A stretch of DNA of 64,000 bases from NCBI RefSeq assembly GCF_008017535.1, contig NZ_VRUA01000004.1, positions 62,001 to 126,000 of the forward strand, given 5' to 3'. The first letter of the stretch is position 1; each line of letters begins with the position of its first letter. The DNA comes from Ottowia flava (GTDB taxonomy: Bacteria; Pseudomonadota; Gammaproteobacteria; Burkholderiales; Burkholderiaceae_C). Below are positions 1 through 64,000 of this stretch, piece by piece. The position numbers were made by a program, and so were the translations under genes. The notes under the pieces are model-generated. The model did no database searches. It was not told where the DNA came from and saw nothing but the letters and a program-made list of their open reading frames with translations.

Positions 1-364
1 ACGAACGACCCGAAATACCGCGGAAGTCACGCACACGGGGCAGCGCCACGGTGACGAAACGGTCCAGGAATTCGTACATGCGAACGCCACGCAGCGTCAC
101 CATCGTGCCGATGGGCTGCTCTTCGCGGATCTTGAAACCGGCGATGGCTTTCTTGGCCTTGGTAACCACGGGCTTCTGGCCGGCGATCTTGGTCAGGTCG
201 GCGACGGCGTTGTCCATCACCTTCTTGTCCGCCACAGCCTCGCTCACACCCATGTTGAGCGTGATCTTGGTGATGCGCGGCACCTCCATGGGCGACTTGT
301 AGCCGAACTTCTTGATCAGTTCGGGCGCCACTTTTTCACGGTAGAGTTTTTGCAGTCGTGCCAT
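1..364 (-). CDS. rplE: 50S ribosomal protein L5, 5' part (cut by window edge)
   Basis: Large-subunit ribosomal protein L5, which binds 5S rRNA in the central protuberance. The visible 121 codons read [20 protein letters not shown] at the N-terminus, followed by the L5 core ([43 protein letters not shown]). The family is about 179 residues, so roughly a third lies outside the window. The ATG at 364 follows a purine-rich GAGG stretch and lies 10 bases after the rplX stop, consistent with a tight operon rplN-rplX-rplE read leftward. Nothing is unusual apart from the truncation by the window. Confidence 0.97.
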
Positions 365-374
365 TTTTTTAACC

Positions 375-695
375 TCACGCCGCCTTGATTTCGTCGCCGC
401 TGGACTTGAACACGCGCACGCGGGTTCCGTCTTGCAGGGTCTTGACGCCGACGCGGTCAGCTTTGCCAGTGGCCTTGTTGTAGATGGCCACGTTGGACTG
501 ATGGATCGGCATGGCTTTTTCGATGATGCCGCCGGTCACGCCCTTCATGGGGTTCGGCTTGGCATGCTTCTTGACCATGTTGACGCCGTCCACCAGGACG
601 CGCTCTTCGCACACGCGCATCGACACGGTGCCACGCTTGCCCTTGTCGCGACCGGTCAACACGATGACCTCGTCGCCCTTGCGAATCTTGTTCAT
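375..695 (-). CDS. rplX: 50S ribosomal protein L24
   Basis: Ribosomal protein L24, an early assembly initiator of the large subunit. The 106 residues start [20 protein letters not shown], the KOW motif typical of L24, and continue with the conserved segments [13 protein letters not shown] and [19 protein letters not shown]. The length matches the family (about 103-106). It lies 12 bases downstream of rplN and 10 bases upstream of rplE, in the standard order of the spc operon. Start at 695. Confidence 0.98.
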
Positions 696-707
696 GACGC
701 GCTTTCC

Positions 708-1076
708 TTACAGGACTTCAGGGGCCAGCGACACGATCTTCATGAACCGCTCGGAGCGCAGTTCGCGCGTCACCGGGCCAAAGATGCGGGTGCCGATCGG
801 CTCCAACTTGCTGTTGAGAAGAACGGCGGCGTTGCCGTCGAACTTGATGAGCGAGCCATCGCCACGGCGGATGCCTTTGGCGGTACGGACCACCACGGCG
901 CTGTAAATCTCGCCTTTCTTGACGCGACCGCGCGGAGCGGCTTCTTTCACGCTCACCTTGATGATGTCGCCAACGCTCGCATAGCGGCGCTTGGAGCCAC
1001 CCAGCACCTTGATGCACTGGACGGACTTGGCGCCGGTGTTATCGGCCACCTCGAGTCGAGATTCAGTCTGGATCAT
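708..1076 (-). CDS. rplN: 50S ribosomal protein L14
   Basis: Ribosomal protein L14 (122 residues, exactly the family length), part of the subunit interface. It begins [17 protein letters not shown] and contains the conserved [18 protein letters not shown] and [20 protein letters not shown] segments. The start at 1076 is fixed by the canonical MIQ N-terminus. It is the first gene of the visible ribosomal run. The gene upstream (1273-2901) is glpD, not rpsQ, so the spc block is detached here from the S10 block and needs its own promoter in the 196-base interval upstream. Confidence 0.98.
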
Positions 1077-1272
1077 TTCAAATGTTTCCCAACTTGCACC
1101 CAACAAAACGGCCGCTTGAAAAAACGGCGCAGCGCCTTGCTGGATCAGTCTTGGGCCCGCCGCCGAAAAAGCTTGTGCACCGACTGCTGTCAGCGCGCTC
1201 CCGGCGATTGGGGCAGATTTTTCCACCCAGATTGGGTGAAGCCCGCCATTGTGGCAGCTTGAAATGGCGATG
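1077..1272 (-). promoter_or_regulatory. Interval expected to hold the rplN operon promoter
   Basis: This 196-base interval separates glpD from rplN, both read leftward. Because rplN is not preceded by rpsQ, transcription of the ribosomal run should start here. A small inverted repeat (CACCC-AATCT-GGGTG on the minus strand, about 1229-1243), without a T-run, could end glpD transcription. I could not identify convincing -35/-10 boxes by eye, so the promoter is inferred from context only. Confidence 0.35.
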
Positions 1273-2901
1273 TCAAGCGCTGCCGTCGATTGATTGTGCA
1301 CCCGGCGCCGCGTAGGCGGCCGCCAGCGCCTGGAAGGCGGCCAGTTGCATGCCTTCGTCCGGCCCCGCCATGCCCAATTCTTCCCGCAGCAACGCGGCAA
1401 CGGCCGGTGCGGCGGCCGCGGCCTGGGCCGCGTCCAAAAACAACTGGCGTGAGCGGCGCGCCAGCACGTCTTCCACCGTGCGCGCGTATTCGTGCCGCAC
1501 GGCAAAACGCACCATGGCTTCGCTCAGGCCGGGCGCCAGCCAGCGCTCGGCGCCCGGCAGGGCGTTGACCTGCTCGGCCTCACTGCCGTACAGGTGCAGC
1601 CCAGGCGCCTGGCTGAGCGACACGCGCTGCGCGCCCGCGGGGCCACCGGCGCCAACCAGGTGCAGCCCCGCCGTGGCGCACGGCCCACGCGGCAGCAGTA
1701 CGCCGGCCTGCGTACAACGCGCCAGCACGTCGGCCGCCATGGCGCGGTAGGTGGTCCATTTGCCGCCGGTCACGCTGACCATGCCCGAGCGCGCGACGAC
1801 CACCGTGTGTTCGCGACTGATCCCCGCCGTGCCGCCCTCTTCTCCCCCTGGCTTGACCAGCGGGCGCAGGCCGGCCCAGCAGCTCTTGATGTCGGCGCGA
1901 GTGGGTGCTCGCTTTAAATAGTTGCCGGCTTCGCGCAGGATGAAGTCCAGCTCCGGCTCGGTCGCGCCGGGCTCCAGCGGCAGGTCGCTGCGCGGGGTGT
2001 CGGTCGTGCCCAGGATCAGTTGGCCCAGCCACGGCACGGCAAAGAGCACCCGCCCGTCGGCCGTGCTGGGCACCAGCAGCGCGTGCTCGCCCGGCAGGAA
2101 GGCCTGGTCCACCACGACGTGCACGCCCTGGCTGGGCGCGACCAGGGGCGACGCGGTCTGGCCGCCGGCTTCGGCGTCGCGTTCACGCAACGCATCGACC
2201 CACACGCCCGTGGCGTTGACCACGCAACCGGCTTCGATGCGGAATTCGCGCCCGGTTTCCGCGTCGCGCGCGACCAGCCCCACGGCGCGGCCCGCGTCGT
2301 GCAGCACGTCCACCGCGGCGCAGTAATTCACCAGCAGCGCACCAAAACGCGCGGCGGTGCGCGCAATCGCCAGTGCCAGCCGCGCGTCGTCGAACTGGCC
2401 GTCCCAGTACTTCACCCCGCCTTTCAGGCCTTGCGGCTGCGCGCCGGGCAACAGGCGCCGCGTTTCGCCGGCGCTCAGCCACTGGGTTCGGCCCAGGCCA
2501 GCGCTGCCGGCCAGCGCGTCGTACATCTTCAGGCCGACGCCATAAAAAGGCGTTTCCCACAGCTTGTAGGACGGCATGACGAAGGGCAGCGGCTGCGCCA
2601 AGTGCGGCGCGCTGCTGAGGATGTGCACGCGCTCGTGCAACGCCTCGCGCACCAGGCCGATGTTGCCCTGCGCCAGGTAGCGCACGCCACCGTGCACCAG
2701 TTTGGTGGCGCGCGAAGAGGTGCCCTTGGCAAAGTCCTGCGCCTCGATCAGCACCACGCTGTGTCCCCGCTGGGCCGCGTCCAGCGCCACGCCCAGGCCC
2801 GTGGCGCCGCCACCGACGATGGCGATGTCGTATTTCTTGGGCTCGGCCAAGCGCGTCAGCAGCGCGGCGCGGTCCGTGGGCAAGGGCGTGTCGGCGGGCA
2901 T
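1273..2901 (-). CDS. glpD: Aerobic glycerol-3-phosphate dehydrogenase
   Basis: FAD-dependent, membrane-associated oxidation of sn-glycerol 3-phosphate to dihydroxyacetone phosphate, feeding electrons to quinone. The 542-residue product has the Rossmann FAD motif GGGATGLG at residues 30-37, the following Glu (VVLIE, about 53), the [16 protein letters not shown] family signature near 61-76, and the C-terminal segments [15 protein letters not shown] and [20 protein letters not shown]. The ATG at 2901 is chosen because upstream codons show no family similarity. It lies downstream of glpK on the same strand with a dispersed repeat between them, forming a glycerol-use pair. No glpF or glpR is visible. 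Confidence 0.95.
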
Positions 2902-3020
2902 GGTCAAACGATAACGCAGGCGGCAACGGCCCACACGGGTCCGCACAGGCGCTCGACGTCCCGCACCGCCGCACGAGCAAGAACTTCTGCGTGGCGCCCG
3001 ATCCTGTTCACTACGCATTC

Positions 3021-3069
3021 GATAGCTGGTTGCGCAGGTGGTTGTACGGCCGGCGGCCGATTTGACTCA
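3021..3069 (+). repeat. Dispersed ATAGCTG/GCGCAG repeat, copy 1
   Basis: One of the best copies of the dispersed element: it starts GATAGCTGGTTGCGCAGG, continues with GTGGTTGTACGGC, and ends with GGCCGATTTGACTC. It sits in the gap between the glpK stop and the glpD start, with its 3' end facing the glpK stop codon. Confidence 0.85.
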
Positions 3070-3098
3070 AAAACCAGTCCCATCGATGCTTCACGCCC

Positions 3099-4631
<1,533 letters not shown>

Positions 4632-4722
4632 GGCGGCGAGCGTAGCCGAAGGCGCCGCGCGCGCCAATCGGGCCGCGCAGCCCACGCGCGGGTGCCATGC
4701 CCGTCGCTTAGACTGCGGCGCC

Positions 4723-5883
4723 ATGCCAGACGCCCTGCCCTTGACCCTGTCGCGCCGCCGCTGGCTGGCGGCCCTGGCTGGCGCCAGCACGCTTGGCGCC
4801 ACAGGCCTGGCGGCCGCGCGCCCGCGCCAGCCACGCAGTGCCACCGCCGCGTTGCCCAAGTTGCGCCTGCTGGCGCACGGCAGCTTGCCCACCGGCACCG
4901 AATTCAAGGGCACGCTGATCGGCGGCCTGTCCGGGTTGAGCTGGGACGCGGCGACCAACCTCTGGTACGCCTTGTCGGACGACCGCAGCCGCCACGCCCC
5001 GGCGCGCGTCTACGTCTTCCGCCTCCCCTCACCAGCCGACGGCCAGCCCTTCGTGCCGCAGTGGGTCGACGTGATCACCTTGCGCGGCCCCGACGGCCAG
5101 CCCTACCCGCGCCACAGCGTCGACCCTGAAGCGCTGGCGCTGCGCCTCGACGCCGCCACCGGCCAGACCACGCTGCTGTGGACCAGCGAAGGCGACATCC
5201 GCGCGCGCATCCCGCCGTCGTTGCAGGAGGTGACGCTGGAAGGGCGCTGGCTACGCAGCTTCCACCTGCCGCGCCAGTTGACAGACATCGGCCGCCTGGG
5301 GCGCGGCCCGCGCCACAACGACACGCTGGAAGGCCTGGCGCTGACGCCCGACGGCCGCCACGTGTGGGCCGCCATGGAAGGCGCGCTGAACCAGGATGGC
5401 GATCACCTGACGCCCGGTGCGCCCCCTGGCCTGTGCCGGATCACGCGCCTTGATCTCGTCAGCGGTGAGGCGGACCGCCAGATCGCCTACCTGCCGGAGG
5501 CGCGCCCCTTTGGGCCGCTGATGCCGCAGGGCAGCGTGGAAAGCGGCATCTCCGAGATCCTGATGCCCGACCCCGACCTCCTGTGGGTGCTGGAGCGCGC
5601 CTGGCACATGACGACCGGCGTGTCCGCGCGGCTGTACGAAGTCGACCTGACCCGCGCTGCCAACACCCTGACCATTGACACCCTGCGACCGCGCCGCACG
5701 CGCGCCGCACCCAAGAGGTTGATCCTCGACCTGCGGCAAAGCGGCCTGCCGCACATCGACAACTTCGAAGCGATGGCCTGGGGCCCGACGCTGCCGAGCG
5801 GCCACCGCTGCCTGGTGCTGTGCACCGACGACAACTTCAACCCGCTGCAGGTCACCCAGTTCGCGGCGTTTGAAGTGGCCTGA
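4723..5883 (+). CDS. Exported esterase-like phytase-family protein
   Basis: Probable periplasmic or secreted protein of the 'esterase-like activity of phytase' family (PF13449-type). The 386 residues begin with a Tat-like N-terminus ([17 protein letters not shown], then an Ala-rich stretch to AAARPRQ). Family landmarks follow: [70 protein letters not shown] and the terminal [16 protein letters not shown]. The ATG at 4723 is preferred because it places the twin-arginine motif about 15 residues in; the reading frame is open further upstream. It diverges from glpK. The substrate is unknown. Confidence 0.85.
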
Positions 5884-5898
5884 GGCCGCGGCGCCGCG

Positions 5899-8094
5899 TC
5901 AGCGGCGCACGTCGAAAGCGCGCGGCGGCAGGCCTTGCAGGCTGCGCTCGTCCATGGCGACGTAGGCCGATTCGAGCTGGCGCGCCAATGCCTTGAGGTT
6001 GAACAGGGGCGAGGTCTTGCGGGCCGCCAGCAGGCGCTCGCGCAGCGCCGCCCGGCGCGGTGCGTCCTGCGCCAGGGCGATGGCGCGCGCTTCGTAGTCG
6101 GCGGCCGACATGGCCACCCCTTCGGCCAGGCCGGCCGCTGTCAGCAGGCTGGCGCCGGTGCGCCCGGACAAGGCCTGGCCTGCCTGCGTCACCACCGGTA
6201 GACCCGCCCACAACGCGTCGCCCACGGCCGTGGCGTTGCTGCAGGGCGCGCTGTCCAGCAGCACATCGGCCAAGGCGTAGCGCATCAGCCGCACGTCCGT
6301 CGCGGCGCGCGGCGCGAAGACCAAACGCGACGTGTCCACCCCGCGCGCGCTGGCGGCGTCGCGCAGGTGGCCGCTGGCCACGGAGTGCTCGTCCGGCAAC
6401 CACAGCACGCTGCCCGGCACGGCCTGCAGGATGCGCATCCAGCCGTCGAACGCCGCGGGAGCGATCAGGTGCATGGGGTGGAAGGCGCAGAACACCACGG
6501 CATCGGCCGGCAGGCCTTGCGCTTCGCGCGTCGCATCCACCTCGGCCACGCGGCGCTCGGCCTCGCCCACCGGGGCGGTGTGCGGCAGCGAGACCACCTT
6601 CTCGGTGAACTGCGGGTGCAGCCCAGCGGGCAAGGCGACGCGGTCGGCGATGACGTAGTCCATGGCGGACACACCCGTGGTGGCGGGCCAGCCCAGCCAG
6701 CCCACCTGCACCGGCGCGCAGCGCTGCACGAAGATGCCGGGCCGCCCGCCGCGGGCGTAGCCGTTCAGGTCCACCGCCACGTCCACGCCCAGTTCTCGCG
6801 CCAGTTGGGCGATCTCGCGGTCGCCGCGCTCGCGCACCTCCATGAACTGGTGGAACGGTTTGCGCAGCCGGCTGTGCATGTCGTCCGTGGTCACCGGACC
6901 GTAGGAAAAAGCCAGCCATTCGAAGTGCTCGCGGTCGTGCCGCTCGAACAGCGCGGCCAGGCGCTCGGCGCCGGCGTGCTCGTGAAAGTCGGCCGAGAAA
7001 TAGCCGATGCGCAGCTTGCCGCTACCCGGGCGGCGCACCAGCGGCCCGAGCTGCGCCGCGGGCAGGCGCGCGGCCGCCTGTTGGGCACAGACCAGTTGCA
7101 GCTCGGGCGAGGCGATCAGAGCAACGGCCACCGCGGGCTGCACACCGCCACGGCCTTCTCGCACGGCAGCCTGCAGGCGCGCCACACCGTCGGTCAGCTG
7201 TGTCCAGTCGCCGGCTTCGGCCAGCGTACCAACCCAGTCGCTCAAAGCGCCCGGGGCCTCGGGCGCGAGTTCCAGCACCTTGTGAAATTCGGCCAGCGCA
7301 CCGTCCAGGTCACCGGTCTCACGCAGCAGCGCGCCCAGCAAGCGGTGCGATGCCGGCTCAGCCGGGTTGCGTCGCACGGCTTCGCGCAGGTCGTGGATCG
7401 CCGCCTCATGGTGGTTGAGCTGCAGGCGCAGACCACCGCGGTTGCTGATGGCTTCGGCGTACCCGGGCTTGAGCGCGACGGCGCGATCAAAGGCCTGGCC
7501 GGCTTCGGCCGCGCGCTGCAGCAGCATCAGTGCGCTGCCGCGGTTGTTGTGCGCCTCCGCCACGTTTGGCGCCTGCTGGATGACGGCGTCCATGCAGGCC
7601 AGGGCCTGTTCGCCCTCGCCGCGCTTCAGGTGCAGCGTGCCCAGGTTGAAGCGCGCCTGCACCTGCGCCGGGTCCAGTGAGAGCGTGCGTTCGTAGCCTG
7701 CCATGGCCTCGTCCTCGCGTCCGTTGGCGGCCAAAAGCGTGGCGCGGTTGTAGTGCGCAATCGCCAGCTCGGGCGACAGCGCAATGGTCCGCTCGAACGC
7801 CGCCAGCGCTTCCATTGGACGTTGCCGGCGCAGCAGGACGTTGCCGCGGTTGAAATGCGCTTCGAACATTTCCGGGCTCAGCGCAATGGCACGGTCGTAG
7901 GCGCGCAACGCGTCGTCCACACGTCCGTCCTGCAGCCAGGTGTTGCCCTTGGCCAGGCAAGCATGGGCGTCGTCGGGCAGTTCGGTCGTCACCGGCACCG
8001 CGGGCGGCGCACCCACGCCCCACACGCCCCAGGCACCCGCGCTGGGCGCGCCGGTCTTGGGCAGGTTGAACTGGTACTTTTTTGAATCGGTCAT
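5899..8094 (-). CDS. TPR protein with O-GlcNAc transferase-like (GT41) domain
   Basis: A 731-residue protein with about seven tetratricopeptide repeats (residues about 40-300; e.g. ALRAYDRAIALSPEMFEAHF, AFERTIALSPELAIAHYNRA). The C-terminal half is of the GT41/SPINDLY-like glycosyltransferase type: LRIGYFSADFHEHAG, VAVDLNGYARGGRPGIFVQR, APVQVGWLGWPATTG, DYVIADRVALP, LWLPDEHSV and LLDSAPCSNATAVGDALWAG. By family, it probably transfers a sugar from a nucleotide donor to protein Ser/Thr. Targets are unknown, and no flagellar or adhesin gene lies nearby. The start ATG at 8094 is followed by a Gly/Ala/Pro-rich leader of about 40 residues. It diverges from proC. Confidence 0.88.
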   Translation of the reverse strand: MTDSKKYQFNLPKTGAPSAGAWGVWGVGAPPAVPVTTELPDDAHACLAKGNTWLQDGRVDDALRAYDRAIALSPEMFEAHFNRGNVLLRRQRPMEALAAFERTIALSPELAIAHYNRATLLAANGREDEAMAGYERTLSLDPAQVQARFNLGTLHLKRGEGEQALACMDAVIQQAPNVAEAHNNRGSALMLLQRAAEAGQAFDRAVALKPGYAEAISNRGGLRLQLNHHEAAIHDLREAVRRNPAEPASHRLLGALLRETGDLDGALAEFHKVLELAPEAPGALSDWVGTLAEAGDWTQLTDGVARLQAAVREGRGGVQPAVAVALIASPELQLVCAQQAAARLPAAQLGPLVRRPGSGKLRIGYFSADFHEHAGAERLAALFERHDREHFEWLAFSYGPVTTDDMHSRLRKPFHQFMEVRERGDREIAQLARELGVDVAVDLNGYARGGRPGIFVQRCAPVQVGWLGWPATTGVSAMDYVIADRVALPAGLHPQFTEKVVSLPHTAPVGEAERRVAEVDATREAQGLPADAVVFCAFHPMHLIAPAAFDGWMRILQAVPGSVLWLPDEHSVASGHLRDAASARGVDTSRLVFAPRAATDVRLMRYALADVLLDSAPCSNATAVGDALWAGLPVVTQAGQALSGRTGASLLTAAGLAEGVAMSAADYEARAIALAQDAPRRAALRERLLAARKTSPLFNLKALARQLESAYVAMDERSLQGLPPRAFDVRR

Positions 8095-8299
8095 GCTGGC
8101 CTGCGTACGGTGGGTGGACGCGAGTCCGGCGCGCGCAGCTTCGAGAGACCGCGTCCGGCGCGGGCGAGTTCCGTGCGCCTCTGGGCGTCAGCGTTGTCGC
8201 CTGCGCCCGCCAGCCCACGCGTCCCTTGTGCGCGGGCAGTCTAGCAGTGCGCTGCGCCTACACTTGGCCTCGTTTTTCCCAACCTTTGCCAGCCACGCC

Positions 8300-9133
8300 A
8301 TGACCGATTCCGCCCTGCCTTCCGACCTGCATCTGGCCTTCATCGGCGGCGGCAACATGGCCAGCGCCATCATCGGCGGCCTGCGCCGGCAAGGGGTGGC
8401 GGCCGAACGCATCGACGTGGTCGAGCCGTTTGAAGCCTCGCGCGACGCGCTGCGCGCCGCGCACGGCATCGAGGCGCACGCCGCCGCAGGCGACTTTCTG
8501 GCGCGCGCCGGGCTGATCGTCTGGGCCGTCAAACCGCAAAGCTTTCGCGAAGCCGCCGCGCCCGTGGCGCCGCATGCAGGCCAGGCGCTGCACCTGTCGG
8601 TGATGGCCGGCATCCGCGCGGGCGACTTGGCCGCGCAAGGCGGCAGCGCGCGCGTGGTGCGCTGCATGCCCAACACCCCGGCTCTCGTCGGCAAAGGCAT
8701 GACCGGGCTGTTTGCCAGCGCCGCCGCCAGTGCGCAAGACCGCGCCCTGGCCGAGAGCGTGATCCGCACCACCGGCGATGCGCTGTGGATCGAGCGTGAA
8801 GAGCAGTTGGACGCGGTGACCGCCCTGTCCGGCTCCGGCCCCGCCTACGTGTTCTATTTTCTGGAAGCGATGGAGCGCGCGGGCACGCAGATGGGCCTGA
8901 CGGCCGAACAGGCGCGCCGCCTGGCCGTCGGCACCTTCGCCGGTGGCAGCGCGCTGGCCGCCGACTCGCCCGAAACGCTGGCCACGCTGCGCGAACGCGT
9001 CACCAGCAAAGGCGGCACCACCTACGCCGCGCTGACCCATCTGGACCAGGCCGGCATGCAAGACGCCTTTGTCGGCGCGCTGCACGCCGCCGCGGTGCGC
9101 GCCAAGGAACTGGGCGACGAGTTCGGGCGCTGA
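8300..9133 (+). CDS. proC: Pyrroline-5-carboxylate reductase
   Basis: Last step of proline synthesis: NAD(P)H reduction of 1-pyrroline-5-carboxylate. The 277 residues show the dinucleotide-binding motif FIGGGNMASAIIGGL (about 14-28), VVRCMPNTPALVGKGMTG, the ProC signature DAVTALSGSGPAYVFYFLEA and the C-terminal LRERVTSKGGTTYAAL. The length fits the family (about 270). The ATG at 8300 precedes MTDSALPSDLHLAFIGGG. It runs divergently from the OGT-like gene over a 205-base interval and converges on ubiA, leaving 21 bases. Confidence 0.97.
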   Translation: MTDSALPSDLHLAFIGGGNMASAIIGGLRRQGVAAERIDVVEPFEASRDALRAAHGIEAHAAAGDFLARAGLIVWAVKPQSFREAAAPVAPHAGQALHLSVMAGIRAGDLAAQGGSARVVRCMPNTPALVGKGMTGLFASAAASAQDRALAESVIRTTGDALWIEREEQLDAVTALSGSGPAYVFYFLEAMERAGTQMGLTAEQARRLAVGTFAGGSALAADSPETLATLRERVTSKGGTTYAALTHLDQAGMQDAFVGALHAAAVRAKELGDEFGR

Positions 9134-9154
9134 GGCCCAGCGGCAACGCGCCGG

Positions 9155-10069
9155 TCAGCGCCCGGCCAGCCCCGCTGCGATGCCACAGAACACCGCAAAG
9201 CTGATCCAGTGGCTTTTGCTGAAGGCGATGAAGCAACCCTCGCGCGTGCGCCCGCGGATCAGCGTGTAGTGCCAGACGATCTGCGCGGCGGCGATGCCAA
9301 ACGCTATGCAAAAAAAAGCTGACTGCGCAGATGGGGCGCTAACCAGCAGCCAGATCAACCAATAAGCCGAGAAAAACCCCATCACCGCCGCAACGTCGAA
9401 GCGGCCCAGCGTGATGGCCGAGGTGCGCATGCCGATCTTCAGGTCGTCGTCGCGATCGACCATGGCGTATTCGGTGTCGTAGGCCAGCACCAGCGCGATC
9501 TTGCCGAGAAACAGCCACAGCGCCTGCAGCGGCACGTGGCCCAGCACGGCGGCGTAAGCCATCGGAATGCCGAAGCCGAAGGCCACGCCCAGCACCGCCT
9601 GCGGCATGGCGAAAAAGCGCTTGGTGAACGGGTAGGCGATGGTGACGAGCACGGCCGGGATGGACCACAGCACGACCGCCAGGTTGGTCGTCAGCGCCAG
9701 CGCAAACGCCACCAGCGCCAGCGCCGCGCCCAGCAACAGCGCTTCACGCACGCTGACCTGGCCGCTGGTGATGGGGCGCTGGGCGGTGCGCTTGACGTGG
9801 CGGTCGTAATCCCGGTCGGCCACGTCGTTGATGCAGCAACCGGCCGAGCGCATCAGCACCGTGCCGGCCACGAATACCAGCAGCAGATGCCAGCCTGGAA
9901 AGCCGCCCGACGCCAGCCACAGCGCGCCCAGCGTGGGCCACAGCAGCACCAGCCAGCCGGCCGGTCGGTTCCAGCGGATCAGGTCGAGGTAGAGCGACAG
10001 CTTGCTGCGCTGGGGCGGCGCTGCGACGCTATCGTGGGTCTGCGGCGCGGAATGGGGGGGCGCTCTCAT
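9155..10069 (-). CDS. ubiA: 4-hydroxybenzoate octaprenyltransferase
   Basis: Integral-membrane prenyltransferase that attaches the polyprenyl tail to 4-hydroxybenzoate in ubiquinone synthesis. The 304 residues carry both Asp-rich Mg-diphosphate motifs: NDVADRDYD at 81-89 and [12 protein letters not shown] at 198-209, with about eight hydrophobic segments between and after. The ATG at 10069 gives the usual N-terminus before [19 protein letters not shown]. Two dispersed-repeat copies are involved: one just upstream (10082-10122), and a weaker one inside the gene (9303-9343) encoding part of the loop [11 protein letters not shown] (about 243-253). Confidence 0.96.
9303..9343 (+). repeat. Dispersed repeat, weak copy inside ubiA
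   Basis: AAAAAGCTGACTGCGCAGAT followed by GGGGCGCTAACC matches the core of the dispersed element (AGCTG..GCGCAGATGG..GCGCTA). It lies in a loop of ubiA between membrane segments and keeps the frame. It is more degenerate than the intergenic copies, so the assignment is tentative. Confidence 0.5.
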
Positions 10070-10081
10070 ACTATTGAAATC

Positions 10082-10122
10082 ATAGCTGTTCGCGCAATTG
10101 GCTGAAGGGCCGAGGTCACATT
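10082..10122 (+). repeat. Dispersed repeat, copy upstream of ubiA
   Basis: CATAGCTGTTCGCGCAATTG then GCTGAAGGGCCGAGGTCACA, a moderately diverged copy of the dispersed element. It lies between the PAP2 gene stop (10132) and the ubiA start (10069). As with several other copies, its 3' end abuts the stop of the gene read toward it. Confidence 0.75.
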
Positions 10123-10131
10123 TCCCTCCCA

Positions 10132-10929
10132 TCAGCGGTACAGGCGCGGCACCCGACCGGCGACCGGCTGCAACGCGAACACCGCACAGGCCAGCCACGC
10201 GCCAGCCCAGAGAAAGCCCGCCGCCACATCGCTCAGGTAGTGCACGCCCAGCACCACGCGGCTGGTGCCCACACAGACGATCACGGCCGCCACCACCAGG
10301 GCGCCCAAGCCCTGCACCGCCGGCGCCGAGCGACGGCACAGCAGCCAGGCCAGCAGGCCGAACACCATCATCGCGCCCGCCGCATGCCCGCTGGGAAAGC
10401 TGAACCCGGTCACCAACGTATCGCCCACCGTGCTGGGCCTGGGGCGGGCGATCGCCTGCTTGAGCACCTGCACCCACTGGCTGTTCAGGCTGGTCGCCAG
10501 CAACCAGCCCCAGGCCAGCGTGCCCCTGCGACGAAGGGTCAGCACCAGCGCGACCAGCAGGACGAAGGCGATCATCGGCGGCCCACTGGTCAGCTCGCCC
10601 AGCCGCGTCGCCGCCGCACCCCAGCCATCGGCGCGCATCGCCGCGCCCCAGGCCGCACCCTGTTGGTCCCAAGCCAGCACGGCCGGGTGATAGCCCTGGG
10701 CCACCATCCACGTCAGCGCAACGGCCAGCAAAGCCAGCGCGCCCGCCAGCCAGAGCCAGCCGCTGCCTGCGGCGCGCACGTGCACGCGGCCCGGCGCCGG
10801 CCGTCGCACGCGCCAGGCGAAGCCCAGCGCGAGCAGGAACAACAGCACCAGCGCCCAAGGCGCCAAGGGGCTCAGCCAGTGGTGAAGGGTTTGCGCCAGC
10901 GACGTCAGGCCGGACCCGGTCGAATTCAT
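10132..10929 (-). CDS. PAP2-superfamily membrane phosphatase
   Basis: Membrane lipid phosphatase/phosphotransferase of the type 2 phosphatidic acid phosphatase family; the substrate (phosphatidate, undecaprenyl diphosphate or other) cannot be told from sequence. The 265 residues have five to six hydrophobic segments and all three catalytic motifs: K157..RPRP (C1), FPSGHA at 178-183 (C2) and [12 protein letters not shown] at 223-234 (C3), with catalytic His182 and His230 and supporting Asp234. The ATG at 10929 is followed by [13 protein letters not shown]. It lies upstream of ubiA on the same strand. Confidence 0.9.
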
Positions 10930-11017
10930 CCTTCGGCCCCGCGCGCCGACACCGCCACGCCCCCCAGGGCCGCGCCCACCGCGCCTTGGGTGGCGCTGCC
11001 CCACACGGCGAGTGGCA

Positions 11018-12001
11018 TCACTGGCTGAGGCGCGTCACGCCCGGCAGCTCGCAGGCATACACCGCGTTGCGCAAGGCGGCGATCGCCTCGTAGCGGGTGA
11101 AGCTGCGGCGCCAGGCCAACACCACGCGCCGCGTCGGCGGCGCGCTGTGTCCGTCGCCATCCAGAATAGGCAGGTAGCGCACGAACTGCTCGTCGCTGTG
11201 CGCCCCCATCGGACGGCCATCGGCCGCTCCATCCAATTGGCCCGGCGGCACCGACAGACGCGGCACCAGGGTCACGCCCATGCCAGCAGCGACCATGTGC
11301 TTGATGGTCTCCAGCGACGAGCCTTCAAAACTCTTGCGAATGCCTTCCGCATTGCTGGCGTAGCGGGCGAATTCGGGGCACACCTCCAGCACATGGTCGC
11401 GGAAACAATGGCCCGTGCCCAGCAGCAACATGGTCTCGTTCTTGAGCTGCTCGCTCGACACCGCCGGCAGTTTTCCCAGTGCATGGCCCACCGGCACCGC
11501 GGCGACAAAGGGCTCGTCGTACAGCGGGGCGATCGCCAGGCCGGTGTCGGGAAAGGGCTCGGCCAGGATCGCGCAATCGATCTCACCCATGCGCAGCATC
11601 TCCAGCAGGCGGACGGTGAAGTTCTCCTGCAGCATCAGCGGCATCTGGGGCGTGCGCTCAATGATCTGGCGCACCAGGTCCGGCAGCAGGTAGGGGCCAA
11701 TGGTGTAGATCACGCCCAACCGCAGCGGGCCACCCAGCGGGTCCTTGCCGCGCTGCGCAATTTCCTTGATCTCGGCAGCCTGCTCCAGCACGCTTTGGGC
11801 CTGGCGCACGATCTGCTCGCCCAGTGGCGTCACCGTCACTTCGCCCGCGCTGCGCTCGAACAGCTTGATGTCCAGCTCTTCCTCCAGCTTCTTGACCGCC
11901 ACCGACAAGGTCGGCTGCGAGACAAAGCAGGCTTCCGCGGCCTTGCCGAAGTGCTTCTCACGGGCGACGGCAACGATGTACTTGAGTTCGGTCAGGGTCA
12001 T
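11018..12001 (-). CDS. oxyR: Peroxide-sensing LysR-type regulator OxyR
   Basis: LysR-family activator of the hydrogen peroxide response. The 327 residues start MTLTELKYIVAVAREKHFGK (winged HTH, 1-60: FVSQPTLSVAVKKLEEELD). The redox cysteines sit at C199 and C208 in GTGHCFRDHVLEVCPEF, the same numbering as in E. coli OxyR, which makes the assignment strong. The ATG at 12001 gives the standard N-terminus. It lies 127 bases downstream of recG on the same strand, a pairing I associate with Burkholderiales. Confidence 0.95.
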   Translation of the reverse strand: MTLTELKYIVAVAREKHFGKAAEACFVSQPTLSVAVKKLEEELDIKLFERSAGEVTVTPLGEQIVRQAQSVLEQAAEIKEIAQRGKDPLGGPLRLGVIYTIGPYLLPDLVRQIIERTPQMPLMLQENFTVRLLEMLRMGEIDCAILAEPFPDTGLAIAPLYDEPFVAAVPVGHALGKLPAVSSEQLKNETMLLLGTGHCFRDHVLEVCPEFARYASNAEGIRKSFEGSSLETIKHMVAAGMGVTLVPRLSVPPGQLDGAADGRPMGAHSDEQFVRYLPILDGDGHSAPPTRRVVLAWRRSFTRYEAIAALRNAVYACELPGVTRLSQ

Positions 12002-12128
12002 GCAATCTCTGCTCGCGAAGCCGGGCGGCCAGCAGCAGCATGATCGCACAACGCCCGCGCATCGCGGAGGCCAAATCCCACTGTCGGTGGGGCCACTCAG
12101 GTCGGCACACAAGGGCGCGCGGCGGCGC

Positions 12129-14237
12129 TCACGCCTTCAGATAATCCGCCCGTTCGCCCAGCCAGCGATCGACGTGGCGTGCGGCGAGATCAGGAAATTC
12201 ATCCAGCATTCGCGGCGCCGCCTCGCGCGCCCATTCCAGCAGGGGCGCATCGTCCTGCAAATCGGCAAAGCGCAGCAGCGCGGCGCCGCTTTGGCGCGCG
12301 CCCAGGAACTCGCCCGGGCCGCGGATGTCCAGGTCGCGCCGGGCGATCTCGAAGCCGTCGGTCGTCTCGGCCATCGCCCGCAGGCGGGCACGCGCCGTCT
12401 CGCCCAGACGGCCGCCTTCGGGTGCCGAATACATCAGGACGCAGGCCGATGCCGCAGCGCCGCGGCCCACGCGCCCGCGCAGCTGGTGCAGCTGGCTGAG
12501 GCCAAAGCGCTCGCCGTGTTCGATCACCATCAGGCTGGCGTTGGGCACGTCCACGCCCACTTCGATCACCGTGGTGCTGACCAGCACCGCCATCTGACCG
12601 GCGCTGAACAGCGACATCACCGCCTTCTTCTCGGCCGGTGGCATGCGCGAATGCAGCAGCCCCACCATCGCCTCAGGCAGCGCTGCAGACAGCTCGGCGT
12701 GTGTTTCGGTGGCGTTGCTCAGGTCCAGCGCCTCGCTCTCTTCGATCAGCGGGCAGACCCAGTACACCTGCCGGCCCTGCGCCACTTGCGCGCGGATGCG
12801 CTCGATCACCTCAGCGCGGCGCTGTTCGCTGACCAGCTTGGTGACCACCGGCGTGCGCCCGGGCGGCAGTTCGTCCAGCGTCGACACGTCCAGGTCGGCG
12901 TAATAGCTCATGGCCAGCGTGCGCGGGATCGGCGTGGCACTCATCATCAGCATGTGTGGCTCTTGCGCGACCTGCTTATCATCCCCTGCCCGCTCCGTTT
13001 CCGATAGCTTGTTGCGCAGAGCCAGCCTTTGTTCCACGCCGAAACGGTGCTGCTCGTCGATGATGGCCAACCCCAGGCGGCGGAACTTGACCTGCGCCTG
13101 GATGACCGCGTGCGTGCCGATCACCAGCGCCGCCTCACCGCTGTCGATCAGCGCCAGCATCTCGCCGCGCGCCTTCTTTTTCTGGCTACCGGTCAGCCAG
13201 GCGACGCGCTGGCCGCGCGCTTCCAGCAGCGGCGCCAGCCAGTCCACCAGTTTCGCGAAATGCTGCTCGGCCAGGATCTCGGTCGGCGCCATCAGCGCGC
13301 ACTGCCAGCCCGCGTCGATGGCGACGCACGCCGCCAGCGCGGCCACCACCGTCTTGCCACTGCCGACGTCACCTTGCAGCAGGCGGTGCATGGGCTGGGT
13401 GCGCGCCAGATCCTGCGCGATCTCCTCGCCCACGCGGCGCTGCGCGCCCGTCAAACCAAAGGGCAACGCGGCCAGCAGCTGCTCATGCAATCCGCCAGCC
13501 TGTGATGGCAACACCGGCGCGCGCAGCCGGTGGCGCGCGCGCCGCGCCTGCAACTGCGACAACTGCTGCGCCAGCAGCTCTTCGGCCTTCAGGCGCTGCC
13601 ACGCTGGGTGGGTGTGGTCTTCCAGCTGCACCAGCGCCACGTCGGGCGCTGGGTGATGCAAAAAAGCTAGCGCCTTGCGCAGTTCCCACAAGGGTTTTCC
13701 TCTGATTTCACCCAGAATCTCGGGTGGCACGGTGGCCGACAAGTCGGCCTGCGCCAGCCCGGCGCCCACGGCCTTGCGCAGGTAGGCTTGGGGCAACCCG
13801 GCCACCGTCGGGTACACCGGCGTCAGCGCCTCGGGCAATGCGCCGCCGGCCGCGCGCACCGTGGGGTGCATCATGGTCAGGCCGCCAAAGCCGCCGCGCA
13901 GTTCGCCCCGCACGCGGATTCGCGTGCCCACCGCCATCTGCTTTTGCTGCGAAGGGTAGAAATTGAAGAAGCGCAGCACGCAGCTGTCGCTGCCGTCGTT
14001 AACGCTGACCAGCAACTGCCGGCGCGGGCGAAAGCTGACTTCCTGCTGCGTCACTTCGCCCTCGATCTGCACCGTGTCGCCGTCCAGCGCGTCGGCCAGG
14101 CGCACCACGCGCGTCTCGTCTTCGTAGCGCAGCGGTAGGTGCAGCGCCAGGTCGATCGGGCGCACCAGACCCAGCTTGCGCAGCGCTTTTTGCGGAACGC
14201 TGAGCTTGTCGGGGGCGGGCTTGGCCGAAGCGGGCAT
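12129..14237 (-). CDS. recG: ATP-dependent DNA helicase RecG
   Basis: Branch-migration helicase that rescues stalled replication forks and processes recombination intermediates. The 702 residues contain the wedge/OB domain (about 55-150), Walker [13 protein letters not shown] (about 289-300), the DEQH box in [35 protein letters not shown], the motif V/VI region and [15 protein letters not shown] near the C-terminus. The ATG at 14237 gives [15 protein letters not shown], and queA diverges 61 bases away. The loop between EQRLALRNK and MLMMSATP is about nine residues longer than in E. coli and contains a short copy of the dispersed repeat (13003-13024). Confidence 0.97.
13003..13024 (+). repeat. 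Dispersed repeat core inside recG
   Basis: GATAGCTTGTTGCGCAGAGC matches the left half of the dispersed element (GATAGCTGGTTGCGCAGG in copy 1). It lies in the variable loop of recG upstream of the [11 protein letters not shown] motif and keeps the frame. The right half is not recognisable. Confidence 0.55.
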
Positions 14238-14298
14238 GGGACAATTCTGCCTTCGCCGACACACCTTCTTGGCACGGGCCCGTCCGGCCCTCAAGCCC

Positions 14299-15363
14299 AT
14301 GCGCACCTTCACCACGAGCGACTTCGACTTCGCTCTGCCGCCCGAGCTCATCGCCCAGCACCCCGCCGCCGAACGCAGCGCCTCGCGCCTGCTTGATGGC
14401 AGCGGCCCCACACCCGTCGACCGCGTGTTCCGCGAACTGCCCACGCTGATGCGCGCGGGTGATCTGCTGGTCTTCAACGACACCCAGGTGGTGAAAGCCC
14501 GTCTCTTTGGAGAAAAGGCCACCGGCGGCAAGCTCGAACTGCTGATCGAGCGCGTGCTGCCCGACGGCACCGTGGCCGCGCACATGAAGGTCAGCAAAAA
14601 ACCGCCGGTGGGCGCACTGCTGCACATGGACGGTGGCGCCACCGCCGAACTGCTCGGCCGCTGGCCCGACGCGCAGGGCCCGCTGTTCCACCTGCGCCTG
14701 TCGCAGGACGCCTACCAGCTCATGGCGGCGCACGGCCACATGCCGCTGCCGCCCTACATCGAACGCAACCAGGCGCACGCCGACCCCGACGCGGCCGAGG
14801 ATGCCGAGCGCTACCAGACGGTTTTCGCCAAAAACCCCGGCGCCGTCGCCGCCCCCACCGCGGCCCTGCATTTCGACGAAGCGGTGCTGGCCGCGCTCGA
14901 CGCGCGCGGCGTGCAGCGCGCCGCCGTCACCCTGCACGTCGGCGCAGGCACCTTCCAGCCCGTGAAGAGCGACCACATCGCCGACCACGTGATGCACCGC
15001 GAGCGCTACCACGTGCCGCCCGCCACGCAGCAGGCCATCGCCGACTGCCGCGCGCGCGGCGGCCGCGTGGTGGCCGTAGGCACGACCAGCGTGCGCACGC
15101 TGGAAAGCTGGGCCCAGCGTGGCGAGCCCAGCGGCGACACCGGCATCTTCATCACGCCCGGCTACGACTGGCAGGTGGTGGATGCGCTGATCACCAACTT
15201 CCACCTGCCGCGCAGCACGCTGATGATGCTGGTCAGCGCTTTCTCGGGCTACGACCACATCATGGCGCTGTACCGCCACGCCATCGCCGAGCGCTACCGC
15301 TTCTTCAGCTACGGCGACGCGATGTGGCTGGTGCGCCAGAGCGCGCCGTCGCCTACCGCCTGA
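14299..15363 (+). CDS. queA: S-adenosylmethionine:tRNA ribosyltransferase-isomerase
   Basis: Queuosine synthesis: transfers and isomerises the ribosyl group of SAM to make epoxyqueuosine in tRNA. The 354 residues show the QueA hallmarks [89 protein letters not shown] and [20 protein letters not shown]. The start at 14299 ([11 protein letters not shown]) is the family start. It diverges from recG. A second queuosine gene, tgt, lies at 24476, so the pathway is split in this window. Confidence 0.97.
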
Positions 15364-15364
15364 G

Positions 15365-15421
15365 TTACAAGCCATTTAGGCCTGTAAGCCGCGCGCAGCA
15401 AGCGCGGGCAGCTATTCTTTT
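15365..15421 (-). repeat. Dispersed repeat, downstream of queA (first of a pair)
   Basis: Read on the minus strand this is AATAGCTGCCCGCGCTTGCT, then GCGCGCGGCTTACAGGCC and TAAATGGCTTGTAAC. This is the GCGC..GGAGGCC subtype of the dispersed element. It begins right after the queA stop (TGA at 15361-15363) and is followed by a second similar copy. Confidence 0.75.
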
Positions 15422-15477
15422 AGAGACCGCAACGCGGTGTACTGGTGCGCCAAGGCGACCCGTCGCACAGCCCCTGA

Positions 15478-15535
15478 ATTTCAAGCCTTCTAGGCCTCCA
15501 AGCCGCGTGCAGCAAGCGCGACGAGCTATTCTTTC
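15478..15535 (-). repeat. Dispersed repeat, second copy downstream of queA
   Basis: On the minus strand it reads GAATAGCTCGTCGCGCTTGC, then TGCACGCGGCTTGGAGGCC and TAGAAGGCTTGAAAT. It closely resembles the copy at 15365-15421 about 55 bases away, so the two form a tandem, same-orientation pair between queA and arfB. A local duplication is likely. Confidence 0.8.
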
Positions 15536-15559
15536 AGGAGGAATGGCAGCCTGCGATCT

Positions 15560-15958
15560 TCAATCGTCCACCCGCCGCCGCAGCGCCTTCACTTGCGAGC
15601 GCTGGGCCTTGCCTTCCAGTCGCCGCTGCTTTGAGCCGTAGGTCGGCTTGGTCGGGCGGCGGATTTCGGGCACCTGCGCCGCCTCATCCACGATGGCCTG
15701 CAGGCGCTCCAGCGCCAGGGCGCGGTTCTGCTCCTGCGTGCGGGCGGACTGCGCCTTGATCAACAGCACGCCTTCCTTGGTCACGCGGCGCCCAGGCAGC
15801 GCCAGCAGGCGCTCCTTCACCGCCGCGGGCAGCGACGAGGCCTGGATGTCGAAGCGCAGGTGCACCGCCGTCGACACCTTGTTGACGTTCTGCCCGCCCG
15901 GCCCCTGCGCCCGCACGGCCGTCCATTCGACCTCGCCTTCCTTCACCTGGCACGCCAC
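15560..15958 (-). CDS. arfB: Peptidyl-tRNA hydrolase / ribosome rescue factor ArfB
   Basis: Release-factor-like protein that hydrolyses peptidyl-tRNA on stalled ribosomes. The 132 residues carry the catalytic GGQ in AQGPGGQNVNKVSTAVHLRF (GGQ at 21-23) and the long basic C-terminal tail (PTKPTYGSKQRRLEGKAQRS, then KALRRRVDD) that enters the mRNA channel in the family. The start is GTG at 15958: the only in-frame codons upstream lead directly into the TAG that ends the preceding gene (15968-15970), so nothing longer is possible. It is probably translationally coupled to that gene, nine bases away. Confidence 0.9.
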   Translation of the reverse strand: MACQVKEGEVEWTAVRAQGPGGQNVNKVSTAVHLRFDIQASSLPAAVKERLLALPGRRVTKEGVLLIKAQSARTQEQNRALALERLQAIVDEAAQVPEIRRPTKPTYGSKQRRLEGKAQRSQVKALRRRVDD

Positions 15959-15967
15959 GCGCCACCC

Positions 15968-16729
15968 CTAGAAGCGCTCGCCCATCGGCAGGTAACGCCA
16001 CTGCCCCACCGGCAGCCCCGCCATCGGCACGCGGCCCAGGCGGATGCGCCGCAGCGCCTGCAGTTGCAGCCCCACCTGCGCGCACATCCACTCCACACGC
16101 TCGGGCGCGATGCCCTTCATGGCCAAGCGCAGCCGCGTTTCGCTCTGCCAGCTCACGCGCGCAGGCGGCAGCGGCCGACCGGCCCAGACCAGGCCGTGAC
16201 CCAGGCGCGCCAAGCCGCCAGGAGCCATGCCGTCCCTACCCTGCACTTCGGCGATCAGTTCCTGTTCGACAAACGCCGCGTCTTCCGTCAGCTTGCGCAC
16301 CACCCCCGGCGCCTGGCTGAACACGCACAGACCGCTGGCCGGTGTGGGCAGCGGCATCAGCGCCTGCAACCCGCGCAGGTGCGCCGTGCTCAAGCGAATG
16401 CCCGACGTGTCACCCGACCAGTGCGCCGCTTCGGTCAGCTGATCCAGCGCGGCTTGGGTCGACACCCCCGCGGGTTTGTGCAGCAGCAGCGTGGCAGGCA
16501 GCACCGGCTGCAAACGCGTCGGCAGAGGCGCCTGCCCATCCACCTCGACACTCTGACCGGGCGCCACGCGCTCCTGCGGCGTGCGCACGCACACCCCATC
16601 CACCCGCACCCAGCCTTCGGCGATGTACTGCTCGGCCTGGCGCCGCGAGCAGGTCAGCAGCGCGGCGACGGCCTTGGCCAGACGCTGGCCTTCGGGTTCG
16701 CTGGGTGATGTGCCTGCGGCGGCGGTCAC
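15968..16729 (-). CDS. RsuA/RluB-type pseudouridine synthase homologue lacking catalytic Asp
   Basis: A 253-residue protein with an N-terminal S4 RNA-binding domain (about 15-65: RLAKAVAALLTCSRRQAEQY) and a pseudouridine-synthase fold (LLLHKPAGVS at 81-90; C-terminal RLGRVPMAGLPVGQWRYLPM). The catalytic motif normally reads G-R-L-D-x-x-T-x-G-L; here it reads MPLPTPASGLCVF (125-137), with Pro128 in place of the Asp. The paralogue at 58906-59724 keeps GRLDIDSTGLLVL. It is therefore probably not a pseudouridine synthase but an RNA-binding relic or repurposed protein. The GTG start at 16729 overlaps the stop of the small upstream gene (GTGA), and arfB follows. Confidence 0.8.
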   Translation of the reverse strand: MTAAAGTSPSEPEGQRLAKAVAALLTCSRRQAEQYIAEGWVRVDGVCVRTPQERVAPGQSVEVDGQAPLPTRLQPVLPATLLLHKPAGVSTQAALDQLTEAAHWSGDTSGIRLSTAHLRGLQALMPLPTPASGLCVFSQAPGVVRKLTEDAAFVEQELIAEVQGRDGMAPGGLARLGHGLVWAGRPLPPARVSWQSETRLRLAMKGIAPERVEWMCAQVGLQLQALRRIRLGRVPMAGLPVGQWRYLPMGERF

Positions 16730-16881
16730 AGCGAGCGCGCCTTGACGGCGGCCGCGGCCTGCGCAATCAAATCGCGCCCGACTAGCGCTGGCGCACGAGC
16801 GGCGATCTGGTTGGGAGGAATTTTCAGGAGGTTGAGGCGCTGGCGCTTGTCTTGGGTGGCGGGAGCCGATGGAGATGTCAT
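16726..16881 (-). CDS. Small conserved-looking protein of unknown function
   Basis: A 51-residue ORF (MTSPSAPATQDKRQRLNLLK, then IPPNQIAARAPALVGRDLIAQ, then a short Ala/Lys-rich tail) whose TGA stop overlaps the GTG start of the pseudouridine-synthase homologue. This suggests a three-gene coupled unit ending in arfB. The ATG at 16881 is used; a TTG nine codons upstream would give 60 residues. The coupling and the non-random composition support a real gene. I recognise no domain. Confidence 0.55.
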   Translation of the reverse strand: MTSPSAPATQDKRQRLNLLKIPPNQIAARAPALVGRDLIAQAAAAVKARSL

Positions 16882-16984
16882 GGGGTAGATGTTACGCAGC
16901 GAAGCCAATCAAGTCTTGCTGATCGTGTGGTGCACACATCCGTGGTCGAAAAACGCAAAGAAGCGGTCACTTAGATCTGAAATC

Positions 16985-17395
16985 TCAAGATCAGCAGCCA
17001 GCCCAATGACGACATTGCGATAGCAAAGACGGTTCTGCAGCGGTTGGGCGTCCGCCTTCGGATGTTTCAACGCAGTTGAAGTCTGTGCAGAAGGAAAACT
17101 CCGGCGGGCAGGGCGAGGTGGATGGCCAGCGCCAGTCCACGCGCATGATTGCCACCGTGGGCTCGGTCGCTGAAATCAGCGCCATCCGGTGCCGCTGTCG
17201 GATGGCCGCTGGGTGCGGCTGGACCAGATCGCTCGGGTCGAGTCCGGTCACGTGCTGCTGATCGACAGCAATCAGGATGGTCGTGCCGTTTCCATCGGCA
17301 ACCTGCTGATCACACGCATGGTGATGCGCGGTGTCCATCTGCTTTGTCGTGAGTTCCGAGGATATACAAAAGCTGTAAGCAGTGGCAACATGGAG
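16985..17395 (+). pseudogene. Remnant of an RND-type efflux transporter
   Basis: Two adjoining frames together read like a fragment of the porter domain of an HAE1/acriflavin-type RND pump: VSTQLKSVQKENSGGQGEVD, then QRQSTRMIATVGSVAEISAI in the frame around 17060-17200, continued after a one-base slip near 17200 by VPLSDGRWVRLDQIARVESG. The composite pattern (quaternary 'GG.G...G..QS.R..ATV....E' and 'PLSDGR.VRLDQIA.V') is what I know from that family. There is no start, no membrane segments and no partner genes, so this is a decayed fragment. It occupies most of the otherwise gene-free stretch 16882-17424. Confidence 0.5.
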
Positions 17396-17424
17396 CGCCC
17401 TCGCGCACGCAGGGATTAAAAAAA

Positions 17425-17477
17425 CTATCAAAACCATAGCTGCTTGCGCCTGCCGGATGGGCGCTGGAGGCCAAAAA
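17425..17477 (+). repeat. Dispersed repeat carrying the RBS of the Kelch/IPTL gene
   Basis: CTATCAAAACCATAGCTGCT, then TGCGCCTGCCGGATGG and GCGCTGGAGGCCAAAAAG. This is the classic GCGC..GCGCTGGAGGCC subtype. Its GGAGG (17466-17470) lies eight bases before the ATG at 17479, the ideal Shine-Dalgarno position, so the element itself appears to supply the ribosome-binding site of the next gene. Confidence 0.85.
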
Positions 17478-17478
17478 G

Positions 17479-19389
17479 ATGCCAAGTACCCCGCACCCCG
17501 CCCACTTCACCCCCCGCTGGCTTCTACGTTTGGCCTGGTGCCTGTGGGCAATGGCCCTGCTGTTTGCGGGCGCCGCACACGCGCAGGCCGGCCTCTGGAC
17601 CGCCAGCGGCGACCTGGCGACGGCGCGCACCCGCCACACGGCCACGCTGCTGCCCAATGGCAAGGTGCTGGTCGCAGGGGGGGCCAACGCCAGCGGAGAC
17701 CTCGTCCAGGCCGAACTGTACGACCCCGCCACCGGCACCTGGGCCCCAGCAGCCGGCATGCTGGCTGCGCGCAGCCAGCACACGGCCACGCTGCTGCCCA
17801 ATGGCAAGGTACTCATGGCAGGGGGCTTTGGCGCCGGCACCCATGCCGAGTTGTACGATCCGGATGCCGACACCTGGACCGCCACCGGTAGCCTGACTCA
17901 AGTGCGCGTGGCCCATACCGCCACGCTGCTAGCCAATGGCAGCGTGCTGGTCGCAGGGGGCATCTCTAGCGCCAGCAGCAGCGCAGAAATCTACAACCCC
18001 GCCACCGGTACCTGGACGGCTACTGGCAGCCTGGGCCAGGGGCGCTTCTTTCACGCAGCCACGCTGCTGCCGGGCGGCAAGGTGCTGGTTGCCGGGGGTA
18101 CGCCCAATGGCGACCTCGGCCTCATCAGCGCCGAGCTATACGACCCCGTCAACGGCACATGGGCTACCACCGGCGCACTGGCCACGGGGCGTTACGGTCC
18201 CACGGCCACGCTGCTGCTCAATGGCAAGGTGCTCCTTCTCGCAGGCAACGGGGCGGGGGCAACCTTCCTCAATGCCGCTGAACTGTACGACCCCGCCACC
18301 GGCACCTGGGAAGGCACCAGCGCGTTGCCCACCCCACGCTCATTCCACACCGCGAGCCTGCTACCTGGCGGCAAAGTACTGGTCGCATCGGGGCAGGTCG
18401 ACCTTGTCCCGCCCACCAGCAGTGCGGTGGTGTACGACCCTGCCATCGGCACCTGGGCTGCCACCGGCGCGCTGGCCGAGGCGCGCAGCGAACATACGGC
18501 CACCGTGCTGCAAAGCGGCATGGTGCTTGCCGTCGGGGGGAACAACGGCGCCCCATACCTTGCCAGCACCGAGTTGTACCACCCCACCGCTCAGCCCACC
18601 CTGGCGCTGGCCGCCAGCGCCAACCCCAGCGTCCTGGGCGCCAGCGTCACCCTGACCGCCACGATGGGCAGCGCCAGCAGCCCCACGGGCACGGTGGCTT
18701 TCAGCGCGGACGGCGTGCCGTTGGCCTGCGCCGCCCCGCCCGCCATCAGTGGCAGCACGGCCACCTGCACCGTCAGCGGCCTGCTGGTGGGCGCGCACAC
18801 CCTCACCGCCAGCTACGCGGGCGACGCCAGCAACTCTTCCGCCACGAGCTTCCCGCTGGCACACACCGTGGACAAGGCCAGTCTGGGCACAGGGCCCACG
18901 GGGGTCACCGTCAGCGGCCCGCCCGGCTGCGTGGTTGGCAGCCTAGCACTGGCCGACGCCACCCCTGCCGACAACTTGCCCGCTAACGCCACCGCCCCGC
19001 TGGGCGTGCTGCGCTTCACCGCCACGGGCTGCGCGGGCGCCACGCTCACGATCACGGTGGACTACCCTGCAGGCAGCCTGACGGGCCTCACGCCCTACAA
19101 ATTCGGCCCGGCCAGCGCAGGCGCCACGCCGAATTGGTTTGCCCACGGCGGCAAGACCGGCGACAGCGTGACCTACACCGTGACCGATAACGGCACGGGC
19201 GACAACCAGAGCGCGACCAGTGGCCCCAACGTGGGTGTGATCGAAGACCCCCACGCGATGCTGCTGTTGGCGCCGGCACCCGGCGGCGCGCAGGCGATTC
19301 CCACGCTCTCCGAGTGGGGGCTGGCGCTGCTGGCGGCAGTGCTGGGGATGCTGGGCGCGCGGGGCTGGCGCAGGCCGCTATCCCTTTGA
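17479..19389 (+). CDS. Exported Kelch-repeat protein with IPTL-CTERM sorting signal
   Basis: A 636-residue surface or secreted protein. Signal peptide: LLRLAWCLWAMALLFAGAAH, then AQA (about 14-36). Seven Kelch-like blades follow (about 45-373), each of the form R..HTATLLPNGKVLVAGG ... AELYDPATGTW. Next comes an Ig-like domain (about 374-475), a 'choice-of-anchor U'-type domain (about 480-600) and the C-terminal AIPTLSEWGLALLAAVLGML, then an Arg-rich end, which is the IPTL-CTERM tripartite signal (motif, TM helix, basic cluster). By family the tail is processed by an exosortase-like enzyme; none is in the window. Its role, perhaps carbohydrate binding or adhesion, is not determined. Confidence 0.85.
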   Translation: MPSTPHPAHFTPRWLLRLAWCLWAMALLFAGAAHAQAGLWTASGDLATARTRHTATLLPNGKVLVAGGANASGDLVQAELYDPATGTWAPAAGMLAARSQHTATLLPNGKVLMAGGFGAGTHAELYDPDADTWTATGSLTQVRVAHTATLLANGSVLVAGGISSASSSAEIYNPATGTWTATGSLGQGRFFHAATLLPGGKVLVAGGTPNGDLGLISAELYDPVNGTWATTGALATGRYGPTATLLLNGKVLLLAGNGAGATFLNAAELYDPATGTWEGTSALPTPRSFHTASLLPGGKVLVASGQVDLVPPTSSAVVYDPAIGTWAATGALAEARSEHTATVLQSGMVLAVGGNNGAPYLASTELYHPTAQPTLALAASANPSVLGASVTLTATMGSASSPTGTVAFSADGVPLACAAPPAISGSTATCTVSGLLVGAHTLTASYAGDASNSSATSFPLAHTVDKASLGTGPTGVTVSGPPGCVVGSLALADATPADNLPANATAPLGVLRFTATGCAGATLTITVDYPAGSLTGLTPYKFGPASAGATPNWFAHGGKTGDSVTYTVTDNGTGDNQSATSGPNVGVIEDPHAMLLLAPAPGGAQAIPTLSEWGLALLAAVLGMLGARGWRRPLSL

Positions 19390-19905
19390 AGGTATGGCCA
19401 GCGTGGCGCAAACTCGCGCTCAATGAACTGCATGACCGCTCCACGCGTCCACAGCGCGAACTCCATCTTCAGCTGTTCGTGCCTGAATCGTCCTGAATCG
19501 CCTTGGTTTACCTGCACACCTTTGAGTCAGTGTCTGGAATCAGTCATCGCGGACATTGGCCGAGGAGCTCTGAATGTCCCAAGTCAGCCTTCAGCAGTAG
19601 TTAGAGGAAACTGTACAGATACCACTTGGTGACCCAAAGCGGTTTCGCAGATGGCAATGGTGTGCCCTCCGTCAAAACACCGACAACTCCGCCCTCGCCT
19701 ACTGTTTCTCGCACGCTGGCGACCCAACAGCCAGGCGAGCCGGTAGGGCGACTCAGCAACGGCTCGCCACTAACGCAGCTTTCGCACCGCAGATAGGTGC
19801 GGAGTTCGATATCACCCGCAGCACAAGACAAGCCGAGGCATGCGCGGAATGATGGATGCTGTGCTGCGGGCGCAAGAGCGCCAACGCCTCGCGGAAGCTT
19901 TTCGA
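19390..19905. other. Gene-free interval after the Kelch/IPTL gene
   Basis: About 515 bases between the Kelch-protein stop and the next dispersed repeat. Short ORFs of 60-76 codons occur on both strands, but none shows a recognisable domain or a convincing start. No terminator hairpin with a T-run could be identified directly after 19389. Confidence 0.5.
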
Positions 19906-19960
19906 TTAAAAACAGCCTTAGCGCTCGCCCGAAAAGCGCGAGAAGCTATGCTTTTTGAAG
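19906..19960 (-). repeat. Dispersed repeat upstream of the Rieske gene stop
   Basis: On the minus strand: CTTCAAAAAGCATAGCTTCT, CGCGCTTTTCGGGCGAGCGC, TAAGGCTGTTTTTAA. This is the GCGC..GCGC subtype, with internal self-complementarity (CTCGC / GCGAG) and flanking T-runs. It lies immediately downstream of the Rieske ferredoxin gene stop and could fold as a 3'-end hairpin. Confidence 0.8.
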
Positions 19961-19962
19961 AC

Positions 19963-20283
19963 TCAAGTCTGAATCTGCAGCCACACCCGCCCGCCCTCAA
20001 CCTTCACCGGATAGCTCTTTATCGCATCCACGCAGGGCTCCAGCGTGGGTTCGCCGGTGCGGATGTCGAAGCGGCCCTGGTGAAACGGGCACTCGATCTC
20101 GTGGCCTTCCAGGAAGCCGTCGCACAGTCGCGCGTAGCCGTGCGAGCAGATGTTGTCGGTGGCGAAGACTTCGCCCGCCTCGGTCTTGTACAGCGCGATA
20201 TCGCGCCCCTCGGCGCCCACGCCGATGGCGGCGCCTTCGAACAGGTCGCCTTCGGCGGCGACATCGGTCCAGTCTGTGCTCAT
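19963..20283 (-). CDS. Rieske [2Fe-2S] ferredoxin of an aromatic oxygenase
   Basis: Soluble electron carrier that passes electrons to the terminal oxygenase. The 106 residues hold both Rieske cluster motifs: C46-S-H48 (NICSHGYA) and C65-P-F-H68 (ECPFHQGRFD), then the family end RTGEPTLEPCVDAIKSYPVK. It is the last gene of the leftward operon with the oxygenase subunits (22111-23421, 21638-22114), and corresponds in role to NagAb/NahAb ferredoxins. The NAD(P)H-dependent ferredoxin reductase that should complete the chain is not in the operon or elsewhere in the window. Confidence 0.9.
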   Translation of the reverse strand: MSTDWTDVAAEGDLFEGAAIGVGAEGRDIALYKTEAGEVFATDNICSHGYARLCDGFLEGHEIECPFHQGRFDIRTGEPTLEPCVDAIKSYPVKVEGGRVWLQIQT

Positions 20284-20301
20284 GGGGTTCCGTGCGTCAG
20301 C

Positions 20302-21273
20302 TCAATCGGGTTTCAGGCCAGCGCGCTCAATAACGGGGCGCCAGCGCGTGCGCTCTTCCTGCATGAACTTGCCCAGCTCGGCAGGCGAGCTGCCGATGGC
20401 GTCGAAGTAGGTCGCACGCAGCTTCTCGGCGGTGGCTGGCTCCTTGAGGATCGCCGCCAGCGACTGGCTCATTCGCTGCACGATGGCGACGGGCGTGCCC
20501 GCGGGCGCCATGTAGGCGAACCAGGGCGCAGCCTGAATATCGGGCAGGCCAGACTCCTTCAGCGTGGGCACGTCGGGCAGCAGCAGCGAGCGCTTGTTCG
20601 AAGTGATGGCGAGCGCCTTGAGCTTTCCCGCCTTGACCTGCGGCATGATCGCCACCGCCGGTAAACAGGCGAAGTGCACGTCGCCCTGCAGCATGGCCGT
20701 GACGGCCTGGCCGGACGAAGCGAACGGAATGTGCACGGCGAAGGACCGGGTCTTCAGCTTGATCAGCTCAACGCCCAGATGAGAGATGGAGCCGTTGCCA
20801 GTGGAAGCGAAGTTGAACTTGCCCGGCTGCTTGCGCAGAGCTTCCAACCAGCCCTTGACCGAATCCACGCCCATCGAAGGGGCGACCGCGCACACGTTCG
20901 GGTTGCTGGCGGCCAGCGACACCGGCGTGAGGTCCTTGAACGGGTCGTAGGGCAGGCTCTTGTAAAGGATTGTGTTGTAGACCAATGGAGCGTTGACCGA
21001 CAACAGAAAGATATGGCCATCGCCCGCGGCTTTCGCCACGTAGTCGGTGCCGCTGTTGCCGCCCGCACCAGGGCGGTTTTCGACAATGAAGCTCTGTCCC
21101 AGCGTGGCGCTCAGCCGGTCACCCAGCAGGCGTGCCAGGAGGTCGGGCGACGAGCCCGCGGCGAAGGGCACCACCACGCGCACCGGCCGCTGCGGCCATT
21201 CCTGCGCCTGAGCGGTGAGGTTGGCCATGGCGGCGGCGCCCAGCGCTACTGCCCACAGTTTCAAAGCATTCAT
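20302..21273 (-). CDS. Bug-type (TTT family) periplasmic solute-binding protein
   Basis: Extracytoplasmic binding protein of the tripartite tricarboxylate transporter type, very numerous in Burkholderiales. The 323 residues start with a signal peptide (MNALKLWAVALGAAAMANLT, AQAQ) and have the hallmark WPQRPVRVVVPFAAGSSPDL, VENRPGAGGNSGTDYVAKA, YDPFKDLTPVS and VPTLKESGLPDIQAAPWFAY. Its ATG at 21273 overlaps the stop of the chorismate-mutase-like gene, tying it to the aromatic oxygenase operon. It probably binds the aromatic acid or a related carboxylate. The TctA/TctB membrane partners are absent here. Confidence 0.92.
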   Translation of the reverse strand: MNALKLWAVALGAAAMANLTAQAQEWPQRPVRVVVPFAAGSSPDLLARLLGDRLSATLGQSFIVENRPGAGGNSGTDYVAKAAGDGHIFLLSVNAPLVYNTILYKSLPYDPFKDLTPVSLAASNPNVCAVAPSMGVDSVKGWLEALRKQPGKFNFASTGNGSISHLGVELIKLKTRSFAVHIPFASSGQAVTAMLQGDVHFACLPAVAIMPQVKAGKLKALAITSNKRSLLLPDVPTLKESGLPDIQAAPWFAYMAPAGTPVAIVQRMSQSLAAILKEPATAEKLRATYFDAIGSSPAELGKFMQEERTRWRPVIERAGLKPD

Positions 21274-21641
21274 TTTGATTCCTCCGGCGGCACATCTTCC
21301 ATGGCCGCAAAGTCCTGCTGTTCGCGCGCGATGAACCCGGCCACCAGCGCGCGGTATGCGGCTTCCACTACTTCAGGATAGGCACCGCTGGCTTCCGCCA
21401 GCGCGCGCACCTTGTCAAACACCTCCTGCTGGCGTGCGGGGGCGGATACCTGGAACGAATCCCGCTTGAAGCGGGCGGCGTCCTTCACGTAACGCCCGCG
21501 TTCGGCCAGCAGCGCGACGATCTGGCAGTCCAGCGCGTCGATGCGTTCGCGCACCTCTTGCAGGCTGGCCGCGAGCGGCACATAGGCCGGATCGGTAAAG
21601 CGGCGCAACGGCCCGCCGTACGCATCGGGTTCCTGGTTCAT
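21270..21641 (-). CDS. Chorismate mutase type II / isochorismate-pyruvate lyase-like protein
   Basis: An AroQ-fold protein of 123 residues: SLQEVRERIDALDCQIVALL, AERGRYVKDAARFKRDS, APARQQEVFDKVRALAEASG and RALVAGFIAREQQDF. The helix pattern and the YVK-A-RFK..(A)P.R spacing resemble PchB, the isochorismate-pyruvate lyase that makes salicylate, as well as monofunctional chorismate mutases. It has an N-terminal extension of about 25 residues. It is overlapped at both ends by its operon neighbours (oxygenase beta subunit and Bug protein), so it is co-translated with a salicylate-hydroxylase-like enzyme. Whether it acts on chorismate, isochorismate or something else is open. Confidence 0.8.
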   Translation of the reverse strand: MNQEPDAYGGPLRRFTDPAYVPLAASLQEVRERIDALDCQIVALLAERGRYVKDAARFKRDSFQVSAPARQQEVFDKVRALAEASGAYPEVVEAAYRALVAGFIAREQQDFAAMEDVPPEESK

Positions 21642-22114
21642 ATCGGGTAAATGATGGAGTTGGGGATCATCTCGCTGTCGTAGACGACCAGGCGCTGGGC
21701 AAACTTCAGGCCGCTGGGCGTGGACACGACGCGGTCGAGGTAGCGGCCGACGTTGAAGACTTCGCTCAGCCCGTTCAGCTTGGTGCGGAACACGGCGTAG
21801 TTGCTTTCGCAGCGGATGCCGTCGTCGCCCACGCTGCGAACCACCGGCGCGCCGACGACGTGGCGCTGGTAGTACGGGTCGTGGAACAGGGTTTCCTGGA
21901 TGCCGTAGACGCGGTCGCGCAGGCTGGGTTTACCGTCAAACGCCAGGGTGCAGAGCGGAAAGCCGCGCTCATGGTTTTCGCGCGGTTGCAGCTTGTAGAC
22001 GCCGTCTTCGGTGAAGAAGTCGGGCCACAGCGACCAGTCTCCTGAATCGACCGCCGCCGCGTAGTCGGCCTGCAACTGGACGAGCGCCTGCCAGGTGTCG
22101 AAGTCGAGCTTCAT
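21638..22114 (-). CDS. nagH: Aromatic-ring-hydroxylating oxygenase, small (beta) subunit
   Basis: Structural small subunit of a Rieske non-heme iron oxygenase. The 158 residues show DSGDWSLWPDFFTEDGVYKL, QPRENHERGFPLCTLAFDGK, LRDRVYGIQETLFHDPYYQR and YDSEMIPNSIIYPI, closest in my knowledge to NagH, the small subunit of salicylate 5-hydroxylase (QPRENFEQGLPL, YYQRH). The ATG at 22114 overlaps the alpha-subunit stop and its own stop overlaps the chorismate-mutase-like start, so translation is coupled. The symbol is given by similarity of pattern; anthranilate or another benzoate-type substrate cannot be excluded. Confidence 0.8.
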   Translation of the reverse strand: MKLDFDTWQALVQLQADYAAAVDSGDWSLWPDFFTEDGVYKLQPRENHERGFPLCTLAFDGKPSLRDRVYGIQETLFHDPYYQRHVVGAPVVRSVGDDGIRCESNYAVFRTKLNGLSEVFNVGRYLDRVVSTPSGLKFAQRLVVYDSEMIPNSIIYPI

Positions 22115-23421
22115 GCGCTGGCCTCCGCGACCGATCCTGGTGCTGCTGAGGGTTCGGGCGCCTCCATGATTTTTCGCCAGTACTCGTACATGCCGCGGAT
22201 AAGGGTCTCGGTCACCATGTGATCGGTCTCTTCCACCCCGCGGCCGCCCAGCTCGGCCAGTGCGCGGTGCTGGGGCTTCTGCTGAAAGCCGCATTGCGAC
22301 AGCTCGATCGCCTCGCCGTCGTCGGCGCTGACGAAGCCCGCCGGGCCGAACAGGTTGGCTTGGCGCAGGCGGCGCGCGGTCATCTCAGGCGTGTCGTCGC
22401 CGTAGCCGAAGTGCGTCCAGACGAAGTCGAAGTTGCCGTGGCCATCCGGCTGGATGTGGCGCGTGGACACGCTGTTGACCTGCTGCTGGAAGATCACGCT
22501 GGGGAAGATGGTGGTCATGACCGCCGTGGGTTCGCCCCACCAGGGCTCGTGCACGATGTCGAGGAAGCGCTTGTCCTCCAGCTCCATGGTCGACTTGAAG
22601 CTGGACACCTTCGACACGTCCGACTGCGTGCCCGCGTTGCCGCGCGTGGAGATCATGGCGGCGTGGCGGTGGTGCGCGTCCATCTTCAGCGCCGATTTGT
22701 TGTCGGCGCGCCAAAGGCCAAAGGTGACGAACCAAGTGTGCAGCAGGCCCGGGTGGTACGGGTCCTTGATGTTCTCCTGCATCAGCTTCCAGTTGCCGGG
22801 GATGCGCTGGCGGTTGTAGCCCAGGATCTTCAGCTCGCGGCCGTCGAACATGCGGTCGAAGTACGCGAGGATGGTCGGGCCGAGGTAGTCCTCCAGCGAC
22901 TCGACGCCGTGGTCAAAGCTGGCAAACACGACTCCGCCGCGGCTGGCCACCTTGAGCTTGGTCAGTCCGTGGTCCTTGGGGTTGAAGTCGCTGGGCATGC
23001 CGCCCTTCACCTGGCCATCCTGGCGCACGCCGCGGCGCAGCGGCACGCCTTGCAGGTCGCCGCTCAGCGTGTAGCTCCACTGGTGGTACGGGCAGACGAA
23101 TTCCTTTCGGTTGCCGTGGCGCGCGCGGCAGAACTGCATGCCGCGGTGCGCGCACACGTTCTCGAAGCAGTGCAGCGTGCCGTCGGCAGCGCGGCTCAGG
23201 ATGACGGAGCGTTCGCCAACCACGGTGCGCTTGAAGTCGCCCGGGTTGGGCACCTCGGCCTCCAGGCCGACGTAGCACCAATGGCCGTTGTAGAACAGGC
23301 GCTCCATCTCTTTTTGATGCAGCTGCGCGTCGGTGTAGACGGCAAACGGGATGCGGCTGGTGTCGCCCGCTTCCCAGTGCACGGGGTGTTCGGCCCGCTC
23401 GGGCGCGTTTGTGGGGGTCAT
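22111..23421 (-). CDS. nagG: Salicylate 5-hydroxylase-like oxygenase, large (alpha) subunit
   Basis: Terminal oxygenase component. The 436 residues have the Rieske motif C90-A-H92 (VCAHRGMQF) and C110-P-Y-H113 (CPYHQWSYTL), and the mononuclear iron site ENIKDPYHPGLLH with H223 and H228. NWCYVGLEAE-like, GDLQGVPLRRGVRQDGQVKG, GYNRQRIPGNWKLMQENI and FGPAGFVSADDGEAIE match NagG of salicylate 5-hydroxylase (gentisate pathway) as I know it. The ATG at 23421 follows GGAGA; the frame is open to 23511 but that extension lacks similarity. It is the first gene of the operon, divergent from the LysR regulator. The gentisate dioxygenase that would use the product is not in the window. Confidence 0.85.
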   Translation of the reverse strand: MTPTNAPERAEHPVHWEAGDTSRIPFAVYTDAQLHQKEMERLFYNGHWCYVGLEAEVPNPGDFKRTVVGERSVILSRAADGTLHCFENVCAHRGMQFCRARHGNRKEFVCPYHQWSYTLSGDLQGVPLRRGVRQDGQVKGGMPSDFNPKDHGLTKLKVASRGGVVFASFDHGVESLEDYLGPTILAYFDRMFDGRELKILGYNRQRIPGNWKLMQENIKDPYHPGLLHTWFVTFGLWRADNKSALKMDAHHRHAAMISTRGNAGTQSDVSKVSSFKSTMELEDKRFLDIVHEPWWGEPTAVMTTIFPSVIFQQQVNSVSTRHIQPDGHGNFDFVWTHFGYGDDTPEMTARRLRQANLFGPAGFVSADDGEAIELSQCGFQQKPQHRALAELGGRGVEETDHMVTETLIRGMYEYWRKIMEAPEPSAAPGSVAEASA

Positions 23422-23509
23422 GCAGTCTCCTCGGCCTCTGGGGGCCATGTGTCCGAACATGATGCAGATCAAGCCATCATTCAGCAAGGCAAGCACCGTG
23501 ATAATCGGC

Positions 23510-23524
23510 ATTCACTTGGTGAAT
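23510..23524. promoter_or_regulatory. Perfect palindrome, probable LysR operator
   Basis: ATTCACTTGGTGAAT is a perfect 6-3-6 inverted repeat ending four bases before the ATG of the LysR gene (23529). NahR/NagR-type regulators bind sites of the general form ATTCA..(N5)..TGAT, so this is the obvious operator for autorepression of the regulator and control of the divergent oxygenase operon starting at 23421. Confidence 0.7.
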
Positions 23525-23528
23525 ACCC

Positions 23529-25669
<2,141 letters not shown>

Positions 25670-26122
25670 GGCCGCGTTGATCCGCACACCCCTTGCGTGT
25701 CCTCGGTCATAACCGAACGGGTGCTGCAGTACGCCAACCACCTTAAGCCCAACCCGCTGCCGCCCTCGGCGCCCCTTGCCGGCAGTCGCGCACGAAGCGG
25801 CTGGGCGGGGGCGCCGGCGTTGCCCGCATGCAGGGTGAACGCCGCGCCGTTGTTCGGCCAGCCGTTACCGGGGCCAGCGTGCTGAAGTTCATCGCGTACT
25901 TGCACGCCAAGTAGCTGCCGCGGTTGCCCGACGGCGTCAAAGGCGGCTTGCCGTGATACTTCCCCGAGCTTTGCGCGCGGCGGTTGCTCGCCCAGGCACC
26001 GACGCGCACGCCAGTTGTCCGCGTGACAGCGGTGGCGTGCACGGCACGCCTGGCCCTTGGCCGACGACGGGGGCGCTCTCCGCCGAACGGTGTCGGCGGC
26101 CACAAGGTCCTGCGCGTTGCAG
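25670..26122. other. GC-rich interval without a recognised gene
   Basis: About 450 bases between tgt and the repeat upstream of dacB. On the minus strand a frame contains GKYHGKPPLTPSGNRGSYLA and CKYAMNFSTLAPV (about 25850-25980), which looks less random than its surroundings and may be a gene relic, but I cannot name it. No start, RBS or terminator was found. Confidence 0.4.
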
Positions 26123-26179
26123 AAAATTAAGCCTAATCCAGCGCTGGCCCTACAGCAATCTGCGCAGACAGCTACCAAT
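26123..26179 (-). repeat. Dispersed repeat just upstream of dacB
   Basis: On the minus strand: TATTGGTAGCTGTCTGCGCA, GATTGCTGTAGGGCCAGCGC, TGGATTAGGCTTAAT. It ends three bases before the dacB ATG (26182), so it occupies the place of the dacB leader and ribosome-binding site; no good Shine-Dalgarno is seen. Confidence 0.8.
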
Positions 26180-26181
26180 AA

Positions 26182-28026
26182 ATGAGTAAAAAAAGGCTTT
26201 CCACGTTGCAGCCGCTGCGCCCGCGCCACCGCAGCGCACGCGCAGCCGCCGCACTGGCTGGCGCGCTGGTCTGCGCAGCGCAAGCCCAACCCGCGCCGGC
26301 CACCGGTGAGCACCCGGTCAGCGCCAGCCCAGCAGCCGCCGCCGCGTCGGCGCCAGCCAACGCGAGCACGCCGGTGGGCGGTGCATCCGCGCCCCCGGCG
26401 GCCGTCGCCAGGCCGCCAGACCTGCGCGAGCTGTGGGCCGCCTTCCAGAAGGTGGGCGTCAAGGAATCCGAAGTCGCGCTGCTGGCCCAGCCGCTGGCCG
26501 CGGGCAGCCCGTTGCTGGCGTCGCACAACGAAAAGCTGGCGCTCACGCTGGCGTCGACCACCAAGGTGATCACCACGCTGGCCAGCCTGCAGACGCTGCC
26601 CGGCAGCTTCCGCTGGCGCACGCGCGCGTGGCTGACCGGCACGCCGCAAGATGGGCACTTGGCGGGCGACCTGATCCTGGTGGGCGGCGGTGACGCCACC
26701 TTGAACAGCCAGCGTCTGGTCGCCTGGTTCAAGAGCCTGCACGCGCAGGGCCTGCGCGACGTGCGCGGCCACATCGTGCTGGACCAGCGCCTGTTCCGCC
26801 TGAGCGAGAAAGACCACGCGCGAACCCCATCGCCGACGGACGCCAACCCGCACCACGCCTGGCCGGACGCGTTGGTGGTGGACGACAGCCGCTTCAAGGT
26901 GACGCTGCGCGCAGGCGAAAGCGGGGCGCTGACGGCGCAGTTTGACCCGCCGCTGGGGCAGGTGGACGTGGTCAACCGCCTGAGTGGCGGCGCGCGCTGC
27001 GCGGCGCAGCTGGCGTTGGAACCGGCGGCCACGCCTGCGCCGAAACCATCCGCGCCTCCAGCAAAGGCCCCAGCGCCCGAGGTGACGCCGAGCCCCGTCG
27101 TGCCGGTGGTGTTGCCCGCGCCCGCTGGCAGCCAGCCTGCCGCGGCCACTGCGATTGCGGCGGCAGCGACGGCGTCGGCCACCACACCCGCAGCGCCCCC
27201 CACCGCCTCCGCGTCGGCACCCCAAGCCGTGGCCGCCGCCGCGCCGCAACCGATTCCACCCGTGGCCCGGCTGGTCGTCAGCGGCCAGTGGTCACCGCGC
27301 TGCGCCACCCCTTTGGCGCTGGAAGCCGTGCCCAGCCGCGCGCTCAGTGCTGCGCTGGTCGCGGGCGCATGGCAGGCCTCCGGCGGCACGCTGGGCGCGC
27401 AGGTGGTCCACCGCGACGGCGCAGCGCCCGCGCCGGCCGCGCGGCGTGCGCGCCAGCCGGCCACGCCCTACCCCGGCAAGCCCTGGGCCACGCTGGAATC
27501 GGCACCGCTGCCCGAGTTGGTGCGCGCCATCAACAAGGACAGCAACAACCTGATGGCGCGCAACCTGCTGCTGTCCATCGCGCCCGGCTTTTCGCCGACC
27601 ACGTCGACCCTGCAACTGGCCAAACAGCGCCTGGGCCAATGGTTCAAGAAAGTCGGTCTGGCGCAAGGCGCGCCGACGGTGGACAACGGGTCTGGCCTGG
27701 CGCACAGCGAACAGGGCAGCGTGTTCAGCATGGTGCAGCTGCTGCAAACCGCGTGGGGCGACCCCAAGGTGCAGAAGGTGTTTTTGGCGTCGTTGCCCGT
27801 CGCCGGGGCCGACGGCACGCTGGCCGGGCGCTTCAAGGGCTCGCCCGCGCAGCGCAACGCCTTTTTGAAGACCGGCACGCTGAACGGCGTGCGCTCGCTG
27901 GCCGGTTATGTGCGGACCCAGTCGGGGCGCATGGTGGCTGTCAGCATCGTGGTCAACAGCGACAACGCCAGCGCGGCCGTGCCGGTGATGGACCGCTTCA
28001 TCGAATGGGTGGTGCGCAACGGGTGA
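26182..28026 (+). CDS. dacB: D-alanyl-D-alanine carboxypeptidase/endopeptidase (PBP4 type)
   Basis: Periplasmic penicillin-binding protein of the S13 family that trims peptidoglycan cross-links. The 614 residues start with a basic N-terminus and an Ala-rich signal (AAAALAGALVCAAQAQ). The catalytic motifs are S125-T-T-K128 (LASTTKVITTLASL), S454-N-N456 (DSNNLMARNLL) and K563-T-G (FLKTGTLNGVRSLAGYV). Odd feature: residues about 281-357 are an Ala/Pro-rich low-complexity segment (TPAPKPSAPPAKAPAPEV and more) between catalytic motifs, which explains the large size (the family is usually about 480). The start codon directly follows a dispersed repeat. Confidence 0.92.
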   Translation: MSKKRLSTLQPLRPRHRSARAAAALAGALVCAAQAQPAPATGEHPVSASPAAAAASAPANASTPVGGASAPPAAVARPPDLRELWAAFQKVGVKESEVALLAQPLAAGSPLLASHNEKLALTLASTTKVITTLASLQTLPGSFRWRTRAWLTGTPQDGHLAGDLILVGGGDATLNSQRLVAWFKSLHAQGLRDVRGHIVLDQRLFRLSEKDHARTPSPTDANPHHAWPDALVVDDSRFKVTLRAGESGALTAQFDPPLGQVDVVNRLSGGARCAAQLALEPAATPAPKPSAPPAKAPAPEVTPSPVVPVVLPAPAGSQPAAATAIAAAATASATTPAAPPTASASAPQAVAAAAPQPIPPVARLVVSGQWSPRCATPLALEAVPSRALSAALVAGAWQASGGTLGAQVVHRDGAAPAPAARRARQPATPYPGKPWATLESAPLPELVRAINKDSNNLMARNLLLSIAPGFSPTTSTLQLAKQRLGQWFKKVGLAQGAPTVDNGSGLAHSEQGSVFSMVQLLQTAWGDPKVQKVFLASLPVAGADGTLAGRFKGSPAQRNAFLKTGTLNGVRSLAGYVRTQSGRMVAVSIVVNSDNASAAVPVMDRFIEWVVRNG

Positions 28027-28048
28027 TGCTTTTGGGCTCGCGCAAAAC

Positions 28049-28079
28049 AAAAAACGGCCGCAAAAGCGGCCGTTTTTTG
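28049..28079. terminator. Bidirectional rho-independent terminator
   Basis: AAAAAACGGCCGC-AAAA-GCGGCCGTTTTTT: a perfect GC-rich stem with a four-base loop, A-run on one side and T-run on the other. It lies between the convergent dacB (ends 28026) and the DUF4148-like gene (ends 28133) and should end transcription in both directions. Confidence 0.93.
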
Positions 28080-28132
28080 TGGCTAAGCGGGTGTCACTCC
28101 GGCTGGCGCTTGCACGCCAACCGGCTCTGACC

Positions 28133-28474
28133 TTACTCGCCAGCAGCGTGCGTCGGGGCCACGCGGTGTTGCTGGGCAACCGTGGAGCCGTCGAACACGC
28201 CCGAAGCAGGCGGGTTGGCAATGGCTTGGGCACGCACTTCAGCGCGGGTCAGGCTGGCGTTGTTTTGAGCAACCGTCTGGCCGTCGAAAACACCCGAAGC
28301 GGGGCGCTGGGCCACAGCTTCGTTGCGCACGCTGTCGCGGGCAACGGTCGACACGGCCTTGGCTTCGTTCAGGAACAGCGGGCCTTCGCCGCTGGCGGGC
28401 ACTTGGGCCATGGCGTTGCCGGCGAACAGAGCGGACAGGGCAGCAGCGGCGGCGATGGAAGCGAACTTGGTCAT
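28133..28474 (-). CDS. Small secreted DUF4148-like protein
   Basis: A 113-residue exported protein. Signal peptide: MTKFASIAAAAALSALFAGN, AMA. The mature part contains two related segments, QRPASGVFDGQTVAQNNASL and NPPASGVFDGSTVAQQHRV, separated by TRAEVRAQAIA, a pattern seen in the DUF4148 family of Burkholderiales. The ATG at 28474 is preferred because GAGGA lies eight bases upstream; the earlier in-frame ATG at 28489 overlaps that Shine-Dalgarno. Function unknown. Confidence 0.75.
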   Translation of the reverse strand: MTKFASIAAAAALSALFAGNAMAQVPASGEGPLFLNEAKAVSTVARDSVRNEAVAQRPASGVFDGQTVAQNNASLTRAEVRAQAIANPPASGVFDGSTVAQQHRVAPTHAAGE

Positions 28475-28731
28475 GATGAATATCCTCAATTAACTGGTCT
28501 TCAAAGTGCCAGCAGACTTTGCTGGCGGTGCTTGTGGCCGGGGCGCTGAGAGAAGCCTTTTTGAGGGGCTTGGCCTTGCGCTGCTGCCATGACCTGTACT
28601 TTGCGCCTAAGGATCGGTTTGAAAAATGACCTGCGAGGCAAGGCACTGTTTCGGGGCTGGAAACAATGGAGGTGGTGCGCCGCCGCGCGCGCGTCACGAC
28701 GCCCTGAAGCCTGCGCACTCAAGATTTCATG
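28475..28731. other. Interval upstream of the DUF4148-like gene
   Basis: About 255 bases that should carry the promoter of the leftward DUF4148-like gene. A-rich patches occur, but I could not choose -35/-10 boxes. The short ORFs here overlap the signal-peptide region in other frames and are not credible. Confidence 0.4.
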
Positions 28732-28786
28732 AGAAATCGGCCTCTGACGATACAGCCGCCTGCGCGAGCAGCTATCTTTTTCGAAG
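28732..28786 (-). repeat. Dispersed repeat upstream of the MscS gene
   Basis: On the minus strand: TACTTCGAAAAAGATAGCTG, CTCGCGCAGGCGGCTGTATC, GTCAGAGGCCGATTTC. A good copy of the GCGCAG subtype, about 60 bases upstream of the mechanosensitive channel ATG (28848). Confidence 0.8.
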
Positions 28787-28847
28787 TAATAAAGCTACGC
28801 TACTTCGTCATGCCAGCCCCACCAGACGCCGGTGGCATCATCGCGCC

Positions 28848-30299
28848 ATGCTTCGCCTGACGGACTTTTTCCTCGCCCGATCCCTCGCCCCCTGGTCGCG
28901 CCTGCGCGCGCTGGCCTTGCTGGTGGCGACCTGCGCGCTGACACTGCCGGCAGCGGCGCAGGACGTGGTACAGGCGATCACCGCGCTGACGCAAAGCAGC
29001 CGCCCATCGGCCGCCGCGTCCGAAGCGCCGCCGCCGCAGGCCGACCCGAAGCTGGTGCAGCAGGCCGCGCGCGCCACGCAAAAGGACGACGAACGTATCC
29101 TCGCGCAGGTCACGGCGCGGCTGGCCCGAAGCGCGTCGTTTCGCCTCGTCAGCGCGTCGGTGCAGGCGGGCGTGGCCGTCTTGTCCGGCAGCGTGCCGGA
29201 CAACGAATCGCGCCAGTTGGCGGCCAAGGTGGTGGGCGCAGTCGACGGCGTGGTGGCGGTAGAAAACCAGCTCACGCTGGCTGCCGACTTCAACGCGCGC
29301 CTGCGCGAGACCTGGGAGATCTTCAAGGACCGCGTCACCCGCTTCGTCGCCGCCATTCCGCTGATGGGGGTGGCGGTGCTGATCGTCTTCATCGCCAACG
29401 GCCTGGGCGGCTGGCTGTCGCGCCACCTGGGCGTGGTGCGGCTGGACAGCCACAACCCTTTCCTGGGCACGGTGGTGCGCCGCGGTGTGCGCGCCGGCTT
29501 TCTGATCGTCGGGCTGCTGCTGGCGCTCGACCTGCTGGGCGCCACCTCGCTGGTCACGGCGCTGCTGGGCTCGGCCGGCGTGGTCGGCATCGTGCTGGGC
29601 TTTGCCTTCCGCGACATGGCGGAAAACTACCTGTCGGGCATTCTGCTCAGCCTGCGGCGCCCGTTCGAGCCGCGCGACCACGTGCGCATCGACGCGCACG
29701 AAGGCCGCGTGGTGTCGCTGTCCACGCGCAACACCGTGCTGATGACGCTGGATGGCAACGAATTGCTGCTGCCCAACGCCACCGTGTTCAAGGCGGTGAT
29801 CCTCAACTTCACGCACAACCCCAAGCGGCGCCTGAGTTTTCAGCTCAGCATCGGCAGCGACAAGGACTTGCAGGCCGCACAGGACCTGGGCGTCGCCACC
29901 CTCGCCGCGATGACCGGCGTGCTGAACGACCCGGGCCCCAGCGCCGCGGTCGACGCGGTCACCAGCGCATCCGTGGCGATCAACTACTACGCCTGGGTCG
30001 ACCAGCGCGAGACCGACTTCGGCAAGGCCCGCAGCGAGGCGATCCGCCTGGTCAAGCTGGCGCTGGAACAGGCCGGCATGGGCATCGCCACCACCGTCTA
30101 CCAGGTGAAGATGCTGCCGCCCGACGCCGCTTCGCCCGCGCCTGACCCGATACCGGCGCCCGTGCAAGCTGCCGAAGTGGCCAGCGCCCAGGGCGATGTG
30201 TCTCCCAGCACCGAGCTGGAAGACCAGCTGACCCAGGAGCGCGCCCGAAAAGCGGGGCAGGACATGCTCAACACGCCTTCACCTCGCAAGGCAGACTGA
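28848..30299 (+). CDS. Small-conductance mechanosensitive channel with BON domain
   Basis: MscS-family channel, 483 residues. An N-terminal signal-like segment (LRALALLVATCALTLPAAAQ) is followed by a BON domain (about 80-145: VSASVQAGVAVLSGSVPDNE, VGAVDGVVAVENQLTLAAD). Three hydrophobic helices follow, the last being the pore helix AGVVGIVLGFAFRDMAENYL with the MscS Gly/Ala pattern. The beta domain is LSLRRPFEPRDHVRIDAHEG, LLLPNATVFKAVILNFTHN. The C-terminal 65 residues are Pro/Ala-rich and charged. It probably protects against osmotic downshock. The start ATG at 28848 is chosen because it places the hydrophobic leader correctly; the frame is open further upstream. Confidence 0.9.
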   Translation: MLRLTDFFLARSLAPWSRLRALALLVATCALTLPAAAQDVVQAITALTQSSRPSAAASEAPPPQADPKLVQQAARATQKDDERILAQVTARLARSASFRLVSASVQAGVAVLSGSVPDNESRQLAAKVVGAVDGVVAVENQLTLAADFNARLRETWEIFKDRVTRFVAAIPLMGVAVLIVFIANGLGGWLSRHLGVVRLDSHNPFLGTVVRRGVRAGFLIVGLLLALDLLGATSLVTALLGSAGVVGIVLGFAFRDMAENYLSGILLSLRRPFEPRDHVRIDAHEGRVVSLSTRNTVLMTLDGNELLLPNATVFKAVILNFTHNPKRRLSFQLSIGSDKDLQAAQDLGVATLAAMTGVLNDPGPSAAVDAVTSASVAINYYAWVDQRETDFGKARSEAIRLVKLALEQAGMGIATTVYQVKMLPPDAASPAPDPIPAPVQAAEVASAQGDVSPSTELEDQLTQERARKAGQDMLNTPSPRKAD

Positions 30300-30515
30300 G
30301 GACGGAGCACGGCGCTCGGCGCCGACCTGTTGCGCGCGTGAACCCCACATGCGCAGCTCGCTTCTCGTCGCTGTCACACATGAAACTGGCGGTTTGCGTT
30401 CGCCTCCTGTCAGATACCTCCACCACTTTGTCCTTTGCGCACCCCGCTGGTTTCCCGAATGGCATCTTTCGGGGCGGGTGCTACCGTAGGCGGCAAAAGA
30501 CGACGAGGGGCGCAG

Positions 30516-31691
30516 GTGGAATTCGAACTGTTGCGGCGGTTCAGTGCGACGGTGGAATCCATCCACGCTGCGGCACTGCGACCTGAACTCTGGACGCAGG
30601 CAATGGCGTCCATCGCCCACCTGCAGCACGCGCAACGCGCCCTCCTGTTCACGCCTGCCACCGCGCCCCAAGCCGGTGGCTTCGTCATGGCACACGACAT
30701 CCCTGAAGCGATGATCGCCGAGTGGGGCACGCGCTATCTGGCGCACGACCTGTGGACCACGGAAGCCCAGCGCATAGGTGCCATCCATGATGGCAACGTC
30801 ATGCTCGGCACCCAGCTGGTGCCCGACGAGCAGCTCGTGCGCTCGGTCTTCTACCGAGAGTTTCTTTCCAGGTTGAACATCCGGCGGATGTGCACCAGCG
30901 TCGTCTTCGCCGGCACCGTCGCCAGGCTGCCGATGACGGCCTGCGCCATCTACCGTGGCAGCGAATACGACGATTTCGACGCGTCGCATTGCCACCTGCT
31001 GCAACTGACCGCGCGCCACCTGTCGCAGGCGTTGGGCGCCATGCTCCAGTTGCGCGACACCGAGTTTCGCCTCGCCACCAGCCTGCAGGGGCTTGACCGC
31101 CTTACGGTCGGCGTGCTCCTGCTCGGCCAACGCGGGGAAGCCCTGTTCGCCAACCGCAGCGCGCTGGCCCTGCTGTCGCGCGGTCGCGGGCTCTCGCTGC
31201 GCGCCGGCCACCCGCTGCAGGACGGCATTGGCTGGCTCCAGGCGGCCGACGACCGTTCACACACGGCGCTCCACGCGGGCATCCGGGCTGCATTGGCCAA
31301 CGATCCGCTGCAGCCAACGCACTTCTCGCACGGCCTGCGCATCGCACGCGGCAGCGCCACGGGCGAGCTGGTGGTGCAGATCGTGCCGGTCATCGAGCAG
31401 GACCCGGTGTGGGGCATGCTGCAGCCGGGCGCACTGGTCTTCGTTACCGACGCCGAGCAGACGCCCCGGCTGGACGCGTCCATGCTGCAGCGCCTGTATG
31501 GCGTGTCCGCGGCCGAATGCCGCGTAGCGCAGGAGTTGCTGCACGGCGACACCCTGCAGGACGTGGCGCAGCGCCTGAATCTGGGCGAGAACACGGTGAA
31601 ATCGCACCTGCGCCAACTGTTTGCCAAGACAGGCACCCACCGCCAGCCCCAGTTGGTGCGACTGCTGCTCGCCCTGATCCACCAGCCCTGA
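30516..31691 (+). CDS. LuxR-family transcriptional regulator
   Basis: A 391-residue regulator with a C-terminal LuxR helix-turn-helix (about 330-388: LYGVSAAECRVAQELLHGDT, LQDVAQRLNLGENTVKSHLR, QLFAKTGTH). The N-terminal 300 residues show no named domain I recognise; they contain a GAF/PAS-like stretch (LTVGVLLLGQRGEALFANRS). The start is GTG at 30516, five bases after GAGGGG. An in-frame ATG at 30459 gives a 19-residue longer version without such an RBS. No response-regulator receiver domain is present, so it is not a classic two-component regulator. Targets unknown. Confidence 0.8.
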   Translation: MEFELLRRFSATVESIHAAALRPELWTQAMASIAHLQHAQRALLFTPATAPQAGGFVMAHDIPEAMIAEWGTRYLAHDLWTTEAQRIGAIHDGNVMLGTQLVPDEQLVRSVFYREFLSRLNIRRMCTSVVFAGTVARLPMTACAIYRGSEYDDFDASHCHLLQLTARHLSQALGAMLQLRDTEFRLATSLQGLDRLTVGVLLLGQRGEALFANRSALALLSRGRGLSLRAGHPLQDGIGWLQAADDRSHTALHAGIRAALANDPLQPTHFSHGLRIARGSATGELVVQIVPVIEQDPVWGMLQPGALVFVTDAEQTPRLDASMLQRLYGVSAAECRVAQELLHGDTLQDVAQRLNLGENTVKSHLRQLFAKTGTHRQPQLVRLLLALIHQP

Positions 31692-31721
31692 CGCCGGCCA
31701 TCTGCGCGCGGCGGGCGCCCA

Positions 31722-31746
31722 CGCATTCACCCGAACGGGTGATGCG
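31722..31746. terminator. Hairpin after the LuxR gene
   Basis: CGCATTCACCC-GAAC-GGGTGATGCG: a ten-base-pair stem with one bulged T and a tetraloop, 30 bases after the LuxR stop. There is no T-run, so it may be a factor-dependent terminator or a transcript-stabilising hairpin. Confidence 0.5.
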
Positions 31747-31805
31747 CGGTGAGCATGGCATCGCGATCATCGTGTCATCTTCCATCCAAGACCCCGGAGA
31801 ACACG

Positions 31806-33380
31806 ATGTCTGCCTGCACCCTGCCCCTGCGATTCGCCCTGACCAGCGTGTTCATCGCCACTCTGGCCGCCTGCGGCGGGGGCGATGACAGCGACGGGGG
31901 CGGCGATACGCCCGGCTCGGTCGCGCTGAAAGGAACGGTGGTCATCGATCAGCCAGTGGCCAAGGCGGCCGTCTGCCTGGACTTGAACGCCAACGCCGCC
32001 TGTGACGCAGGCGAACCCACGACCCAGACCGCCGCCGGTGGCACCTACGAGCTCACCGCCACTAGCGAGCAGGTCGGCGCTGGGCCGCTGATCGCCCTGA
32101 TGACCCCGGACGTCGGCGCGGCCGCGCCCTACGCGCTGCGTCAGGTGCGTGGCAAAGCGGGCCAGATCAACCCATTGACCACGCTGGTCGCCGCCGGTGT
32201 TCAGGCCGGCATGACCGAATCCTCGGCGCGCGCCAATGCGGCGCTTCAGCTCGGCATAGCCGAAGCCAAGATCGACAACTATCAGGACGACGCGGCGCTG
32301 TCTGCCGCACGCGTGCAGGACAGCGCCCGCACCATGGCCAGTGTGGTGGCCGCGGCGCTGGCGGCGGGCGCCACGCTGGAAGTGGGCGACCAGACCGCGG
32401 CGTCGGACGCCCGCCCTGGCGACCTGCTCCAGCTGCGCTTTGGCAGCCCTGCGGACTACTTCCTGCGCACCGCTCAAAACAACGCCAAGGCCGCCGGCCC
32501 GGTCAACCCGACCTACCGCGACGTTCGCACCGGTGCCGACCGCAGCGTGCCGATCACCGAACTTCCCCAACTGTATCCGACGCTTTACCTCACCTCGTCC
32601 GGGTGGAAGCGCTGCACCAGCGAGGATGCGCACATCTCCACACGCGGCAACCCGAACCGCGGTGTCTACTGCAGCGTCAATGCCGCCGTCGCCTACGTGG
32701 TGGCCGCGGACGTGGCGGGCCAGCGCATGGCGGACGTGATCACCACCATGCACGCCGACGCCGCCACCAACACCTTGAACAACGGCCTGAGCACAAAGCC
32801 CCTGCTCGACGCGGTGGCCGATGCCACCTTCCCCGCCGGTGCCACTTCGCGCCTGCGCACGGGCACCAACCTGAACACCTACTACTTCATCAACGACAGC
32901 CGCAACGACTTCCGTCCCGCCGCTGAAGCTGCCACACTGGAAGCGCTGATCGACGCCAAGCCCGCCGCCAAGGTGAACTTGGCCACCGCCGCGGGCTCGC
33001 TGACACTGGGCCTGAGCACCGGCGCACAGCGCAATCTGCGCGTCGCCTTCACCGGCACCAACAGCGCCACCAGCGGCACGGTTCAGTTCTACGACTGCGC
33101 GCTCAACGCCGACGCAACCGTCGCCTCCGACTGCAGCGCCACTCAGACCGGCACCTACACCATCGAGACCGTGAACGGCGCGCGCATCATGAGCTTCGCG
33201 GGGCACGCACCGACCACCGCGTCGGGCCAGATCAACTACTACGGCCAGGTCACCACGGCGAGCGGAGAACGCGTCGCCCGCGTGCGCCAGACCAAGCCGG
33301 ACCGCGCCTACGCCGGGTCTGTCTCCAGGCGTCTGAATCCGGAGGCCTGGGCCGCGATGAAGGCACGCCTGGGGGTGTAA
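31806..33380 (+). CDS. Putative lipoprotein of unknown function
   Basis: A 524-residue exported lipoprotein. Signal II region: FALTSVFIATLAACGGGDDS, with the lipobox LAAC (C near residue 23) followed by a Gly/Asp-rich linker. The sequence just after, GTVVIDQPVAKAAVCLDLNA, NAACDAGEPTTQT, resembles the carboxypeptidase-regulatory-like or 'cna-B-like' start of other Burkholderiales lipoproteins. The remainder is rich in Ala/Thr/Asn with no domain I can name. GGAG lies six bases before the ATG at 31806. It should be anchored to the outer membrane, because there is no Asp at the +2 position. Confidence 0.75.
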   Translation: MSACTLPLRFALTSVFIATLAACGGGDDSDGGGDTPGSVALKGTVVIDQPVAKAAVCLDLNANAACDAGEPTTQTAAGGTYELTATSEQVGAGPLIALMTPDVGAAAPYALRQVRGKAGQINPLTTLVAAGVQAGMTESSARANAALQLGIAEAKIDNYQDDAALSAARVQDSARTMASVVAAALAAGATLEVGDQTAASDARPGDLLQLRFGSPADYFLRTAQNNAKAAGPVNPTYRDVRTGADRSVPITELPQLYPTLYLTSSGWKRCTSEDAHISTRGNPNRGVYCSVNAAVAYVVAADVAGQRMADVITTMHADAATNTLNNGLSTKPLLDAVADATFPAGATSRLRTGTNLNTYYFINDSRNDFRPAAEAATLEALIDAKPAAKVNLATAAGSLTLGLSTGAQRNLRVAFTGTNSATSGTVQFYDCALNADATVASDCSATQTGTYTIETVNGARIMSFAGHAPTTASGQINYYGQVTTASGERVARVRQTKPDRAYAGSVSRRLNPEAWAAMKARLGV

Positions 33381-33429
33381 GCGACGGTCTGAAGGCGCGC
33401 CGCTGCACGGGACTGAGAGGACAGTCCCC

Positions 33430-33451
33430 ATGGCCCCGACAGCGGGGCCAT
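33430..33451. terminator. Hairpin between convergent genes
   Basis: ATGGCCCCG-ACAG-CGGGGCCAT: a perfect nine-base-pair stem between the lipoprotein gene (ends 33380) and the zinc-ribbon membrane protein gene (ends 33459). It is well placed to end both transcripts, although there is no T-run. Confidence 0.6.
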
Positions 33452-33458
33452 GCCCGTT

Positions 33459-34568
33459 TCAGCGCGCCGCTTTTTCGGCGCCCGGCGCCAATGCCGTGGC
33501 GACATCGGTCGCCGTCGGCCACGCAGGCTGGGCGTCGGCGGCCAGTGCGCCACAGGCGTGGCAGAAGCGCGAGAACGCGTTCTTGCGTGCATGGCACACG
33601 CCGCACTGGTCGAACAGGCCGATGCCGCAGTGCGGGCAGAAGTCGATCAGCGGGTTCTTCAGGTCGACCGTGCGTTCGCAGCCCGGGCACACCCCCTTGG
33701 CCATGCGCGCGACGGCGGTGTCGTAGCTCAGCTCGGCGCGGCGCAGCTGGTCGGGCTGTGCCTCGGCGGCGCGCTGGCGTTCCAGGTAGCGCTGCAGCGC
33801 CACGATGGCCCAGCGCCCGACCACCACGGTGAGCACGATGCCGACGATGTAGCGCACGTAGCCGCCGTAGCTGGGCAGGTAGGGCACCAGTTCGAAGAAG
33901 AAGGCGAACACCGCAAAGATGATGAAGCCCCACACGAACGGCCACCAGCGGCTTTGGCGGTGGCGCTTGAACAGCCAGCCGGCCACGCCCAACAGCGGCA
34001 GCGTCAGCGCCAGGCGGTAGCCGAAGACGCGCAGCTCCTGCGCGCGCAGCGCCTTTTCGTAGCTGGCGCGGGCGCCCTCTTCCAGTGCGCTCAGCTGGCG
34101 CTGCGCCTGCTCACCGGCTTGCTGGCTGTCCAGGCGGCGCTGCTCCTGCCGCTCGACCTCGGCGCGGGCGGCGCGTTCGCGCGCCTGCAGCGCGTCCAGC
34201 GCCTGCGTGCGCGAGATGACTTCCGGGTCCTGCTCGGCGCGCGCGGTGGCGGTGCGCGTGGCCAGCCAGTTGTTGAAGCCCTGGCGCGTGGTGCTGACGT
34301 CCGACTGCGCCACCTTCAGCTTCATGCGCGCCTGCTCCAGCGCGTCCACCGCCGTGCGTTCGTCGACCTCGGCCTTGGCGATCGCGGCGCGCGCCGCCTG
34401 GCTGGCAGCCGGGTCCATGTAGTCTTCCAGCGCGCGCGCGCTTTCCACGCGCGGCAGGTCGCTGACGATGTTGCTGCCCAGGCCGATCAGAAAGCCCGCG
34501 AAGATGAAGGCCACCAGCCACAGGCCGCGCTGAAACCATTTCTCCGACAGACGCAGTGCTTTGCTCAT
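33459..34568 (-). CDS. Membrane protein with coiled coil and double zinc ribbon
   Basis: A 369-residue inner-membrane protein of unknown function. TM1 is near residues 14-34 (LWLVAFIFAGFLIGLGSNI). A long Ala/Arg/Glu-rich coiled coil spans about 45-185. Two or three further TM helices follow (ALTLPLLGVAGWLF; PFVWGFIIFAVFAFFFELV; YIVGIVLTVVVGRWAIVALQ). A C-terminal double zinc ribbon carries CPGC, CPHC, CGVC and CHAC pairs. The coiled coil is predicted periplasmic and the ribbons cytoplasmic. AAGGA precedes the ATG at 34568. It heads a leftward group with the DUF2145 gene upstream. Confidence 0.78.
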   Translation of the reverse strand: MSKALRLSEKWFQRGLWLVAFIFAGFLIGLGSNIVSDLPRVESARALEDYMDPAASQAARAAIAKAEVDERTAVDALEQARMKLKVAQSDVSTTRQGFNNWLATRTATARAEQDPEVISRTQALDALQARERAARAEVERQEQRRLDSQQAGEQAQRQLSALEEGARASYEKALRAQELRVFGYRLALTLPLLGVAGWLFKRHRQSRWWPFVWGFIIFAVFAFFFELVPYLPSYGGYVRYIVGIVLTVVVGRWAIVALQRYLERQRAAEAQPDQLRRAELSYDTAVARMAKGVCPGCERTVDLKNPLIDFCPHCGIGLFDQCGVCHARKNAFSRFCHACGALAADAQPAWPTATDVATALAPGAEKAAR

Positions 34569-34600
34569 ACCCAGTCCTTGTTCCTTGGAGCTATGTTTTC

Positions 34601-34653
34601 AATAGCTGCCAGCGCAGATCCATCTAGCGCCAGATGGCATTTTCGTTCAGATC
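34601..34653 (+). repeat. Dispersed repeat overlapping the DUF2145 stop codon
   Basis: AATAGCTGCCAGCGCAGATC, CATCTAGCGCCAGATGGCAT, TTTCGTTCAGATC. It lies between the zinc-ribbon protein start and the DUF2145 gene, and its 3' end contributes the last codons and stop (TGA at 34647-34649 on the minus strand) of the DUF2145 gene. Confidence 0.8.
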
Positions 34654-35450
34654 GTCATACCCCCGCCCTTGGGCGCAGCGGCTGCGCTCAGCCGGTCCAG
34701 CCAGGCCAGCACCGAATCGGCGGTGACGGTTTCGATGCGGTCGGCAAAGCGCTGCGCGCTGGGGTGGTCGTCAAACGCGATGTTGCCCGCCGTGATGCGC
34801 CCGCCCAGCCGCGTCAGCGCGCCGACGCGCAGCGTGGCCGGCCGGTAGTCCTTCAGCCGCAGCCAGGCCTGCGCCTGCACGCGCTGGTGCACCTGCGGGT
34901 CGGCCGCCAGCGCCAGCGTCTCGATCGCCCACTGGTTGGACTGCTGGTAGCGCGTGCCCCAGGCGTAGCTGACCATGTTGTAGCGCCGCTCGTGCAGCGC
35001 CACGGCGCGCCGGTTGTCCTGCAACAGCTGCCACAGCGCGTCCTGCCAGGCGCGCGGCGCGGCACGCCAGCTGGCCTGGTAGCGCCACAGGTCGTCCAGA
35101 AAGAATTCGCCCAGCCCCTGGCGCATGACCACCGACTGGTCGCTGCCACAGCTGTTGAGCTTGTGCACCACGCGCCACGCGCCCTGCGGCGTGCGGTACG
35201 CCCAGCCCACGTGCGACCACTGCTGGCCGTAGCGCGTCAAATCCTGCCCGGCGCGCGCCAGCAGCACGACGCGCGTGCCGTCCCGGGCGTAGGCTTGGTC
35301 CAGCTCGGCCGCGGTGCGCTGGGCCAGGCCCAGGCCGCGTTCGATCACCGGCGCAGTGGGCTTGGCCACGTCGCAGCGGCGCCCCGCCTGGGCGGCACCT
35401 GCGGTCAGCGCCAGCGCGGCGGCGACGGTCAAAAGGGTCTGCTTTTGCAT
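34647..35450 (-). CDS. Exported DUF2145 family protein
   Basis: A 267-residue exported protein. Signal peptide: QTLLTVAAALALTAGAAQAG. Family-like landmarks are GLAQRTAAELDQAYARDGTR, VVLLARAGQDLTRYGQQWSH, VGWAYRTPQGAWRVVHKLNS, CGSDQSVVMRQGLGEFFLDD and VSYAWGTRYQQSNQWAIETL. These match the DUF2145 family as I recall it; its function is unknown. It lies 10 bases downstream of the next secreted protein gene and forms an envelope cluster with it. Confidence 0.78.
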   Translation of the reverse strand: MQKQTLLTVAAALALTAGAAQAGRRCDVAKPTAPVIERGLGLAQRTAAELDQAYARDGTRVVLLARAGQDLTRYGQQWSHVGWAYRTPQGAWRVVHKLNSCGSDQSVVMRQGLGEFFLDDLWRYQASWRAAPRAWQDALWQLLQDNRRAVALHERRYNMVSYAWGTRYQQSNQWAIETLALAADPQVHQRVQAQAWLRLKDYRPATLRVGALTRLGGRITAGNIAFDDHPSAQRFADRIETVTADSVLAWLDRLSAAAAPKGGGMTI

Positions 35451-35460
35451 GGCGCGCTCC

Positions 35461-35949
35461 TCAGATCAGGCGCTCGTCGTGCAGCAGCGCACGCCCGATC
35501 GCGTTGGGAACGAAGGCAATGGCCTGGCCAGCGGCCGAGAGGATCACGCCGCTGGCGATCACGGTGGTGACCACCGTGGCGCCCACGCTCAGCACCACGC
35601 CACCGGCCGCCGCGCTGGCGACTTCGACGCTGACGGTGGCCGCATCGCTGGCGCGCTCCAGCACGATCACCGTGCCGCGCGCCGAGGCCTCGACCGCCTT
35701 GACGGTCAGCACTGCGCCGCCGACAGACAGCGCCAGCGGCACCGCCGCCACCGCGCTGGCCGCCGCACCGGCGACCGAGGCCGTGCCGACCACCGAGGCG
35801 ATCGGCAGCATCGACAGGCCGACCGACACCTCGCTCTGCGCCACCGCGGGCGCCGTGGCCGCCATCAGCACCGCACTGGCACAGAGCACGGCAGCGGTGG
35901 CGCGGCGCAAGGCCTGCAGGGGAGACGGGTAAACGTCTGTTGGGTTCAT
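35461..35949 (-). CDS. Small secreted hydrophobic protein of unknown function
   Basis: A 162-residue protein with a signal peptide (ATAAVLCASAVLMAATAPAV, AQ) and a mature part made almost entirely of Ala/Val/Gly/Ser stretches (e.g. SVVGTASVAGAAASAVAAVP). The tail is NAIGRALLHDERLI. No known domain is seen. The stop lies 10 bases before the DUF2145 start, implying joint expression; the pair may work together at the cell envelope. Confidence 0.65.
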   Translation of the reverse strand: MNPTDVYPSPLQALRRATAAVLCASAVLMAATAPAVAQSEVSVGLSMLPIASVVGTASVAGAAASAVAAVPLALSVGGAVLTVKAVEASARGTVIVLERASDAATVSVEVASAAAGGVVLSVGATVVTTVIASGVILSAAGQAIAFVPNAIGRALLHDERLI

Positions 35950-35966
35950 GGTTTGCTCCTGAAAGC

Positions 35967-36017
35967 GCAGCTGTCTGCGCAGGTGGTTGTAGGGCTTACG
36001 GCCAATTTGGCTTCATT
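35967..36017 (+). repeat. Dispersed repeat overlapping the yiaA-like stop codon
   Basis: GCGCAGCTGTCTGCGCAGGT, GGTTGTAGGGCTTACGGCC, AATTTGGCTTCATTC. One of the most complete copies. Its 3' end supplies the TGA of the YiaA-like gene (36013-36015 on the minus strand). Confidence 0.85.
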
Positions 36018-36498
36018 CCGCGGCCACGCCGGCGTGGCCGCGGGCATCGCGCCGGCCGCGCCATTCCGCTTCGGCCAGATCGGCTTCCTGGCGGTCGCGC
36101 AGCATCTTGGCCAGCGTCAGCGCGGTGGTGATCAGGTACAGCCAGCTCACCCCCAGGAAGACCTTGTAGGTGCTGTTGACGTCCATGCGCAGCAGGCCCC
36201 AGGCCGTCAACGCCATGGCCAGACCGAAGCCGCCCCACACCACCAGGCGGAACAGCGGCGTGTCCGGCACGCGACGCGCGCTGCCGCCTTGCTGCGCGGC
36301 TTCGCCATCCCGCACAAACTTCGACAGCACGAAGGCCGTCGACAGGCAGAACAGATAGCCCATGAACATGAACGCGCGGTCCAGGTCCTGCCCTGGCAGG
36401 TAGGCCAGACCGATGGCGCACAGCACCAGCGCGATGCCGAACGACACCCACACCTGCAATTGCCAGGGCTTGGAGTCACGACGAATGAGGTTTTGCAT
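36013..36498 (-). CDS. YiaA/YiaB two-helix-domain inner-membrane protein
   Basis: A 161-residue membrane protein with four hydrophobic segments arranged as two pairs: WVSFGIALVLCAIGLAYLPG, YLFCLSTAFVLSKFVRDGEA; WGGFGLAMALTAWGLLRMDV, FLGVSWLYLITTALTLAKML. This is the YiaAB two-helix repeat architecture. The C-terminus is charged. The ATG at 36498 (MQNLIRRDSKPWQ) is preferred over upstream in-frame Mets for topology. Function is not established for the family. Confidence 0.78.
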   Translation of the reverse strand: MQNLIRRDSKPWQLQVWVSFGIALVLCAIGLAYLPGQDLDRAFMFMGYLFCLSTAFVLSKFVRDGEAAQQGGSARRVPDTPLFRLVVWGGFGLAMALTAWGLLRMDVNSTYKVFLGVSWLYLITTALTLAKMLRDRQEADLAEAEWRGRRDARGHAGVAAE

Positions 36499-36825
36499 GG
36501 CGAATCCCTTAACGGGGTTGAACATGCGGCGGAGTGTGAGCGGCGCGGGCTGGATTCGTGCCTCATTGACTGCGAAGCAGCGCACGAACACCCAGTCGGT
36601 ATCTCATGGCGGTACTTTTAAGCCAACGCGGCATGCGGCCACAGCGCTGCTCACTGCGCGGTCGGCTCCGCCCATCGTCGTGCGTTGCGCTGCGCAACCA
36701 GCGCGACGAAGTCGCGACGGTCCACGCCGCCCAGCGCATGCCGGCGAGCCAGAACCGCAATTCGGCCGGGGATGGGGCCGAGCGCAGCGGATGCGCTCGA
36801 AAGTCCGGTCGGTCGTGTCTGACGT

Positions 36826-37303
36826 TCAGCGCCGAAGTTCGACGCCGCCCAAGCCCCAGTGGTGCAGCATCTCGCGCAGCGCGATCAAGCGCGGCGCTGC
36901 CTGGGTCGACCGGCAACGCGTCTTGCGTCGCGGGCCGGCCTTCGGCGCGGGCGACGAGGCGGTTGAAGAGGTGCTCGACGGCGTCGATGTTGAGCCAGAC
37001 CGATTCCGCGTCAGGCAACTCGGCACCGTCCTCGGCCATCGCGCGCAGCAGCGCGTCGTCGATTTGCAGGGTGAAGGCTTCGGGCAGCTGGGCGCGCGCC
37101 GGCATGACGGCATCTTCGACCTGCTCAATGGCGCGCTCGATCTCGAGCGGACGCGGCGGTGCGTGGCGCAGCACCTCGCGCGCCAGCGCATCGACGCTGA
37201 GCGGCACACTCAGATTCACAGCCAAATCGGCCTTTGGCCCGCTCTGTATCTTCGCTGTCAGCTCCTGAAAACGTAGCATCAGCGCGTCGCCATCCGCGCT
37301 CAT
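36826..37303 (-). pseudogene. Unknown conserved-looking gene with probable frameshift
   Basis: From ATG 37303 about 130 codons look coding (LMLRFQELTAKIQSGPKADL, LSVDALAREVLRHAPPRPLE, AEDGAELPDAESVWLNIDAV). After ALPVDPG (near 36905) that frame becomes Arg-rich and runs through intergenic DNA to 36563. The neighbouring frame instead continues smoothly as AAPRLIALREMLHHWGLGGV, ELRR, stop at 36826. A one-base slip near 36900-36915 therefore joins the two, by real mutation or sequencing error. The start overlaps the DUF2218 stop (ATGA), so the genes were coupled. No domain recognised. Confidence 0.55.
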
Positions 37304-37599
37304 GCCGCGCTGCGCTGCCAGTCCCAGGTGTAGGTTTCATCGCGCGCCATGCGCTGGGCGTGGTCGGCGACAACCTGTTCCAGCCGGGCGACGTCGGCGT
37401 CCGGCTGGGCTTCCACGCGAAAGCTGAGTTGGCCGTCTCCGGCGCGCATCAGCAGCAGGGCAGAAGGCAGTTCGACACGGCCCTGGGTGTCGTCGTAGCT
37501 GACGGAGAACTTGTGGCCCCAGTGCTTGCACAGGCGCAGGATGATGCGCGCAGGCTCGACGGTGGTGATGGTGGCCTCGGTGGTGCGGGGTTCTGTCAT
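37300..37599 (-). CDS. DUF2218 family protein
   Basis: A 99-residue cytoplasmic protein of the DUF2218 type: ATITTVEPARIILRLCKHWG, HKFSVSYDDTQGRVELPSAL, LSFRVEAQPDADVARLEQVV, ADHAQRMARDE. The LCKHWGHK region fits the conserved 'CKH..HK' of that family. It lies 12 bases downstream of the aldo/keto reductase gene and overlaps the next gene by four bases, so it is the middle of a three-gene unit. Function unknown; the family is sometimes found beside iron-related genes, none of which is visible here. Confidence 0.78.
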   Translation of the reverse strand: MTEPRTTEATITTVEPARIILRLCKHWGHKFSVSYDDTQGRVELPSALLLMRAGDGQLSFRVEAQPDADVARLEQVVADHAQRMARDETYTWDWQRSAA

Positions 37600-37611
37600 G
37601 GCGAAGATCCT

Positions 37612-38589
37612 TCAAGAAGTGGCCTGCGGCGCGTTCGCAGCGTCCAGCGCCGCGATGTCGGCCGGCGTCAGCGTCAGTTGCATGGCGCGCACCAGGCTGT
37701 CGAGTTGGGCGAGGCTGGTGGCGCTGGCAATCGGCGCGGTGACGCCAGGATGGGCCATCAACCAGGCCAGCGCGACTTCGCCCGGCTGCGCGCGGTGCTG
37801 GTCGGCCACCGCGTCCAACGCGGCCAGGATGGCCAGGCCGCTCGGGGTCAGGTAACGCCTGACCCAGGCGCTGCGTGCGCTGTCGGCCAAATCGGCCTCG
37901 GTGCGGTACTTGCCGGTCAAGAAGCCGCTGGCCAGGCTGAAGTAGGGCACGACGGCCAGGCCTTCGGTCATGGCGACGTCGCGCAGTGGGCCGTCGTAGC
38001 CGTCGCGGTCAACCAGGTTGTAGTGCGGTTGCAGCACGCTGTAGCGCGGCAGGTGGTGTGCGGCGGCGACATCCAGCGCGTCGCGCAGCTGCGGCGCGCT
38101 GAAGTTGCTGGCACCGATGGCGCGCACCTGGCCGGCGCGCAGCAGGCGGTCGAACGCGGCCAGCGTGTCGGCCTGGGGAACGCTGTCGTCGAACGCGTGC
38201 GAGAAGTAGACGTCGATGTAGTCGGTGCCCAAGCGGCGCAGGCTGGCCTGGATGGCGCGTTCGATGTACGCGGGCGACAGGCCCTGGCCGGGCGCCGGGT
38301 TGACGGGCGCGGGCTTGCCGACCTTGGTCATGATTTCGACCTGCGCGCGCACGCGCGGGCCGCGCGCACGCAGCCAGTCGCCGATGACGCTCTCCGACTC
38401 GCCGCCCTGGTGGCCTGGCGCCCAGGCCGAATACATGTCGGCGGTGTCGATGGTGGTGATGCCTGCGTCCACCAGCCGGTCCAGCAGCGCGAAGCTGGTG
38501 GCGCGGTCGACCGTCCAGCCCAACACGTTGCCGCCAAAAACCAGGCGCGACAGGCGCGGGGCGGCAGCGGGAACGGCAGGTTCGGTCAA
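37612..38589 (-). CDS. Aldo/keto reductase
   Basis: NADPH-dependent oxidoreductase of the AKR superfamily, 325 residues in a TIM-barrel pattern. The catalytic tetrad can be placed as Asp and Tyr in TTIDTADMYSAWAPG (about 45-59), Lys in EIMTKVG (about 91) and His in YIDVYFSHAFDD (about 132). The cofactor-binding end is VTAPIASATSLAQLDSLVRA. The physiological substrate cannot be read from sequence. It heads a short unit with the DUF2218 gene. A dispersed repeat begins just upstream of its start (38607). Confidence 0.9.
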   Translation of the reverse strand: MTEPAVPAAAPRLSRLVFGGNVLGWTVDRATSFALLDRLVDAGITTIDTADMYSAWAPGHQGGESESVIGDWLRARGPRVRAQVEIMTKVGKPAPVNPAPGQGLSPAYIERAIQASLRRLGTDYIDVYFSHAFDDSVPQADTLAAFDRLLRAGQVRAIGASNFSAPQLRDALDVAAAHHLPRYSVLQPHYNLVDRDGYDGPLRDVAMTEGLAVVPYFSLASGFLTGKYRTEADLADSARSAWVRRYLTPSGLAILAALDAVADQHRAQPGEVALAWLMAHPGVTAPIASATSLAQLDSLVRAMQLTLTPADIAALDAANAPQATS

Positions 38590-38606
38590 GATGTTTGCTC
38601 CTCATT

Positions 38607-38653
38607 CAATAGCTGTTTGCGCAGGTGGCCGTAGGGCCAGAGGCACAAAATAC
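38607..38653 (+). repeat. Dispersed repeat between the AKR and DODA genes
   Basis: CAATAGCTGTTTGCGCAGGT, GGCCGTAGGGCCAGAGGC, ACAAAATACC. A good copy of the GCGCAG subtype, next to the strong hairpin at 38669-38706. Confidence 0.8.
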
Positions 38654-38668
38654 CATGCAAACTGCAAC

Positions 38669-38706
38669 GCGCTGCCGGCAGGGCCATCGGCCCTTTCCGG
38701 CAGCGC
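38669..38706 (-). terminator. Large hairpin after the DODA gene
   Basis: GCGCTGCCGG and CCGGCAGCGC enclose a second stem, AGGGCC/GGCCCT, with loop ATC. The combined stem is about 17 base pairs. On the minus strand it follows the DODA gene stop (38715) and is succeeded by a T-containing stretch. A strong transcription terminator is likely. Confidence 0.75.
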
Positions 38707-38714
38707 GGTCGCCG

Positions 38715-39554
38715 TCAGTCGAAACGGAAAGCCGAAAGGGTCGTGGCCAGCACCTGGTCGCTGAAGACCTTGCGCCCCACGCTGTCGCCCGCGGCACCGG
38801 CCACCACGTGCAGCGGCAGCAAATGCTCTTCGGCGCGCGGCGGGTGCGACAGGCGCCCAGCCGGGCCGCTGGCGGTGTCCCACTGCGCCAGGCGCGTGTT
38901 GCGTTCGGCCGCGGGCAAGGCCACGGTGTCGGTCAACCAGCGGTCGAATTCGGCACTGACGGGGGTCGAGCGTGGGTCGCCATAGCCGCGCATGTTGTGG
39001 TAGCTCATTCCGCTGCCGATGATCAGCACGCCTTCGTCCCGCAACGGCGCCAGCGCACGGCCATAGTCGATGTGCGCCTGTGCGTCGAGGCTGCCCAGCA
39101 GCGAGACCTGCAGCACCGGCACGTCGGCGTGCGGAAAGGCGACCTTCAGCGGGATGAAGGTGCCGTGGTCGTAGCCGCGCTGCGTGTCGACAGTGGCGGC
39201 AATGCCGGCGTCGGCCAGCAGGCCGCGCACGCGCTCGGCCAGTGCCGGAGCGCCAGGCGCGGGGTAGCTCAGCTCGTAGGTGTGCGGCGGAAAACCGTAG
39301 TAGTCGAACAGCATGCCGGGGCGCGCGGCGCCCGTCAGCGTGGGCTGTGGCGCCAGCCAATGCGCGGTGACGAGCACGATGGCCTTGGGCGTGGCCGGCA
39401 GGCTGCCTGGAATGCTGCGCAGGAACGCGGCGGTCTTGTCCCAGGCGTCGGCCGGGTTCCAGTCCATGAAAAAGCACGGCCCCGCCCCATGCGGGATGAA
39501 CAGCGCGGGCATGCGCGTGGCCGTGGCGGTGGGGGTTGTGGTGATGGTGCTCAT
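38715..39554 (-). CDS. DODA-type extradiol dioxygenase family protein
   Basis: Class III extradiol dioxygenase of the 4,5-DOPA dioxygenase/YgiD type, 279 residues. Non-heme iron or zinc ligands are visible in ALFIPHGAGPCFFMD (His about 22), TAHW (about 64) and the HPPRAEEHLLPLHVVAGAAG region, with YDHGTFIPLKVAFPHADVPV and GSGMSYHNMRGY in between. It opens catechol-type rings in the family; the natural substrate is unknown. It runs divergently from a LysR gene 90 bases away, which probably regulates it. Confidence 0.88.
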   Translation of the reverse strand: MSTITTTPTATATRMPALFIPHGAGPCFFMDWNPADAWDKTAAFLRSIPGSLPATPKAIVLVTAHWLAPQPTLTGAARPGMLFDYYGFPPHTYELSYPAPGAPALAERVRGLLADAGIAATVDTQRGYDHGTFIPLKVAFPHADVPVLQVSLLGSLDAQAHIDYGRALAPLRDEGVLIIGSGMSYHNMRGYGDPRSTPVSAEFDRWLTDTVALPAAERNTRLAQWDTASGPAGRLSHPPRAEEHLLPLHVVAGAAGDSVGRKVFSDQVLATTLSAFRFD

Positions 39555-39644
39555 GGTGAATAAGTTTGGGCTTTGAGCGGGTTTTTACAAAGCCCCAGAA
39601 TCCTCATTCAGTTTCAACCCCCAGTGTGAAGTGGAGCCCCTCCC

Positions 39645-40613
39645 GTGGACCGTTTGACCAGCATGCGCGTGTTTGCGCTGGCCGCCCAGGCCGGCACCTT
39701 GTCGGGCGCGGCGCGCATTCTCGACATCTCCCCCGCCATGGCGACCAAGCACGTGGACGCGCTGGAGGCGCGCCTGGGCGTGAAGCTGCTGCACCGCACC
39801 ACGCGCAAGCTGACGCTGACCGAAACCGGCGAGACCTACCTGGACACGGTGCAGCGCGTGCTGGCCGAGCTGGACGAGGCCGACGCCAGCGCCACGTCGC
39901 AGCGCACGCTGGCCACCGGGCTGCTGCGCTTCAACACGCCGCTGGCCTTTGGCGTGCGCCACATTGCGCCGCTGATGCCGGCCTTCAACCGGGCGCACCC
40001 GGCCGTCACGGTGGAGCTGGGCATGACCGACGCCGCCGTCAATTTGGTGGACGAACGCTGGGATCTGGCCGTGCGCATCGGCCCGCTGCACGACGACAGC
40101 CTGCAGGCGCGCCGCCTGGGCGACTGCCAGATGATGCTGTGCGCCGCGCCCGCCTACCTGGACGCACACGGCGAGCCGCGCAGCGTGGCCGATCTGGCCC
40201 AGCACAACTGCTTGGGCTACACCTTGTCGGCCACCAACTCCGCCAGCCTGTGGCGTTTTGGCCGTGACGGCAGCGTGCGCCAGCCGATCCAGGGCAACCT
40301 GCGCGCCAACAGCGGTGACGCGCTGCGCGCCGCGGCCATCGGCGGCCAAGGCCTGGTGTACGAGCCCAGCTTCATCGTCGGCCACGACGTGGCGCAAGGC
40401 GCGCTGCAGGTGCTGACGCTGGACCACCCACCGCACGACCTGGGCGGCATCCACGCCGTGTGGCCCGCCAACCGCCACCCGCCGGCCAAGGTGCGCGCGA
40501 TGGTCGACTTTCTGGTGCAAGCCCTGGGCGATGTGTCGAACCCCATCTGCTCGGCCGTCGCCACCGCCCAACCCGCCAAGCCGAAGCGCAGCCGCGCCAC
40601 GCAGTCTGGCTGA
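39645..40613 (+). CDS. LysR-type regulator divergent from the DODA gene
   Basis: A 322-residue regulator. The HTH is GAARILDISPAMATKHVDAL (about 21-40) and the substrate domain follows the CrgA/DhcR-type pattern (LLRFNTPLAFGVRHIAPLMP, VNLVDERWDLAVRIGPLHDD, AAPAYLDAHGEPRSVADLAQ, HNCLGYT). The start is GTG at 39645. It probably controls the divergent dioxygenase gene. After the TGA (40611-40613) the same frame stays open for 35 more codons with coding-like composition, ending near 40721, so the C-terminus may recently have been shortened. Confidence 0.88.
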   Translation: MDRLTSMRVFALAAQAGTLSGAARILDISPAMATKHVDALEARLGVKLLHRTTRKLTLTETGETYLDTVQRVLAELDEADASATSQRTLATGLLRFNTPLAFGVRHIAPLMPAFNRAHPAVTVELGMTDAAVNLVDERWDLAVRIGPLHDDSLQARRLGDCQMMLCAAPAYLDAHGEPRSVADLAQHNCLGYTLSATNSASLWRFGRDGSVRQPIQGNLRANSGDALRAAAIGGQGLVYEPSFIVGHDVAQGALQVLTLDHPPHDLGGIHAVWPANRHPPAKVRAMVDFLVQALGDVSNPICSAVATAQPAKPKRSRATQSG

Positions 40614-40834
40614 CTGGACGAAGTGCACGACGACGCACCGCCCTCGGCCGAAGAGAAGGCCTTCTTGGCGTTGGCCTTGAACGCTTGGCGGGCGAGCTCG
40701 GCGGCGCAGCGGCGGGCGTGAGCGAAACAACTGAAGGCAGCGATCAGTCGGACTACATGACAGCAAGCCGTCCGCGCCTGAAGCAGCGGCGCTCGCAACT
40801 GCAGTTCTGGATTGATCAACACCAACGGCGAGGG
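40614..40834. other. Interval after the LysR gene
   Basis: About 220 bases. The first 108 continue the LysR frame beyond its stop (LDEVHDDAPPSAEEKAFLAL, ALNAWRASSAAQRRA). The rest shows a fall in G+C toward the DUF4145 gene. No terminator or promoter could be assigned. Confidence 0.4.
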
Positions 40835-41491
40835 CTAGGACTCACATCTACCGTCTCCGTCTCCGTCTCCGTCTCCGCCGAGCAAATCACTGAACTCTTG
40901 GAATGCAGTGGGCCAAATGTAAAGATGATTGATAAGCGCAGCAACGAACGTCTCGATCATTCGAACGTGGTTTTCAGTGAAAGATACCTCAACGCTATGC
41001 GCTGCAGCGTTTCCAAGAAGACGGATATAGGTTGCCGCTTTTGCCAACAACGGCGGAATCGCTTCCTGGTCGGCAAGGATTGCTAAGCCTTGCGCGAGGT
41101 TGCGCTGCTCGACGCCCCGGTCCCTAACAATTGTTTCGAGTACTGCGCGTGCTTTAACAGCATAGGCCTCGTTTGACACAGACCTCACTCGCTCGGCTTG
41201 ATGGAATGCTTTCCGAACCAATGCTGGGGCCTCAGATAGCTCTGGCACCTTGCCCGGATATTCGCGCTCGCCGAACTGAGAATGCGGGCTGTGTAGCGCG
41301 GACCAGACGTAGACTGAGACTCTGGAGCAACCATCGCATTGAAGTAGCCGATAGGTAGCCGGCTCGTGCCCCTTGTAGCCGTCGGCGTCACAGAACTCAA
41401 CATCAGACTCCACCGTATGGAGTAGCGTGTGAACAGTCGCGGTACGGCAACGGTCGCATTCAAGAAAAGTCTTGGCTGGTTTGGAGTCCAT
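40835..41491 (-). CDS. DUF4145-type protein with N-terminal zinc ribbon
   Basis: A 218-residue protein: a zinc ribbon (C12-x2-C15 ... C52-x2-C55), then a helical DUF4145/HEPN-like domain (PELSEAPALVRKAFHQAERV, AVKARAVLETIVRDRGVEQR, IRLLGNAAAHSVEVSFTENH). Its C-terminus ends in a GDGDGDGDG run encoded by a hexanucleotide repeat. Base composition is visibly lower in G+C than the neighbours, suggesting acquisition by transfer. DUF4145 proteins often occur in defence or restriction contexts; no such partner lies beside it. Exact function unknown. Confidence 0.75.
   Translation of the reverse strand: MDSKPAKTFLECDRCRTATVHTLLHTVESDVEFCDADGYKGHEPATYRLLQCDGCSRVSVYVWSALHSPHSQFGEREYPGKVPELSEAPALVRKAFHQAERVRSVSNEAYAVKARAVLETIVRDRGVEQRNLAQGLAILADQEAIPPLLAKAATYIRLLGNAAAHSVEVSFTENHVRMIETFVAALINHLYIWPTAFQEFSDLLGGDGDGDGDGRCES
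40851..40877. repeat. Tandem hexanucleotide repeat (CCGTCT)4
   Basis: Four complete copies of CCGTCT plus a partial fifth, inside the 3' end of the DUF4145 gene. On the coding strand they give alternating Gly-Asp. The unit is a multiple of three, so slippage would change tail length without shifting frame. Confidence 0.9.
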
Positions 41492-41581
41492 GTCAGCAGA
41501 TGAACACTTTCTGGTTATCTAGCGTCAGAACATCTATTCTTGCTCGCTTCGTGCGCGCACACCGCCGTTCAACACCTACGG

Positions 41582-43525
41582 TTAGTCTGCTAGGAGTCGT
41601 GCCACCTTGCCCTGCAACACCTCCGGCGTCACCTGCGCCGCCGACACCGGCTCGCCCACATTCAGGCCCACGCGGTTGAACAGGCCGCGGCGGAAGGGGC
41701 GGGTCATGGCGCCGTCTTTTTCGATGCGGCTGAAATACGAGCCCCACAGATTGGTCAGCGCCATGGGCACCACGGGCACGTCCAGGCCGTCGGCCTTGGC
41801 TTGCTCCAGGATCTTCATTACGCCGCCCTTGAAGGGCTGCAGTTGGCCATCGCGGGTCAGGCCGCCTTCGGGGAAGATACCCAGCAGATCGCCTTCGCGC
41901 AGCACCTTGGCGGCCTCGTCAAACGCGTGCTGGTAGACGGTGGGGTCTTCCTTCTGCGGGGCCACCGGGATGCACTTGGCCAGGCGGAAGATCCAGCCCA
42001 GCACCGGCACCTGGAAGATGCGCGAATCCATGATGAAGCGGATCGGCCGCGGGCTGGCCGCCATCAGCAGCACGGCGTCGACAAAGCTCACGTGGTTGGC
42101 CACCAGGATGGCCGCGCCTTCGCTGGGGATGTGCTGGTCGCCCCGCACCTTGAAGCGGTAGACGATGCGCGTCATCACCCACGCGATGAAGCGCAGCAGG
42201 TATTCGGGCACCAGCAGGAAGATGTAGCCCGCCACCACCGCGTTGGCCAGGCCAACGATGAGGAAGATCTGCGGAATGCTGAACCCGCTTTTCAGCAGCG
42301 CACCGGCGATCACGCTGCTGGCGATCATGAACAGCGCGTTCAGGATGTTGTTGGCGGCGATGATGCGGGCCCGGTGCGTGGGCGCGCTGCGCAGCTGGAT
42401 CAGCGCGTACATCGGCACGCTGTACAGGCCGGCAAACAGACTGAGCAGCAGCAGATCGGCCATCACGCGCCAGTGCGCCGGCTGTGCAAGAAAGCTCCGG
42501 AGGGTGTGCCCCGCGTGCGGCGGCAGCCCGCGGGAAGCAAAGTACAGGTCCACCGCGAACACCGTCATGCCGATGGCGCCCAGTGGCACCAGGCCGATCT
42601 CCACGTGGCGATGCGAGAACTTTTCGCACAGCAGCGAGCCCACGCCGATGCCGACCGAGAACACCACCAGCAGCAGCGAAGCCACCTGCTCATTGCCGTG
42701 GAGCACCTCCTTGGCGAAAGCCGGGAAGTTGCTGAGGAACACGGCGCCAAAGAACCACATCCACGAGATGCCCAGCAGTGAGCGGAACACGACGACGTTG
42801 CCGTGGGCCAGCTTCAGGTTGCGCCAGGTTTCGGTGACCGGGTTCCAGTTGATCTTCAGGCCCGGGTCGGTCGCCGGGGCGTTGGGAATGAACTGAGCCA
42901 CCACGCGGCCAGCGATCGCCAACGCTACACAAGCGATAGCTACCGACGCATGCCCCACCTGCGGCAGAGCCACCAAAAGACCGCCAACCACGTTGCCCAG
43001 CAGGATGGCGACAAAGGTGCCCATCTCGACCATGCCGTTGCCGCCCGTCAGCTCGCGCTCATTCAGCACCTGCGGCAGGTAGGCAAACTTCACGGGCCCA
43101 AACAGGGTGGAATGCAGACCCATCAGGAACACGCAGCCCAGCAGCACCGGCACATTGGCCACCATGAAACCCCAGGCCGCCAGCAGCATGATGGCGATCT
43201 CCAGGTTCTTGACGAAGCGGATCATCCGCGTCTTCTCGAACTTGTCGGTCAGCTGCCCGCTGGTCGCGGAAAACAGCAGAAAGGGCAGGATGAACAGCGC
43301 GCCGATCACCAGGCCCGCCATCGCCGGCTCCAGCCAGCTGACGCTCAGTTGGTACGTCACCATCACGGTGAAGGCGAACTTGAACAGGTTGTCGTTGGCC
43401 GCGCCGGCGAACTGCGTCCAGAAGAACGGCGCAAAGCGGCGCTGGCGCAGCAGGGCGAACTGGTTCGGTGCGGCGCGCGCGGCGACAGGTTGGTGCGCGG
43501 CGCGGGCGAAGTCGGTCGAAGTCAT
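41582..43525 (-). CDS. Lysophospholipid transporter-acyltransferase fusion (LplT/PlsC)
   Basis: A 647-residue two-domain membrane protein. Residues about 20-430 form a major-facilitator transporter of the LplT type (FFWTQFAGAANDNLFKFAF, LFSATSGQLTDKFEKTRMIR, FLMGLHSTLFGPVKFAYLPQ). Residues about 440-647 form a 1-acylglycerol-3-phosphate acyltransferase with the catalytic NHVSFVD (H478, D483), GIFPEGGLTRDG and VPVVPMALTNLWGS. By family it flips lysophospholipids inward and re-acylates them. Unlike E. coli, no acyl-ACP synthetase domain (Aas) follows. The ATG at 43525 (MTSTDFARAAHQP) is 13 bases from the upstream membrane protein stop. Confidence 0.9.
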   Translation of the reverse strand: MTSTDFARAAHQPVAARAAPNQFALLRQRRFAPFFWTQFAGAANDNLFKFAFTVMVTYQLSVSWLEPAMAGLVIGALFILPFLLFSATSGQLTDKFEKTRMIRFVKNLEIAIMLLAAWGFMVANVPVLLGCVFLMGLHSTLFGPVKFAYLPQVLNERELTGGNGMVEMGTFVAILLGNVVGGLLVALPQVGHASVAIACVALAIAGRVVAQFIPNAPATDPGLKINWNPVTETWRNLKLAHGNVVVFRSLLGISWMWFFGAVFLSNFPAFAKEVLHGNEQVASLLLVVFSVGIGVGSLLCEKFSHRHVEIGLVPLGAIGMTVFAVDLYFASRGLPPHAGHTLRSFLAQPAHWRVMADLLLLSLFAGLYSVPMYALIQLRSAPTHRARIIAANNILNALFMIASSVIAGALLKSGFSIPQIFLIVGLANAVVAGYIFLLVPEYLLRFIAWVMTRIVYRFKVRGDQHIPSEGAAILVANHVSFVDAVLLMAASPRPIRFIMDSRIFQVPVLGWIFRLAKCIPVAPQKEDPTVYQHAFDEAAKVLREGDLLGIFPEGGLTRDGQLQPFKGGVMKILEQAKADGLDVPVVPMALTNLWGSYFSRIEKDGAMTRPFRRGLFNRVGLNVGEPVSAAQVTPEVLQGKVARLLAD

Positions 43526-43538
43526 GCGGGCGGATCCT

Positions 43539-44405
43539 TCAAAGGACACGACGTTGCGACGACGTGCCGTTGGGCGTGCATTGTGCGGTGTCGCCGTGTC
43601 TGGCCGACGCCACCCGCTTGCGCGCCAGAGCACACACCACCGGCCAGACCGCCAAGGCCGCGACGACGTGCTTCAGGCTGTGGCCCGAGACGGCGCCCGC
43701 CGTCCATGCAAACACCGGCGCGTCGGCCAGTTCCAGCCCCTTGGCTGCCGCGTACGTGAGCACCACCGCCAGCAGCGAAAAGCCCAGCGCCTGCGGGCGC
43801 GGCCGCTGCGTCGCCAGCGCCAGCAGCAGCACCAGGCCGCTGGTCTGCAGCACCGTCCACGGCGTCATGTTGCCGGTCAGCGCGTCGAGCAAAGCCGAAG
43901 TCGGCGCCGCCACCGCAATCACCAGCGCCAGCACCACGCCCGCGCGGGCGCTGATCCGGTCGGCTGCCGCCAGGCCCAGCAGCGCGGCAAATGGCAGCGC
44001 CATGCCCAGGCGGTCCAGCGTCAACCCGGCGTTGTCCGGCGCCAGGTGGTAGAGGCTGGAGCCGACGGCCGTCCCCAGCAGCCCGATGAAGAGCAGCACC
44101 GCCAGCACGCGCTGCACCACCGGCAAAGCGCCGCGCGGCACCCGGCACGCCACCCACAAGCCCCACGTCGCCACGCCCCCGAAGGCCAGGTTGGTCAGCA
44201 CATCCAGCGCGTGCGGCACACCCGCCAACATGCGCTGGTCGGCAAACCGGTGGTAATCGGCCGGCAGCGCCATCGGCGGTAGCCACAAGGCCAGCGCCAT
44301 CAGCAAGGGCACGGCCGCCAGCAGAAGGCATTCGGCGACGGACGCGCCGCCGGTCGTGGGCGCCGCTTCGGCAGCAGCGAGGGGGAAATCGGCAGGTGTC
44401 GGCAT
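43539..44405 (-). CDS. Ceramidase/phytoceramidase-like membrane protein
   Basis: A 288-residue integral-membrane protein with about seven hydrophobic helices. The signatures LDVLTNLAFGG, GSSLYHLAPDNAGLTLDRLG and SGHSLKHVVAALAVW give the Asp/His/Ser pattern of the alkaline ceramidase superfamily (zinc-dependent membrane hydrolases). The ATG at 44405 (MPTPADFPL) avoids an unlikely upstream extension. It lies 13 bases upstream of the lysophospholipid transporter/acyltransferase gene, so the two may form a lipid-turnover unit. Hydrolase activity is an inference from motifs. Confidence 0.72.
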   Translation of the reverse strand: MPTPADFPLAAAEAAPTTGGASVAECLLLAAVPLLMALALWLPPMALPADYHRFADQRMLAGVPHALDVLTNLAFGGVATWGLWVACRVPRGALPVVQRVLAVLLFIGLLGTAVGSSLYHLAPDNAGLTLDRLGMALPFAALLGLAAADRISARAGVVLALVIAVAAPTSALLDALTGNMTPWTVLQTSGLVLLLALATQRPRPQALGFSLLAVVLTYAAAKGLELADAPVFAWTAGAVSGHSLKHVVAALAVWPVVCALARKRVASARHGDTAQCTPNGTSSQRRVL

Positions 44406-44626
44406 GGTGAACAAGGGCCGCGGCGCGGCAGGGAGTGAGAGCTGCGCGACTGTGCATGTCGGATCGCCGAACGGGCGCATCGATCAGTGCCAGACACCTG
44501 TGATGACGCGGGGCGTATCTCCCAGCGATACCGTGAAGCCGCTCTGCGGCGCGCGGCCCGCGTCCGAAAACGCTGCTCATGCTGCCTGTCGCTGGCGCCA
44601 GGATAGCGTGCTTTTGCTACTCTTTA
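44406..44626. other. Intergenic stretch before the regulator
   Basis: About 220 bases between two divergent genes, expected to hold both promoters. No boxes could be chosen with confidence, and no ORF on either strand has credible features. Confidence 0.4.
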
Positions 44627-44673
44627 TATAGCTTCTCGCGCAGTGCATGATTGCGCTACAGGCTGATCTGTTT
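44627..44673 (+). repeat. Dispersed repeat upstream of the HTH regulator
   Basis: TATATAGCTTCTCGCGCAGT, GCATGATTGCGCTACAGGC, TGATCTG. A diverged copy of the GCGCAG subtype, about 90 bases upstream of the regulator start. Confidence 0.65.
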
Positions 44674-44764
44674 ATCGATTGCTGACCCTGGCAAATCGGT
44701 CGACGGGCGGCGGTTCGGCACACGCAGAAGCCGCGCTGCCAAGGCGATGCTCTAATCCCACCGC

Positions 44765-45496
44765 ATGAGCACCACCGCCGACCTGATCACGGTCCTGAAG
44801 AAGGAGCTGAAGGCCGCCCACATGACCTACGCCGATCTGGCGCAGGCTTTGGACATGGCCGAATCCAGCATCAAGCGCATGCTGGCCAAGGGCGACATGC
44901 CGCTGTCGCGCATCGACGCGATCTGCCGTGCGCTGAAGCTGGACTTTGCCGAGCTGGCGCAGCGCGTGGCCGACACGCAGCCGCTGCTGACCGAGTTGAC
45001 GGCCGAGCAGGAGCGCGCGGTGGTGGCGGACGAAAAGCTGCTGCTGGTGGCCATCAACGTGCTGAGCCAGTGGACGCTGGATCAGATGACCACGTCGTAC
45101 CGCCTGAGCGAGGCCGAGGTGGTGAAGTACCTGGCGCAGCTGGACCGCGTGGGCATCATCGAGCTGAAGCCGCTGAACCGCTACCGCCTGAAGGTGGCCA
45201 AGACCTTTCGCTGGCGCCCCCACGGGCCGGTGATGCAGTACTTTCGCGAACACATCGTGCTGGACTATTTTGGCGGCGGCTTTGACGGGCCGGCCGAAGG
45301 GCTGGTGCTGGTGCACGGCAACGTGAGCCGCGCGCTGGCGCCGAGCTTCATGGAGCGGCTGCAGCGCGTGGCGCAGGACTTTGCGCAGCAGCACCAGATG
45401 GACCAGAAGCTCAAAGCCAGCGAGCGCGAAGGCTACACGCTGGTGATGGCGATGCGCGGGTGGGAGCCGGAAGCCTTCCTGCGTCTGCGCCGCTGA
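44765..45496 (+). CDS. XRE-type helix-turn-helix regulator
   Basis: A 243-residue DNA-binding protein. The N-terminal Cro/CI-type HTH is MTYADLAQALDMAESSIKRM (about 20-39), followed by LAKGDMPLSRIDAICRALKL. The C-terminal part (about 75-243) has no domain I can name; it includes a possible second winged-helix stretch (LDQMTTSYRLSEAEVVKYLA, QLDRVGIIELKPLNRYRLKV). The start at 44765 (MSTTADLITVLKKELK) fits. The targets are unknown; the crotonase gene follows after a dispersed repeat. Confidence 0.82.
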   Translation: MSTTADLITVLKKELKAAHMTYADLAQALDMAESSIKRMLAKGDMPLSRIDAICRALKLDFAELAQRVADTQPLLTELTAEQERAVVADEKLLLVAINVLSQWTLDQMTTSYRLSEAEVVKYLAQLDRVGIIELKPLNRYRLKVAKTFRWRPHGPVMQYFREHIVLDYFGGGFDGPAEGLVLVHGNVSRALAPSFMERLQRVAQDFAQQHQMDQKLKASEREGYTLVMAMRGWEPEAFLRLRR

Positions 45497-45508
45497 TACT
45501 CTTTTTTT

Positions 45509-45562
45509 GATAGCTGGTCGCGCAGTATGCTGTAGGGCTAGATGGCGATTTCATTCAGATCC
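45509..45562 (+). repeat. Dispersed repeat between the regulator and crotonase genes
   Basis: GATAGCTGGTCGCGCAGTAT, GCTGTAGGGCTAGATGGCG, ATTTCATTCAGATCC. Its 3' part matches the copy at 34601 (AGATGGC..TTTC.TTCAGATC), extending the recognisable element to about 54 bases. Confidence 0.85.
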
Positions 45563-45612
45563 GCCATCCCAAGGTGACAGGCCCCTGCGCTGCGCGCCGC
45601 TAGCATGGCGGC

Positions 45613-46419
45613 ATGAACACCTCCGCCCCCGACGAGGGCCGCATCGACACCGAGGTGCGCGGCCACCTGCTGCTGATCACCATCAACCGCCCGGCCAAGC
45701 GCAACGGCTTCACACCCGCCATGTACCGCCAGCTGGCCGCCGCGTACACGCGCCTGGACGACGAACCCGCGCTGCGCGTGGGCGTGCTGATGGCGGCGGG
45801 CGATCACTTCACCGCCGGCCTGGACTTGCCCACGTTTGCGCCGCTGATGCAGCGCGGCGAACAGGCCGCACCCGCCGGCGGCGTGGAGCCGACCGAGCCG
45901 GGCATGGCGGGGTACCGACGCCGGCAAAAGCCGGTGGTGGTCGCCGTCAAGGGCATCACCTACACGCTGGGGATCGAGCTGATGCTGGCCGCCGACGTGG
46001 TGGTCGCAGCCGACAACTGCCGCTTCTCGCAACTGGAGGTCAAGCGCGGCATCATGGCCACCGGCGGCGCCACGCTGCGCATGGCCGAGCGCGCTGGCGC
46101 CGGCAACGCGCTGTTGCATCTGCTGACCGGCGACGAGTTCGGCGCGGCCGAGGCGCTGCGTTTGAACTTCGTGCAGAAAGTCGTCCCGCCGGCGCAGGTA
46201 GAGCAGGAAACGCTACAGATTGCAGAGCAGATCGCGCAGCAAGCGCCGCTGGCCGTGGTCGCCACGCGGCTGAACGTGCTGAAGGCGATCGAGCACGGCC
46301 CGCTGGCGGCGATGGAAGAATTTGAAGCCACCCAGCAGCGCCTGTCGCGCAGCGAAGACGCGGCCGAGGGCGTGCGCTCCTTCGTCGAAAGGCGGCCGGC
46401 GAAGTTCACCGGGCGCTGA
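45613..46419 (+). CDS. Enoyl-CoA hydratase/isomerase (crotonase) family protein
   Basis: A 268-residue crotonase. The substrate loop is KRNGFTPAMYRQLAAAYTRL and the oxyanion-hole region is GDHFTAGLDLPTFAPL. The two catalytic-position glutamates are present: GITYTLGIELMLAADVVVA and FSQLEVKRGIMATGGATLR. It likely hydrates or isomerises an acyl-CoA double bond; the exact substrate is unknown. It stands alone between a regulator and a convergent GNAT gene, with a hairpin after its stop. Confidence 0.85.
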   Translation: MNTSAPDEGRIDTEVRGHLLLITINRPAKRNGFTPAMYRQLAAAYTRLDDEPALRVGVLMAAGDHFTAGLDLPTFAPLMQRGEQAAPAGGVEPTEPGMAGYRRRQKPVVVAVKGITYTLGIELMLAADVVVAADNCRFSQLEVKRGIMATGGATLRMAERAGAGNALLHLLTGDEFGAAEALRLNFVQKVVPPAQVEQETLQIAEQIAQQAPLAVVATRLNVLKAIEHGPLAAMEEFEATQQRLSRSEDAAEGVRSFVERRPAKFTGR

Positions 46420-46429
46420 CGCCTGGGTT

Positions 46430-46452
46430 CGGCCACGCGCTGGCGTGGGCCG
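46430..46452. terminator. Hairpin between convergent crotonase and GNAT genes
   Basis: CGGCCACGC-GCTG-GCGTGGGCCG: a nine-base-pair stem with one bulged base, located 11 bases after the crotonase stop and 14 before the GNAT stop. It probably limits both transcripts. No T-run. Confidence 0.55.
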
Positions 46453-46465
46453 GCGGATCAGCGCA

Positions 46466-46924
46466 TCACGCCGCCTTTTCCATGTGCACCAGCGACACCG
46501 CGGGCGACACGACTTCGGTGCCCACGATGCGGTAGCCATGGCGCTGGTACAGGCGGATGTTGCCCTCGCTACGCGCGCCGGTGAACAGGGTGAAGCGGCG
46601 TACGCCCGCAGCCTGCGCCTCAATCGCTTGCAGCAGCGCCGCCCCCAGGCCCTGGCCCTGGTTCTGCGGATGCACGATCAGCCGCGCGATGGCGCATTCA
46701 CCTGCCAGCACCCGCGCCCGCACCGAGCCGACGATGCGGCCGCCCGCATCCACCGCCTTCAGCACGGTGTGCGTGTCCCAGTCGGCCAGCGACACGGCCA
46801 GCGTTTCCGTCAGCGGCGGGATGGACCAGTCGTTGTAGAGGCGCGCTTCGGACTGAAAAGCCAGGTGCTGCAAGGCCAGGATGGCGGCGGCGTCTTCGCG
46901 CAGGGCGAGTTGGATGTCGGGCAT
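46466..46924 (-). CDS. GNAT-family N-acetyltransferase
   Basis: A 152-residue acetyl-CoA-dependent acetyltransferase. Motif A is ARLIVHPQNQGQGLGAALLQ (about 81-100), with the Q-x-x-G-x-G pyrophosphate loop, followed by RRFTLFTGARSEGNIRLYQR and HGYRIVGTEV. The acceptor is unknown. It is the last gene of a leftward run FIST-VOC-cupin-GNAT with gaps of 4-14 bases, so it is probably in that operon. Confidence 0.88.
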   Translation of the reverse strand: MPDIQLALREDAAAILALQHLAFQSEARLYNDWSIPPLTETLAVSLADWDTHTVLKAVDAGGRIVGSVRARVLAGECAIARLIVHPQNQGQGLGAALLQAIEAQAAGVRRFTLFTGARSEGNIRLYQRHGYRIVGTEVVSPAVSLVHMEKAA

Positions 46925-46931
46925 GGGCGCG

Positions 46932-47363
46932 TCAGTTTGCGGCAGCGTCGTCGGGCTCGACCGGTGACAGGTACTGCGCGTCGCTGACCTGTTCCAGCCA
47001 GTTCACGGCCACGCCGTCCTGGGCTTCCTGAATGGCGATGTGGCTCATGGCGGTGGTGTCGGTAGCGCCGTGCCAGTGTTTCTGGCCGCAGTCGCAGTGC
47101 ACCACGTCACCCGCGTGAATCGCCTTCTTGGGGCCGCCCCAGCACTGCGTCCAGCCGCTGCCGGCGGTCACGATCAGGTGCTGGCCGAGCGGGTGCGTGT
47201 GCCAGGCGGTGCGCGCGCCGGGCTCGAAGGTGACCAGCGTGGCAGAGGTGCGTCCGGGCTCGGTCGCGCCAAACAGCGGGTCCATGCGCACGGCGCCGGT
47301 GAAGCGGTCGGCCGGCCCTTTGGCGGAAGGGCGCGAACCGACGCGGTAGATCTGCATGGGCAT
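46932..47363 (-). CDS. Cupin-domain protein (carboxymuconolactone-cluster type)
   Basis: A 143-residue single-domain cupin. Cupin motif 1 is [20 protein letters not shown] (metal His-x-His) and motif 2 is [20 protein letters not shown]. The N-terminus [20 protein letters not shown] resembles cupins annotated beside carboxymuconolactone decarboxylases and quercetin-type enzymes. The ATG at 47363 has GGAG eight bases upstream; a second ATG two codons later is possible. It lies eight bases upstream of the GNAT gene. Role unknown. Confidence 0.85.
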
Positions 47364-47377
47364 GGGTGGGCTCCGTC

Positions 47378-47800
47378 TCAAGGTCCGGCAGACGTGGGCG
47401 TGGCGATCTCGTCGTAGCCACGGCCCAGGAACTGCAGCAGGCAAAAGCCGTGGCCGAAGGGATCGGCCAGCAGCGCGATGCGGCCCCAGTCGTGGCTGCG
47501 CGCCGCCTGCTCCAACACCGCGCCCGCCGCCACAGCGCGCGCAACGGCGGCGTCGACGTCGGGCACCACCAGATCCAGGTGCACCGGGGTCCAGTGACGG
47601 GCGTAGTCGCGCGGCGTTGGCGCGCTGGCCGTCGCGGGCGTGCCGGCGGCCTTGCGCAGCAGGTAGATGGGCGCACCGGCGCCCAGCAATTCAAGACCGT
47701 CGTCGCCGAAGCGGCGGCCCGTCGTCAGCCCCAGTGCGGAGGTGTAGAAGGCCTCGGCGCGCGCCAAGTCATCGACGTCGATGTTGACGAGCAACTGCAC
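47378..47800 (-). CDS. VOC (glyoxalase/bleomycin-resistance) family protein
   Basis: A 140-residue vicinal-oxygen-chelate protein made of two beta-alpha-beta-beta-beta modules: [20 protein letters not shown] and [20 protein letters not shown], ending [20 protein letters not shown]. The start is taken as GTG 47800, which has GAGG nine bases upstream; a GTG at 47824 would add eight residues and overlap the FIST gene by 20 bases. Translational coupling to FIST is likely. Metal-dependent lyase, dioxygenase or resistance function cannot be told apart. Confidence 0.78.
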
Positions 47801-47804
47801 GCCA

Positions 47805-49094
47805 TCAATCCTCTGGCGCGTCACCGTCCACGGCCGCCGGGGCGACGAACACGGTCAGCACGCCGGTGTAGCCGTACAGGTGATGGCGCGCGATTTCGCC
47901 GCCGGCAAAAAAGCCGACCAGTGGCACATCGCCCAGCGCGTGGCGCACGATCTGCAATTCCGCCCCCGGCGCGCCAAAGTGCGCGCCACCACGGCCCGCG
48001 CAGCTGATGTAGACCGCGCCGGCGATGCGCCGCGCCGGGTGCGGCGCCGACAGCGCGTGCGGCGCGGCCAGGGCGGCGGCGGTGAGCTCGGGCACCTCTT
48101 CGGGCTCCAGCTCCTCGCGGATTTCGGCGCAGATGCGCGTCAGGTCGGCGCGGGCCGCCTGCACGTTGCGCTGACAGAAGGCGATGCGCTGGCCGACGCG
48201 CGGGCGCTCGGCGATGGCAACGCCGCGCCGGCCAGGGTCGACGCCGATGATGTGGCGCACCACCACGTCGGGCCCGAAGTGGCCGCTGCGGCCCACGCCT
48301 TCTTCGCCGGGGCTGGACAGCCCAACCAGGGTCTGACGCACCACGTCCAGCGCTTCACGCGGGGCCTCCAGGCTGATGCGCAGATCGGCCAGCATCACGT
48401 CCAGTGCCGGTTGGCCATCCAGGGACAGCAGCACGTTGCCGTCGGCCCCGGTCACTTCGTGTTCCGGCGATACGGGAAGGCAGCCTTGCGTGACGCGCGC
48501 CACCAAGTCCACCCCTGCGCCGAATGCGACGCCGGACAACCCGCCCGAGATCACACCGCCCACGCCGCCTTGCCCGGCCACATGGCCCTGGCTGCCCACG
48601 GCAAATTGCAGCACCCGGCTGCGGCTGGACGACAACCCGCCGAACAGGTAGCCGGTGTCGGTGCGCTGGGCCAGCTCGGCCACCAGATCGGGCACGTCGG
48701 GCGTTTGCGCATCGGCGTGCACGAGTGCGGTGTGGGGCCGAAAGCGCGCGCCCGCTGTCAGCGGCATGACGCCCGAGAACACCCGGATCTGGTCTGCCGG
48801 CAAGTCGCACAGCATCACGCTGAGCGCCGGCTCGTCGATGTATTCGGCGTTGCTCGCACACACCCCCACCCCGACGGTCCCGGCCCAGTCGGTGACCTCG
48901 GGCAGTTCGGCGCCGAGAAGGTCCAGGATGTCCTGCGCAGCGCCGGCGTAATGATCGGTGATGTAGAGCAGGCCGAGCGCGGGTGCGTCGGCGTAATCGG
49001 CGCTGGCCATCTGCGCGCGCAACTGCGCCAGCACCAGGCCACAGGCCATCTGCCACTGGGGATGCGTGGCGTGGCCATAAGGAAACAGGTTCAT
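47805..49094 (-). CDS. FIST signal-transduction domain protein
   Basis: A 429-residue protein with FIST_N (about 40-210: LGLLYITDHYAGAAQDILDL, GYLFGGLSSSRSRVLQFAVG) and FIST_C (about 235-400: TGADGNVLLSLDGQPALDVM, AVYISCAGRGGAHFGAPGAE, PLVGFFAGGEIARHHLYGYT). FIST domains are proposed small-ligand sensors, usually fused to or beside signalling outputs; here no such output is fused. It is the first gene of the run FIST-VOC-cupin-GNAT and lies 39 bases after phaM on the same strand. Confidence 0.88.
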   Translation of the reverse strand: MNLFPYGHATHPQWQMACGLVLAQLRAQMASADYADAPALGLLYITDHYAGAAQDILDLLGAELPEVTDWAGTVGVGVCASNAEYIDEPALSVMLCDLPADQIRVFSGVMPLTAGARFRPHTALVHADAQTPDVPDLVAELAQRTDTGYLFGGLSSSRSRVLQFAVGSQGHVAGQGGVGGVISGGLSGVAFGAGVDLVARVTQGCLPVSPEHEVTGADGNVLLSLDGQPALDVMLADLRISLEAPREALDVVRQTLVGLSSPGEEGVGRSGHFGPDVVVRHIIGVDPGRRGVAIAERPRVGQRIAFCQRNVQAARADLTRICAEIREELEPEEVPELTAAALAAPHALSAPHPARRIAGAVYISCAGRGGAHFGAPGAELQIVRHALGDVPLVGFFAGGEIARHHLYGYTGVLTVFVAPAAVDGDAPED

Positions 49095-49133
49095 GCGACT
49101 GGCGGGCGCTCTCGCCCGAATGGGTTGGACGCC

Positions 49134-49994
49134 TCAGCGCGGCTTGGCCGGTGGCGGCAGCGGCCAACCGGCGTTGCGCGCGGGTGCGGGCTCTCGCGCA
49201 GCGGCTTGCTTGCGCGGGGTCGCTGCCTTCTTGCGCGCCGCGCCGGTCTGCTTGGCGCCACGCTTGGCCGCTGGCTTCTTCTTGGCGGCGGTCTTGCCCG
49301 CGGGTTTGGCAGGGGTGGCTGCGGCGGTGGGGCCGGCGCCCTTGGCGGGGGCGGCTTCGCGCAGGGCGTTGGCAGCGATCTGCTGGAACTGCTGGGTCAG
49401 GGCACCCCACCACTGCATGCCATCGGCCAGACTCTTGGCCGCGGCGGTATGGGCCTCTTGCCCGGCATCCGCCTCCGGCGAAGCGGTCGACCCCTTGGGC
49501 TTGCGAGGACGCGCAGGCGGCGGCTCGACCACAGGCGCCGGGGCAGGTTCCGGCGCTGCCTCGGGCGGCGTCGGCTCGGGTGAGGCGACTGGCGCGGGCG
49601 CTGCCGCAGTCTGGTCAAAAGGCCATTGCGGTGCGGCCGCATCTGCCTTCGCTGCCGGCGCCTGCGCGGCAGGCGATGGCACCGGGACGGTAAACGCCTT
49701 CGCGACTTCCGCCATGCTGACGTTCATTCCCTGGAGCGTCGCCAGCGTCATCTTCTGCACCTCGAGCGCCTGCACCGTGGCCTTCAGTGCGGTGGCGTTC
49801 TGGTCCAGCCAGAACTGCACCGCCTTCAGCTCGGTGATGCGTCGGTCGAGCTCCTCGACGCTGACGGTGGGTGCCACCCATTGACCGAGCCCGGGCACGG
49901 TGCCGCCACCGGCTTTCTGCGCACTCGACAACTGCTGAAGGAAGTCGAATCCGGGGATGAACTTGCCGAAGGCTAAGGCGTTGGCGTCGCTCAT
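49134..49994 (-). CDS. phaM: PhaM-type polyhydroxyalkanoate granule protein
   Basis: A 286-residue granule-associated protein. The N-terminal PhaM-like part reads FIPGFDFLQQLSSAQKAGGG, APTVSVEELDRRITELKAVQ, FWLDQNATALKATVQALEVQ and KMTLATLQGMNVSMAEVAKA. The central region is Pro/Ala-rich. The C-terminal 75 residues are a histone-like Ala/Lys/Pro tail (AAKKKPAAKRGAKQTGAARK). In Ralstonia, PhaM activates PHA synthase and ties granules to the nucleoid through such a tail. The homology is to that architecture. No phaC/phaB is in the window. Confidence 0.85.
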   Translation of the reverse strand: MSDANALAFGKFIPGFDFLQQLSSAQKAGGGTVPGLGQWVAPTVSVEELDRRITELKAVQFWLDQNATALKATVQALEVQKMTLATLQGMNVSMAEVAKAFTVPVPSPAAQAPAAKADAAAPQWPFDQTAAAPAPVASPEPTPPEAAPEPAPAPVVEPPPARPRKPKGSTASPEADAGQEAHTAAAKSLADGMQWWGALTQQFQQIAANALREAAPAKGAGPTAAATPAKPAGKTAAKKKPAAKRGAKQTGAARKKAATPRKQAAAREPAPARNAGWPLPPPAKPR

Positions 49995-50144
49995 GGATGC
50001 ACCTCAGAACGGTGGGAGCCAGGTGGTCGCCGCGAGCCCGTCGAAGGCAGCGCAGCGGGTGTGGCCACAGCTTAACCGATCACCCTTTGGCATCGCCACC
50101 TTCTGCCACCTTCTGCTCTCCACGCTTGCGCGCGGGTGCGGACT

Positions 50145-50681
50145 TCAGTGCTTGTGCCCGCCGCCGTGGCCAGGGCTTGCGGGGGCGGTCGCCGCGGCGC
50201 GAACGGGCACCTTGAGGTCGGTACGCGACTCTTGGCCCTGCGCGTCGCGCCAGGTCAGCGTGAGTGGCACCGTCTCGCCCGCCTTGAGCGGGTGCTTCAG
50301 GTCCATCAGCATCAGGTGGTAGCCACCCGGCTTGAGTTCGACGGGCTTACCGGCGGGCAGCGCCAGCGAACCGATGGCGCGCATGCGCATGACCTCGCCT
50401 TGCATCGCCATTTCGTGCACCTCGGCCACGCCCGCGACATCGGTCGCCACACCCACCAGTTGCATCGGTGTGGCGGCCGTCAGCGTCATGAAGGCGCCCG
50501 TCGCCTTCTGGCCCGGAACGCTGGCCCGCGCCCAGGCGTCCGTGACGCGAACGGCCTCGGCCTGAGCCACAGCAGAGGTTGCTGGCGCCGCAGTGGCGGG
50601 AGACTGGGCCCAAGCCGTCAGGCTGCCTGCAAAAAGGCCAACACTGGCCAGCACGCGGAGGGGAATGCGGAGAAAAGTCAT
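50145..50681 (-). CDS. Periplasmic copper chaperone PCu(A)C
   Basis: A 178-residue exported protein that delivers Cu(I) to cytochrome oxidase in the family. Signal peptide: LRVLASVGLFAGSLTAWAQS. The copper site H(M)x10Mx21HxM is visible as VHEMAMQGEVMRMRAIGSLA and GGYHLMLMDLKHPLKAGETV. The C-terminus is His-rich (GHGGGHKH). The ATG at 50681 precedes MTFLRIPLRVLAS. The DUF2946 gene lies just upstream on the same strand, and together they look like a copper-handling pair. Confidence 0.9.
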   Translation of the reverse strand: MTFLRIPLRVLASVGLFAGSLTAWAQSPATAAPATSAVAQAEAVRVTDAWARASVPGQKATGAFMTLTAATPMQLVGVATDVAGVAEVHEMAMQGEVMRMRAIGSLALPAGKPVELKPGGYHLMLMDLKHPLKAGETVPLTLTWRDAQGQESRTDLKVPVRAAATAPASPGHGGGHKH

Positions 50682-50899
50682 ATCGGTTCCTAGGAAATTC
50701 GGGAAAAGGGCCGTGCGCAAGGTCGGCCCGGAAAGGGCGTGCAACGGGATAGCCGCGCAGGCGGCCCGGCATATGTCAGTTAAGGCGCGCGCAAGCGCCT
50801 CTGGCGCAATTCGATCTTCGGGCCGCCGCATGCCGCCAAGTCGCCGCGTGTCTGCCCGAACGTACCGTCGTCAGGAAACCACGCGATTTGGCAGACCGA

Positions 50900-51265
50900 T
50901 CAAGCCCGCCCGACCGGCGGCCCCCGGGCGAGCAGCGGCGCCCAGGTCTCTGCCAACGGCGGCGCATCCACGTGCGTCCACCTCGGCACCTGCGCCACGG
51001 CGACGCGCTGCGCCACATGGGCCTGCAAGTCCAACGGCGGTGTGCCGGTCACCAGGCACAGCGCGCACTCCAGGGTGTGGCCGGACGGCGCACCGGCCGC
51101 GCCATCGTCGTCGTCCAGCGCGACCAGCTTGACCGCACCGTCCGTGCACACCAGCTGCATCGCGCGCGGCGCCACCCAGGGCGATGCGGCCGCAGCGCCC
51201 AGCGCCAGCGCGAACGCCACCAGCATGCAGCGGGCGATCCAAAGGCGCAGGACACGGGTCGACAT
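50900..51265 (-). CDS. DUF2946 family protein
   Basis: A 121-residue exported protein of the DUF2946 type: N-terminal hydrophobic anchor [20 protein letters not shown], then MQLVCTDGAVKLV and the Cys pair in LECALCLVTGTPPLDLQ. Members are usually found beside copper genes (PCuAC, TonB receptors), which fits the downstream neighbour here. The start at 51265 gives MSTRVLRLWIARC. Function unproven. Confidence 0.78.
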   Translation of the reverse strand: MSTRVLRLWIARCMLVAFALALGAAAASPWVAPRAMQLVCTDGAVKLVALDDDDGAAGAPSGHTLECALCLVTGTPPLDLQAHVAQRVAVAQVPRWTHVDAPPLAETWAPLLARGPPVGRA

Positions 51266-51361
51266 GCACCCATTATCGGCCGGCGTCCGTTCGGCGACTG
51301 ACGTGGGGGCGGCGGCGCGCTAGGCTGGCGGATTCATCCACACCGGAAAGACCCCACCACC

Positions 51362-52012
51362 ATGTTCCAACTCTGCGGATTTGCCGCCAGCAACTACTAC
51401 AACAAGGTCAAGCTCGCCCTGCTCGAAAAGGGCTTGCCGTTCGAGGAAAAACTGGCCTGGATCGGCGAAACCGACGCCGCCGCCAGCCCGCTCGGCAAGG
51501 TGCCCTACGCCATCACCGACGATGGTCCCTTGAGCGAATCGACCATCCTGCTGGAGTACCTGGAAGCCAAATACCCCACCCCCGCGCTGCTGCCCGCCGA
51601 CGCCTACCAGGCCGCCAAGGTGCGCGAGCTGGTGCGCTACATCGAGCTGCACCTGGAGCTGGTCGCGCGCAACCTGTACCCGCAAGCCTTCTTCGGCGGC
51701 CAGATCAGCGAAGGCGCCAAGACCAAGACGCTGCCGCAGCTGCAGAAGAACGTCGCCGCGTTTGCCAAGCTGGCCAGGTTTTCGCCGTACGTCGCGGGCG
51801 AGCATTTCACGCTGGCCGATTGCGCCGCCATCGTGCACCTGCCGCTGGTGTCCAGCGCCAGCAAGATCGTCTACGGTGAAGACGTGCTGGCCGGGCTGCC
51901 GCTCAAGGACTACCTGAAGCAGATGGGCGAGCGCCCCGCTGTGCAAAAGGTGCAGGCCGACCGCAAGTCCAACACCGAACTGATGATGGCGCGGATGAAG
52001 GCGAAAGCCTGA
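51362..52012 (+). CDS. Glutathione S-transferase family protein
   Basis: A 216-residue GST. Thioredoxin-like N-terminal domain: FQLCGFAASNYYNKVKLALL, LGKVPYAITDDGPLSESTIL (cis-Pro and the glutathione-binding E-S). Helical C-terminal domain: YVAGEHFTLADCAAIVHLPL (N-capping box). Catalytic Ser/Tyr near residues 10-13. It conjugates or reduces electrophiles with glutathione; the substrate is unknown. ATG at 51362. Confidence 0.9.
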   Translation: MFQLCGFAASNYYNKVKLALLEKGLPFEEKLAWIGETDAAASPLGKVPYAITDDGPLSESTILLEYLEAKYPTPALLPADAYQAAKVRELVRYIELHLELVARNLYPQAFFGGQISEGAKTKTLPQLQKNVAAFAKLARFSPYVAGEHFTLADCAAIVHLPLVSSASKIVYGEDVLAGLPLKDYLKQMGERPAVQKVQADRKSNTELMMARMKAKA

Positions 52013-52116
52013 GGCCCTTCCCCAACGCGCACCGCAGGCGCAACGCGCCGGGTGCGCTGCGCGGATGGCAGGTCCGCGCCTGAGCGGTCACGCAGCTCGC
52101 GAAGTGCAGGCGAGAA

Positions 52117-52171
52117 ATTTGAACCAAATCACCCGCCAGCTCTACAACCACCTGCGCAACCAGCTATTTAA
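52117..52171 (-). repeat. Dispersed repeat upstream of the crotonase stop
   Basis: On the minus strand: ATTAAATAGCTGGTTGCGCA, GGTGGTTGTAGAGCTGGCGG, GTGATTTGGTTCAAAT. A full-length copy of the GCGCAG subtype, between the GST gene and the crotonase at 52182. It is the copy closest in sequence to copy 1 (AGCTGGTTGCGCAGGTGGTTGTA). Confidence 0.85.
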
Positions 52172-52181
52172 TCAATAGCAA

Positions 52182-52997
52182 TCAGTACTTCGGCGCGCGG
52201 CGCTCGCGCAGGCTGGCCACGCCCTCGTGCACGTCGGGGCCGCCAAAGCCCATGAATTCGAGCGCCAGCGAGGTGTCGAACGTCGGCCCTGCCTGGCGGT
52301 ACCAGTTGTTGAGCGAATACTTGGTCCAGCGGATCGCCGTGGTGCTGCCGGCGGCCAGCTTGTCGGCCACTTCGTAGGCTTTGTCCAGCAGCTGGTCGTC
52401 GTCCACCGCCAGCGACACCAGGCCGATGCGCTCGGCCTCTTCGCCGGTCACGGCCTCACACAGCATCAGGTAGTACTTGGCCTTGGCCATGCCGCACAGC
52501 AGCGGCCAGCAGATGGCCGCGTGGTCGCCCGCCGCCACGCCCAGGCGCGTGTGGCCGTCAACGATCTTGGCGGACTTGGCGGCGATGGACACATCGGCCA
52601 GCAGGCCCGCCACCAGGCCCGCGCCCACGGCCGGCCCGTGCATCGCGCTGACGATGGGCTTTTCGCAATTGATCACGTTGTAGACCAGGTCGCGCGCTTC
52701 CTTCCACACGCGGGTGCGCACAGCAAAATCGGTCGCCATGTCCTGCACCAGCGCCAGGTCGCCGCCGCCGGAAAAGCCCATGCCTTCGCCGCGCAGCACA
52801 GCGCAGCGCACGGTCTCGTCCTTGTCGATGTCGCGCCAGATCTCGGAGAGCTCCCAGTGGCCTTCGTGGCCGGCGGTGGGCAGCTTGCCGTTCTTGGCCT
52901 TCATCTGCAGATCGATCACCGAGCCGTCGGGGCCGCGGCGGGTGATGGTCATGGTCTGGTAGCGGCTGTAATCGATCGCGGGCGTCGTCGTGCTCAT
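52182..52997 (-). CDS. Crotonase-family protein lacking both catalytic glutamates
   Basis: A 271-residue member of the enoyl-CoA hydratase fold. Fold markers: [20 protein letters not shown] (oxyanion loop), [60 protein letters not shown]. At the positions of the two catalytic Glu residues of enoyl-CoA hydratase there are Val (GAGLVAG) and His (DGHTRLG), so it is not a standard hydratase; it may be an isomerase, lyase, thioesterase or a non-catalytic member. It diverges from the acyl-CoA ligase gene over 52 bases and probably shares its regulation. Confidence 0.82.
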
Positions 52998-53049
52998 GCG
53001 GTGGTCTCCTCGGGACGTAAAACCTTGGATCGTAGCGGCCCTGGCCATA

Positions 53050-54645
53050 ATGCCCCGCATGCCGCCCGACGCTGCCCCCGCCACCGACACCTTGGGCGCG
53101 GCGTTGCGCCACGCCGCGCGCACCGCGCCCGGCCGGCCGCTGCTGCGCATGGCCGAGGGCGAATGGACCACCGCCGCGCTGGACGCGCAGTCCGACCGCG
53201 TGGCGCGCGGCCTGCGCGACCTGGGCGTGGCGCCGGGCGACCGCGTCAGCGTGATGCTGCCCAACCTGCCCGACTTCGTCGTCATCTGGTTCGCCCTGGC
53301 CAAGCTGGGCGCGGTGATGGCGCCGGTCAACACCGCCTTCACCGGCCAAGGCCTGGTGGACGCCATCCACCTGGTGCAAAGCCGCGTGCTGATCGCGCAC
53401 GACAGCCTTGCCGCGCAATGGCGCGCCGCACGGCCTGCGCTGACGCAGCTAACGCATGTGCTGGTGCTGGGCGAAGCCGGCGCGGGTGAACAAGCCTTTG
53501 CCGCCGTGCCGCGCGACGCCCGCGCGGACGACCCGCCCTGGCCCGACGTGCAAGCGGCCGACCTGTGCCTGCTGCTGTACACGTCGGGCACCACCGGGCG
53601 GTCCAAGGCCGTCATGCTGGCGCACCGCTTTGTGCTGAGCCAGGCCGCCGCCTTCGGCCAGCAGCTGGGCTTGCGCGCGGACGACGTGCTGTACTGCCCG
53701 TACCCGCTGTTCCATCTGGACGCGTCGGTGCTCACCGTGGCGCCGGCCCTCGTGCTGGGCGCGGTGGCGGCCATTGGCGCGCGCTTTTCGGTGTCGCGTT
53801 ACTGGGACGAGATGCGCGCCTTTGGCGCCACTGTGTTCGACTTCATGGGCGCCACGCTGACGCTGCTGTACAAGCAGCCGCCCTCGCCGAGCGACCGCGA
53901 CCACCGCGCGCGCCTGGGCTGGGGCGTGCCCATGCCCGGCTGGGCCGACGACTTTGAACAGCGCTTTGGCTGCCGGCTGGTGGAGATCTACGGCTCGACC
54001 GAAGTCGGCCTGATCATGGCGCCCACGCCGGGCGAGGCGCGCCGCACCGGATCGTGCGGGCGCATCGGCCCCCTGTGGCGGGCCGAGCTGCACGACGCGG
54101 ATGGCTTTGCCGTGCCCGTGGGCGCCAGCGGGGAATTGGTCGTGCGCCCGCGCGCGCCTGACGCGCTGATGCGCGGCTACTGGGCCATGCCCGACGCCAC
54201 GCTGGCCGCGCTGCGCGACCAGTGGTTTCACACCGGCGACGTCATGCGCCAGGACGCCGACGGGCATTTCTACTTCGTCGGCCGCACCAAGGACATGGTG
54301 CGCCGGCGTGGCGAGAACATCTCCGCCGCCGAAGTCGAACAAGGCCTGGAGACACACCCCGCCGTGCAGGAAGCCGCCGTGTTCGGCGTGCCCAGCGAGC
54401 TGACCGAAGAAGAGGTGATGGCCTGCGTCGTGCTTCAACCCGGCGCCGCGCTGGCCGCTGCCGACCTGGCCACGCACGCCCGCGGCGCCATGGCGCGCTT
54501 CATGGTGCCGCGCTACATCCGCTTCATGGACGCGCTGCCGCGCACGCCCACCGACAAGGTGGAAAAATTCCGCCTGGCCGCCGAAGGCGTGACGGCCGAC
54601 ACCGTCGACACCGACTCCTTTCAACCGCCCACCACCCGCCCATGA
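53050..54645 (+). CDS. Acyl-CoA/AMP ligase (acyl-activating enzyme)
   Basis: A 531-residue adenylate-forming CoA ligase. P-loop: [20 protein letters not shown] (about 176-195). A5: [18 protein letters not shown]7: [21 protein letters not shown]8: [21 protein letters not shown]10 Lys in [12 protein letters not shown]. It probably activates an aromatic or branched carboxylate to its CoA ester for the linked crotonase. ATG at 53050; a second ATG three codons on is equally good. Its stop overlaps the start of the next crotonase (ATGA). Confidence 0.88.
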
Positions 54646-55403
54646 CCGCCACCGTCACCCTGCACCAAGACGGCGCCATCAGCGTCGTCACCCTGAACCG
54701 CCCCGAGCGCCTGAACGCGATGAACGCCGACCTGCTGCGCGACCTGCACGCGCAGCTGGAAACCGCGCAGGCCGACCCGGCCACCCAAGTCATCGTGCTG
54801 ACCGGCGCGGGTCGTGCCTTCTGCGCGGGCGACGACCTGAAGGACTTTGGTGACCAGTCCGACTCGCCCGCCACCGTCGCGCAGACCTGCGAAGACATCC
54901 AGCGCGTCACCCGCGCCATCATGGGCGGCCCCAAGCTCGTCATCGGCGCAGTGCACGGCTATGCCGTCGGCGGCGGCTTTGAATGGGTGCTGAACTGCGA
55001 CATGGTCGTCGCGGCCGACGACCTGATCGCCTTCTTCCCCGAGATGCAGCTGGGCCACTTCGTTACCGGCGGCGTCACCTACCTGCTGCCGCTGGCCCTG
55101 GGCCACCAGCGCGCTATGGAATTGATGGTGCTGGGCGAACGCCAGACGGCGCAACGCCTGCTGGACCTGGGCCTGGTCAACCGCGTCGTCCCCGCCGGTG
55201 ACGCACTGCCGCAGGCGCTGGCCCTGGCGCGCACCGTTGCCGAACGCTCGCCGGTCGCCACGCGCCTGCTCAAGAAAGCCCTGGTCGGCCAGTCTGCTGC
55301 GCTGGCCGCCGCCATGGAGACCGAGCGCCAGAACGCCATGACCTGCTTTGCCAACCCCGACACCGCCGCGCGCATCGCTGCGTCGCTGCCCGGCAAAGGC
55401 TGA
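54642..55403 (+). CDS. Enoyl-CoA hydratase/isomerase (crotonase), canonical Glu pair
   Basis: A 253-residue crotonase with VVTLNRPERLNAMNADLLRD, the oxyanion loop GAGRAFCAGDDLKDFGDQ, and both glutamates: HGYAVGGGFEWVLNCDMVVA and LIAFFPEMQLGHFVTGGVTY. It is expected to act on the CoA ester made by the upstream ligase, with which it is translationally coupled. The VOC gene follows 22 bases after its stop. Confidence 0.9.
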   Translation: MTATVTLHQDGAISVVTLNRPERLNAMNADLLRDLHAQLETAQADPATQVIVLTGAGRAFCAGDDLKDFGDQSDSPATVAQTCEDIQRVTRAIMGGPKLVIGAVHGYAVGGGFEWVLNCDMVVAADDLIAFFPEMQLGHFVTGGVTYLLPLALGHQRAMELMVLGERQTAQRLLDLGLVNRVVPAGDALPQALALARTVAERSPVATRLLKKALVGQSAALAAAMETERQNAMTCFANPDTAARIAASLPGKG

Positions 55404-55425
55404 CCCACGTCCACGGATGCACGCC

Positions 55426-55842
55426 ATGCCCCAAGCCCTGTTCCACCTCGCCTACCACGTCACCGACCTGGACGAAGCCCGCCGCTTTTACGGCGGCGTG
55501 CTCGGCTGCCGCGAAGGCCGGAGCACCGACACCTGGGTCGACTTCGACTTCTTCGGCCACCAACTCTCGCTGCACCTGGGCGAGCCGTTTCACACCGCCG
55601 ACACCGGCAAAGTCGGCGACCACTGGGTGCCCATGCCGCACCTGGGCCTGATCCTGCAACGCCAGGACTGGCAAGCCATGGCCGACCGCCTGCAAGCCGC
55701 CGGCACGGAATTCGTCATCGCGCCGCACCTGCGCTTTGAAGGTCAGCCGGGCGAGCAGTGGACGATGTTCTTCCGCGACCCGTTCGGCATTCCGATTGAG
55801 ATCAAGGGGTTTGAGGATTTGGGGGCGGTGTACGCAAGGTGA
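55426..55842 (+). CDS. VOC family protein (glyoxalase/dioxygenase fold)
   Basis: A 138-residue vicinal-oxygen-chelate protein: FHLAYHVTDLDEARRFYGGV, LGCREGRSTDTWVDFDFFGH, HLGLILQRQDWQAMADRLQA and MFFRDPFGIPIEIKGFEDLG. The metal-binding His/Glu positions (AYHVTD, IEIKGFED) are kept. The ATG at 55426 is taken; an ATG three codons upstream (55417) is possible. It probably belongs to the ligase-crotonase operon. Substrate unknown. Confidence 0.83.
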   Translation: MPQALFHLAYHVTDLDEARRFYGGVLGCREGRSTDTWVDFDFFGHQLSLHLGEPFHTADTGKVGDHWVPMPHLGLILQRQDWQAMADRLQAAGTEFVIAPHLRFEGQPGEQWTMFFRDPFGIPIEIKGFEDLGAVYAR

Positions 55843-55973
55843 GCTCTCGATGATTCGATTGGGGCCGTTCTTGGACCAGATTCACGTGAGCTTTGCTGCG
55901 AATAGGTTCATCAATTGTGGCGCCGTTACCGGCCAGAAGCAGACGTAGGCGTCATTCAGCTGGAGTAAAAAAA

Positions 55974-56471
55974 GTGGTGAAGTCGATTGGTGAGCATGTT
56001 GATCTTTATCTAAGTCACATCACGCCCAGACCCAATGACCCGACTTATTCGGTACTCAAAGCACATCTATTATTCGAGGAAATGCTGAGGGGCTATCTAA
56101 GAAGAAAACTACCGAATGCCGCTGCCCTGGATGGGGCGCGACTTAGTTTCAGTCAAAGGTTGGCCCTATGTCGCTCGTTAACACCTGTCGAGCAGGTTCA
56201 AGGCTGGTTGTGGACCGGAGTAGAGAAGCTCAATACTTTACGAAATTACCTTGCACATGGTGCCGGCAGCAAAGATCTAGAAAAAGAAATCGACAAATAT
56301 GTCAAATTTGTTGTCGATGCGGCTGGCACACCGCTCCCCGAACCTACAGCTCATGCTAATAGCTCGACTCCCGACATGCAGGCTAATTCGCTGAATTATC
56401 TCGCTGTAGATATGGTAACAATTCGGCTGTATTACCTTTTGGCAGGGGAATTAGGCTTTAAGGTTGATTAA
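55974..56471 (+). CDS. HEPN-like protein on AT-rich DNA
   Basis: A 165-residue mostly helical protein: YSVLKAHLLFEEMLRGYLRR, LSFSQRLALCRSLTPVEQVQ, WLWTGVEKLNTLRNYLAHGA. The R90-N-Y-L-A-H95 motif is the R-x4-H of HEPN/MltR-type domains, found in toxins, ribonucleases and some regulators. The start is GTG at 55974 with GGAG eight bases upstream; the open frame to 55893 lacks a better RBS. The gene is clearly AT-richer than its surroundings and its codons differ, suggesting horizontal origin. No antitoxin-like partner is seen beside it. Function unknown. Confidence 0.7.
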   Translation: MVKSIGEHVDLYLSHITPRPNDPTYSVLKAHLLFEEMLRGYLRRKLPNAAALDGARLSFSQRLALCRSLTPVEQVQGWLWTGVEKLNTLRNYLAHGAGSKDLEKEIDKYVKFVVDAAGTPLPEPTAHANSSTPDMQANSLNYLAVDMVTIRLYYLLAGELGFKVD

Positions 56472-56591
56472 ATTCGAAAACTAACCACCGAAATGCCCGC
56501 TTTGACTCGAAAGCTGACTGCGTGAATTTTCATCCTGAACGAGCGAAGAGCAACCATTCCACAATGGCAAAACTTGGCCGCCCTTGAAGAA

Positions 56592-56619
56592 AAAAAGAGC
56601 CGTTTTTACGGCTCTTTTT
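56592..56619. terminator. Bidirectional rho-independent terminator
   Basis: AAAAAGAGCCGT-TTTT-ACGGCTCTTTTT: perfect 12-base-pair stem with A- and T-runs, between the convergent HEPN-like gene (ends 56471) and htpG (ends 56636). Confidence 0.93.
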
Positions 56620-56635
56620 ATTCAACGTCGGTTTC

Positions 56636-58720
56636 TCACACCAACAACGCATTCACCCGTCGCACATACGCCGCCGGGTCCTCCGGCAGCCCGCCTTCAG
56701 CCAGCAGCGCCTGATCAAACACCACGTGCGCCAGGTCGTTGAACTGCGGCGTGTTCGCGTCCATGCCTTCGAGCTTTTTGACCAGCGGGTGCTCGGCGTT
56801 GATTTCCAGCACGGGCTTGGTCTCGGGCACGGGTTGGCCGGCTTGTTTGAGCATGCGGGCCAGCTGCATGCTCATGCCTGCATCCTTGACGACCAGGCAG
56901 GCGGGTGAGTCGACCAGGCGGGTGGTGACGCGCACGTCTTCGGCCTCGTTCTTCAGCACGTCCTTGAGCTTTTCCAGCAGCGGCTTGACGGTTTCGGCGG
57001 CGGCTTCGGCAGCTTTCTTTTCGGCCTCGTCTTGCAGGTCGCCCAGGTCGACCGCGCCTTTGGCGACGGACTGCAGCGGCGTGCCGTCGAATTCGCGCAG
57101 GAAGGACAGCGCCCATTCGTCCACGCGGTCGGTCATCAGCAGGACTTCAATGCCCTTTTTCTTGAACAGCTCCAGCTGTGGGCTGTTGCGCGCGGCGGCG
57201 GCGGTGTCGGCGGTGATGTAGTAGATGGCCTTCTGGCCTTCCTTCATGCGCGCCTTGTAGTCGGCGAAGGACACGGTTTCGGTGTCCACGGTGCTGGAGG
57301 CGTAGCGCAGCAGCTTGGCGATGCGCTCGCGGTTGGCGGTGTCTTCGCCGAGGCCTTCCTTCAGCACCGCGCCGAATTCGCGCCAGAAGGTGGCGTACTT
57401 GCCGGATTCGTTGTCTTCGGCAAACTTGGCCGCCGCGTCGGCCGCGGTGGGCGCGTCGTTCTTGTCGACCACGTCGGTCACGGCGTCGCCTTGCAGCTCG
57501 GTCGGCTCGGGTGCGGGGGTGGAATCACCACTGCCGACGTCGATCTTGCCTTCTGAGGCGGGCGCTTCGGTGGCCGCAGCGGTGCCGGCGGTATCCTGCG
57601 CCTTGGCCATGTCTTCCAGCATGCTGAGCACGCGGCGCGTGTTGCCGTCGCGGATGGCGCGCACGTCGCGGCTTTCTTGCAGCAGCTCGCGGCTGACGTT
57701 CAGCGGCAGGTCGGCCGAATCGACCACGCCCTTGATGAAGCGCAGGTAGCGCGGGATGAGCTGCTCAGCGTCGTCCATGATGAACACGCGCTTGACGTAC
57801 AGCTTGATGCCGGCCTTCTTGTCGCGGTCCCACAGGTCCATGGGCGCGTGGCTGGGCACGTACAGCAGCTGCGTGTACTCGGTGCTGCCTTCAACGCGGT
57901 TCAGGCTCCAGGCCAGCGGCGGCTCCCAGTCGTGGGCGATCTGCTGGTAGAAGTCCTTGAACTGCTGGTCGGTGATGTCTTTCTTGGGGCGCGTCCACAG
58001 CGCGTTGGCCTGGTTGACGGTTTCCCATTCGCCGGTCTTGACCATCTGGCCCGGCTGGCCTTCTTCCTTGCCCTCCTCCCACTTCTCGCCTTCCATCTTG
58101 ATGGGCAGGGAGATGTGGTCGGAATATTTGTTGATCAGCTCCTTCAGGCGCCAGCCGTCCGCAAAGTCCAGCGCGTCTTCACGCAGGTGCAGGATCACGC
58201 TGGTGCCGCGCGCTTCGCGGGTGATGGTTTCGACCTCGAAGTCGCCATCGCCCTTGCTGGTCCAGCGCACGCCTTCGCTGGCGGGCAGGCCGGCGCGGCG
58301 CGATTCGACGGTGATCTTGTCGGCAACGATGAAGCCCGAGTAGAAGCCCACGCCAAACTGGCCGATCAGCTGCGAATCGGCCTTCTGGTCGCCCGACAGC
58401 TTGCTCATGAACTCCTTGGTGCCGCTCTTGGCGATGGTGCCCAGGTGGGCAATCGCCTCGGCTTCGCTCATGCCGATGCCGGTGTCGGTCACCGTGAGCG
58501 TCTTGGCGGCCTTGTCGAAGCTGATGCGCACTTCCAGCTCGGGCTGGTCGCCGTACAGCGACGGGTTGGCCAGCGCCTCAAAGCGCAGCTTGTCGCAGGC
58601 GTCGGACGCGTTGGAGATCAGCTCGCGCAGGAAGATCTCTGGGTTGGAATACAGCGAATGGGTGACCAGGTGCAGCAGCTGGGCCACTTCGGCCTGGAAG
58701 GCGTGTTTTTGGGTACTCAT
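56636..58720 (-). CDS. htpG: Hsp90-family chaperone HtpG with central insertion
   Basis: ATP-dependent chaperone, 694 residues (the family is usually about 620-640). GHKL ATPase motifs: [60 protein letters not shown]. Middle domain: [46 protein letters not shown]. Odd feature: between LEDMAKAQD and [14 protein letters not shown] (about residues 375-435) there are about 60 extra residues rich in Ala, Asp, Thr and Pro, where E. coli HtpG has only a few. The ATG at 58720 gives [19 protein letters not shown]. Confidence 0.96.
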
Positions 58721-58811
58721 GGTGGATGGATCAGGTCAAAGACAAACAAAAAAAGGATCGCCATGGGGCGAAAGGGGCAGCGGCCAGAAAAAAGCGCGCC
58801 CGCTGGGGCGC

Positions 58812-58840
58812 TAGGTTAGGGCGGGAAGCGATTTTTCAAG
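58812..58840 (-). promoter_or_regulatory. Candidate heat-shock-type promoter of htpG
   Basis: On the minus strand, CTTGAA (58835-58840) matches the sigma-32 -35 box, followed about 15 bases later by CTAACCTA, a weak -10. It lies about 100 bases upstream of the htpG start. The spacing is right but the -10 differs from CCCCAT, so this is only a candidate. Confidence 0.35.
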
Positions 58841-58905
58841 CCTGCCGGCCCAGGAAGCAGCCTGGGCCACCACGCACAGTCCCGCGCGAATGGGGGCAGC
58901 CCCGC

Positions 58906-59724
58906 TTAAAACCGCTCGCCCGGCCCCAGGTAGCGCCACTGCCCCACTGGCAGGTGGCCCAACACCACGCCGCCGATGCGCACGCGTTTCAGGCCGGTCA
59001 CCTTCAGGCCCACGGCTTCGCACATGCGGCGGATCTGGCGCTTCTTGCCTTCTTTCAGGATGAAGCGCAGCTGCTCGGGGTTTTGCCAGTCGACGCGCGC
59101 GGGCAGCAGCGGCTTGCCGTCCAGGCTCAGGCCGTGGCGCAGACGCGCCAGCTGCGCGGGCGGGAAGGCGCGCTGCACGTCCACGGCGACGTCGCCAAAG
59201 GCCACGCGCACCAGGTATTCCTTTTCGACGTCGGAGTCTTCGCCGATCAAATGGCGCGCCACGCGGCCGTCCTGCGTCAGCACCAGGAGGCCGGTCGAAT
59301 CGATGTCCAGCCGGCCGGCCGGTGCCAGCCCACGCAGTTGCGACGGCGCAAAGCGCGTGCGCGATGCGTCGTCACGCCAATGGTTGCGGCCCTGCACCAG
59401 CACGACGGCGGGCTCGTAGCCGTCTTCGGCCTGGCCGCTGACGTAGCCGACGGGCTTGTGCAGCAGGATGGTCACGCGCTGCGCTTGCGATTCGTCGGCG
59501 CGGCGGTCCACCGTCACGCGGTCTTGCGGGCCGACCTTGGTGCCCATGGGCGCGACCTCGCCATTGACCTTGACCCAGCCGCGCTCGATCCATTCGTCCG
59601 CCTCGCGGCGCGAGCACAGGCCCATGTCGGCCAGGCGCTTGTTCAGGCGGACAGTGCCCGCGTCGCCGCCGGACGGTCGGGCGTCGGGCGGCGCGGCGCG
59701 GCGAAAACGGGGAGCATCGGACAT
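58906..59724 (-). CDS. RNA pseudouridine synthase (RsuA/RluB/RluF group)
   Basis: A 272-residue enzyme that isomerises uridine to pseudouridine in rRNA. S4 domain: RLNKRLADMGLCSRREADEW (about 26-45). Catalytic motif GRLDIDSTGLLVLTQDGRVA with Asp140, then KEGKKRQIRRMCEAVGLKVT and RIGGVVLGHLPVGQWRYLGP. This is the intact counterpart of the Asp-less homologue at 15968-16729; both end in PVGQWRYL. The target site is not deducible. It begins 186 bases upstream of htpG on the same strand. Confidence 0.92.
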   Translation of the reverse strand: MSDAPRFRRAAPPDARPSGGDAGTVRLNKRLADMGLCSRREADEWIERGWVKVNGEVAPMGTKVGPQDRVTVDRRADESQAQRVTILLHKPVGYVSGQAEDGYEPAVVLVQGRNHWRDDASRTRFAPSQLRGLAPAGRLDIDSTGLLVLTQDGRVARHLIGEDSDVEKEYLVRVAFGDVAVDVQRAFPPAQLARLRHGLSLDGKPLLPARVDWQNPEQLRFILKEGKKRQIRRMCEAVGLKVTGLKRVRIGGVVLGHLPVGQWRYLGPGERF

Positions 59725-59844
59725 GGGCGAATTATCGGCGGCGGGCGTGCCGCACCGCCTGGACGCGGCGAACGTTCACCGCCATCAGGCGCGGCGGGGG
59801 TGTTCACATGCGCGTGCGCAGCAGGTGCGTTTTGCTTTATTGTT

Positions 59845-59899
59845 GATAGCTGCTCGCGCAGATGGTTGTAGGGCTATCGCCACAAAACACCCTCAAATC
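59845..59899 (+). repeat. Dispersed repeat overlapping the NorF-like stop codon
   Basis: GATAGCTGCTCGCGCAGATG, GTTGTAGGGCTATCGCCAC, AAAACACCCTCAAATC. Near-consensus copy; ATAGC and GCTAT form outer inverted ends. Its 3' end contains the TGA of the NorF-like gene (59893-59895 on the minus strand). Confidence 0.88.
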
Positions 59900-60162
59900 G
59901 CCACCGCGTAGGCCACCAGGATCAGGGCCACCACCAACGCCAACGTGCCCATCAGCAGGCGGCGCCACAGCGGTGGCGCATGGCCCAGCTCCATGAACGC
60001 CAGCACCACGCCGAGCCCCTTGAACCAGGCCAGCCCGAACACCAGCGCCATCAGCGGCAGGCTGGACTGGCGCAGCGCGCCGCTGGAGCCCAGCCACGCG
60101 GTGAAGCCAGTGGCCGCCAGCAAGAGCAGCCAGACGAGGTTGAGCCAGTGCGTGGGTTTCAT
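59893..60162 (-). CDS. NorF/prokaryotic cytochrome oxidase subunit IV-like protein
   Basis: An 89-residue membrane protein with three hydrophobic helices (LNLVWLLLLAATGFTAWLGS; LPLMALVFGLAWFKGLGVVL; LMGTLALVVALILVAYAVAI), matching the small NorF / COX4-prokaryotic family. It lies seven bases downstream of the NorE-like gene. In denitrifiers NorEF assist nitric oxide reductase. No norCB is in the window, so the role here is open. ATG at 60162. Confidence 0.75.
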   Translation of the reverse strand: MKPTHWLNLVWLLLLAATGFTAWLGSSGALRQSSLPLMALVFGLAWFKGLGVVLAFMELGHAPPLWRRLLMGTLALVVALILVAYAVAI

Positions 60163-60169
60163 CGGTGCT

Positions 60170-60751
60170 TCAACGCATCACGTAGACCAAGGGGAACAGC
60201 ACCAGCCACAGCAGGTCCACCAAGTGCCAGAACGCGGCGGCTGTCTCCAGCCCGTGCACCTGCGCGTCGGCCTGCGGTCGGCGCGCGATGGCCACGCCCA
60301 CCACCGCCAGCGCGATCAGGCCGACCAGCACGTGGGCCAGATGAAAGCCGGTCAGGATGAAGTAGAAGTCGAAGAACAGGTTGGTCGACAGGCCAATGCC
60401 CTGCGCCGCCTTGTCGGCGTATTCGCCGATCTTGACCACCACAAAGCCCGCGCCCAGCAGCCAGCCAGCGCCCAGCCAGCCCAGCGCCGCGCGGCGCGAT
60501 GCTGCATCGCGCAAGGCGTGCACGGCGCGCGCCACGCACCAGCTGGCCGTGAGCAGCAGCGCGGTGTTGAGCGCACCGGTCGACAGGTCAAGGTGCTGCT
60601 GAGCGGCGTTGAACAGCTCGACGTGCCGCGCCCGGGTGAAGGCAAAGGCCACGAACATGACGCTGAACGTGGCCAGCTCCAGCGCAATGACGTACCAGAT
60701 GAACAGGTCGCCGGGCAGGCGTGGGGCGCGTTGCGCGGTGGCGGTCGCCAT
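60170..60751 (-). CDS. NorE-like cytochrome c oxidase subunit III family protein
   Basis: A 193-residue membrane protein of the heme-copper oxidase subunit III family, short form (five helices). PGDLFIWYVIALELATFSVM, GAGFVVVKIGEYADKAAQGI, FFDFYFILTGFHLAHVLVGL and TAAAFWHLVDLLWLVLFPLV show the subunit III core (E..Y, FHLAHV, FWHLVDLLW). Short forms with an adjacent NorF-like gene are typically called NorE. The ATG at 60751 gives MATATAQRAPRLPGD. Confidence 0.82.
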   Translation of the reverse strand: MATATAQRAPRLPGDLFIWYVIALELATFSVMFVAFAFTRARHVELFNAAQQHLDLSTGALNTALLLTASWCVARAVHALRDAASRRAALGWLGAGWLLGAGFVVVKIGEYADKAAQGIGLSTNLFFDFYFILTGFHLAHVLVGLIALAVVGVAIARRPQADAQVHGLETAAAFWHLVDLLWLVLFPLVYVMR

Positions 60752-60827
60752 GGTCTTCAGACGCGCGGGGACGTGTGCAGCCGAACCTGGGGGGGTTCCC
60801 TATGTTCGCCGCTTATGCTATTTTTAA

Positions 60828-60882
60828 GATAGCTGTCAGCGCAGGTGGTTCTAAGGCCAAGTCGCAAAATCACTTCAAAAAC
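60828..60882 (+). repeat. Dispersed repeat between NorE-like and SLAC1-like genes
   Basis: GATAGCTGTCAGCGCAGGTG, GTTCTAAGGCCAAGTCGC, AAAATCACTTCAAAA. It ends six bases before the SLAC1-family stop codon (60889-60891 on the minus strand), again at the 3' end of a gene. Confidence 0.82.
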
Positions 60883-60888
60883 CTCGGT

Positions 60889-61908
60889 TCACTGCGGCCC
60901 CGGCGGTGTCTGTGCGCCTGGCATGGCCACGATGGCGACCGGCTCGGGTTGCAGCAGCGAACCTTCGCGCCAGCCCTTCCACGTGGCGATGGCGAGCAGC
61001 ACGATGACGACCGACGCGACCGCCAGTGTCAGCATGGCCAGCATTTGCATGCCAGGGTGCTGCACGGCCAACCGCAACGTCAGCGTGGCGAAGGCCGCCA
61101 GGGGGAAGCCCATCGACCAGAACGCGATCGAGAACGGCTGCGCCAGCATGCGCCGCACCAGGTGGCCGCTCCACAGCACGAAAAACAGCGCCATGCCCCA
61201 GCACATCCACGCCAGCACCACCGGTCCGCCCAGCACCAGCACGCTGCTGCCGATCACCGCCGGCGGCGCCACGGTGATGAAGGTCAGCGGCAGCAAACGC
61301 TCGGCCCACAGCCCCTGCGTGGCGATGCGCACCACCAGCAGCGCCAGCACCAGCGGCCACAGCAGCACGCCGATGCCGAACTGCGCCGCTGACCACGCCG
61401 GCGCGCCCAGCGCCACGCCGGCGAGCGGCGCCAGCACATTGCCCACCACCGGCAGGATCAGCCCCGGCGTCACCGCGGGCCAGCCCAGCGCCTGCGCCTT
61501 GTCGGCGCTGAGCCAACGCCCCAGCACCCACAGCGTGACGGCGAACTGCGCCAGCGACCCGAGCCACCACAGCACCGCGACCCAGGGCTCGACCCCGACC
61601 AGCGACACCGCTGCCGTGGCCAACAGGATCAGGGAGATCGGCAGCGTTGCGACAAAGGTGTGGCGCACCGGGTGCTTCAGGTCGGCCGCCAGCGCCGGCG
61701 CGTGGTGCTGCCAGCGCAGCACCGAAAACAAAAGCAGCACCGCGAACATCACCGCCGCCAGCACCGCCAGCACCATCGCGCCCGCCCCCGCCATGTCGCC
61801 CAGGATCGGCGCAGCGCGGCCCCAGGCCAGCGACAGGCCCGTCAGCCCCATCACGATCGCGAACCAGTTGGGCGCGAGGTACTTCAAGGCATCGGGAGCG
61901 TGTGGCAT
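60889..61908 (-). CDS. SLAC1/TehA-family anion channel or dicarboxylate transporter
   Basis: A 339-residue integral-membrane protein with about ten hydrophobic helices, of the tellurite-resistance/dicarboxylate (TDT) family. It starts YLAPNWFAIVMGLTGLSLAW and contains GWPAVTPGLILPVVGNVLAP, FITVAPPAVIGSSVLVLGGP and FSIAFWSMGFPLAAFATLTL, the family-typical PNWF..VMG and P..FWS.GFP patterns. It may pass C4-dicarboxylates, sulfite or other small anions; the substrate is not deducible. It lies upstream of the NorE/NorF-like genes on the same strand. Confidence 0.88.
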   Translation of the reverse strand: MPHAPDALKYLAPNWFAIVMGLTGLSLAWGRAAPILGDMAGAGAMVLAVLAAVMFAVLLLFSVLRWQHHAPALAADLKHPVRHTFVATLPISLILLATAAVSLVGVEPWVAVLWWLGSLAQFAVTLWVLGRWLSADKAQALGWPAVTPGLILPVVGNVLAPLAGVALGAPAWSAAQFGIGVLLWPLVLALLVVRIATQGLWAERLLPLTFITVAPPAVIGSSVLVLGGPVVLAWMCWGMALFFVLWSGHLVRRMLAQPFSIAFWSMGFPLAAFATLTLRLAVQHPGMQMLAMLTLAVASVVIVLLAIATWKGWREGSLLQPEPVAIVAMPGAQTPPGPQ

Positions 61909-61971
61909 GCGGGGATGATGCCACGCGTTCCGCTGCCGTTTTTGCGGCGGATCAGCGAAGTGCTCGGGGGA

Positions 61972-62736
61972 CTATCGGCGCTGAAAGTCGGGTTGGCGCC
62001 GTTCCGCCATCGCCGCCACGCCCTCCTTGAAGTCCTCGGTGGCGTACTGGACCTGCTGGATGACCAGTTCGCGCTCGTTGGCCTTGCGCACGCGCTCCGC
62101 GAGGCCCAGGCGCAAGGTTTCGCGCGTGCTCTCGACCGCCAGCGGCGCGGAAACGGCGATGTCCGCCGCCAGATCCAAAGCCCGTTCACGCACCTGATCG
62201 AGCGGTGCGAGCACGTCCGCCAGGCCGATGCGCACGGCCTCCTCGCCATCCACGCGCCGCCCCGTGTAGAACAGTTGCGCCGCCTGTTGCTCGCCGATCA
62301 GGCGAGGCAGCGTGACGCTCAAGCCAAAACCCGGATGGAAACCGAGGCGGTTGAAGTTGGCACTGAAGCGCCCCTCAGGGCAAGACACGCGAAAGTCCGC
62401 CGCCACCGCGAGGCCCAGGCCTGCGCCGACCGCAGCCCCCTGTACCGCTGCCACGATCGGCTTGCGGGTAGCGAACAGGCGCATCGCCTGCGTGTAGAAG
62501 CGCGCGGTGTCGCGCGCGGCGCCGTCGCCGGCACCGCTGAAATCGGCCCCGGCGCTGAAGACCTTGCCGCTGGCCGCCAGCACGATGGCGCGGCAGCGGT
62601 CATCGCCGTCCAGGCGCTCCAGCGCTTCGGCCAATTCGGTCAGCCCATCGACGTTCAGGTGGTTGTGCGGCGGCCGGTTCAGCTCCAGAAGGGCGACGAA
62701 GGGGCGAAGACCGTGCGCCTCGGCAACCTGGCTCAC
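61972..62736 (-). CDS. Crotonase-family protein without the canonical Glu pair
   Basis: A 254-residue crotonase-fold protein: LELNRPPHNHLNVDGLTELA, ASGKVFSAGADFSGAGDGAA, QGAAVGAGLGLAVAADFRVS, FSANFNRLGFHPGFGLSVTL. The two Glu positions of enoyl-CoA hydratase are Gly (GAGLGLA) and Phe/Asn (ANFNRLG), so an isomerase, decarboxylase or other crotonase activity is more likely. The GTG start at 62736 overlaps the Bug gene stop (GTGA), giving an operon CaiB-Bug-crotonase. Confidence 0.85.
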   Translation of the reverse strand: MSQVAEAHGLRPFVALLELNRPPHNHLNVDGLTELAEALERLDGDDRCRAIVLAASGKVFSAGADFSGAGDGAARDTARFYTQAMRLFATRKPIVAAVQGAAVGAGLGLAVAADFRVSCPEGRFSANFNRLGFHPGFGLSVTLPRLIGEQQAAQLFYTGRRVDGEEAVRIGLADVLAPLDQVRERALDLAADIAVSAPLAVESTRETLRLGLAERVRKANERELVIQQVQYATEDFKEGVAAMAERRQPDFQRR

Positions 62737-63701
62737 TGGACCTCCAGCTTGGCAATGGCGACGTACTTCGGCCACTTGGCCCTTTCGGTGCGCTCGAAGT
62801 TCGCGAGCTCTGCCAGGCTGACCTTGTGCGGCGTGAAGCCAAACCCTTCCAGCCGCGACTTGATCGGGTCGGTGGTCACCGCCTCGTTGATGAGATCGTT
62901 CAACTGCTGTTGAATGGCGACCGGCGTGCCTGCGGGCACCGCGACGCCGAGAAAGCCCGCGCTGACGTCGAAATCGGGGTACGTTTCCCGCACCAGCGGC
63001 ACCTGCGGAAACCGCTTGAGCCGTTCGCCGCTGTGCACGGCCAGCGCGCGCAACTGCCCCGACGCGACGAACGCATCGCCCTGAACGGTGTCGGTGAACA
63101 CCACCTGGAGCTGACCGGCCATCAGCTCCGTCATGGCCTGACCCACCTGCTTGTAGGGAACGCCGGTCATGGTGATGCCGGCGGTGGCCGCAAACATCGC
63201 GGACGAGACGCTCGAGGTGGCGTTGAAGTACCCGTAGTTCAGCTTGCCAGGCTCCGCCTTGGCCGCCTGAACGAACTCCGCCACCGTCTTGTAGAGCGAG
63301 CTGGGGTTGACGAGCAGGTAGAACGAACCCTGTCCAAAGCTGCCGACCAGGCGGAAGTCCTTGCCCGGGTCGTAGGGCAGCTTCTTGAACAAGCTGGGGT
63401 TGGCCAGGTGGGTGGACGTGGTGGCCAGCAGCAGCACCGTGCCATCCGCAGGCCCCTTGCGAGCGGCTTCCACGCCGATGATGCCGTTGGCACCAGGGCG
63501 GTTGTCCACCGTCACCGGGCGGCCTGTTTTCTTCGTGAGCCATTCCCCCAGCATGCGCGCGGAGATGTCGCCCGAGCCCCCGGGGCCAAACGGCACGATG
63601 ATCTGGATGGGTTTTCCTTCCGCCCAGGCTGGCGTTCCTGCGGCCAGCGTGGCCCCGAATGCAGCGCCGCAGCGCAGCAGTTGACGACGATTCATAGGCA
63701 T
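62733..63701 (-). CDS. Bug-type (TTT family) periplasmic solute-binding protein
   Basis: A 322-residue exported binding protein. Twin-arginine-like leader: MPMNRRQLLRCGAAFGATLA, ending near PAWAEG. Hallmarks: IQIIVPFGPGGSGDISARML, VTVDNRPGANGIIGVEAARK, YDPGKDFRLVGSFGQGSFYL and AVPAGTPVAIQQQLNDLINE. In an operon with CaiB-type CoA transferase and crotonase genes, it probably captures the carboxylic acid that the transferase activates. No membrane partners are in the window. Confidence 0.92.
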   Translation of the reverse strand: MPMNRRQLLRCGAAFGATLAAGTPAWAEGKPIQIIVPFGPGGSGDISARMLGEWLTKKTGRPVTVDNRPGANGIIGVEAARKGPADGTVLLLATTSTHLANPSLFKKLPYDPGKDFRLVGSFGQGSFYLLVNPSSLYKTVAEFVQAAKAEPGKLNYGYFNATSSVSSAMFAATAGITMTGVPYKQVGQAMTELMAGQLQVVFTDTVQGDAFVASGQLRALAVHSGERLKRFPQVPLVRETYPDFDVSAGFLGVAVPAGTPVAIQQQLNDLINEAVTTDPIKSRLEGFGFTPHKVSLAELANFERTERAKWPKYVAIAKLEVQ

Positions 63702-63713
63702 CTTGATGTCTCC

Positions 63714-64000
63714 TTAGGATGAGGTTTCACGGTTCCAGAGTTCGGCGTTGTGCTCGCCCAGCCCGGGCGCCCGACCTTTCACGGGCGGACGCACGCCATC
63801 GAACGACACGGGCAGCCCGACCACCTTGAGGTCCACTTCCGGCAGCGTGTGAAGGATGTCGATGGCGGCGGTCTGCGGATCGGCAAGCACCTGCTCGAAG
63901 TCCTGGATCGGCGCGCAGGGAATACCCACCGCTTCGAGCGCCTCGATCCAGTGCTGCGAGGGCTGCGTCAAGAAGATCGCCTCAAGTTCGGGCAGCAGAG
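63714..64000 (-). CDS. CaiB/BaiF CoA-transferase, C-terminal part (cut by window edge)
   Basis: The last 95 codons of a class III (family III) CoA-transferase. The visible part includes WIEALEAVGIPCAPIQDFEQ, VLADPQTAAIDILHTLPEVD and the end PPVKGRAPGLGEHNAELWNR, the C-terminal GEHN/GEHT signature of CaiB-type enzymes. The N-terminus with the catalytic Asp lies beyond 64000. It is the first visible gene of the operon with the Bug and crotonase genes, 12 bases before the Bug start. Substrate unknown. Confidence 0.88.
   Translation of the reverse strand, partial: LLPELEAIFLTQPSQHWIEALEAVGIPCAPIQDFEQVLADPQTAAIDILHTLPEVDLKVVGLPVSFDGVRPPVKGRAPGLGEHNAELWNRETSS

Follow-up and report, generated by a model that had tools for sequence, protein, structure and literature searches.

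The window, a 64,000-nucleotide stretch of Ottowia flava DNA, carries on its minus strand an RluF-like gene whose product combines an S4 RNA-binding domain with a pseudouridine-synthase domain that has lost its active-site residues (Table 1). The open reading frame is unbroken and encodes the motif stretch ALMPLPTPASGL. A second RluF-like gene in the same window encodes the motif stretch PAGRLDIDSTGL, and the two proteins are 39% identical in a pairwise alignment. An earlier note, written from the letters of the DNA, had reported PLPTPASGL in the first protein in place of the RLD motif of active enzymes, RLDIDSTGL in the paralogue, and a gene that was otherwise intact. All three observations were correct: Pro occupies the position of the catalytic Asp, the paralogue has the motif as described, and the frame runs without interruption from its start codon.

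Table 1. Features of the locus and of the comparison gene, with positions numbered from the first letter of the window.
Feature	Positions	Strand	Basis or remark
RluF-like pseudoenzyme gene (S4 + dead pseudouridine-synthase domain)	15968..16729	-	GTG start, 253 aa
S4 RNA-binding domain, residues 15-59	16553..16687	-	PF01479, 37.2 bits vs cut-off 22.8
Pro126 codon, replaces base-flipping Arg (RluB Arg108)	16352..16354	-	Alignments; Arg in 0/128 clade rows
Pro128 codon, replaces catalytic Asp (RluB Asp110)	16346..16348	-	Alignments
Leu158 codon, replaces active-site Tyr (RluB Tyr140)	16256..16258	-	Alignments, residue counts
Glu210 codon, replaces motif III Arg (RluB Arg194)	16100..16102	-	Alignments, residue counts
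RluF-like paralogue, catalytic residues retained (comparison)	58906..59724	-	PF01479 + PF00849 matches
arfB, downstream neighbour	15560..15958	-	NF006718, 189.8 bits vs cut-off 100
Small ORF; residues 11-51 (16756-16878) most likely dbpA N-terminal relic	16726..16908	-	

Residue equivalences were taken from pairwise and PDB alignments of the window protein to RluF and RluB. In these alignments the earlier observation proves understated, as not only the catalytic Asp has given way to another residue but also the base-flipping Arg, the active-site Tyr and the motif III Arg. RluB retains 0.6% of its activity as R108A and about 3% as Y140F, and TruA, TruB, RluA and RsuA become inactive when the Asp is mutated (PMC3919597). 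Pro128 is not a sequencing slip, since Pro stands at this site in 22 of the 23 close orthologues aligned, counting that of the window, and Ala in the other one (L054). At the level of profile models, the S4 model PF01479 matched the window protein and the synthase model PF00849 was absent at E values up to 1 in a Pfam scan. Among seven other members of the clade described below, PF00849 reached 14-18 bits in five, against a cut-off of 26.8; the other two gave no listed match at E up to 0.1. TIGR00093 (32.4 bits vs cut-off 109.3) and NF007784 (43.2 bits vs cut-off 318) also scored the window protein below threshold, the latter threshold being missed by the active-looking paralogue as well (129.9 bits). 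The host genome (4.1 Mb, 53 contigs) has eight PF00849 matches, and the pseudoenzyme gene is not among them.

Structure prediction suggests that the S4 and synthase fold is kept, although a fold by itself shows no function. An AF2 model built from 22 sequences had a mean pLDDT of 91.6 and a pTM of 0.78, and its top Foldseek matches were RsuA (1ksk, E 1.9e-16) and RluF (3dh3, E 7.7e-16), with RluB (4lgt) close behind. Over the whole chain the model aligned to the solved folds with a TM of about 0.5 and an rmsd near 10-12; its catalytic part aligned to the catalytic domain of RluF (2gml) with a Z of 18.2 and an rmsd of 2.5 over 158 residues (VIA-align).

A scan of named genomes yielded orthologues at 21 loci, 59-71% identical to the window protein, from Hylemonella, Extensimonas, Ottowia, Curvibacter, Ramlibacter and records whose names go no further than Comamonadaceae or Burkholderiales. 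In the genus of the window, an orthologue-level match was present in 3 of the 29 genomes, several of which are incomplete. Wider searches covered 397 genomes of the family and 399 of the order; a subset of the matches was read, amounting to 98 loci in the window's family and 30 outside it. The order search gave 46 matches of at least 287 bits, in 45 genomes from nine other families of the order; 28 of these were read, together with two lower-scoring clade members. We give no exact prevalence because the profile fails to separate the clade from RluF near 270-278 bits. When 232 genomes of the class were searched with a P. aeruginosa member of the clade, 21 matched at E 1e-35 or better, of which 14 carry the clade outside the order, 3 belong to the window's family and 4 have RluF matches. 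The P. aeruginosa protein itself (WP_003082237.1) keeps the Asp and the Tyr, has Ala for the base-flipping Arg and lacks motif III; its annotation, on a plasmid record, reads 'rRNA pseudouridine synthase'. The plasmid record is 847 kb long and typed as conjugative; in the locus read from it (L194, 1-8693) the clade member stands at 3986-4696. The same record carries hcuABC and roeA, which we take to be chromosomal in appearance.

Residues were counted in 128 clade rows from Burkholderiales and compared with 31 RluF rows, after removal of 19 loci whose genomes were already represented (an RluF locus among them) and of two RluF rows, L028 and L037, that are broken or partial. All 31 RluF rows have each of the four residues; of the 128 clade rows, none has the base-flipping Arg, 3 have the catalytic Asp, 23 the active-site Tyr and 1 the motif III Arg. 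In 15 further clade rows from other orders the counts were Arg 0, Asp 4, Tyr 14 and motif III Arg 0, with Asp or Glu at the catalytic site in 13, so that the base-flipping Arg is found in none of the 143 rows. The constant losses in the clade are therefore the base-flipping Arg and the motif III Arg. At the Asp site the 128 rows have Pro (61), Glu (49), Ala (7), Asp (3), Gly (3), Gln (2), Val (2) or His (1). The earlier note had proposed that Pro conserved across orthologues would mark a repurposed family; the alignment upholds the family and not the conserved Pro, and Pro was rejected as a clade signature, as the site varies and Pro, Glu and Ala alternate there. The same note had named orthologues with a restored Asp as evidence against its reading. 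Such orthologues do occur, in the numbers just given for Burkholderiales and for other orders, so this objection holds in part; the Arg is found in none of them.

The members from other orders bear on whether the protein could still be a pseudouridine synthase that uses an unusual active site or another acidic residue. Their Asp or Glu and their Tyr, and the public record that labels one of them an rRNA pseudouridine synthase, speak for such activity, but the window protein has lost all four residues, the two Arg residues are absent or nearly so in Burkholderiales, and the RluB mutant matching the Arg loss has 0.6% activity (PMC3919597). We consider continued synthase activity improbable. Loss of catalysis is firm for the window protein; it is not proved clade-wide, because some clade rows keep the Asp or the Tyr.

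Fifteen positions are at least 85% conserved in the clade with a residue other than the one most RluF rows have (K205, G206 and P209 are examples), which suggests new constraint and not decay. Eleven positions of the S4 domain are at least 85% conserved in both the clade and RluF. The median net charge of the clade was -1 in the S4 domain, vs +2 in RluF, and +6 in the catalytic domain, vs +9. With this lower positive charge and the basic motif III gone, the old cleft may no longer bind RNA.

We next consider the descent of the clade and how it has been maintained. In a quick IQ-TREE tree of 81 rows, the 63 clade rows were monophyletic (SH-aLRT 100) on a stem of 0.94 changes per column, and in a second quick tree, with the motif columns removed and the 15 other-order rows added, 78 clade rows grouped together (SH-aLRT 100). 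RluF did not form one side of a branch in the 81-row tree, where two changes were needed and L141 fell outside the rest; this tree fits both a clade sister to RluF and a clade nested within it. Fitch parsimony on one quick tree placed Glu or Pro at the Asp site at the base of the clade, which is only a hint of the ancestral residue. For pairs of 80-99.5% identity, dN/dS by NG86 had a median of 0.22 and a maximum of 0.44 in the clade (62 pairs) and a median of 0.23 in RluF (50 pairs); given the identity filter and the sequences shared between pairs, these values are comparable between the two groups and are not absolute. As the clade median matches that of RluF so closely, the gene is not decaying. 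A recent, decaying pseudogene would account for the lost catalytic residues and for the lack of an orthologue-level match in 26 of the 29 genomes from the genus of the window, some of which are incomplete; set against intact reading frames in many genera, the low dN/dS, the long shared stem and the clade-specific conserved positions, it is a very remote explanation. Judged by tree and substitution rates, this is an old, monophyletic and selectively maintained clade paralogous to RluF. The proposal of the earlier note that the gene belongs to a repurposed, catalytically dead family is thus supported, in Comamonadaceae and beyond, by purifying selection and a retained S4 domain.

We then asked how the clade relates to RluF within single genomes, using 80 genomes whose best match in the family search was at clade level, not all of which were read residue by residue. 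NF007784 matched at 116 bits or more in 37 of the 80, and these were counted as having RluF by score alone. A second search, with the protein P0002, covered 40 of the remaining 43 and recovered RluF in 34 (4 whole, 29 in two pieces and 1 as an N-terminal piece). RluF thus stands alongside a clade member in 71 of the 77 genomes checked, and the P0002 search did not find it at E 1e-25 in 6. As a rule, then, the clade protein is an addition to RluF and no replacement for it. Replacement had been suggested by the family-model search and was dropped once the direct P0002 search found RluF in most genomes. Many RluF genes of the window's family (L224-L248) have an insert near P0002 residues 177-178, and RluF looks absent in model searches because this insert splits the match.

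To describe the genomic context, neighbouring genes were called with a codon-score gene caller. In the window, arfB starts 9 bases past the stop codon of the pseudoenzyme gene, and the small ORF on the other side overlaps its GTG start by 4 bases. The earlier note had taken both as coupled genes. The arrangement is as it described, but the small ORF lies upstream of the orthologue in 1 of 98 loci, the window itself, and upstream of no other orthologue examined, and it is likely a gene fragment. Its residues 11-51 match residues 13-53 of the DbpA encoded at L045 (18 of 41 identical, E 5e-7 in a single comparison), and the reverse search of DbpA against the window stretch gave a weak match (E 0.04). 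The gene upstream at L045 is dbpA by NF008744 (713 bits vs 524), and an intact dbpA lies directly upstream of the orthologue in 3 of 98 loci (L039, L040 and L045); at L045 and in two Hylemonella gracilis genomes it ends 31-49 bases ahead of the aligned orthologue start. By this comparison the small ORF is most likely an N-terminal relic of dbpA, the remains of a dbpA-pseudoenzyme pair, and the apparent coupling through the 4-base overlap is explained in this way. The host genome has an intact DbpA-like ORF, 466 aa long, at another place.

The adjacency to arfB underlies the idea of the earlier note that the protein may act in ribosome rescue jointly with ArfB. The same-strand adjacency recurs in L011, L043, L046, L049 and L069; even so, these and the window make up only 6 of 98 loci, all within one 14-row subclade of the tree, and arfB was otherwise seen 1-2 kb away in 2 loci and on the opposite strand in 1. 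In the three relatives with dbpA upstream, arfB was not found. Rescue with ArfB therefore lacks comparative support, with arfB adjacent in 6 loci and the small gene in one, and we regard it as quite improbable. Around these genes in the window, positions 15350-15537 (+) hold two direct repeat copies of 74 nt, 80% alike at a spacing of 114, between arfB and a gene that is presumably queA; the core pattern of the repeat occurs at only those two places in the window. Positions 17479-19389 (+) encode a Kelch-repeat protein with bacterial Ig-like, choice-of-anchor U and IPTL-CTERM sorting domains.

Across the family, the commonest upstream neighbour encodes a NUDIX-metallo-beta-lactamase-winged-helix fusion (NUDIX-MBL; PF00293, PF00753 and PF17778). 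Of the 98 loci, 50 have it on the same strand within 300 bp, frequently only a few bases from the orthologue (L055-L058 and L070-L149, among others), and 4 have it further upstream. Six of the 98 have a gene that we take to be ychF at a distance of 300 bp or less. The main rival explanation starts from the NUDIX-MBL association: the synthase scaffold would have become a protein- or ligand-binding module, with NUDIX-MBL as the first candidate partner and RNA binding of minor importance. Loss of the basic residues of motif III, the lower positive charge and the new conserved positions fit such a module as well. However, none of the 30 loci read outside the family showed a NUDIX-MBL gene (for 14, the upstream sequence covered was about 1.5 kb or less), the host genome has it on a different contig (C23), and the eleven S4 positions are conserved in the clade just as in RluF. 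On balance a protein-partner role strikes us as rather unlikely. No constant neighbour was found outside the family, where the commonest gene, VF530 by its name in the P. aeruginosa record, occurs in 8 of 45 loci.

At roughly even confidence, we favour a reading in which the window protein, a catalytically dead RluF paralogue, would function as a non-catalytic RNA-binding pseudoenzyme, perhaps in ribosome assembly. We read it as a pseudoenzyme because four active-site residues are lost while the clade is maintained and the S4 domain and fold are kept. The presence of RluF in most of the same genomes, and the dbpA gene or its likely relic upstream, also speak for this reading. Such a protein would act without catalysis, docking on structured RNA through the S4 domain and what remains of the synthase scaffold. 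Its likeliest target would be the 23S rRNA of assembling large subunits (pre-50S), the site of RluF action, where it might serve as a folding factor, an assembly factor or a placeholder. There is precedent in E. coli: in a strain without 10 modification enzymes, inactive RlmB(E198A) and RlmL(N309A) support growth or 50S assembly (PMC11194073). Re-introducing RluB and RluF into this strain, however, did not significantly change growth or the ribosome profile, which weakens the analogy (PMC11194073). The fall in positive charge, the absence of motif III and the lack of a neighbour constant across the clade also count against an RNA-binding pseudoenzyme.

The RNA helicase DbpA has its target near the peptidyl-transferase centre. 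A more specific and tentative version of the pseudoenzyme reading, possible but doubtful in our view, is that an ancient beta- and gammaproteobacterial branch, concealed by its annotation as rRNA pseudouridine synthase, gave up catalysis early, first losing the base-flipping Arg and motif III and later the Asp, and became a dedicated non-catalytic 50S assembly factor at the peptidyl-transferase hairpins, the site of action of both RluF and DbpA.

Dead members of enzyme families are already known, and what the present clade contributes is a pseudoenzyme branch of the RsuA/RluF family. Among the papers listed by word searches of the open-licence PMC literature, no description of a dead RluF branch was found, and one may exist elsewhere. 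Because at least one copy, that of P. aeruginosa, bears the annotation rRNA pseudouridine synthase, the number of modification enzymes ascribed to genomes may be too high by one. A dead branch that is natural and maintained by selection also separates RNA binding from catalysis within the RsuA/RluF family. It makes an old question directly testable in environmental Comamonadaceae, namely whether enzymes that modify rRNA are important for the modification they make or for the protein itself.

Among known systems, the closest is the RsuA/RluB/RluE and RluF family itself, which has the same S4 and synthase architecture and, by AF2 and Foldseek (1ksk, 3dh3, 4lgt), the same predicted fold. RluF is the 23S rRNA pseudouridine-2604 synthase, represented in the window by the RluF-like paralogue; unlike these enzymes, the window protein has four residues replaced and does not reach the PF00849 cut-off. 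RlmB and RlmKL of E. coli are similar in that they are rRNA-modification proteins that aid growth or 50S assembly without catalysis (PMC11194073). They differ in being active methyltransferases with engineered dead mutants, whereas the window protein is dead naturally and its assembly role is only proposed. DbpA is an unrelated protein, linked to the clade by gene order alone, through the three orthologues it directly precedes among 98 loci and the likely relic in the window.
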